Positions 1 through 32,686 of a stretch of 32,686 nt of DNA are shown piece after piece; position 1 is the first letter of the stretch, and every line of letters begins with the position of its first letter. This DNA comes from Candidatus Zixiibacteriota bacterium (GTDB lineage Bacteria > Zixibacteria > MSB-5A5 > GN15 > JACZUZ01). The notes below the pieces were generated by a model. The model did not search any database, had not been told where the DNA came from, and was given only the letters and a program-made list of their open reading frames with translations. The stretch lies in assembly GCA_024280835.1 (NCBI GenBank), contig JAJRPJ010000020.1:1-32686 (forward strand), given 5' to 3'. The position numbers and the translations under genes are program-made.

Positions 1-110
1 CAACAACTCCACACCAAAATCAAATTCACACCCCTTGTACAATGAGTCATCAAAATCACTACAACCTTCCAACACCACAGACTTTTATATACAAAACGAA
101 CCAATTTTGC
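1..110. repeat. 110-bp direct repeat, copy 1
   Basis: This segment matches positions 1000-1109 at 105 of 110 positions by eye; the differences are at positions 25, 37, 56, 77 and 103. It lies 66 bp before the nucleoside phosphorylase start and touches the left window edge, so it may be longer. It has no terminal inverted repeats and no convincing ORF. It contains an AT-rich TTTTATATAC stretch that could hold a -10 element, but no clear -35 box. A duplicated promoter or leader is one reading; a remnant of a duplicated upstream gene is another. Confidence 0.85.
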
Positions 111-176
111 CTTAACAAGAGCTCAGCGTCCTACGAGGGCACATCTGGTTCAAGTCTATTCTGAAGGAGTACTATC

Positions 177-938
177 ATGTCCGATGTGCACATCAACCCA
201 GAAGATTACATAAGCTACTATGCCTCAACAAAGAACATCTCAATCTCCGAAATCGACGTAGCCCCAATCGTCGTGGTCTCATGGTCCTCGCAAGTGATTA
301 AGTCACTCGCCAAGAAATGTGGCGCCACTCCCCAGAAACATTGGGTCAAGGGTGGGGAGAACCTGTTCACAGGAACTGTAAACGGCCAAGCAGTGTCGTT
401 TGCCAATCTGTCGGTTGGCGCATCAGCAACGGTAATGATGATGGAGGAGTTGATTGCTTGTGGAGCCCAATTGTTTCTCGGATTGGGTTGGGCTGGCAGT
501 TTGCAGACAGACTTACCGATAGGATCGCTAATCATCCCCGATGACTGTATTTGCGAGGAGGGCACATCAGCCCATTACAAAAAAAAGGACACGACAATAG
601 CCGCTGACAGTTATCTAATGTCACAACTAGAATCAGCGACCAGATCGTTGGGTTTCAAAGCCAGAATCGGTACTCAGTGGACAATCGACGCCCCCTATCG
701 CGAACTCAGGAAGAAAGTCAAAAAATATCGAGAGATGGGCGTCCTCGGAGTGGAGATGGAAACCTCGGCCATGTACGCACTAGGGACATACAGAGAGATA
801 AAGGTCTGCAATCTGCTAGTTATCAGTGATGAGTTGTGGGTTGATTGGAAACCAGCATTCCATTCTCCCGAATTGAGCAAAGCCAACGAGCGAGCCGAAG
901 ATGTAATAATCGAGTGTCTCAAGAACATCAAACTCTAG
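177..938 (+). CDS. Nucleoside phosphorylase (uridine/purine phosphorylase family)
   Basis: The 253-residue product fits the PNP/UDP phosphorylase superfamily, which cleaves nucleosides with phosphate to a free base and ribose-1-phosphate in the cytoplasm. What is visible: a central segment around residues 96-107 (LFLGLGWAGSLQTD) like the family's Gly-rich phosphate-contacting strand, and a GVEMETSAMYA stretch near residues 191-201 matching the conserved Glu-Met-Glu ribose-binding motif, followed by ISDEL. Length is normal for the family. The start is supported by AAGGAG seven bases before the ATG. The exact base specificity cannot be read from sequence; it looks closest to the uridine phosphorylase branch. 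It is separated from the next gene by 254 bp that includes copy 2 of the 110-bp repeat, so it is probably its own transcription unit. Confidence 0.85.
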   Translation: MSDVHINPEDYISYYASTKNISISEIDVAPIVVVSWSSQVIKSLAKKCGATPQKHWVKGGENLFTGTVNGQAVSFANLSVGASATVMMMEELIACGAQLFLGLGWAGSLQTDLPIGSLIIPDDCICEEGTSAHYKKKDTTIAADSYLMSQLESATRSLGFKARIGTQWTIDAPYRELRKKVKKYREMGVLGVEMETSAMYALGTYREIKVCNLLVISDELWVDWKPAFHSPELSKANERAEDVIIECLKNIKL

Positions 939-999
939 TAAATAGGCGTTAGCCTAACAAAACGCATTGTCCCCGACCTTATCATACCTAGAGAAAACC

Positions 1000-1109
1000 C
1001 AACAACTCCACACCAAAATCAAACTCACACCCCTTATACAATGAGTCATCAAAAACACTACAACCTTCCAACACCGCAGACTTTTATATACAAAACGAAC
1101 CCATTTTGC
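1000..1109. repeat. 110-bp direct repeat, copy 2
   Basis: This is the second copy of the 1-110 sequence, with five substitutions and no gaps. It ends 83 bp before the membrane-protein gene at 1193. The similarity stops abruptly at its right end. The left boundary cannot be set because copy 1 starts at the window edge. The rest of the gap between 939 and 1192 holds only a short TAGGC/GCCTA hairpin at 943-956 without a T tract. Confidence 0.85.
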
Positions 1110-1192
1110 ATATACCATACTCATAAGTTCCGCAAATCGAAACCCCTGAGCGTTTCGACATTAGCGCTAGGAAAGATAAGCGAGGGTTAAAT

Positions 1193-1783
1193 ATGGAAGC
1201 TCTGAATAACATCCTACTATTCGCACACGTCATGAGTTTCGTATTCATGTCCATCCCGCTCTTCAATTTGATCGTTGTCAACGAACGAGCCGCGCTGAAT
1301 CTCTCGTTCAACTATCATGTAGATCGCTACATGGAAAACATTCTTGGCCGCGGAGCGCTGCGTTGTTTCGTGTTTCAATCGTCAGTCCTAATCTCAGGTC
1401 TTCTACTACTCCATTTCGGTCCGCTCGGCTTCGAAACGCTGTGGACAAGCTGGATAATAGTGGCAAAGGTCGTCCTGCTGTTTGTCCTCACATGTCTCCT
1501 TTCGTATGTCCACCTCAGTCTTCAGCCGAGTATCGAGGCGCTAATGAACACCCTTACGCCTGAGACAAAACCCTCCGAAGATTTCCTATCCCGTCTCAAA
1601 CCGCTACGAGCCAAACGAAAAAAGCTCGCCACTATCTGCTTGTTTGTCGTAATCACCTTGATAATTCTAGGTCTGCAAGTCTATGAAACCTATGACCCAT
1701 TATTGACAGTGGCTCTAATAATCCTAGCTGGCCTATTCTCGTTAAAGGTCAACAAAACCCTAATAAAACTCGGATGGATTTGA
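1193..1783 (+). CDS. Five-helix integral membrane protein, unknown function
   Basis: I do not recognise this 196-residue protein with confidence. It has about five hydrophobic segments, near residues 5-28, 56-75, 86-107, 145-163 and 169-186, with a charged loop around 110-145 rich in Lys and Arg (PLRAKRKK) that would face the cytoplasm. This overall plan resembles small four-to-five-helix families such as DUF2269 or CopD-like proteins, but no diagnostic motif is visible. A GAGGG element precedes the ATG by about six bases. The DUF2235 hydrolase gene begins 68 bp downstream on the same strand, so the two probably share a transcript that starts in or after the 110-bp repeat. Any functional link to that hydrolase is inference from position only. 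Confidence 0.75.
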   Translation: MEALNNILLFAHVMSFVFMSIPLFNLIVVNERAALNLSFNYHVDRYMENILGRGALRCFVFQSSVLISGLLLLHFGPLGFETLWTSWIIVAKVVLLFVLTCLLSYVHLSLQPSIEALMNTLTPETKPSEDFLSRLKPLRAKRKKLATICLFVVITLIILGLQVYETYDPLLTVALIILAGLFSLKVNKTLIKLGWI

Positions 1784-1851
1784 CCAAAGAGCGCTAGACC
1801 ACAACGAAACACTGGTACATATGAAACAAAGCAAAACGCCATGAGGCCAGC

Positions 1852-2844
1852 ATGAGCAAAAATATAGTCGTATTCTCTGACGGCACCGCGCAAGAGGGCG
1901 GTGTCGGTGTCAACTCGAATGTCTACCGTCTCTTCAATATGATTGAAGATCGAACTGAAAGACAAATCGCTTTCTATGACCGAGGAGTGGGAACCGATGT
2001 CCATAAAGTCTCTGGCAGCATCGGAGCATTCGGCCTCTCAAAAAACGTCCGAGACTGCTACAGGTTTATTTTCGATAATTACGAAGTTGGTGATAGAATC
2101 TATCTTTTCGGTTTCAGTCGCGGTGCCTTCACCGTTCGTAGTCTATCAGGTTTCATGCACCACTTTGGAATCCTTCCCAAATCTCGCCCCGAACTAATCA
2201 AACGCGCCTACAAAATCTACAAAACCAAAGACCCAGAAGAAAAAGACCGCAAAGCCAAAGCCTTCATCAAGAAACACCACAATATGTGGTGCAAAATCGA
2301 GTTCATCGGTGTCAGGGACACAGTCAGTGCGCTGGGCCTACCAATCAAAGTTCTTGATTTCATGCACTGGGGCCGCAACACATTTCATGACACTCAGCTA
2401 AGCGACTGTGTCCTTTGTGGCCGTCACGCGCTCTCAATTGACGACAGACGCAAAACCTTCCACCCAACCCTCTGGGATGAATCTCACAAACCTACTGCAC
2501 AGTGTGTCAAACAAGTTTGGTTTTCTGGAGTACACACTGATGTCGGTGGAGGGTATCAGTCACGTGACCTCTCGGATATTTCTCTGGAGTGGATGGTCGA
2601 CGAAGCCTTCGCCAAGGGCCTAATAATCTACCCCAAACATAGAATCTCTTTGAATCCCAAACCGGCTGGTTTCATGAACGATTCAACCAAAGGATTGCTT
2701 GGCCGACTATATCGCAAAAGAGAACGCATACTAACAAGTAAATTAAAAACTGGAATAGTGCACAGCAGTGTCATCAAGCGCAAAGAAGCTGGACTAGGTT
2801 ATGACCCGTGGATACTGCTAGGCCCACACACTATTGCAGAGTAA
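1852..2844 (+). CDS. DUF2235 alpha/beta hydrolase (Tle1-like catalytic fold)
   Basis: The 330-residue product has the hallmarks of DUF2235, the domain found in type VI secretion phospholipase effectors of the Tle1 type and in many uncharacterised stand-alone hydrolases. It opens with a short strand and VFSDGT near residue 10. The nucleophile elbow GFSRGA puts the likely catalytic Ser at residue 89. Later come the family signature DDRRKTFHPTLW and VWFSGVHTDVGGGY, which carry the probable acid and His. No signal peptide, membrane segment or effector-delivery domain (PAAR, VgrG) is seen, and no type VI genes are nearby, so a secreted toxin role is not supported. Substrate is unknown; a lipid ester is plausible. 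GAGG lies five bases before the ATG. The gene ends at a strong hairpin. Confidence 0.85.
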   Translation: MSKNIVVFSDGTAQEGGVGVNSNVYRLFNMIEDRTERQIAFYDRGVGTDVHKVSGSIGAFGLSKNVRDCYRFIFDNYEVGDRIYLFGFSRGAFTVRSLSGFMHHFGILPKSRPELIKRAYKIYKTKDPEEKDRKAKAFIKKHHNMWCKIEFIGVRDTVSALGLPIKVLDFMHWGRNTFHDTQLSDCVLCGRHALSIDDRRKTFHPTLWDESHKPTAQCVKQVWFSGVHTDVGGGYQSRDLSDISLEWMVDEAFAKGLIIYPKHRISLNPKPAGFMNDSTKGLLGRLYRKRERILTSKLKTGIVHSSVIKRKEAGLGYDPWILLGPHTIAE

Positions 2845-2860
2845 TGTGGTGAGCCACACA

Positions 2861-2895
2861 AAAAAGCCCAGTCACATTGATGTGACTGGGCTTTC
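2861..2895. terminator. Bidirectional intrinsic terminator
   Basis: A 15-bp perfect inverted repeat, AAAGCCCAGTCACAT at 2863-2877 and its complement at 2880-2894, lies between two convergent genes. Its flanks supply short T/A tracts on both strands. It can end both the DUF2235 transcript from the left and the lipoprotein transcript from the right. Confidence 0.85.
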
Positions 2896-2928
2896 ATAGC
2901 TAACTCTTACTTGGGGAAGGTCGGTTCT

Positions 2929-4215
2929 TTAGAACTCGTCGTCACCAAGTGTGCGTCCAGCGTGTCCGCCGTCATCGTCGGTCATTCTGTCACCACATCT
3001 GAGTTTCCATTTGCCAGCAAAGCGACCACCAACATGCTCACTCGGAATCTCGCTGCTCATATAGTGCCCCTTCAGGAAACCAATCGGCGCACGGTCAGAG
3101 CTGAAAATCTCGCCTCGGAAAGCGCCGCCAGCATGCCTGCGAGCAGTGTCACTAGCATTGTCATTGAGGCGAGGAGCCCAGCCGCCGCGCAAGAAACCTT
3201 CGAAGCGTCCGTTGTTGCTAATCCATTTGCCCCAGAACATCCGACGACCATCGTCATTGACACCCCAGTGACCTTTCAAATGACCGTCGACAGTACCACG
3301 TTTGGTCATCCAAACACCACGGAAGACTTGTGCGCCATCGGCAGTAACACCCCATTTGCCCGCAAGATAACCCTTAGGACAAACCTTACGATCAACACGA
3401 GTAGACTGAATCAAAACCGCGCATGAATCCTGAACATAAATGATAGTGTCAAGCGCCATCAATTCCGAACCAGTAAAACTAACAGTCAAAGGACCAGTTG
3501 CAAATGTCATTGTCAAAGGACTATCGAAAACAGTCGTATCAACTGTGATATCTTTCCTATCAGTTAGAACAGTGTCGCCATTAACCACTGATGTATCAGT
3601 CACAACTATCACTGTGGTGTCAAACTGAACAGAATCAGGACGACGAGGATTGAAAACCTCAACTAATAAACCATCATTGTGAACAGTTGTCTTTGAAATC
3701 CATTCGATCAACCGACGATCTGTACGAGGCAACAACTCATCCTGACCATCCTCAAAATGAATCTTGCGACGAACGACTTCAGCGCCACGATTAATCGTCA
3801 TTGAACCTGACCAATCGGTCGCTACTGTGATAGTGGAATCAAACTCAAGCTTGCCCCACTGAACACGAACGACATAAGAGCGCGCTTCAGGATCAGCTTC
3901 CATGGAGACAACTTCCGGCTGAGCCGCTATGGCATCAACAACTTCAACACCAGCGGCTTCAGTCTCGATTGCGGCAAACTCTGGACTGCCAAAAGCTGGC
4001 TGTTCGTCAGAAGCGGTAAATCCGCCAAATTCTGCGCTAGTGTTAATAGTGTCTGTGTTTTCAGCTTCAATTGGCGTCTGGCTACAACCAACCGACAAAA
4101 GCAAAAGCGCTCCGATGAAGACCGAAAGAGTGTAATAACCCTTTAGCCCTAATTTCTCGGCGGCATTAGTTTTCCGCGTGTTCAAGCTGTTTTGGTTGAT
4201 AAAGTAATGTTTCAT
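2929..4215 (-). CDS. Lipoprotein with C-terminal 29-residue Gly/Trp repeats
   Basis: No known family is recognised for this 428-residue protein. An N-terminal hydrophobic stretch ends in a lipobox-like LLSVGC with the lipidated Cys at residue 44; the preceding n-region is unusually long, about 25 residues. Residues 45-280 are acidic and Thr/Val-rich with short beta-like strands, including repeated DTTVIV/DTTV motifs. The C-terminal third has a 29-residue repeat of the pattern G-aromatic-L-x-G-x-W-G (GYLAGKWG, GHLKGHWG, GFLRGGW), followed by degenerate copies GFLKGHY and GRFAGKW. GGGAGG at 4221-4226 is a strong ribosome site supporting the ATG. An envelope-anchored structural or binding protein is likely. 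It converges on the DUF2235 gene and seems to be monocistronic. Confidence 0.7.
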   Translation of the reverse strand: MKHYFINQNSLNTRKTNAAEKLGLKGYYTLSVFIGALLLLSVGCSQTPIEAENTDTINTSAEFGGFTASDEQPAFGSPEFAAIETEAAGVEVVDAIAAQPEVVSMEADPEARSYVVRVQWGKLEFDSTITVATDWSGSMTINRGAEVVRRKIHFEDGQDELLPRTDRRLIEWISKTTVHNDGLLVEVFNPRRPDSVQFDTTVIVVTDTSVVNGDTVLTDRKDITVDTTVFDSPLTMTFATGPLTVSFTGSELMALDTIIYVQDSCAVLIQSTRVDRKVCPKGYLAGKWGVTADGAQVFRGVWMTKRGTVDGHLKGHWGVNDDGRRMFWGKWISNNGRFEGFLRGGWAPRLNDNASDTARRHAGGAFRGEIFSSDRAPIGFLKGHYMSSEIPSEHVGGRFAGKWKLRCGDRMTDDDGGHAGRTLGDDEF

Positions 4216-4579
4216 TTGAACCTCCCGTAATGTGTGATGACAATTTGAATTATTCTTGGTTTCTCTTTGAGCGCTAAGACCTGTGCTTACCTAGCTTAAG
4301 AGAGTCAAATACAGCGCCAAGAATCGCGACCCAAGCGTAACCTACTGCTACATAGACAATTACGTCAAATTTCGGATTGATATGACGCTACATTTATCAG
4401 TCAATTGTACCAGTCGGTACGTCTTAACTATCTTGGGTGTACATTGAGGTTCATCTGCCTAATCGAAGATTTATTCAACGAATCTCAAAAGGCTGGTGAA
4501 GGACGACTCGGCCGGTAGGCAAAGTAGGGTAGTAACATAAGACTGTGATATACATAAGAAAGTAATCACTGAGCAGTGA
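4216..4579. other. Intergenic region with a short palindrome
   Basis: This 364-bp stretch holds the presumed promoter and leader of the leftward lipoprotein gene. The only clear structure is an inverted repeat GTACC-agtc-GGTAC at 4407-4420, about 190 bp upstream of that gene, which could be an operator or chance. The right end is the terminator of the adjacent adenylating-enzyme gene. No ORF with a credible ribosome site and no RNA gene was seen. Confidence 0.4.
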
Positions 4580-4582
4580 TTA
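4553..4582 (-). terminator. Putative terminator overlapping the stop codon
   Basis: The perfect inverted repeat TAATCACT-gagc-AGTGATTA spans 4563-4582 and includes the TAA stop of the leftward gene. On the minus strand it is followed by CTTTCTTAT, a T-rich but interrupted tract. The stem is AT-rich, so termination strength is uncertain. Confidence 0.5.
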
Positions 4583-6028
4583 GTTGGAAGTCGGAGTTGA
4601 CCTTGGGGCTGGCGCTCCTGTTACACGACGAATTTCCTCTTCGGGTGTCTTTTGAATCGAATACATGAATTTACCTGATTTCGTTTTCTCGATTCTATCA
4701 ACAAATTCAGGAGTTAGTCTAACAGAACTGACAAAGACATCGTCAACTTCTTTTTGCAAATAAGGCATAACCTCGTCAGTGAACTTTTCACCCCTAACAA
4801 TTCGCACTGTCACTTCATCTATACCGGTTTGGATGTACTGGATTTGATTGACCCAGCCAGTTTCGGCCATGCGCATGCCAGGGACATCCAGTCCAGTGAA
4901 CCATGTGCCGTCACGGCGGATAAACATATCGGTGATCCGCCCACCAACAGAAGTCATCAATGGCATACCTGAAAAACGACAACCGCAGTCGACATCAGGA
5001 AAAGACAACGGGCTGGCGACATCATCGGTTTCATAGCGTATTAGCGGCATAGCGCGATTGTGTAGATCTGTTGCGACAATGCGTTTGATACTATCGGACT
5101 CGACTTTGCCTTGCTCATGGTCAAGGAACTCTACATGGACATTGTCAGTCATAATGTGCAGTCCACAATGCGCGGAGCACTCTTGGGAGACCATACCGAG
5201 TTCCCTTGAGGCATAGCGGTCTAAAGCGCGAACGCCGAAACACTTTTCTATTGCTTCGTGGTCCTCGGGTGTGGTCGGTTCGGCTGTAACTAAGACTCCC
5301 CTGACAGGTGGCAATTCGATTGATTCTCTGATTATGAATCTCGCAAATGCCCCGATAGCTCGTGGATAACCAAACATCCAAGTCGGCCGTTTGCGGCGAA
5401 TGACACTTGCTAGTTCGGCCAATTTCTCATCCTCGACAAATGTGGCATTGAAAGGAATCATGCGTCGAGAGAGTCCGTTGGCAATTGTGTACTTAATCTT
5501 GCGCATCACTTCTTCTGATGGAATATCATCGAGATGCCCCCAGTAATTCACCCACGACTCGCCGATACACCAACCTGCTGCTTCGTTAAGCAACAACTCA
5601 AAGGCCATACGATAATCGAGTACATTTCCATCGCGATAGAACATCAATGGCTCCATAGTCGAGCCACCAGTTTTTGAGGATAACATTTTTGCGCGCGGGA
5701 TTTCATCTGAGAGAATTTCATCCATATTCTCACGCAATTCCGCACGAGTGACAATTGGTAATGATTGCAAGACTAGAGGGCTTTGCAAATCCACGCGCTT
5801 GATACCTGCATCAATAAAACGCTGGCGATTCCAAGAGCTGTGGTCAAAGGCATAATTGAGGATATTAGTCAGCAAACGATCTTGACGCGCTTGGATATCA
5901 ATCGCGGCTTGGCGGCTGAAGTCCAACTTGCGAAGAGCGCGAAGATGACGAAAAGTCCCTTGGCGGCCATGACGCAGCAGAAAAAGCGGATAAGTGATTT
6001 TGCTGACAATCGTTTTCTGACAGAACAT
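4580..6028 (-). CDS. CapK/PaaK-like acyl-adenylating enzyme
   Basis: The 482-residue product belongs to the phenylacetate-CoA ligase (PaaK) / CapK branch of the adenylate-forming superfamily, whose members activate a carboxylate with ATP. The phosphate-loop equivalent is SSKTGGSTMEPLMFY near residues 117-131; the usual Gly after Ser-Thr in CapK-type STGEP is Met here. Other visible landmarks are a strand leading to YASRELG (the YGxxE motif), a Cys/His cluster CSAHCGLHI just after it, and RYETDD, matching the family R-Y-x-x-x-D motif, before a small C-terminal domain. CapK-like homologues often lie in polysaccharide loci, but none is adjacent: the neighbours are an unrelated lipoprotein and lepA. 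Substrate is therefore unknown. The gene diverges from lepA across 311 bp. Confidence 0.8.
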   Translation of the reverse strand: MFCQKTIVSKITYPLFLLRHGRQGTFRHLRALRKLDFSRQAAIDIQARQDRLLTNILNYAFDHSSWNRQRFIDAGIKRVDLQSPLVLQSLPIVTRAELRENMDEILSDEIPRAKMLSSKTGGSTMEPLMFYRDGNVLDYRMAFELLLNEAAGWCIGESWVNYWGHLDDIPSEEVMRKIKYTIANGLSRRMIPFNATFVEDEKLAELASVIRRKRPTWMFGYPRAIGAFARFIIRESIELPPVRGVLVTAEPTTPEDHEAIEKCFGVRALDRYASRELGMVSQECSAHCGLHIMTDNVHVEFLDHEQGKVESDSIKRIVATDLHNRAMPLIRYETDDVASPLSFPDVDCGCRFSGMPLMTSVGGRITDMFIRRDGTWFTGLDVPGMRMAETGWVNQIQYIQTGIDEVTVRIVRGEKFTDEVMPYLQKEVDDVFVSSVRLTPEFVDRIEKTKSGKFMYSIQKTPEEEIRRVTGAPAPRSTPTSN

Positions 6029-6339
6029 TCTTAAGTATGCTTGCGAGTTAATGGTGGTAATTTCTCTGCCTTAGCGAGGCGCTTCCCTAGGCGCCTTCAT
6101 TATGGCTAATAATCAGCGCTTCTTGGCCGTCAGTCAACTAGAAGTCTCCGCTAAAGTAGGTCATTTGATTGACCGTACGCTGCCGGCGCCCTATGTTGGC
6201 GGCGCAGATCGGCGATCTGCGTTAGCGGCCAGATACACTCAGAACTCTTAGGCCTTATACTAAACGGCCGATAACTAGTCCCAAGAGACATAAGCGAACA
6301 AACAGACTTTCTTGAGCGCCAGAAATATATAGAAGACCA
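6029..6339. other. Divergent intergenic region before lepA
   Basis: This 311-bp region should carry the promoters of the leftward adenylating-enzyme gene and of lepA. It contains GC-rich hairpin elements, AGGCGC/GCGCCT around 6077-6096 and GCCGGCGCC-type sequence near 6181-6191, but neither has a T tract or a nearby upstream gene to terminate. No RNA gene or credible ORF was recognised. Confidence 0.35.
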
Positions 6340-8142
6340 ATGATCTCTCAGTCCAATATCCGAAATTTTTCGATTATCGCTCATATTGACCACGGTAAGT
6401 CGACTTTAGCAGACCGTCTCCTAGAAGAGACCAATACTGTCGCATCCCGCAATATGCGCGCTCAGGCGCTGGACGATATGGACCTTGAGCGCGAGCGTGG
6501 AATTACTATCAAAGCCCACGCTGTCAGGATGGACTATAAGGCCAAGAACAACAAACTTTACCAGTTAAACCTAATTGACACTCCTGGGCATGTGGATTTC
6601 ACCTATGAGGTTAGTCGCTCACTGGCGGCCTGTGAAGGCGCTCTGTTAGTAGTTGACGCATCGCAGGGAATTGAGGCTCAGACAGTTTCAAATTTATACT
6701 TGGCTCTCGAAAATGACTTGGAGATTTTGCCAGTTCTCAACAAAGTCGACCTGCCATCGGCGCGTCCTGATGAAATCACTGAGCAGATTATTGATTTGCT
6801 CGGCTGGGAGATTGAAGATGTGATCCATTGCAGCGCCAAGTCTGGATTTGGCATTCCTGACTTGCTGGAAGCGATTGTGCGCGTGATTCCCGCGCCAGAG
6901 GGTGACCGCGAGGCTCCGCTGAGGGCTTTGGTCTTTGATTCGATGTTTGATCCTTACAAAGGCGCAGCGGCTTATGTGCGAGTTGTCGACGGGGTTATGA
7001 AACTTCATGACAAATTGAAGTTTTTCTCGCATGATAAACTCTTTGACGCTGATGAAATCGGTTTCCGCAAACTCGAGAATCACAAAACCAAAGAAATTGG
7101 CGCAGGTGAAGTGGGTTACATTTACGCTGGTATCAAAGAGGTTTCTGATACCAAAGTCGGTGACACAATCACCTCACAGGACAATCCCGCTACTGAGCCA
7201 TTGCCAGGGTTTATTCCTATCAAACCGATGGTCTTCTCTGGAATCTACCCAGCGACATCCGAAGAATACACATTGCTGCGCGAAGCGCTCGAAAAGCTGA
7301 AGCTCAATGATAGCGCACTGACATTTACGCCTGAAAGTTCTATGGCTTTGGGGTTTGGTTTTCGCTGTGGTTTCTTGGGGCTTTTGCATATGGAAATTGT
7401 CACCGAGCGTTTGAGCCGTGAGTATGGACAAACGATTATCAACACAGTGCCCAACGTTGAGTATATTGTCCATACTGTCAAAGGTAAAACTATTGAGGTG
7501 GACTCACCAGCGGAATTGCCACTGGCAAACGAGATTGACTTTATCGAAGAGCCGATGGTTGACGCTTCGATTATTACACCGCCAGATTATATCGGTGGGA
7601 TTATGAAACTGGCAACTGAGCGTCGTGGTCGATTCAAAAATACAGAATATTTGACTACCGACAGGGTCAATTTGACCTTTGAGTTTCCTCTAGCTGAAGT
7701 TATTTTTGATTTCTATGATAAATTGAAATCAATTTCGCGTGGGTATGCTTCGTTTGACTATGGTCTCCCCTCCTATGAGCGCAGCAAAGTTATCAAGCTC
7801 GATGTGATGCTCAATGGCGATTCAGTGGATGCGCTCTCGGTGATTATTCATCGTGAAAAGGCCTACCACTATGGTGTGGCTTTGACTGAAAAACTCCGCT
7901 CATTGATTCCCAGACAATTGTTTGAAGTCGCTATTCAGGCGGCGATTGGGAGTAAAGTTATTGCCCGCAGTTCGGTTAGAGCAATGCGCAAGAATGTCAC
8001 GGCCAAATGTTACGGCGGAGATATTAGCCGCAAGCGCAAATTGCTCGAAAAACAAAAAGCTGGCAAGAAACGCATGAAGATGGTCGGCTCGGTTGAAGTC
8101 CCCCAAGAAGCGTTTCTGGCGGCATTGCAAATTGAGCGTTAG
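6340..8142 (+). CDS. lepA: Elongation factor 4 (back-translocating GTPase LepA)
   Basis: The 600-residue length and all landmarks match LepA/EF4, a ribosome-bound GTPase that affects translocation and ribosome assembly. G1 is AHIDHGKST (residues 14-22), G2 is RERGITIKA (51-59), G3 is DTPGH (80-84), G4 is NKVD (134-137) and G5 is CSAKSG. EF-G-like domains II, III and V follow. The LepA-specific C-terminal domain is complete, with [18 protein letters not shown] and a basic [10 protein letters not shown] tail. The ATG is preceded by AGAAG. It is monocistronic as far as the window shows: divergent from the gene on its left and convergent with tRNA-Lys on its right. No clear terminator was found after its stop. 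Confidence 0.97.
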
Positions 8143-8274
8143 TTCAGCAACCTACATCCTTGAGCAACATAACTATAGAGCTACACTCGAATTATCATTT
8201 CTGATTGTGTCTACTACATATAATATATATGTGTAGCCGAGCAACTTATTGGGACTGTTTGTCGGGGGAAAAAG

Positions 8275-8346
8275 TGAGGGCGGATGGGATCGAACCATCG
8301 ACTTCCTGCTTAAAAGGCAGATGCTCTACCGCTGAGCTACGCCCCC
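8275..8346 (-). tRNA. tRNA-Lys(UUU)
   Basis: On the minus strand a full cloverleaf folds: acceptor GGGGGCG with CGCCCTC (one G-T pair), D stem GCTC/GAGC, anticodon stem TCTGC/GCAGG around loop CTTTTAA, giving anticodon TTT, and T stem GATGG/CCATC around TTCGATC. The discriminator is A and CCA is not encoded. It lies between lepA and the FKBP gene, downstream of the FKBP terminator. Confidence 0.96.
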
Positions 8347-8414
8347 ATATTTTATGGGCATGCTGGGCATTCAGTTAGAAAACTGAGGATGCTACTGAAA
8401 ATTCTAATGTGAAT

Positions 8415-8453
8415 CTAAAACGGCCGGATATGTACGCTACATATCCGGCCGTT
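8415..8453 (-). terminator. Intrinsic terminator of the FKBP gene
   Basis: A 15-bp perfect stem, AACGGCCGGATATGT at 8419-8433 with its complement at 8439-8453 and a 5-base loop, lies 63 bp past the FKBP stop. On the minus strand the stem ends in GTTTTAG, giving a short T tract. It also separates the FKBP gene from tRNA-Lys. Confidence 0.8.
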
Positions 8454-8515
8454 ATGTAAATCAATCTAAGTGGGCAAGTCAAGCCCGAAGAAATTAAGAG
8501 GTCAAATTATATTGG

Positions 8516-9088
8516 CTATTTGACGGCGACCAATTGGACATCAAAAATCAAGGTAGCGTTCGGAGGTATTGCGCCGCCAGCCCCACGCTTGCCGTAGCCC
8601 AGTTCTGATGGAATAATCAATGTCCGCTCTTCACCGACTCGCATTCCCGCTATACCCTCATCCCAACCTTTGATAACTCTACCAATACCGAGTTTGAATT
8701 CTATCGGTTTTTGACGTTTGAACGAATTGTCGAACTCCTTGCCATTGGAAGCCAAGCGACCAGCATAATGCACAGCGACAGTCTGGCCACTCTTGGCGAC
8801 ATCGCCTTTGCCTTCTTTGGTGATGACGTATTTCAAACCACTGGCGGTGGTGATGGTATCGGCAGCGGCTTCGCTGGCTTTTCCATCTTTGGCGGTCATG
8901 GAATCAGATTTTGTTGTTTTTTCCATCTTGCTCATTTCTTTCTTACCCATCTGGGCCGTCGAGTCTTTGCCTCTGGTTCCAGTTGAGTCTGCGCTACCAG
9001 CTGTTGCATCAGTGGTCAGAGTGTAAGCTGCGCCCATCACTGCTAGGCCGATAATCAACAATGCGACTGTTTTTAGATTTTTTTTCAT
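8516..9088 (-). CDS. Exported FKBP-type peptidyl-prolyl isomerase
   Basis: The C-terminal part, roughly from residue 78 to the end, is a complete FKBP domain that interconverts cis and trans prolyl bonds. Visible motifs are TVAVHYAGRL, KEFDNSF, VIKGWDEGIAGMRVGE, LGYGKRGAGGAIPPNATL and a final LIFDVQL strand. The N-terminus is a hydrophobic export signal or membrane anchor (residues 5-23), followed by a roughly 45-residue linker rich in Lys, Ser, Thr and Met. This linker keeps the isomerase away from the membrane and suggests a periplasmic protein-folding role. I choose the ATG at 9088 rather than 9094 because AAGGA at 9096-9100 is seven bases from it but too close to the other. The gene is monocistronic, ending at a strong hairpin. 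Confidence 0.9.
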   Translation of the reverse strand: MKKNLKTVALLIIGLAVMGAAYTLTTDATAGSADSTGTRGKDSTAQMGKKEMSKMEKTTKSDSMTAKDGKASEAAADTITTASGLKYVITKEGKGDVAKSGQTVAVHYAGRLASNGKEFDNSFKRQKPIEFKLGIGRVIKGWDEGIAGMRVGEERTLIIPSELGYGKRGAGGAIPPNATLIFDVQLVAVK

Positions 9089-9275
9089 GGCCATTTCCTT
9101 CTGAGAATTTATTGCAATTTAGTCTTATACATTCTCACCCAATGGAGCGAGCGCTCAATATTGAGTGATGAATTATCCGCGAATTACCGCGAACTCTTTC
9201 GGCTATGGCTAAGATACGACCCAAATGGCCTCAGAGTCAAACAATCATATCAAACCAACAGTTCAAATCAGCGGA

Positions 9276-10553
9276 TCAAACAAGAATTGTTTCCGCTCGC
9301 GCGGCTCCTGTTGAAACTAGCTTAATCTCTGTTCCAGTTTCGTCAGCGATGAAGCGTATGTAATTCTGCGCCTCTTGGGGCAAATGACCAAAACGAGTAA
9401 TTGAGCTGGTATCTGACTTCCAACCTGGGAAATCCCGATAAACTGGCTCAACTTTTTCAAGCGCATACGGATCCACTGGGAAAGTATCCACTAATTCACT
9501 ATCAATTCGATAGGAAAGGCAAACTCTGATAGTCTCGAACGAATCAAGGACATCGAGCTTGGTAATCGCTAACTGATCGACTCCATTGATGCGGCAGGCA
9601 TGTTGAAGCGCCACCAAGTCCAACCAGCCAGTGCGTCTAGGCCTGCCAGTTGTGGCGCCATATTCGCCGCCTTTTTCACGGAGTAATTCACCAGTCTCTT
9701 CGGTCAATTCTGTTGGGAAAGGCCCTGCGCCGACTCGAGTGCAATAGGCTTTGACCACTCCGACAACTGTTCCTACCATGCGCGGTCCAATACCTAGGCC
9801 AGTTAGAATGCCCCCGACTGTTGTATTTGAGGAAGTCGCGTATGGGTAAGTGCCATGATCCACATCGAGCAGAGCGCCTTGGGCGCCCTCAAAGAGGATC
9901 TTCTTACCTTCTGCATCCAAACGGTGCATTTCACTGGAAACATTGGTCAGCATCGGGGCAAAAGCCTCGCGGATTGAGCAAACCTTATCAAAGACAGCGT
10001 CATAATCGCAGCGCTCGTCATCTTGATATGGCTCAAATATCTGAGCGCGTAGGGTTTTTATATCGTTTAGTTTTTCAAGGAGGATTTTGTCGTCAAAGAT
10101 GTCAGAGAGACGGATTCCGCAGCGCGCAACTTTGTCACGGTAAGCAGGGCCGATTCCGCGCAAAGTTGTTCCGAGCGGGGCGCCTCCGCGACGTTCTTCA
10201 TAGATTTGATCAAGGAGCTTGTGATAGGGCAGGACTAAGTTTGCCGAAGCTGAGACGAATAGTCGACCTTTGTAATCAATCGATTCTTTATCGAGAATCC
10301 TCAACTCTTCAAGCAGACCGAATGGATCAAGGACTACTCCATTGCCGATATAGCAGATTTTTTCTTGATGAATTATTCCAGAGGGAATCAAATGCAGGAC
10401 GTATTTTTTGTCGCCCACAATAACGGTATGCCCCGCATTTGCTCCACCCTGACAGCGAGCGATAATGTCCATGTCGGAGGCCAGCAAATCGACAACCTTG
10501 CCCTTGCCTTCATCACCCCATTGCAAACCCACTACTGCGATATTGTCTTTCAT
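9276..10553 (-). CDS. purA: Adenylosuccinate synthase
   Basis: PurA joins IMP and aspartate using GTP, the first committed step from IMP to AMP, in the cytoplasm. The protein begins with NIAVVGLQWGDEGKGK, which holds the catalytic Asp and the GTP-binding loop, then GGANAGHT with the catalytic His. GTTLRGIGPAYRDK, ATTGRPRRTGW and TKLDVLD follow at the expected places. From the ATG at 10553 it is 425 residues, normal for the family. The frame stays open to a GTG at 10607, which would add 18 residues that do not look like PurA, so I prefer the internal ATG. It is separated from engB by about 230 bp and reads in the same direction; no terminator was seen between them. Confidence 0.96.
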   Translation of the reverse strand: MKDNIAVVGLQWGDEGKGKVVDLLASDMDIIARCQGGANAGHTVIVGDKKYVLHLIPSGIIHQEKICYIGNGVVLDPFGLLEELRILDKESIDYKGRLFVSASANLVLPYHKLLDQIYEERRGGAPLGTTLRGIGPAYRDKVARCGIRLSDIFDDKILLEKLNDIKTLRAQIFEPYQDDERCDYDAVFDKVCSIREAFAPMLTNVSSEMHRLDAEGKKILFEGAQGALLDVDHGTYPYATSSNTTVGGILTGLGIGPRMVGTVVGVVKAYCTRVGAGPFPTELTEETGELLREKGGEYGATTGRPRRTGWLDLVALQHACRINGVDQLAITKLDVLDSFETIRVCLSYRIDSELVDTFPVDPYALEKVEPVYRDFPGWKSDTSSITRFGHLPQEAQNYIRFIADETGTEIKLVSTGAARAETILV

Positions 10554-10784
10554 GACTCTTACGTCCCTAATTTCTGATATTTTCGGTATTTTCGGCGCAT
10601 ACCTCACCCCTGTCGGAAATCTTCCGAACGGTGAATGGCGCTATTATGCCGTACGACAGTATAGTGATAAACTGGAGCGTGTCAAATCAGAAAATAGCAT
10701 TTGTTTAGACTATGTTTTTTTTGAAAATTGATTTGTGATGGTTTTGTTGCGAAGAAATGAGGCTACTATTGAATTTCACATTCG

Positions 10785-11365
10785 TTACTTCTGGCCAGCG
10801 GCTTCTCTTATCCATTTCCATAGTTCGGGGGCGCCTCGGCCTGTTACTGCTGAGAAAGGAATCACTTCGCCACCGACTGCGATATTTATTTTTCGAATGG
10901 CTTGAGCTAGCTTATTGCCGCTGAGTTTGTCGCATTTGGTGAGAACGATTGTGAAAAGAACTTCATTGTCAGTTAGCCACTCGAACATGTGCCTGTCATA
11001 GTCTGTTAAGTCACGTCTGGAATCTATCAAACACACCATTCCACTGAGCGTGCCACCATCTGCGAGATATTCATCTGTGAGTTTGCCCCATTGCTCACGC
11101 ACCGATTTCGGCGCGCGGGCATAGCCATAGCCAGGTAAATCGACAAAATAGTATTTATCGTCGACTTCAAAAAATTGAGCGCCTGTGTTCGACCTGGAGT
11201 TGAGGATGTCTTACAGAGGCGTTTTTGTCCGAGGATTTTGTTAATCAACGAAGACTTACCGACATTCGAACGCCCACCGAAAGCCACTTGGGGTTTTCGG
11301 TCCTGCGGAACTTGCGTGAGGGCATACGCCGAGAGCTTGAAAACTGCTTTGGGTTGGTTCTTCAT
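10785..11365 (-). pseudogene. engB: Ribosome-biogenesis GTPase EngB/YihA/YsxC, one-base frameshift
   Basis: Two reading frames together encode a complete EngB, the GTPase needed for 50S subunit assembly. Frame one (from ATG 11365) gives [13 protein letters not shown] (G1) and [14 protein letters not shown] (G2). Frame two gives [18 protein letters not shown] (G3 DLPG) and continues through TKCD (G4) and SAVTG (G5) to a stop at 10785. The switch falls in a run of six A at 11169-11174 (T6 on the coding strand); one extra T would restore a normal 193-residue protein. No other lesion is visible. Causes could be a sequencing or assembly slip in the homopolymer, a real recent mutation, or recoding, because the coding strand reads T-TTT-TTG, a canonical -1 slippery heptamer. 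It lies 18 bp after lon, the order known from Bacillus lonA-ysxC. Confidence 0.9.
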
Positions 11366-11383
11366 GATCTATGACTTTACGAA

Positions 11384-13822
11384 CTAATTTACACGCGGCG
11401 TATGAGAGTGACGACCAGCGCTTTTTGTGTCACTCTTCATTGGCTTGCGGCGTGATTGCATTTTCTCATCGAAAGCATAACGAATCACCTGCTCAAGTGT
11501 GCGCACGTAGCGCAGTTTCAATCCGTCTGTCACCTCAGGGCCCATCTCGGCCAAATCTTTTCTATTCTTCTCAGGCACTATAACGGTTTTGATACCATCA
11601 CGCTTGGCCGCCAACAATTTCTCTTTGAGCCCGCCGATAGGCAACACGTCACCAGTGAGAGTAATTTCTCCAGTCATTGCCACAAGGCCTTTGACTGGTG
11701 TATTTGTCAATGCTGAAAGCAAGGCTACGACAATAGTGATTCCCGCTGAGGGGCCGTCTTTGGGAACTGCGCCTTGCGGAACATGCACATGGATATCCAT
11801 GCGAGCAAATGCTTTGGGGTCAAGCGCAAATTCATGGGCATGTGAGCGAATGTATGAAAGACCGGCGGTAGCTGATTCTTTCATCACCTCACCGAGCTTG
11901 CCAGTCAGAGTCAGCTTACCAGCGCCAACCATGATAGTGACTTCGACAGGCAATGTTTGCCCGCCCAAGGCTGTCCACGCTAAACCGACTGCATAACCTG
12001 GCGCCGGAGACTCTTTAACTTCAGAACCCTCAAAGCGCTCTGGTCCCAGAATCTTTTTCAGATCGTTGGTCGAGAATGAGAATGGCTTTGTAGTTTTTCG
12101 AGATGCTGAGCGACTCTTCCGTCGCGCAAGCTTGGTGGCAACTTGACGTAACAACATGTTCAGCTTGCGTTCAATCTCACGAACTCCAGCTTCGCGTGTG
12201 TAGTGACGAATCAAATATCCCAGAGTTTCATCACTGATTTCAATTTTGTAATCGCTCAAACCCATTTCTTCGATAAGCTTTGGAATCAGGAATGATTTCG
12301 AAATCTCTAGCTTTTCATATTCAGAGTAACCTGAGAGATGAATGACTTCCATTCTGTCTAATAGAGCATGCGGAATTCCGCCAATGGAATTGGCGGTAGT
12401 GATGAACAGCGCTTGCGACAAATCAAAATCAAGTTCGAGATAATTGTCCGAAAATGTTTTGTTTTGTTCTGGGTCTAGGGCTTCGAGCAATGCCGAAGCT
12501 GGATCACCACGAAAATCTGAACCGATCTTATCAATCTCGTCCAGTAAGAAAACAGGGTTTCGTGAGCCAGCTTTTTTTAAGCCTTGGAGAATACGACCTG
12601 GTAGAGAACCGATATAAGTTCTACGATGACCACGAATTTCGGCTTCATCATGTGTGCCACCTAGAGAAGCGCGAATGAATTTGCGATCGAGAGCGCTCGC
12701 GATTGATTTCCCAATACTTGTTTTTCCCACTCCAGGAGGGCCGACAAAACAAAGAATCGGTCCTCGAACGTTCTTTGAGATTTTCAGGACAGCTAGATGT
12801 TCGAGTATTCTGCGCTTGGGTTTATCTAGGCCATAGTGATCTTCATTGAGTAGGCGTTCAACTTCATCGAAGTCTTCGCGATCTTTGGTGAGTTTTTCCC
12901 AAGGTAAGGCGAAAATCCAGTCCAAGTAGCCGCGCGCCACTGCCGCTTCAGCTGAGAACGGGTGCATGCGTGAAAGCTTGCGCACTTCTTCTTCTGCGCG
13001 AGTTTTGACTTCTTCGGGCGCTTTTAGTTCGGCAAGGTTCGTTAGGAGTTCGTCGACATCTGAGGCTGGTTCGTCTAGTTGTCCCAGCTCTTCGCGAATA
13101 GCTTTTAGCTGTTGCTGCAAATACGACTCACGTTGGCTTTGTGTTAGTGACTCACGCACCGAGCTATCTATTTTGCGTTCAAGTTTGAGAATTTCGATTT
13201 CCGAAGCTAGTAATTGGGTTAGTTCGGTTAGACGTTTTCGTGGGTCGACCAATTCCAATAAACGTTGCTTTGATTCTAAACGTAAGAGTGTTTGCGATGA
13301 AATCACATCCGCCAAATGATCTGCTCCCTCGGCGCTTGATATTGAACCGATGGCTTCATCTGGAATACGACGATTTAGGCGCACATACTCTGAGAATGCA
13401 TCTGTCACCGATCGGGAGAGGGCTTCGAGCTTTCGCGATGGCACAGAAATAGTTTCAACAGGTTCAATCCTTGCTGAGAAAAACTGTGTTGATTTGCCGA
13501 AGCTAACGACTCGCGCACGCACAAGGCCTTCGACTAAGGCTTTGAGTGTGCCATTGGGAAGTTTCATGACTTGCAATACGCGCGCGACAACTCCCACAGA
13601 ATACAAATCATTGCGTTTGGGTTTTTCTTCTTCGGGGCTTTTTTGCGCGCAGAGAAACACTTGCTTATCGAGCATCATCGCTTCTTGTAGGGCATTGATA
13701 GTAAACTGCCGGCCTATCAAGAGCGGGTAAATTGTATAGGGGAAGATCACCATGTCTCTCAACGGGAGAGCTGGCAATTTTGTACGAATGATTATCTCTT
13801 CGTCTTTGCGGATAATTTTCAT
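11384..13822 (-). CDS. lon: ATP-dependent protease Lon
   Basis: The 812-residue product is a LonA-type protease that unfolds and degrades damaged and regulatory proteins. The N-terminal substrate-binding domain starts with LPALPLRDMVIFPY; a coiled region around residues 190-260 follows. The AAA module has Walker A GPPGVGKTS and Walker B VFLLDEIDKI, then FITTANS. The protease domain carries PKDGPSAG with the catalytic Ser near residue 692 and GGLKEKLLAA with the catalytic Lys near 735. After the canonical end there is a basic, Lys/Ser/Arg-rich tail of about 25 residues. Absence of membrane segments argues for LonA rather than LonB. It follows the gene for a small exported protein by 23 bp and precedes engB by 18 bp, so the four genes look like one operon. 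Confidence 0.97.
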   Translation of the reverse strand: MKIIRKDEEIIIRTKLPALPLRDMVIFPYTIYPLLIGRQFTINALQEAMMLDKQVFLCAQKSPEEEKPKRNDLYSVGVVARVLQVMKLPNGTLKALVEGLVRARVVSFGKSTQFFSARIEPVETISVPSRKLEALSRSVTDAFSEYVRLNRRIPDEAIGSISSAEGADHLADVISSQTLLRLESKQRLLELVDPRKRLTELTQLLASEIEILKLERKIDSSVRESLTQSQRESYLQQQLKAIREELGQLDEPASDVDELLTNLAELKAPEEVKTRAEEEVRKLSRMHPFSAEAAVARGYLDWIFALPWEKLTKDREDFDEVERLLNEDHYGLDKPKRRILEHLAVLKISKNVRGPILCFVGPPGVGKTSIGKSIASALDRKFIRASLGGTHDEAEIRGHRRTYIGSLPGRILQGLKKAGSRNPVFLLDEIDKIGSDFRGDPASALLEALDPEQNKTFSDNYLELDFDLSQALFITTANSIGGIPHALLDRMEVIHLSGYSEYEKLEISKSFLIPKLIEEMGLSDYKIEISDETLGYLIRHYTREAGVREIERKLNMLLRQVATKLARRKSRSASRKTTKPFSFSTNDLKKILGPERFEGSEVKESPAPGYAVGLAWTALGGQTLPVEVTIMVGAGKLTLTGKLGEVMKESATAGLSYIRSHAHEFALDPKAFARMDIHVHVPQGAVPKDGPSAGITIVVALLSALTNTPVKGLVAMTGEITLTGDVLPIGGLKEKLLAAKRDGIKTVIVPEKNRKDLAEMGPEVTDGLKLRYVRTLEQVIRYAFDEKMQSRRKPMKSDTKSAGRHSHTPRVN

Positions 13823-13845
13823 TTGAGTGCGCTTCGCGCCTTTCG

Positions 13846-14514
13846 CTATTTTGATCGACTCTTAGTTGAATCGGGAGCAACAGAGTTAGCAGTGTTAGTT
13901 GTGACAACTTCAAAAGAGTTCAGAATTTCCATCATCAGGGTCGAATCACCTTCAAGATACAATGGTCTCTTGATTGAGACATGGAATGCGTAATTGTCTT
14001 GGATTGCAAACAAATCATAGTGACGCTCGTTAATTTCAAATCCATTGGAGGTCAAGATAGTATGGGTTGACCAATTACGGCCATTTTCTTCCCAGATTTT
14101 GATTTTGCTAATATCCAAAGTTGAATCCTCTGTATAGAAATACCACCAGAGGTCTCTATACTCCGCTGGGCGCTTTTCCAAATCGGTGTACAATGTGTCG
14201 ACGGTGACTTTGACAACCATGCGGCGTTTTGAGTTGCCAGCAACAAAGAGCACTCTGTCCTCGGGTTGACTGTCATAAGTCATCTCAAAACCCTCAATAT
14301 CGATCTTGATCGCAATATTCGAACGAGGCACATCAAACTGTTGTGCTTTAGTGTATGGCACAAGCAAAGTCATACTGTCGGGCTGTTGGGCGCTGACGGA
14401 CGTAGAGATTAATAGGTGGGCGCTAGCCACCAATGAGAGCGTCACTATTTGAATGCTATTACCAAGCAATGACAGCTTCTTCATGGGTTTCTTTATGGCA
14501 GTTGATTTGGTCAT
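13846..14514 (-). CDS. Exported protein of unknown function, paralogue of upstream gene
   Basis: The 222-residue protein has a signal peptide: KKPMKK, a hydrophobic core and an Ala-Gln-Gln cleavage area (SVSAQQ) near residue 43. The mature part is beta-rich with no motif I can assign. It shares an order of elements with the adjacent protein: an early I-K-I-D-I-E-G-F strand, a Val-rich strand ending in VTVDTL, and a near-C-terminal HVSIKRP...DSTLMMEILNSFEVV that parallels ELHLSKT...DSAVFDDLLKTFEIT in the neighbour. That suggests an ancient tandem duplication. The pattern of a charged strand then a helix ending in L-x-S-F/T-F is also common to PsbP-like or DUF1795-like periplasmic folds, but this is only a guess. 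Its ATG overlaps the upstream stop by four bases (ATGA), so translation is coupled. lon follows after 23 bp. Confidence 0.75.
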   Translation of the reverse strand: MTKSTAIKKPMKKLSLLGNSIQIVTLSLVASAHLLISTSVSAQQPDSMTLLVPYTKAQQFDVPRSNIAIKIDIEGFEMTYDSQPEDRVLFVAGNSKRRMVVKVTVDTLYTDLEKRPAEYRDLWWYFYTEDSTLDISKIKIWEENGRNWSTHTILTSNGFEINERHYDLFAIQDNYAFHVSIKRPLYLEGDSTLMMEILNSFEVVTTNTANSVAPDSTKSRSK

Positions 14515-15260
14515 TGTTTCTTTACCGATTTAAGTTTTGTGGGAATTATTTTTGGGCGCTCAAAACTCTCTGTAATTTCAAATGTCTTTAACAAGTCATC
14601 GAAAACAGCAGAATCTTCTGGCCGATATTCGGTTTTTGACAAATGTAGTTCTATCCATGATTTTTGAAATGTTGCTATGGCATTGACATGATGTCTCACT
14701 AGAGTCGAATCAAACATCATCCCAGGGCTGTTTGGGACAGGCTGCGGCCATACTTCGATTCGGTCGTATTCCAATATCTCTAGGCCGTACTTACGTTTCT
14801 GTGTCACAACGCTGTTAACTATTGAGGTGTCTCTTGAAATCTTCTGAAAGAGGCGGTTCGCATAGAATTGAGGTGTCGTTAGAGAGTCTCCGCTCCTGAA
14901 TTCGTTCACAAACAAATGTGCTATCGTAACCCCGATTGAATCCTCGCGAACAGCGAAACAGACTATTGTCATGCCACGTACTTTCTGACGTAAGTCGTTG
15001 AATCCTTCTAGGTTCAATCTGAATCCCCAATTCTTGTCCGGTCGGTAAAAAACCTCATCACCTTTGAACAATGAAAATGTAGTTTGCTGTGGATTGGTCA
15101 TAGTAACCACAGCTGCCTTTTCTGGCTTGATTGAATCTGCCCCTGAAGACGGCCCCACTTCATTTGGCACTTGGGCAAATGTAGGAATCGTTAGCAAGAG
15201 CCAAGTCAGGAACATGACCATGCCTCTTGAAAGTTTACGTAGGATCAAAATTATCTTCAT
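14511..15260 (-). CDS. Exported protein of unknown function, first gene of the lon operon
   Basis: From the ATG at 15260 the product is 249 residues; the frame extends seven codons further to a non-ATG start at 15281, but the later ATG gives a normal signal peptide (MKIILILRKL, hydrophobic core, cleavage near PTFAQ). A short Pro/Ser/Glu-rich linker precedes a globular region with LNLEGF, a strand MTIVCFAVRE, and a final helix-strand DLLKTFEIT. These align by eye with the next gene's product. The tail is Lys-rich. Nothing catalytic is recognisable. It is translationally coupled to its paralogue and both are transcribed just ahead of lon, which suggests an envelope role linked to stress, though position is the only evidence. 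Its promoter should lie in the 221 bp after the helicase gene. Confidence 0.7.
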   Translation of the reverse strand: MKIILILRKLSRGMVMFLTWLLLTIPTFAQVPNEVGPSSGADSIKPEKAAVVTMTNPQQTTFSLFKGDEVFYRPDKNWGFRLNLEGFNDLRQKVRGMTIVCFAVREDSIGVTIAHLFVNEFRSGDSLTTPQFYANRLFQKISRDTSIVNSVVTQKRKYGLEILEYDRIEVWPQPVPNSPGMMFDSTLVRHHVNAIATFQKSWIELHLSKTEYRPEDSAVFDDLLKTFEITESFERPKIIPTKLKSVKKQ

Positions 15261-15481
15261 AAGTCTGGAACCACTTCTCACGTTGGTGTGGTGATAACTA
15301 GTTAGGCAAGGGTCTTAACTCTTCGGGCTATCCAAAAAGCTCCATTGCCACATTGCCCATTATACAACTATTATGGCTCTCTGACGAGGGCTCATTCTGC
15401 GCCTCTCGACGCAATGTTTGCGCCAAAACTGCGACTACACAACATCATGAGTTACAACAGATTACGCGACAAACAGTATTT

Positions 15482-17932
15482 CTAGCCAACAATTTTCAGT
15501 TTGGCGTATTTAGCAATCAATGTCTTTTGGCCGATTCCTGCGAAATGTGCGACAATTCGCATGTTTTCTCCACGGCCCTCGACTGAAACAACTTTTCCTC
15601 GACCAAAGACTCGATGCTGTACAATTCTTCCTGGTCGGATAATTTCTTCGTCCTCATACTCTAGTTCATAGCCCGAACTTGAGCCAGCGCCGATAATTGT
15701 ATGCGCCTGCGCGGGAACTTGCGAACTATCGTCCCATTTGGCGCCAGCAAAACTAGAACCAGAGCCGTTGAAACCAGAACCTGAAGCTCCAGACGACGCG
15801 CCTGTACGGACAAACGTTCGGCGGTCGATTGTCTCTAGTAATTCTGAATCGATTTCTGATATGAAACGTGACGGTGAGCCGCCGATAGCGCCATAGCGAA
15901 AACGACTTTGTGCGGCGGCCAACGTTAGTTTCAGCTTGGCGCGTGTCGCTGCGACATAGAACAAACGACGTTCTTCTTCCATTTGCGCTGGGTCGTCCAT
16001 GGCTCTGCTCATTGGGAATAAGCCCTCTTCGAGCCCGACAATGTAGACGGCTTCGAATTCCAACCCCTTGGCGGCATGGATAGTCATCAAGGTTAGTTTC
16101 TCGTCAACATCCTTGTAAGCGTCAGCATTGGTATAAAGCGAAATCTGTTCTAGAAAAGCGCTTAATGATGAATCAGCGGATTGCGCGGTGAATTCAACAG
16201 CCGCTGACACCAATTCGTCGACGTTATCCATTCTTGAACGAGCTTTGATTTCGTTCTCGGCGTCTTTCTTGATTTCCTGTTCAATGCCAACAGCAAGGAT
16301 GAGGTCTTGGATGAGAGTATCGACCTGCTCGACATGTGCAGTGATAGCGCCTTGAACTGAACTTGGCTCAGCGGTGTTAGTTGCAGGTTCTTCACTAGGA
16401 GTAGACTCTGTCATCCCTAAGTCTAGCATACCAGTTTCGATTGTGCCGACATCAGAGGAGGTGACTTCTGCCTCTGTAGTAACTTGATTAACTGGAGCAA
16501 CGGTTGCGCCAGAGCGTTTTTGATATTCGTCGACTAATTCAATCAAGGCGGCAATCACACTAAGCGGACGTGCGCCAAGAGTGTCACTAAGTCGGCCTGA
16601 GGCAATTTCTTCTTTGGCGGTGGCAAAGATTGATTTGTCACGTGCGCGGGCCAGTAGTTGCAATTTGGCCAGCGATGCGCCACCGAATCCGCGCTTCGGA
16701 TAGCCTATAGCTCTTTCTAGAGCGATATCATCATTGGGATTTGAAATCAATTTCAAATAGGCGATTAGGTCTCTGATTTCTTTGAGCTGATAGAAGCCCT
16801 GACTGCCAATTACTTGATAAGCGAGTTTGCGTTGAATCAAAGCATTTTCGAGAGCGCGTGACTGGGCTGTTGTGCGGTAGAGGATGACCATGTCTTTGAG
16901 AGAGCAGTTGACTCGTCTCTTGACAATTGATTCGGTTACTAGAGCCGCTTCGGTTTCTGGAGTATCGGAGATTAGCAAAGTCACTAATTCTGCGCCTTGA
17001 ACATTGGCGCGCAATTCTTTTTCTTTGCGATTTTTGTTGTTGGCAATCACCGAACCTGCGGCATTGAGAATAATTTGTGTTGAGCGGTAGTTTTCATTGA
17101 GCACTACAACTTTTGCGCCAGGAAAGTCTCGTTCAAAATCTCGAATATTACGAATATCAGCGCCTCGCCAGCCATAGATCGACTGATCTTCATCACCAAC
17201 AACACAGATGTTGTTATGCGAACCAGTCAATGCTCGTAGCAGGAGATATTGCGAATGGTTGGTATCCTGATATTCATCGACCATCAAATAGCGAAAGCGG
17301 TTGCGGTATTTCTCGCGGACTTCTTCATGGTCTTGAAGCAAGCGCACGCTATAGAGAATCAAATCATCAAAATCCATCGCGCCTATAATCCGCATCCGTC
17401 TGTCATAGAGCGAGTAGACTGAGGCGGTGCGAGTTTCAAAATAGCCATTGGCTTTTTCTGCGAATTCTTGGGCGCCTATCAAACTGTTCTTGGCATTTGA
17501 AATTGTTGCGCGAAGAGAGTTTGGTGTAAACTGATTACCTGAGAAATTGAGTTCCTCGAGGCAACGTTTCAATAGTGTTTTGCTATCGTCCGTGTCGTGA
17601 ATTACAAAATTTCGCGGAAAACCAAGCCTCTCGCATTCTACTCTGAGAAGTCGGGCGCAAAACGAATGGAAAGTAGCTATCGTCAAGTTTTGTGGAGAAG
17701 AGCCAAGCATTTCATTGATTCGCTCGGCCATTTCTTTGGAGGCCTTGTTGGTGAATGTGACCGCCATGATCTGCCACGGCTCAGCAAGGCGCTCAGCGAG
17801 GATATGCGCCACACGGGTGGTCAGCACACGGGTTTTTCCTGAACCAGCGCCAGCGACAATTAGCAAAGGGCCTTCGGTTGTAGTCGCCGCTTCGAGTTGT
17901 GCGGGGTTCAACATCTCTGTTAGTCTGCTCAT
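15482..17932 (-). CDS. pcrA: UvrD/PcrA-type superfamily 1 DNA helicase
   Basis: The 816-residue protein is a 3'-5' DNA helicase of the PcrA/UvrD group, acting in nucleotide excision repair, mismatch repair and removal of obstacles from replication. It starts with LNPAQLEAATTTEGPLLIVA (Q motif and motif I) with Walker A GAGSGKT at 28-34. Motif II is VDEYQDTN, motif III GDEDQSIYGWRGA, motif IV ENYRS, motif V TIHAAKGLEF and motif VI FYVAATRAK. Unusually, a roughly 60-residue Thr/Glu/Ser-rich low-complexity insert lies near residues 477-534, between the 2B region and the helical part that follows. A Gly/Ser-rich linker near 700-730 leads to a C-terminal Tudor-like PGRIVQHRVFGRGKVVSVEG segment. 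No good ribosome site precedes the ATG. A T-rich palindrome is just upstream. Confidence 0.93.
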   Translation of the reverse strand: MSRLTEMLNPAQLEAATTTEGPLLIVAGAGSGKTRVLTTRVAHILAERLAEPWQIMAVTFTNKASKEMAERINEMLGSSPQNLTIATFHSFCARLLRVECERLGFPRNFVIHDTDDSKTLLKRCLEELNFSGNQFTPNSLRATISNAKNSLIGAQEFAEKANGYFETRTASVYSLYDRRMRIIGAMDFDDLILYSVRLLQDHEEVREKYRNRFRYLMVDEYQDTNHSQYLLLRALTGSHNNICVVGDEDQSIYGWRGADIRNIRDFERDFPGAKVVVLNENYRSTQIILNAAGSVIANNKNRKEKELRANVQGAELVTLLISDTPETEAALVTESIVKRRVNCSLKDMVILYRTTAQSRALENALIQRKLAYQVIGSQGFYQLKEIRDLIAYLKLISNPNDDIALERAIGYPKRGFGGASLAKLQLLARARDKSIFATAKEEIASGRLSDTLGARPLSVIAALIELVDEYQKRSGATVAPVNQVTTEAEVTSSDVGTIETGMLDLGMTESTPSEEPATNTAEPSSVQGAITAHVEQVDTLIQDLILAVGIEQEIKKDAENEIKARSRMDNVDELVSAAVEFTAQSADSSLSAFLEQISLYTNADAYKDVDEKLTLMTIHAAKGLEFEAVYIVGLEEGLFPMSRAMDDPAQMEEERRLFYVAATRAKLKLTLAAAQSRFRYGAIGGSPSRFISEIDSELLETIDRRTFVRTGASSGASGSGFNGSGSSFAGAKWDDSSQVPAQAHTIIGAGSSSGYELEYEDEEIIRPGRIVQHRVFGRGKVVSVEGRGENMRIVAHFAGIGQKTLIAKYAKLKIVG

Positions 17933-17948
17933 AATTCAAGTATAGCGC

Positions 17949-17962
17949 TTTGAAGCTTCAAA
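17949..17962. promoter_or_regulatory. Palindrome in the helicase 5' leader
   Basis: TTTGAAGCTTCAAA is a perfect 14-bp palindrome 17 bp upstream of the helicase start, next to a run of eight A on the plus strand. Since uvrD-type genes are often SOS-controlled it could be a repressor site, but it does not match the LexA boxes I know from Gram-positive or proteobacterial models. Confidence 0.25.
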
Positions 17963-18007
17963 AAAAATAAGTGAGGGAAGAAGAGTCGCAGTTTGTTTCT
18001 TTAATTA

Positions 18008-18496
18008 TCAGTTTTTTGAACGTAAGGAATCAATTAGTGGAGAATCGCTGCGCAGTTTCTGGATATGCCATCGATTGATTCCACCGGGCGCATCACTGTC
18101 TGTGCTAAAGACATCGATAAACAAAAATGTATCAATTTCTAATTCAGGTATTAACAAGCGCACATGCTTTCTCAGTCGAGGAGCGGTGATATTGACTGGG
18201 AACGCATATTGTAAGACTCCACTGAATTCACCAATTTCATTGCCATAGAAAACAGCTGTGTCGTCGAAGAGTCCATCGATTTGTTTGTCATAGATGAAAT
18301 AGCCAACTGTCTCAGCCAAGTCGAGAGCGGTGACCACTAAATTGGATGAGTCTGCGCTGACTACTTGACATGAGAATACTGCAACTCGCTCATTGGACAA
18401 TGAACAAGAGCTAAGAGTTATCATCAAGAGCGCAGCGCTTAAGAGGAAACTTCGTAGGGAGAAAGATTGAATCAGGCGACAGTCACCTCTTTGCAC
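18008..18496 (-). CDS. Small lipoprotein of unknown function
   Basis: The 162-residue product has a hydrophobic N-terminal stretch ending in a lipobox (LMITLSSC), so it is probably lipid-anchored. The mature domain of about 130 residues is beta-rich with alternating Val/Leu strands and acidic loops, without recognised motifs. The GTG at 18496 overlaps the aldolase gene by 25 bp; AGAGGTGA lies inside the aldolase end, just ahead of a possible CTG or later start, so the true start may be a few codons in. Overlap points to co-transcription with the aldolase, which is unexpected for a lipoprotein and may only reflect compact gene packing. A C-terminal segment [19 protein letters not shown] ends the protein. 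No family is assigned. Confidence 0.65.
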
Positions 18497-19521
18497 AAGT
18501 AGACATCCTGAATGGCGTTAAGGAGTTCAACGCCTTCCTTCAAAGGTTTTTGGAAAGCCTTACGTCCTGAAATCAGTCCAGTTCCACCAGCTCGTTTGTT
18601 GATAACTGCGGTGGTGACTGCTTGCGCTAAGTCACCAGAGCCAATGCTGGCGCCGCCAGAGTTGATTAACCCAGCTTTGCCCATATAGCAGTTAGCGACT
18701 TGATAGCGACAAAGGTCGATCGGATTGTCACTAGAAAGCTCTGAATACATTTTGGGGTGAGTTTTGCCAAATTTCACAGCGCTAAAGCCGCCATTGTTCT
18801 CTGGCAGTTTTTGCTTGATAATATCAGCCTGAATAGTGACACCCAAGTGGTTGGCTTGACCAGTTAGATCTGCGGCGACATGGTAGTCCTTGTCGGCTTT
18901 GAAAGCGTTGTTACGCACATAACACCAAAGCACAGTGAACATTCCCAGTTCATGCGCCTCACTGAACAATTCAGAGATTTCTTGAATCTGCCGTGAGGAT
19001 TCATCGGAACCATAATAAATTGTGGCGCCAACTCCCACGGCTCCCATATCAAAAGCATTCTTGATTGAAGCAAACGGAATTTGGTCGAATGTCGCAGGAT
19101 AGGTCATCAGCTCATTATGATTGAGCTTGAGAATAAAAGGAATTTTGTGCGCGTATTTACGAGAGACCATACCGAGAACCCCAAAAGTTGAAGCCACGGC
19201 ATTGCAACCGCCTTCAATCGCCAATTCGACTATTTTGGCTGGATCAAAATAATCTGGGTTGGGCGCAAATGAGGCCCCTGCAGTATGCTCAATGCCTTGG
19301 TCGACTGGCAAGATCGAGACATAGCCAGTGCCACCCAAACGGCCTGTGCCGTAGAGTGTTTGCAAAGCTCGCAAAGTGCGAGGAGTTCTGTCGCTGTCGG
19401 TCATGACACGGTCAACGAAATCAGAGCCAGGCAAAGCCAGTCTGTCGCTTGAGATTTTCGGGGTATTGAATGTCAGCAAATCTTTTTGCTCGCCGAGCAA
19501 TGATTCGATTTTAGTGTACAT
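18472..19521 (-). CDS. fbaB: Class I fructose-bisphosphate aldolase (FbaB/DhnA type)
   Basis: The 349-residue enzyme cleaves fructose-1,6-bisphosphate to glyceraldehyde-3-phosphate and dihydroxyacetone phosphate through a Schiff base, in glycolysis and gluconeogenesis. It matches the bacterial and archaeal class I type: [16 protein letters not shown] near the N-terminus, [11 protein letters not shown], the long [15 protein letters not shown] region, [13 protein letters not shown] and a Gly-rich phosphate-binding loop [13 protein letters not shown] followed by [14 protein letters not shown] metal-dependent class II enzyme is excluded by the lack of its His ligands in the expected arrangement. 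Length is typical of this subfamily. Only a weak ribosome site is seen. The small lipoprotein gene overlaps its 3' end, so the two form a likely operon. Confidence 0.93.
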
Positions 19522-19623
19522 CTTATTTTCAACCTAGGATTGCAAAAACCAATTTGGCTTGCGTTCACGTTATCTTATTCTTTTGAACAGCTAGATGCTG
19601 ACGATTGCTGCTTTGTCATAATA

Positions 19624-19657
19624 GCAAAAAACTCCCGACTAATCAAAGTCGAGAGTT
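19624..19657 (-). terminator. Intrinsic terminator of the PEP-CTERM gene
   Basis: An 11-bp stem, AACTCCCGACT at 19630-19640 with AGTCGAGAGTT at 19647-19657 (one G-T pair), is followed on the minus strand by a run of six T. It lies about 30 bp past the PEP-CTERM stop. The rest of the gap to the aldolase gene shows nothing else. Confidence 0.85.
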
Positions 19658-19688
19658 CTTGTAAGTCACTAAAATATTCGAAATGTTT

Positions 19689-20060
19689 TTATTTGCGACG
19701 GCGTTTCAAATACGCTGCGCCTGCCAAACCTAATGACATCAGGAGGGCCGAAGCTGGCTCAGGCACCGGAGCCGAATTGTCGTCATCATCATACCCATTT
19801 TCATCATCATAGCCGTTTTCATCAACATGATGTTCATAAGAACTTCCCCAAGAAGAGCCGCTACTTGATAGATATGGAGCGCCTGGGAAGTGATTTCCAT
19901 TATTGTAGCCGTTTTGACTCTGGTGGCCACTTGGCGGTGGGGAATATAACGGTGTCGTCGGTAAGGCAAAAGTCGCGCCACCGAGCGCCAAGAGAGAAAG
20001 AGTCAGGATTATTAAAGATGCCGACCTGACAATGGATATATTCTTGTGTGTCTTTAGCAT
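19689..20060 (-). CDS. Small exported PEP-CTERM protein
   Basis: The 123-residue protein has a classic tripartite C-terminal sorting signal: VPEPASALL, a hydrophobic segment and the basic end KRRRK. Such tails are recognised by exosortases and found on proteins of exopolysaccharide or biofilm matrices. The N-terminus is a signal peptide (MLKTHK, hydrophobic core, cleavage after FALP or ATFA). Between them is a low-complexity spacer: Pro/Ser/Gly/Asn-rich, then an acidic DENGYDDENGYDDDD stretch. There is no enzymatic domain. I chose the ATG at 20060, since AGGAG sits nine bases upstream of it; the frame extends to 20090. No exosortase gene is in the window. It stands alone, with its own terminator. 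Confidence 0.88.
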   Translation of the reverse strand: MLKTHKNISIVRSASLIILTLSLLALGGATFALPTTPLYSPPPSGHQSQNGYNNGNHFPGAPYLSSSGSSWGSSYEHHVDENGYDDENGYDDDDNSAPVPEPASALLMSLGLAGAAYLKRRRK

Positions 20061-20069
20061 GTCCATGCA

Positions 20070-20074
20070 CTCCT
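20070..20074 (-). promoter_or_regulatory. Ribosome binding site of the PEP-CTERM gene
   Basis: AGGAG on the minus strand is nine bases from the ATG at 20060 and only three from the ATG at 20066. It also lies inside the longer open frame that begins at 20090. It therefore favours the start at 20060, which gives a compact signal peptide. Confidence 0.6.
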
Positions 20075-20114
20075 GTATTATGGAAACCAATTATAGAAAT
20101 TTTACATATCTTGC

Positions 20115-20157
20115 TGTCAGTTAGCCGAATGACGCTAGGCGAAAAGTAACCCTGACG
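20115..20157 (-). other. Bulged stem-loop in the PEP-CTERM leader
   Basis: On the minus strand, GTCAG-gg-TTA-cttttc-GCC pairs with an uninterrupted GGC-TAA-CTGAC across an 11-base loop, making a long hairpin with two one-sided bulges, about 55 bp upstream of the chosen start. It does not match the cyclic-di-GMP or other riboswitch cores I checked by eye. The rest of 20091-20385 shows only an inverted repeat overlapping the clpX end and no ORF. It may be chance. Confidence 0.3.
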
Positions 20158-20385
20158 AGACAGTTCCATGCAATTCTAAGGCCGAATAGAAAACCAAGAC
20201 GTAAAAAAACACGTAAGTACCTGTGTAACAGTCAGATAAAATAACTGCAAGCACGGACTACACTCTACTTATCTGTGGTTGTTGGGAGATTTGCTGACTA
20301 AAAATAGCGTCTACTGCCTGTTATGAGCAAAGATGTGCAGTGGGATGGAGGGTAATTAGCGCCTAATCGCTTGTTGTCATGTAGC

Positions 20386-21693
20386 TTAGGCGCTTTTTTT
20401 CTTGGGGCGAGACTTGATAAACTGCGGTTTTCCCTTGCCTCGAATGACATCGGCTGTGACAACAATCTCTTCGACATCGGACATAGATGGGGCCTCGTAC
20501 ATCAGTTCAAGCATGGCTCTTTCGAATACCGATCTCAAAGCGCGCGCTCCTGTCTTGCGTTTTTTGGCCTCAGTGACTGCCAATTGCAGCGCCTCGGGTT
20601 CAAAAGAAAGACGAATTCCGTCCATCTCCAGAAGCCGCATATATTGTTTGACCACGGCGTTCTTAGGCTCGGTCAAAATCGACATCAAGGCCTCTTCATC
20701 GAGTGCATTAAGTGGAGCAATAATTGGCAGACGGCCAATCAATTCTGGGATTAGGCCATATTCGAGCAAGTCAGATGGAGTGACATAGCTCATGATATCT
20801 GTGGAATTGACGTCAATAGATGTGCGGTTAACATCAAATCCAAGACGTTTGTTGCCTTCACGGCGAGCAATGATTTTATCGAGACCATCGAATGCTCCAC
20901 CACAGATAAAGAGGATATTCGAAGTGTCAATTTGCACAAAGGCCTGTTCGGGATGCTTGCGTCCACCTTTAGGCGGGATATTGGCAACTGTGCCTTCAAG
21001 GATTTTCAATAACCCTTGCTGAACTCCTTCACCCGAGACGTCGCGAGTGATTGACGGGTTGCCGTCTGTGCGAGAAATCTTATCAATTTCGTCGATGTAA
21101 ATTATGCCACGCTCTGTCGCCGCGGCGTCAAAATCAGCGGCTTGGTAAAGTCGAACCAAAATATTCTCGACATCCTCACCAACATAACCAGCTTCAGTGA
21201 GCACTGTAGCATCAGCAATACAAAACGGCACACGCAAAAACTTTGCGAGTGTCCGAGCCAGAAGAGTTTTGCCAGTCCCTGTAGGGCCCATCAAGAGTAT
21301 GTTCGATTTTTCTAAATCGACATCGGCGCCATCGGACGCGCCTTTGCCGCCAGAGGGAGACGTTTCTTTACGGACAAGATGATTGATTCGTTTGTAATGA
21401 TTGTAAACTGCAACCGCAACCGAACGCTTGGCAAGCTCTTGGCCAATAACATAGGTATCAAGATGGGCTTTGATGTCCTCAGAGATAGGAATATCCACCA
21501 GCTCTGATGGTAAATCTGCATCGGCCGATGATTTGAGAATATCAGAACATAGTCCAACACACTCATTGCAAATATAGGCCTCATGACCAGCAAAGAGACG
21601 TCTTACTTGCGCGCCTGGTTTGCCGCAAAAAGAGCACCGTTGGGTAAGTTCTGTATTATCTGGAGGTTCTCCAGAGGTTTTGTCGCGAGCCAC
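20386..21693 (-). CDS. clpX: ClpX, ATPase subunit of the ClpXP protease
   Basis: ClpX is the hexameric AAA+ unfoldase that feeds proteins to ClpP. The 435-residue product has the zinc-binding domain with Cys at 20, 23, 42 and 45 (CSFC...CNEC), Walker A GPTGTGKT, Walker [11 protein letters not shown], sensor regions and the C-terminal domain with [13 protein letters not shown]. The pore loop is GYVGEDVE. The IGF-type loop that docks on ClpP corresponds to NKRLGFD. A short low-complexity insert ([15 protein letters not shown]) follows the N-terminal domain. It is downstream of clpP by 84 bp and ends in Lys-rich codons that overlap an inverted repeat at 20358-20394. It follows the conserved tig-clpP-clpX order. 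Confidence 0.97.
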
Positions 21694-21777
21694 TTTCAGA
21701 ATCCTATTCTGTTACTGTGTTGCTACTATCTTTGGCGCATTGGTTTTAACCAAAGCGCAAAATCAGGGTTACTGCAA

Positions 21778-22491
21778 CTACTTCTTTTCAATGTCAGATT
21801 TCTTGCGATATACTCTATCAATGAGACCATATTCTTTGGCTTCATCTGGTGACATGAAATAGTTTCTATCTGTGTCTTTGGCGATCTCTTCGATTCCCTT
21901 GCCGGTATTCTCAGCCAACATTTCGTTGAGACGCTGTTTTGTGCGCTGAAATTCGTTGGTCATGATTTCAATATCAGAGATTTGTCCCTGCGTTCCAGCC
22001 AATGGCTGATGAATCATAATCCGGCTGTTGTAAAGTCCGCCCCGTTTGCCTTTGGCTCCACTGCTAAGTAGAAAAGCTCCCATTGACGCAGCCATGCCCA
22101 TGCAGGTTGTCGTAACGTCTGGTTTGATAAAGTTCATTGTGTCATACATTGCTAAGCCAGATGTCACAGAGCCGCCTGGCGAATTGATATAGATAAAGAT
22201 ATCATTATCTGGATCCTCGGCCTCTAGAAACAACAACTGTGCAATCACGACATTTGCCAAACCATCTTCGATGGTTCCACCGACAAAAATAATTCGATCT
22301 TTCAAAAGTCTTGAAAAAATATCGTAGGCGCGTTCGCCACGTCCAGATTGCTCCACAACCATGGGAACAAGTTGTGATCTTGGAATCGACATTCCCGCCA
22401 GCGGATTTGAGTTTTCTCCAGAGAGACGCTCTCCGGCTTTTTGCAATCCACTCTTGCTATTGTATCCGTACATGCTAACAAAATCTATCAT
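21778..22491 (-). CDS. clpP: ClpP, proteolytic subunit; Asn at the catalytic Asp position
   Basis: ClpP forms the tetradecameric serine-protease chamber used by ClpX. The core is strongly conserved from [19 protein letters not shown] onward. The nucleophile is Ser136 in [10 protein letters not shown] and the His is 161 in MIHQPLAG. At the site of the third triad residue, which is Asp172 in Bacillus subtilis (TDRD), this protein has TDRN, so residue 210 is Asn; the codon is AAC. The first 33 residues before MSIPRSQ are not family-like and may be a cleaved propeptide, or the true start may be the internal ATG at residue 34. Length from the frame is 237 residues. It lies between tig (125 bp upstream) and clpX (84 bp downstream) and is likely co-transcribed with them. 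Confidence 0.95.
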
Positions 22492-22616
22492 AGCTGTTTT
22501 TCAATCCTTAGAAATGGAACATTAAGAGCGCAGTATTTCTCAGCGCTGTTTCAATTAGAGCTATTGGAAAATATATGAACAATCCCTGTTTACAATACTA
22601 ATTGCCGATAATCTCG

Positions 22617-23945
22617 CTACTTTGCTGGTTTGATAGTCGCCTTGGATTTCAGAAAAGCCAGTAATTTTTCTTCGCGAATTGAATCACCCAATTCTCCAGC
22701 TTTTCCACTCTTTTGCAAGAACTCCGCGGCCTGCTCAGTTGGCATACCATTGCGGACGCTGAAGTTCTCAATCCATTTATCGGTATCTTCCTGCAGAACT
22801 TCAATATTCTCTTGCTCAATTATTTTCTCAGACAGTAGCTTCCAGCGTAGCTGGTTGGCGCCAATAACACGATAGCGCTCTCTGACCTCGGCTTCATTAC
22901 CTTCGCCCTCTAGCTGGTCGGTGTATTTCTTGCGATATTCGGCGACAATATCTTCTACATAGCGGCTAACTAGGCCTTCTGGAACTTCCAAAGGATTCTT
23001 GGCGACTACTTGCGAAATCAATTGATTATTCAAATCTCTCACTGAAGTAGTTTGTTTTTCGTCGCCGACACCTTCTCTGACTCTATCTCGCAGAGCGGCA
23101 ATAGAGTCGGCTTGGGCGATTTCTTTGGCAAACTTATCGTCAAGCTCGGGTAGAGTTTTCTCCTGAACTTTCTTAACTGTCATGCTATAGGTCAAAGATT
23201 TGCCTGCAAAAACCTTATCTGGGTAGTCCTCTGGGTATTTGACAGTGACTGGACGTTCGTCGCCAACGCTGGCCCCCAAGAGAGCCTCTTTGAACTCTTT
23301 GACTGTTTTGCTGTCGCTGAGATCAATCATCGAATCAGGGAAGAAGTCACCCTCGATTATGCTGTCTTTGTCCTCAGTCTTACGCATGTCTGTTGTCAGA
23401 ACATCCGTGTCTTTGGCTGGCCTGTCGACATCTTTGATTTCGGCATGTCTTTGACGTAAGGAATCGATGACACCGTCGATGTCACTATCGGTGACCTCTG
23501 TTGGAGATTCGATAGCTGTTAGACCTTTTAGGTCGACTGCATTTATTTCTGGAAAAACCTCAACTTCGGCAACGCAGACAAATGGCTCACCTATATTTAG
23601 GGTAATATCGGTGACTTTTGGCATAGTTGCAGGATGAATGCCTAAGCTTTGCAGCGCGGATTGATAGCTGGAACTGACAAGATTCTCGATAACATCGCCT
23701 TGAACTTCGGCTCCAAACTGGCTGCGGATATGTGAAAGAGGGGCTTTGCCCTTGCGGAAGCCTTTGAGAGTCACGCGCTTTTGGATTTTTCGAAATTCGT
23801 CATCAAAGGCAGACTCAACAGCCGAACTTGGAGTTTCTATGCGCAAAGTGCGGCGAAGTCCCTCGCTGGAGGTAATTTCGGCTTTGAAACCATTGGATGA
23901 CTCTTGTGGCGTATTTGATTCTTTTGAACTGATATCCTGATTCAT
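22617..23945 (-). CDS. tig: Trigger factor, ribosome-associated chaperone
   Basis: Trigger factor binds nascent chains at the ribosome exit tunnel and also has prolyl isomerase activity. The 442-residue protein has the ribosome-binding signature GFRKGKAPLSHIRSQFG near residues 58-74, a middle isomerase-like domain ending with VTVKYPEDYPDKVFAGK, and a long helical C-terminal substrate-cradling domain (KTLPELDDKFAKEI onward). The N-terminus has a short Ser/Glu-rich extension before the first strand. Only a weak purine-rich ribosome site (GTAGAGTAGAA) precedes the ATG. It begins the tig-clpP-clpX cluster and lies 156 bp after tRNA-Leu. The insert between domains is acidic and carries DSMIDLSDSKTV. 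Confidence 0.96.
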   Translation of the reverse strand: MNQDISSKESNTPQESSNGFKAEITSSEGLRRTLRIETPSSAVESAFDDEFRKIQKRVTLKGFRKGKAPLSHIRSQFGAEVQGDVIENLVSSSYQSALQSLGIHPATMPKVTDITLNIGEPFVCVAEVEVFPEINAVDLKGLTAIESPTEVTDSDIDGVIDSLRQRHAEIKDVDRPAKDTDVLTTDMRKTEDKDSIIEGDFFPDSMIDLSDSKTVKEFKEALLGASVGDERPVTVKYPEDYPDKVFAGKSLTYSMTVKKVQEKTLPELDDKFAKEIAQADSIAALRDRVREGVGDEKQTTSVRDLNNQLISQVVAKNPLEVPEGLVSRYVEDIVAEYRKKYTDQLEGEGNEAEVRERYRVIGANQLRWKLLSEKIIEQENIEVLQEDTDKWIENFSVRNGMPTEQAAEFLQKSGKAGELGDSIREEKLLAFLKSKATIKPAK

Positions 23946-24101
23946 TTCTACTCTACTTCAACTTCCTACGTGAATTCTTATCTGCATTGTCAGTCGTTTC
24001 TCCGACATGACGGACTATTATGATCGCTAGGACATATCAGCCCCGTCAACCATGTTTATTAGAACCATACTTACTAAAAAAACTGGTATTTATCAAAAAA
24101 A

Positions 24102-24183
24102 TGCGAGAAGGGGGACTTGAACCCCCACGTCGTGAAACACTAGATCCTAAATCTAGCGCGTCTACCAATTCCGCCATTCTCGC
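24102..24183 (-). tRNA. tRNA-Leu(UAG)
   Basis: On the minus strand, acceptor GCGAGAA pairs with TTCTCGC, the anticodon stem CTAGA/TCTAG surrounds TTTAGGA (anticodon TAG), and the T stem GGGGG/CCCCC surrounds TTCAAGT. The long variable arm of about 14 bases is as expected for Leu. The discriminator is A and CCA is not encoded. It lies just upstream of tig, on the same strand. Confidence 0.95.
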
Positions 24184-24214
24184 GTTGTGGAGGTTAATAT
24201 ATAGGCAAACCAAG

Positions 24215-24245
24215 AAAACCCCACCGACTCAATATGTCGGTGGGG
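24215..24245 (-). terminator. Intrinsic terminator of the TSP3/dockerin gene
   Basis: The perfect 10-bp stem CCCCACCGAC (24219-24228) with GTCGGTGGGG (24236-24245) has a 7-base loop and is followed by TTTTC on the minus strand. It lies about 110 bp past the stop of the secreted protein gene and before tRNA-Leu. Confidence 0.8.
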
Positions 24246-24353
24246 CTTGCTACAGTCAAGGTTTTGCTGAAATACTCGCTCAAACACTTGGCTTCCAATA
24301 GCTGTCTCCCAATAGATTGGAAGTGGATACCGAGCAATTATGGCGTTATGGCG

Positions 24354-25349
24354 TTATGGCGCAGATGTGGGGCATATCGGCGCAGGTCCGCCAATGAAAA
24401 TGTAGCGAATTAGATAGGTAATATCTGACACATTGACAGATCCATCGCCATTGGCATCCCCAGGTATCGCGCAGAGAGCGGTGGTTCCACTACAGACATC
24501 GCCGACACCGTCGTTATTTGTATCCACTTGGAAGGGATTGGCAATAGTTGGGCAGTTATCACAAGCATCAGGGAAACCATCGCCGTCTGTATCGGCTTGA
24601 GTCGGATTTGAGATCTGTGGGCAATTATCACAAACATCGCCAACACCATCACCGTCACTATCTATTTGCATGGGATTCGCTGTCATTGCACAATTATCGC
24701 AAGCGTCACCAAAGCCGTCACCGTCACTATCGGCTTGATCAGGGTTGAATGTTGTGGGACAATTATCAAGACAACCAAGCAGTCCATCTCCATCTGGGTC
24801 TTCGGTATCCGAACAGGCGATTGTCACTGTTCCACCTATGAATGTGGGGAAGATTAACACATTGTTGGCATCTGCCAGAACAATGTTTTGACCTGAGTTA
24901 GCATAATCTGTCGAATCGATAGTGATTACTTCGCTAGTGACAGTCGGATTAGGTGTGTACCAAAAGGTGAAGAGAAGTGAGGTTCCTGGCGCTACAAAAA
25001 ATGGAGGCATAGTCACAAAGCCTGCGATGATTTCATTTGGCGCGCCTGATGTGTCCACAAAAGAAAGATAGTCATCACCAGAGAAAAACTCTTGCCCCAC
25101 AAGACCACCAACGAAAGTCACTGAGTCCAGTGCTAAGGTCGTTGAACTGGGACTTAACCCAACTACAGCGGCTTGGAGAGATTGGTCATAAACTCCAAGA
25201 ACCCGCAATCCAAAATGCTGACCTGGCAAAATTGTCACGCTTTCGACAATAATTGAATCAGGCAGTCCTGGGTCTTGGGCGAATGCTGGAGCTGAGAGAA
25301 GTCCAGCAGAGGCGATTATCAAAGCCATAAACAATTTGCGAGTACTCAT
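24354..25349 (-). CDS. Secreted protein with TSP type 3 repeats and a dockerin-like end
   Basis: The 331-residue protein starts with a clear signal peptide (MSTRKLF, hydrophobic core, cleavage at PAFAQ). Residues 30-180 form a beta-rich domain resembling cohesin- or immunoglobulin-like secreted modules, without a firm assignment. Residues about 184-290 hold five calcium-binding thrombospondin type 3 units of the form DSDGDGxGDxCDNC, four of them 23 residues apart. The last 35 residues, [20 protein letters not shown] onward, match one calcium-binding dockerin-type segment and its hydrophobic helix. AGGAGGA at 25355-25361 is an excellent ribosome site. It has no C-terminal anchor or T9SS tail. 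It diverges from the hexose phosphate mutase gene across 249 bp. Probably a calcium-stabilised extracellular adhesion or structural protein. Confidence 0.85.
24489..24770. repeat. 69-bp tandem repeats encoding TSP3 units
   Basis: Near-identical segments recur every 69 bp (for example around 24560, 24629 and 24698), each encoding one 23-residue thrombospondin type 3 unit with its Asp-rich calcium-binding loop and paired Cys. The first copy, nearest the protein start, is diverged. The repeats are coding, in frame, and confined to this gene. Confidence 0.85.
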
Positions 25350-25598
25350 TGCTATCCTCCTGAAAAAAATCAGTCAGTTACACTCATTTCTCTGACAAAA
25401 ATGTACTAGTTTTCGCTGGTTTTGGCAAGAAAATTTTACCGACAATTGAGTCTTCAGGATTTGCGGCATAGTTGCTTTAACTCTTTCAATGATATAGTTT
25501 TTGGCTGAACTTTGGCTTTTGTCGTAAGTGCGACTTGAAGCTGAGGACGGATTAAGACAAGTTAGAATCGTTAATTTTACAAATAATTTAGGGCGCTA

Positions 25599-26960
25599 AT
25601 GACCAAAGACCTCTCTACAATATTCAAGGCCTACGACATTCGAGGGATATATCCCGAACAGTTGGATGAAAAAATCACCTATCTAATTGGTAATGCTCTC
25701 GCAGTTTACCTCAAGCCTCGCTCAATCGCAGTTGGGCGTGACATGCGACTCTCTTCACCTGAACTATTTGAATCTATGACTCGTGGAATCAATGACGCTG
25801 GTGTGGATGTAGTTGATGTTGGAATTGTTTCAACTGACGGGTTGTACTTTGCCGTTGGAAAGTATGGTTATGACGCAGGTGTGATGATTACTGCCTCGCA
25901 CAATCCTAAAGAATATAATGGTTTCAAAATTTGTCGCTCTGAAGCGATCCCACTTTCTGGCGCTGAGGGTTTGAATACGATTCGTGATATGGTGGAGCAA
26001 AATCAACCCAAGATTCGCCCACAGCGCGGTAATGTCGCTCGCCGCAACATTGATGAAGCCTATACTGAGAATTGCTTTTCCTTTGCTAACACTGAAGACC
26101 TGAAACCATTCAAGATTGTCTTTGATGCTGGCAATGGTGTCGCTGGTAGTACTCTGCCGAGAGTCTTAGAGCGTTTGCCAATGATTGAAGCCACCGAGTT
26201 GTTCTTTGAGCTTGATGGTTCATTTCCGAATCATCCCGCATCACCAATCGAAATTGAAAACCTGCAGGACCTTATCAAAGCAATTGCCGAAACTAGAAGT
26301 GATTTCGGGGTTGCCTTTGATGGTGACGCTGATAGAATGTTTCTGGTTGACGCCAACGGCAAACCAATCGGTGGGGACTTGGTGACAGCTATGGTGGCCA
26401 AATCATTGCTTGAACAATCACAATTCAATCACGGCAGCGGTGAAACGATCATATATAATGCGATTTGCTCGCGAGCTGTGCCAGAGCTGATTGAAAAGCT
26501 CGGTGGCAAAGCTGTGCGAACGCCGGTGGGGCATGCGTTGATTAAGCCTACAATGCGAGAGCACAATGCAATTTTTGGTGGTGAACATTCTGGGCATTTC
26601 TATTTTCGCGATAATTGGTTTGCTGATTCGGGTATGATTGCTTTGCTGGTTTGTTTGGAGTTGATTTCCAAAAGCGACAAGCCATTGCATGAAATTATTG
26701 CCGAGATTGACCCATATGTTCGCTCTGGTGAGATTAATTCAAAAGTCACTGACCGCGGAGCCAAAGTTGACGAGCTGGCTGCTAAATACACCGATGGAGA
26801 GATTGACCGTCTCGATGGGCTGTCTGTTTTCTATGAGACTTGGTGGTTCAATGTGCGGGCTTCGAATACTGAACCACTTTTGCGCCTGAATGTCGAAGCT
26901 GACACTGAGTCGCTAATGCAAAAAAAGCGCGACGAATTGCTGGCTCTGATTCGAAGTTAG
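25599..26960 (+). CDS. Phosphomannomutase/phosphoglucomutase
   Basis: This 453-residue enzyme belongs to the alpha-D-phosphohexomutase family and moves phosphate between C1 and C6 of mannose or glucose, supplying precursors for polysaccharide and nucleotide-sugar synthesis. The phosphoserine loop is ITASHNPKEYNG with the catalytic Ser at 100. The metal-binding loop is DGDADR at 241-246, the sugar-specificity loop is GEHSGH at 328-333 and the phosphate-binding loop is RASNTEP at 420-426. FKAYDIRG at 9-16 is the usual start of PMM/PGM proteins. In many PMM/PGM enzymes the sugar loop reads GEMSGH; the His here may affect sugar preference. The ATG follows AGGG by five bases. It is a single gene flanked by divergent and convergent neighbours. 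Confidence 0.93.
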   Translation: MTKDLSTIFKAYDIRGIYPEQLDEKITYLIGNALAVYLKPRSIAVGRDMRLSSPELFESMTRGINDAGVDVVDVGIVSTDGLYFAVGKYGYDAGVMITASHNPKEYNGFKICRSEAIPLSGAEGLNTIRDMVEQNQPKIRPQRGNVARRNIDEAYTENCFSFANTEDLKPFKIVFDAGNGVAGSTLPRVLERLPMIEATELFFELDGSFPNHPASPIEIENLQDLIKAIAETRSDFGVAFDGDADRMFLVDANGKPIGGDLVTAMVAKSLLEQSQFNHGSGETIIYNAICSRAVPELIEKLGGKAVRTPVGHALIKPTMREHNAIFGGEHSGHFYFRDNWFADSGMIALLVCLELISKSDKPLHEIIAEIDPYVRSGEINSKVTDRGAKVDELAAKYTDGEIDRLDGLSVFYETWWFNVRASNTEPLLRLNVEADTESLMQKKRDELLALIRS

Positions 26961-26994
26961 TGTCAATTAGATCAGTTCTAAGCAGTATCTGTAG

Positions 26995-27021
26995 TGGCGT
27001 CCCTTGGGCGCCATTTCTTTT
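26995..27021 (+). terminator. Intrinsic terminator after the hexose phosphate mutase gene
   Basis: TGGCG-t-CCC and GGG-CGCCA pair across a TT loop with one bulged T, 34 bp past the stop, followed on the plus strand by TTTCTTTTG. The stem is GC-rich and placed as expected for the rightward gene. Confidence 0.7.
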
Positions 27022-27102
27022 GTCTAAATTCAGAATAACTCTCCAATAACTTTTTGTTTCCTAAGAATATTCAGTTACTAAGGCTATTAGTCTACTAATA
27101 CT

Positions 27103-27143
27103 AAAAAAGCCCTCTCTCTCTTGCGGAAAAGAGAGGGAGGGCT
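27103..27143 (-). terminator. Intrinsic terminator of the giant repeat protein gene
   Basis: AGCCCTCTCTCTCTT at 27108-27122 pairs with AAGAGAGGGAGGGCT at 27129-27143, with one wobble position, and is followed on the minus strand by a run of six T. It lies 123 bp past the stop of the leftward giant gene. No comparable T tract is present on the plus strand. Confidence 0.85.
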
Positions 27144-27145
27144 CA

Positions 27146-27186
27146 GCGTCACAGTATTGTCTGACATTAATGTCAAACGGTGACGC
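27146..27186. other. Nested palindrome in the giant gene 3' untranslated region
   Basis: An outer 7-bp inverted repeat, GCGTCAC at 27146-27152 and GTGACGC at 27180-27186, encloses the perfect 14-bp palindrome TGACATTAATGTCA at 27162-27175. It sits directly before the terminator hairpin on the minus strand. It could stabilise the mRNA end or bind a protein; no function is known. Confidence 0.4.
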
Positions 27187-27265
27187 GAACAGTGGTGGGG
27201 ACCAATGTGCTTTTAGATAATGTGCTCTTAGAACATGTGTTCTAGAACTTCTGTAATACCATAGT

Positions 27266-30200
27266 TTACTTCAAAAATACCATCTTACGGGTGGAAGTAT
27301 TCTCACCTGCTGTCAGCTTGTAGAAATACAATCCTGAACTAACGTCCTGCGCATCCCAAGTGACAGTCACAGCGCCTTCACCGACACCACTAAACTCATG
27401 CACTTTTTGTCCAGCGACATTATAGATGCTCAAATTGTAGGCCATCGCTTCTGGCAAGTTGAAATCAATCTTAGTCGAAGGATTGAATGGGTTCGGATAG
27501 TTTTGATTCAAGGTAAAGCTCGTAGGTAGAATCGAACTAACTGAAACTCCTATAAAAGCTCCATCGACATCTGATGCGCTTGCGCTCAGCAAGACTGAAC
27601 TGCTGGTGACTATCTCGCCGACATGGAGAGTTTGAGCGGTTACCGTTAGGTCATTGAGGTTCGGAATAACAAGCGCGTAGGTCCGACCATCGCGCTCCCC
27701 AACAACCATACTCATTTGACTCTGCAATAAAATCACATCGGCAGTTCCCTCAAAGACGAACAAGGCCGCTCCAAGCTCAGTGTCTGCACTGATAGTTCCT
27801 GAAGCGTTACTATTGAAAGTGATTGACTCTGTGTTATGGGCGAGCTTAGCCAATGGCAGAGCATCGCCGACAATTACGCGGATTAGATAGACCAAATCAG
27901 CGACTGTTAGCGGAATACCATCGCCATTGATTTCACTCGCGGCGATTGATCCAGCTTCATGCGGTGAGAATGAACCCAACCCGGAGACAAAATATTCGGT
28001 GAACATGACCGCATCAGCGATTTCATTGTCGACACCATTGAGGTTAATATCTCCTCGACCGTCGATTGAGTCTGCACAAATGATATCAACACCACCGTTG
28101 ATAAACGTCAGACACTGTATCGGCGCTGGCTTACCTGGTCCACCACCAACTAGACACTCTGGTTGAGTTCCGAGGTAAGTTGGGAAACCAGCGGATGCGT
28201 CATTGATTGGATTTGGATTACCGAAGTCATAGACGAACTCGCTGACGAATGTTGTATCACCAGTTTGGTCGGCCAGTGTATTGTCACCGCAATCCATCCA
28301 GAAGAATCTTACTGGAGCAAATTGACATTCCAGTGTTCGGTCATTGCTAACACTGAAACAGATTTGCGCAAGCTCCACAGGGTCTGTTGTGCTTGGGCCA
28401 AAACAGGCTGGATGATTCACACCATCATTAGTTTCTGCAATTGCGATAATACGCAACACGCCTGATGGACAGGCTCCAGAACAATTTCCATTGGCGCCGA
28501 AGCGGTATGTGAAGTATTCCCATCCGCAACCCTCGATAAACGAACCAGGGTCTGCTCCCAACGCGACTAGAGCCGAATTATCATAGGCAATCAGGAGATC
28601 GAAACCACCAAACGACCGCGCGCTTCCCTCGGTTGTAATTGAGAGACAGACTCTTTCACCTTGGAGGATATTGTGCGCTTTTTCTAGCGTGATTGTTGGA
28701 CACCCACCACACACTAGAAGGTCTTCCTGAATGACATCGACGACGGTTGTGCAAGAAACGGAGACGCCACATGAATCTGTAGCGGTGACAACAATATTAT
28801 ATGTTCCGGCCGCTCCAGGTGTGAAGCAAACCGAAGAGCCGTTCAATGTGCCGTTGTTGACTGTGACGTTCATCAAATTGCCATCATCTGTGACACTAAT
28901 ACCAGGCACACAGACAGTCGCGGTCGATGGATCGCAAACAGTTGATGTGAAGGCCGCTGGACAGGTTATCTCAGGCGCGACATTGACCGTAGCTCTATGT
29001 TCAATAACGATGGTGTCTGCGCGGCCACAGCTATCGGTGGCAATCAAAGTCGCAAATTGACTCGATGTTTGTGTGGTCAGGGTAAAGCAAACTGAATCAG
29101 CTTTGAGAGTTCCAGCGCCACTGATAGTGTAGGTAATCGGAGCCGAGCCACCAGTTAACGCTGGGATGGGCAAACAGGCTTCGCCAGCGGAGCAAGTGAA
29201 GCCAATGTCCTCTAGTAATGTCGAACTGGCGAATGACGGCGCAGCGTTGAAGTTAACTGTTACGTCTGCTGAACATGTATCAGCGGAACCACATGAGTCG
29301 ACAACAACACAAGAGATCGTATAGACACCTGCTGTATCAGGTGTGAAACAGATATTCGTTCCAGAAATTGTACCAAAGCTGTATGTCACACTGACAATAT
29401 TATTGTCGACATCAGATGAACTAAATGGCCCGACACAGATATCTTCAGGGGCACAGATTGAGACTATCTTATCTGATGGGCAGTTAACCAGTGGAGCGGT
29501 ATTTAAGGTTACTGTCACACAGTAGTTCACAACGTCTGTGAGTCCACAGCTATCAGAGATTGTAACTTGATCACAATAGACACCAGCAGTGTCACCCACA
29601 ACAAAACATGCAGTCGAGTCATTCATATTCACCCAACCGAGCGAACTGATTCCACTGAGCCCATTGTCAGGGTCAACTACCGAGAACTTCGTGCAAACTG
29701 TGTCACCTACGTTGCAAGTGAATGTTGTTGAGCTTGCAGCTATTGTAACTTGTGGCGCAGTATTGACTGTTGAATTAATTGTGATAGTCGCTGTATCAGC
29801 ATTGCCACAGTTATCGGTGACGATTATCTGACGCGATACGGAGGTATTCATGTCCAAGAAGACACAAACCGAGTCACTGATTACTGCGCCATCGGCGGTG
29901 AAACTAAACGGCGCCGCTCCATCTGTAACTGCTGGTAGTGGGAAGCAGACTGTTGCAGTATCACACAAAGCGATATTAAAGACTTCATCGGCGATTACCG
30001 GAGAGGGACTCATATCGACGGTTACAGAAGTAGTACATGACGCGCTGAGATTGCATGAATCAGTAGCGGTCCAAATGATGCTATACACTCCTGCTGTATC
30101 AGGTGTGAAACATACTTCTCCGTTCACCAAGGTTCCGAAGCTCACTGATGAACTCAAAAGATTTCCGTCGGTGTCAGTGGCGGAGAATCCAGCGACACAA

Positions 30201-32686
30201 ATTTCTGCTACAGAGCAGAGCGTGACTGCGGTGTCATTTGCACAAGTAACTTGTGGCGCGTTGTTGAAAGCTACAGTCACCAAAGTTGTGCATGAAGCGC
30301 TGGCTCCACACGAATCAGTGATAGTGCAAACTAAGGTATAGACTCCAGCGGTATCTGGTGTGAAACAAATATCAGACCCAGATGGCGTTCCGAGATTATA
30401 TGAAACGCTGGCGACATTGCCATCAACATCACCTGAACTAAACGGCCCGACACAGATTTGCTCCGATGCACAAAGGAAGATTGCGGTGTCTGGCGCACAG
30501 GATATTGTCGGTGCGCTATTGACTGTAACCGCTATACAGTAGAGAGCTGTATCAGAAAGTCCAAAACTATCGGTGACAATAAGCTGGTCACAGTATAGAC
30601 CAGAGGTGTCGACTGCAAAACGAATTGTTGAATCCACAAAAGAAACAATTCCAAGTTGGCTGGTTCCGCTGAGGCCATTGAGTCCGTTATCAGGATCAAC
30701 GACACTGAAGGGAACAAAAACACTATCACTGGTAACGCAGACAGAGGCGTTTGTTGTGTCAATCAGGACTATTTGTGGAGGAGCGTTGACTGAGCCAGTG
30801 ATTGTCATGGCGGACGTGTCGGCTTTACCGCAAGAATCAGTGACAATAATTTGGAGTGTCACGGTAGTGTTGGTTCCCAAGAAGACGCAGGCAGAATCTG
30901 TGACTGGTGTTCCGTTGGCGGTAAAGGTAAATGGTCCGGAGCCACCAGTTACTGTCGGCAGAACAAAACAGACGGTGGCGGTATCAGAAAGAGAGATACT
31001 GAATGACTGATCAGCGATAAGCGGCGGTGTGGTATAGGCCACGGTCACCAAAGTTGTGCATGATGACTGAGCGCCGCAGGAGTCGGTGAGAGTGGAGATT
31101 ATTGAATAGACACCAGCTGTATCTGGTGTGAAGCAAACATCATTACCAACAAGAGTACCGTTCGTATACGACGAACTCATCAGGTTGCCGTCAGGGTCTG
31201 AGGCGCTGAAAGGTCCAACACAGATTTGTTCGGGGCCACAAAGTGTGAAAGCCGTATCTGACGGACAAGTAGCTAAAGGTGGACTGTTTAGAGTGATAGT
31301 CACTATAGTCACAGATGTATCGGCAAGGCCGCAAGAATCAGTTGAGACGAGAGTGATGGTATTGGCTCCAGCTACTGGAGTGAAGCAAACCGTGTCATTT
31401 GAAAGTGTTCCGCCGTTAACAGTTAAAGTTGCGAGATTGCCATCACTGTCTGTGGACGTAAAGCCAGGCAGGCAGATTTGAGACAAATCGCAAACAAAGA
31501 GTGCGGAATTAGCTGGGCTAGTAGCCACAGGAGCCGCATTGAGAGCGATGGTCACAGTTGTCACACATGTGTCAGCAACACCGCAAGAGTCAGTGGCATT
31601 CAATGTAATCGTGTTTGCTCCAACTACTGGAGTGAAACAAACAGTGTCACCAGAAAGCGAGCCGTTATCAACGATCGCGCTCATCAAGTTCCCATCGGAA
31701 TCAGTTGCGCTGAATCCTGGTAAACAAATATCACTCAAGTCACAAACGAAGAGTGACAAATCTGTCGGACAGGCTACAACCGGCCCGTTATTGATTGCAA
31801 CTATTACAGTAGTCACGGTTGTATCAGCTAGGCCACATGAATCGGTAGCAATCAAAGTGATGACATTGGCTCCCATCACTGGGGTGAAGCAAACTGTATC
31901 GCCAGAGAGAGTACCACCTGTTACCGAAACTGCTGATAAGTTACCATCCGCATCACTGGCTCCAAAGCCAGTCAAACATATGGCGCTCATATCACAAACA
32001 AAGAGTGTATCGTCGACTGGTGAACTTGCAACAGGGGCGCTATTGAGAGTAACTGTCACTGTTGTAACACAGGTATCAGCGATTCCGCAAGAATCTGTCG
32101 CGATTAGCGTAATGGTGTTGGCGCCAGCGACTGGAGTGAAACAAACAGTATCACCTGAAAGCGCCCCATTGTCGACGCTGACACTCAGCAAGTTGCCATC
32201 GGCGTCAGTTGCGCTGAAACCAGGCAAACAAATATCGCTCAGATCACAAACGAAGAGAGCCAAGTCTGTCGGACAAGCAACAACTGGAGTGGCATTGACC
32301 GTCACAGTTACTGTCGTCACACTCGTATCAGCAAGTCCGCAAGAATCAGTGGCGATTAGAGTCAAAGTATTGGCGCCAGCTACTGGAGTGAAGCAAACCG
32401 TACCGCTAGAAAGTGTTCCACCGCTAACAGTCATAGTTGCAAGATTGCCATCACTGTCTGTGGCTGTAAAGCCTGGCAGGCAGATTTCTGATAAATCACA
32501 AACGAAGAGAGCCGAATTTGCAGGACTGGTTGCAACAGGAGCGGCATTGAGAGCGATGGTCACTGTGGTCACACATGTGTCGGCGACACCGCAAGAGTCA
32601 GTGGCAATCATTGTAATCGTGTTGGCTCCAACTACTGGAGTGAAACAAACGGTATCACCTGAAAGAGAACCATTATCAACACTAGC
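27266..32686 (-). CDS. Giant secreted Cys-rich repeat protein with T9SS sorting domain (5' end outside window)
   Basis: At least 1,806 residues are encoded, and the frame is still open at the right edge, so the start and signal peptide are missing. The first 465 or so visible residues are near-identical 84-residue Ig-like modules with regular Cys (FVCDLS, TVCFTP, TDSCG). More diverged modules of 82-89 residues follow, arranged as a duplicated four-module block. Then come two further modules and a cohesin-like domain (around 28150-28705) with a VCLSITTEG strand and FGGFDLLIAYDNSALVA. Next are two dockerin-like calcium segments, GRGDINLNGVDNEIADAVMF and EINGDGIPLTVADLVYLIR. The last 87 residues, with NYPNPFNPSTKI and GLYFYKLTAG, form a type IX (Por) secretion sorting domain. 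It is probably cleaved and attached or released at the cell surface, acting as an adhesin or matrix protein. Regular Cys suggests disulfide-stabilised modules. Confidence 0.9.
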   Translation of the reverse strand, partial: ASVDNGSLSGDTVCFTPVVGANTITMIATDSCGVADTCVTTVTIALNAAPVATSPANSALFVCDLSEICLPGFTATDSDGNLATMTVSGGTLSSGTVCFTPVAGANTLTLIATDSCGLADTSVTTVTVTVNATPVVACPTDLALFVCDLSDICLPGFSATDADGNLLSVSVDNGALSGDTVCFTPVAGANTITLIATDSCGIADTCVTTVTVTLNSAPVASSPVDDTLFVCDMSAICLTGFGASDADGNLSAVSVTGGTLSGDTVCFTPVMGANVITLIATDSCGLADTTVTTVIVAINNGPVVACPTDLSLFVCDLSDICLPGFSATDSDGNLMSAIVDNGSLSGDTVCFTPVVGANTITLNATDSCGVADTCVTTVTIALNAAPVATSPANSALFVCDLSQICLPGFTSTDSDGNLATLTVNGGTLSNDTVCFTPVAGANTITLVSTDSCGLADTSVTIVTITLNSPPLATCPSDTAFTLCGPEQICVGPFSASDPDGNLMSSSYTNGTLVGNDVCFTPDTAGVYSIISTLTDSCGAQSSCTTLVTVAYTTPPLIADQSFSISLSDTATVCFVLPTVTGGSGPFTFTANGTPVTDSACVFLGTNTTVTLQIIVTDSCGKADTSAMTITGSVNAPPQIVLIDTTNASVCVTSDSVFVPFSVVDPDNGLNGLSGTSQLGIVSFVDSTIRFAVDTSGLYCDQLIVTDSFGLSDTALYCIAVTVNSAPTISCAPDTAIFLCASEQICVGPFSSGDVDGNVASVSYNLGTPSGSDICFTPDTAGVYTLVCTITDSCGASASCTTLVTVAFNNAPQVTCANDTAVTLCSVAEICVAGFSATDTDGNLLSSSVSFGTLVNGEVCFTPDTAGVYSIIWTATDSCNLSASCTTSVTVDMSPSPVIADEVFNIALCDTATVCFPLPAVTDGAAPFSFTADGAVISDSVCVFLDMNTSVSRQIIVTDNCGNADTATITINSTVNTAPQVTIAASSTTFTCNVGDTVCTKFSVVDPDNGLSGISSLGWVNMNDSTACFVVGDTAGVYCDQVTISDSCGLTDVVNYCVTVTLNTAPLVNCPSDKIVSICAPEDICVGPFSSSDVDNNIVSVTYSFGTISGTNICFTPDTAGVYTISCVVVDSCGSADTCSADVTVNFNAAPSFASSTLLEDIGFTCSAGEACLPIPALTGGSAPITYTISGAGTLKADSVCFTLTTQTSSQFATLIATDSCGRADTIVIEHRATVNVAPEITCPAAFTSTVCDPSTATVCVPGISVTDDGNLMNVTVNNGTLNGSSVCFTPGAAGTYNIVVTATDSCGVSVSCTTVVDVIQEDLLVCGGCPTITLEKAHNILQGERVCLSITTEGSARSFGGFDLLIAYDNSALVALGADPGSFIEGCGWEYFTYRFGANGNCSGACPSGVLRIIAIAETNDGVNHPACFGPSTTDPVELAQICFSVSNDRTLECQFAPVRFFWMDCGDNTLADQTGDTTFVSEFVYDFGNPNPINDASAGFPTYLGTQPECLVGGGPGKPAPIQCLTFINGGVDIICADSIDGRGDINLNGVDNEIADAVMFTEYFVSGLGSFSPHEAGSIAASEINGDGIPLTVADLVYLIRVIVGDALPLAKLAHNTESITFNSNASGTISADTELGAALFVFEGTADVILLQSQMSMVVGERDGRTYALVIPNLNDLTVTAQTLHVGEIVTSSSVLLSASASDVDGAFIGVSVSSILPTSFTLNQNYPNPFNPSTKIDFNLPEAMAYNLSIYNVAGQKVHEFSGVGEGAVTVTWDAQDVSSGLYFYKLTAGENTSTRKMVFLK
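29246..31285. repeat. Duplicated block of four modules (A-B-C-A)
   Basis: Two consecutive blocks, about 30263-31285 and 29246-30262, encode the same order of module types with lengths near 85, 82, 87-89 and 85 residues. Type A has ICVGPFSxxD and CFTPDTAGVY, type B has TVCFxLPxVT and QIIVTD, type C has FSVVDPDNGLxG and GLYCDQ or GVYCDQ. The blocks are 341 and 339 residues long and diverged, indicating an old segmental duplication. Confidence 0.75.
31286..32686. repeat. 252-bp tandem repeats with 504- and 1008-bp higher order
   Basis: Five complete units of exactly 84 residues (252 bp) and one partial unit at the edge follow each other without gaps. Units alternate between a type starting with ACPTDL and a type starting with SPANS or SPVDD, giving a 504-bp period. 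The edge units (32294-32686) match those at 31286-31678 more closely than their neighbours, giving a 1008-bp period. The array continues beyond the window. Confidence 0.88.

Follow-up and report, generated by a model that had tools for sequence, protein, structure and literature searches.

A PEP-CTERM protein gene and a type IX secretion sorting domain in one Zixibacteria contig: two C-terminal sorting systems encoded across the phylum

Introduction

The question raised by this locus is whether one bacterium of the phylum Zixibacteria sorts proteins to its surface by two different C-terminal routes. The locus lies in a contig of 32,686 nucleotides (the window, by which we mean this whole stretch of DNA). 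There, a short gene appeared to end in an exosortase signal of the PEP-CTERM type, about 7 kb from the C-terminal (Por) domain of a type IX secretion system (T9SS) substrate. The original prediction, made from the window alone, held that these routes are usually noted in different lineages, that their presence on one contig implies two C-terminal sorting pathways in the organism, and that the genome should be searched for the genes of both. The parts of Haft et al. 2006 (PMC1569441) used here describe PEP-CTERM/EpsH as a sorting system tied to exopolysaccharide (EPS), in which target genes stand alone and have long regions upstream, and a passage of PMC3237569 names the Por signal as architecturally different.

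Results

A small PEP-CTERM gene between clpX and an aldolase gene

The gene (19689..20060, minus strand; 123 aa and a stop codon) is a single gene between clpX (20386-21693, minus strand) and a gene for class I fructose-bisphosphate aldolase (18472-19521, minus strand), both neighbours being named by profile match. A likely ribosome-binding site read from the sequence, AGGAG (20070..20074, minus strand), precedes the ATG at 20060 with a spacing of 9 nt; a second in-frame ATG two codons upstream is only 3 nt from AGGAG. The protein starts with a likely signal peptide (residues 1-32, MLKTHKN...GGATFA; 19965..20060, minus strand), recognized by its hydrophobic stretch and with a cleavage site read by eye. 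The mature part of 66 residues is acidic and of low complexity, with no K or R, 10 D/E residues, and G, S, N, P and Y at 40 of the 66 positions. The acidic stretch that had been noted in this spacer is present as the repeat DENGYDDENGYDDDD (residues 80-94 in the translation; 19779..19823, minus strand).

The protein ends in VPEPASALLMSLGLAGAAYLKRRRK, and its PEP-CTERM tail (VPEP motif, hydrophobic helix and KRRRK) occupies 19692..19766 on the minus strand. The tail matches TIGR02595 over residues 99-123 (E 2.7e-6, 27.8 bits, cut-off 16) and PF07589 at 27.3 bits (cut-off 20.7), which bears out the proposed VPEP...KRRRK exosortase signal with its coordinates exact. In a six-frame search of the whole genome, the tail was recovered at E 2.5e-6 as one of four with E ≤ 7.2e-5; the three other places listed had E 1.2-2.2, under the cut-off. 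Because these next-ranked places have only E > 1 and are under the cut-off, the window tail is not a chance match. Among 14 controls for this search, 12 matched at E 10 (2 over the cut-off) and none at E 0.01. When searched in 40 genomes including its own, the window protein matched in 19 at E ≤ 0.01, mostly via the tail. A phage origin of the protein was rejected, as a PHROGs search gave no match at E ≤ 0.01.

An open reading frame this short and of such low complexity, with no known mature domain, might not be an expressed gene at all, or its tail might be an ordinary C-terminal membrane anchor. We regard both as very improbable, given the well-placed ribosome-binding site and a counterpart in a genus-mate, G074 (L170:4647-5132). 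The counterpart is in the same slot, between fructose-bisphosphate aldolase and clpX, and its 161-aa product keeps the same layout at 43% identity: a signal-peptide-like start, an acidic mature part and a PEP-CTERM tail of 22.2 bits. The tail is thus over the cut-off in both proteins, and the genome that carries the window encodes an exosortase (below). At 104 residues with D+E = 29, against 66 residues with D+E = 10 in the window protein, the mature part of the genus-mate protein is both larger and richer in acidic residues, which indicates that the spacer is conserved in character and not in sequence. An acidic spacer of this kind may bind cations or matrix sugars.

T9SS tails and T9SS machinery

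The T9SS type A C-terminal sorting domain (Por_Secre_tail) lies at 27278..27499 on the minus strand (TIGR04183, 43 bits, cut-off 23; PF18962, 42.6 bits, cut-off 27), 7.2 kb from the PEP-CTERM signal and so at the distance first given for it. It ends a large repeat-domain protein (27266..32611, minus strand; 1781 aa as listed, in an open frame of 1806 in the genome). Between the two tails is a gene (24354-25349, minus strand) for thrombospondin type 3 repeats with a dockerin-like end (Dockerin_1, 21.6 bits, cut-off 22.9). Elsewhere in the window, a YihA/YsxC GTPase gene (10785-11365, minus strand) is broken into two overlapping reading frames, which cover TIGR03598 positions 2-63 and 84-185 of 186, suggesting either a frameshift or an error in the sequence.

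The search for T9SS genes that the original prediction had called for found SprA (TIGR04189, 555 bits, cut-off 200), PorU (NF033707, 666.6 bits, cut-off 420) and, directly after PorU, a gene for a PorV_fam protein (207 bits, cut-off 90; 149 bits with the PorV equivalog model, below its 250). The count of proteins bearing each tail came to 47 for Por, these being over the cut-off among 51 listed in a six-frame search with TIGR04183, and to four for PEP-CTERM. Three of 14 controls matched in the Por search, one of them over the cut-off. GldM (TIGR03517) was matched in none of four genomes of the family; the controls were also silent in this search, and since a positive control was lacking the blank is not counted as absence.

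The exosortase locus

The original prediction depended on an exosortase being present, and the search found one of the EpsH type together with EpsI. This single exosortase, on contig C8, matches PF09721 at E 1.9e-70 and TIGR02602 at 190.4 bits (cut-off 105.55). It passes the cut-off of no subtype: the top scores were for XrtD (213 vs 400) and XrtW (212 vs 425), and XrtA was nearest to its cut-off (191.5 vs 208). Cys190, Arg235 and His256 are invariant in all 15 aligned Zixibacteria exosortases. These we take to be the catalytic residues of the family and hence the likely active site.

An EpsI-family gene overlaps the end of the exosortase gene (TIGR02914, 90.7 bits, cut-off 42.8) and is followed by a gene for a UbiA-family decaprenyl-phosphate phosphoribosyltransferase (DPPR synthase; NF008977, 276.4 bits, cut-off 234). 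Next, in this genome and in the genus-mate, is a gene for a type III PKS-like protein (L055:15092-16210; best NCBIfam model DpgA, 163.5 vs a cut-off of 425). On the side opposite from the DPPR synthase, 6-15 kb from the exosortase (L056), are EPS-type genes, encoding a nucleotide sugar dehydrogenase (445 vs 189.8 bits), a GDP-mannose 4,6-dehydratase (445 vs 415) and SLBB/Poly_export and Wzz proteins over their Pfam cut-offs. None of the four PEP-CTERM proteins is encoded on the exosortase contig.

Upstream of the four PEP-CTERM genes, the best matches to a sigma-54-type motif of the proteobacterial type had 8, 7, 8 and 9 of 11 positions, levels reached by 43, 96, 32 and 3.7% of 300 shuffles. 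These matches make no convincing case for sigma-54 control, with three of the four within the shuffled expectation; the fourth belongs to L005 (9/11, 3.7%). A row of similar, secreted-looking proteins of ~180 aa, then two larger genes that by eye are chaperone-/usher-like, is found at L055:4409-12541. A Pfam scan of four of these proteins gave only a weak DUF4402 match in one (21.8 bits, cut-off 25.2) and no support for a chaperone or usher.

Both systems belong to one organism

The genome is 3.31 Mb in 20 contigs, with an estimated completeness of 96.1% and contamination of 0.37%, and the window is its contig C5. Nearly all of the named relatives found in Zixibacteria are titled as MAGs, and it could be argued that a chimeric contig or bin has brought together tails of two different organisms. 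The contigs themselves speak against this. The window, of 32.7 kb, holds both tails; on contig C8, a Por-tail protein is encoded 15 kb from the exosortase; SprA and PorU share C12 with a PEP-CTERM protein; and C13 and C14 each encode one PEP-CTERM protein along with Por tails. The low contamination and the occurrence of the PEP-CTERM gene at the same place in the genus-mate point the same way. In addition, two relatives assembled as single contigs (G088 and G114) each have SprA, an exosortase and PEP-CTERM. With its own contigs mixing both systems and two single-contig relatives carrying both, chimerism, which by its own terms would have refuted the original prediction, is not tenable.

Both systems are the norm in Zixibacteria

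We surveyed 132 genomes of the phylum. SprA matched in 129 (E ≤ 0.001; 123 over the cut-off), exosortase family members in 108 (90 with the full-length EpsH type and 18 with only a weaker, mostly short type) and PEP-CTERM in 99. SprA, a full-length exosortase and PEP-CTERM occur together in 87. The presence of both sorting systems is therefore the norm for Zixibacteria and not an oddity. We call an exosortase full-length when its best E is < 1e-30; contig ends truncate a few of the 90, and the 18 of the weaker type include one genome, G027, whose match is full-span but divergent (E 3.1e-18).

Full-length exosortase and PEP-CTERM go together: 87 genomes have both, 3 have the exosortase only, 12 have PEP-CTERM only and 30 have neither (Fisher 9.5e-17, with the kinship of the genomes ignored). 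The same four classes held 55, 2, 3 and 17 genomes in a high-quality subset of about 77, compiled by hand from rounded figures. This tight co-occurrence supports a working pair. The weaker exosortase type had no link to PEP-CTERM (5 genomes with and 13 without, compared to 7 and 17 among genomes with no exosortase match; p 1.0). Some of the 12 genomes with PEP-CTERM and no full-length exosortase match, which include G023 and G039, are fragmented, but G023 is one contig and 84% complete.

The short exosortase found in many relatives is near XrtH, the partner of IPTL-CTERM, in all four cases scanned (L172:4155-4694, L173:4511-5083, L174:4374-4976 and L175:4779-5375; 86.0-93.5 bits, cut-off 86). 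A gene for a small hydrophobic protein adjoins it in several loci, and two proteins encoded nearby (L171:5020-5496 and L172:3001-3561) have other tripartite tails (PVLTQWG... and VPGLTYPG...), for which no NCBIfam model matched at E ≤ 0.01.

Exosortases outside the phylum and the question of a link to T9SS

For comparison, we used 11 exosortase genomes from outside the phylum. The initial set had 14, of which three (L122 = G017, L139 = G029, L095 = G066) were removed as phylum members with identical SprA coordinates; L126 and L135, with no phylum in their titles, were placed outside by tree position. SprA was found in three of the 11 (two KSB1, one Eisenbacteria) and had no match in the other eight. 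PEP-CTERM was present in all six that were searched, including the three with SprA. Public MAGs titled Ignavibacterium, FCB group or Calditrichota (L085, L095, L122 and L139) coincide with phylum genomes, so their titles look wrong or vague.

In a tree of 80 exosortases, 43 of the 44 rows from Zixibacteria cluster with two from KSB1 (support 98/97), and the remaining one (L111) falls with the rest. L100 was left out of the tree for ORF length, and L084, L107 and L151 are among the loci assigned to Zixibacteria by judgement or matching coordinates. This grouping fits long residence of the exosortase in the phylum rather than recent gain.

The two systems might be linked, with exosortase-processed PEP-CTERM proteins crossing the outer membrane through the T9SS translocon or sharing its anchor pathway. 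A passage of PMC7468200 describes the outer-membrane step of PEP-CTERM export as unknown, and none of the 87 genomes that combine a full-length exosortase with PEP-CTERM lacks a SprA match. We nevertheless judge a link improbable. SprA is near-universal in the phylum regardless of exosortase, so its co-occurrence with exosortase carries little information; the eight outside genomes without a SprA match suggest that T9SS is not generally required for the exosortase route; and the Por tail model matches none of the four PEP-CTERM proteins in the genome studied here. A link between the routes is not indicated by these sequence comparisons.

A DPPR synthase gene beside the exosortase

The order exosortase, EpsI, DPPR synthase recurs in the phylum. 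In 45 of the 90 Zixibacteria genomes that have a full-length exosortase, a DPPR synthase gene (PRK12324 family) is ≤ 3 kb from it, at 667-772 bp in 42 of them and at 123-161 bp in three. EpsI usually fills this gap where the ORFs were read, as in the genome studied here (L055:16281-18749, on C8). Among the other exosortase genomes, 4 gave no DPPR synthase match and 41 have the gene farther away: in 37 it is on a different contig, many of these assemblies being fragmented, and in 4 it shares the contig at a distance of 4.4 to 252 kb. Within the set of 80 exosortase loci, the DPPR synthase adjoins the exosortase in 23 of 44 from Zixibacteria, with a 24th 4 kb off on the other strand, and it is present in none of the 36 from other phyla, several of which are short. 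At one locus (L065:9929-13471), the genes after the DPPR synthase encode DUF362, a NapG/NapH-like ferredoxin protein and DUF6599; a weak DUF6599 match was also found at L066:4755-5300 (23.2 bits, cut-off 27).

This arrangement raises the idea that the Zixibacteria exosortase operon carries its own anchor-making step, and that the PEP-CTERM acceptor could be a polyprenyl-phosphate-linked pentose or a glycolipid derived from it. We think this rather doubtful. Of the 132 genomes, 119 have a DPPR synthase (86 of the 90 that have a full-length exosortase and 33 of the 42 that do not), and because it is near-universal regardless of exosortase, a private anchoring role can be put forward only as a possibility.

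Discussion

Our preferred reading, to which we give a probability of about 0.88, is that the window gene encodes a small surface or matrix protein of the PEP-CTERM class that is handled by the single EpsH-type exosortase, that T9SS acts in parallel on different cargo, and that both systems are old in Zixibacteria and widely retained there. What the computation shows directly is the tails, the enzymes, how these are distributed together and which genes surround them. The core inference of the original prediction is thus correct and the rarity it claimed was overstated. Two C-terminal pathways are encoded, one by the exosortase, EpsI and four PEP-CTERM proteins and the other by SprA, PorU, the PorV-family protein and 47 tails, and sorting by each is predicted from sequence. 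The pairing itself is not unusual, as 87 of the 132 phylum genomes have all three markers and it is seen too in the three exosortase-bearing KSB1 and Eisenbacteria genomes tested.

By analogy with known families, the routes for export, cleavage, attachment and final location would be as follows. The window protein would be exported by the Sec pathway and held in the inner membrane by its C-terminal helix, KRRRK facing the cytoplasm. The exosortase (Cys190, Arg235, His256) would then cut near VPEP and join the new C-terminus to an acceptor, and the processed protein would reach the outside, probably within exopolysaccharide. The ~47 Por-tail proteins, including the large neighbour in the window, would leave separately by means of the SprA translocon, a PorV-family shuttle and the PorU sortase.

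By itself, the window gene is an ordinary annotation, and its value is mostly in the phylum-level pattern and the lead from the operon. A whole phylum with classical exosortase/PEP-CTERM and T9SS genes is a natural comparison for how surface cargo is divided between two C-terminal routes. The exosortase acceptor, like the way PEP-CTERM proteins cross the outer membrane, is not yet settled in the field, and for the acceptor the conserved order of exosortase, EpsI and DPPR synthase points to a specific candidate that can be tested. If that candidate is right, surface proteins of one bacterium would receive one lipid-sugar from the exosortase and a different one from PorU. The literature searched, which covered few subscription journals, yielded no report of a phylum-wide pairing of classical PEP-CTERM with T9SS, no paper on exosortase, PEP-CTERM or T9SS in Zixibacteria, and no joint mention of exosortase with decaprenyl and phosphoribosyltransferase.

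Co-occurrence of an exosortase-family enzyme with T9SS is not new as such, because Flavobacterium johnsoniae has both. According to the parts of PMC10936215 cited here, it has XrtF, of the exosortase family, together with T9SS, and mutants of both affect surface colonization. The XrtF substrates are predicted there to be unlike PEP-CTERM, whereas the Zixibacteria enzyme is of the EpsH type with classical PEP-CTERM targets. An XrtF gene is also listed for Apibacter raozihei in a portion of PMC12645872, and an excerpt of PMC7662799 deals with PEP-CTERM in Janthinobacterium and cites T9SS in a reference.

Compared to the known type A T9SS, the genome has the same SprA, PorU, PorV-family protein and tails (47), and differs in that GldM was not detected, in a search without a positive control. 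The likeness to PEP-CTERM/EpsH, as described in the parts of PMC1569441 used here, is close: a signal-peptide-like start, PEP motif, helix and basic end in the target; an EpsH-family enzyme and EPS genes; several targets per genome whose mature parts have little homology; and a window target whose gene stands alone, 325 bp from clpX on its upstream side. Relative to the same description, the genome has only four targets versus a median of eight, and there is no convincing proteobacterial sigma-54 site upstream. Its exosortase, moreover, is far below the XrtD and XrtW cut-offs and just below that of XrtA. Finally, EpsI differs from that description in being a separate, overlapping gene, and the genes that follow it here are those for DPPR synthase and the type III PKS-like protein.
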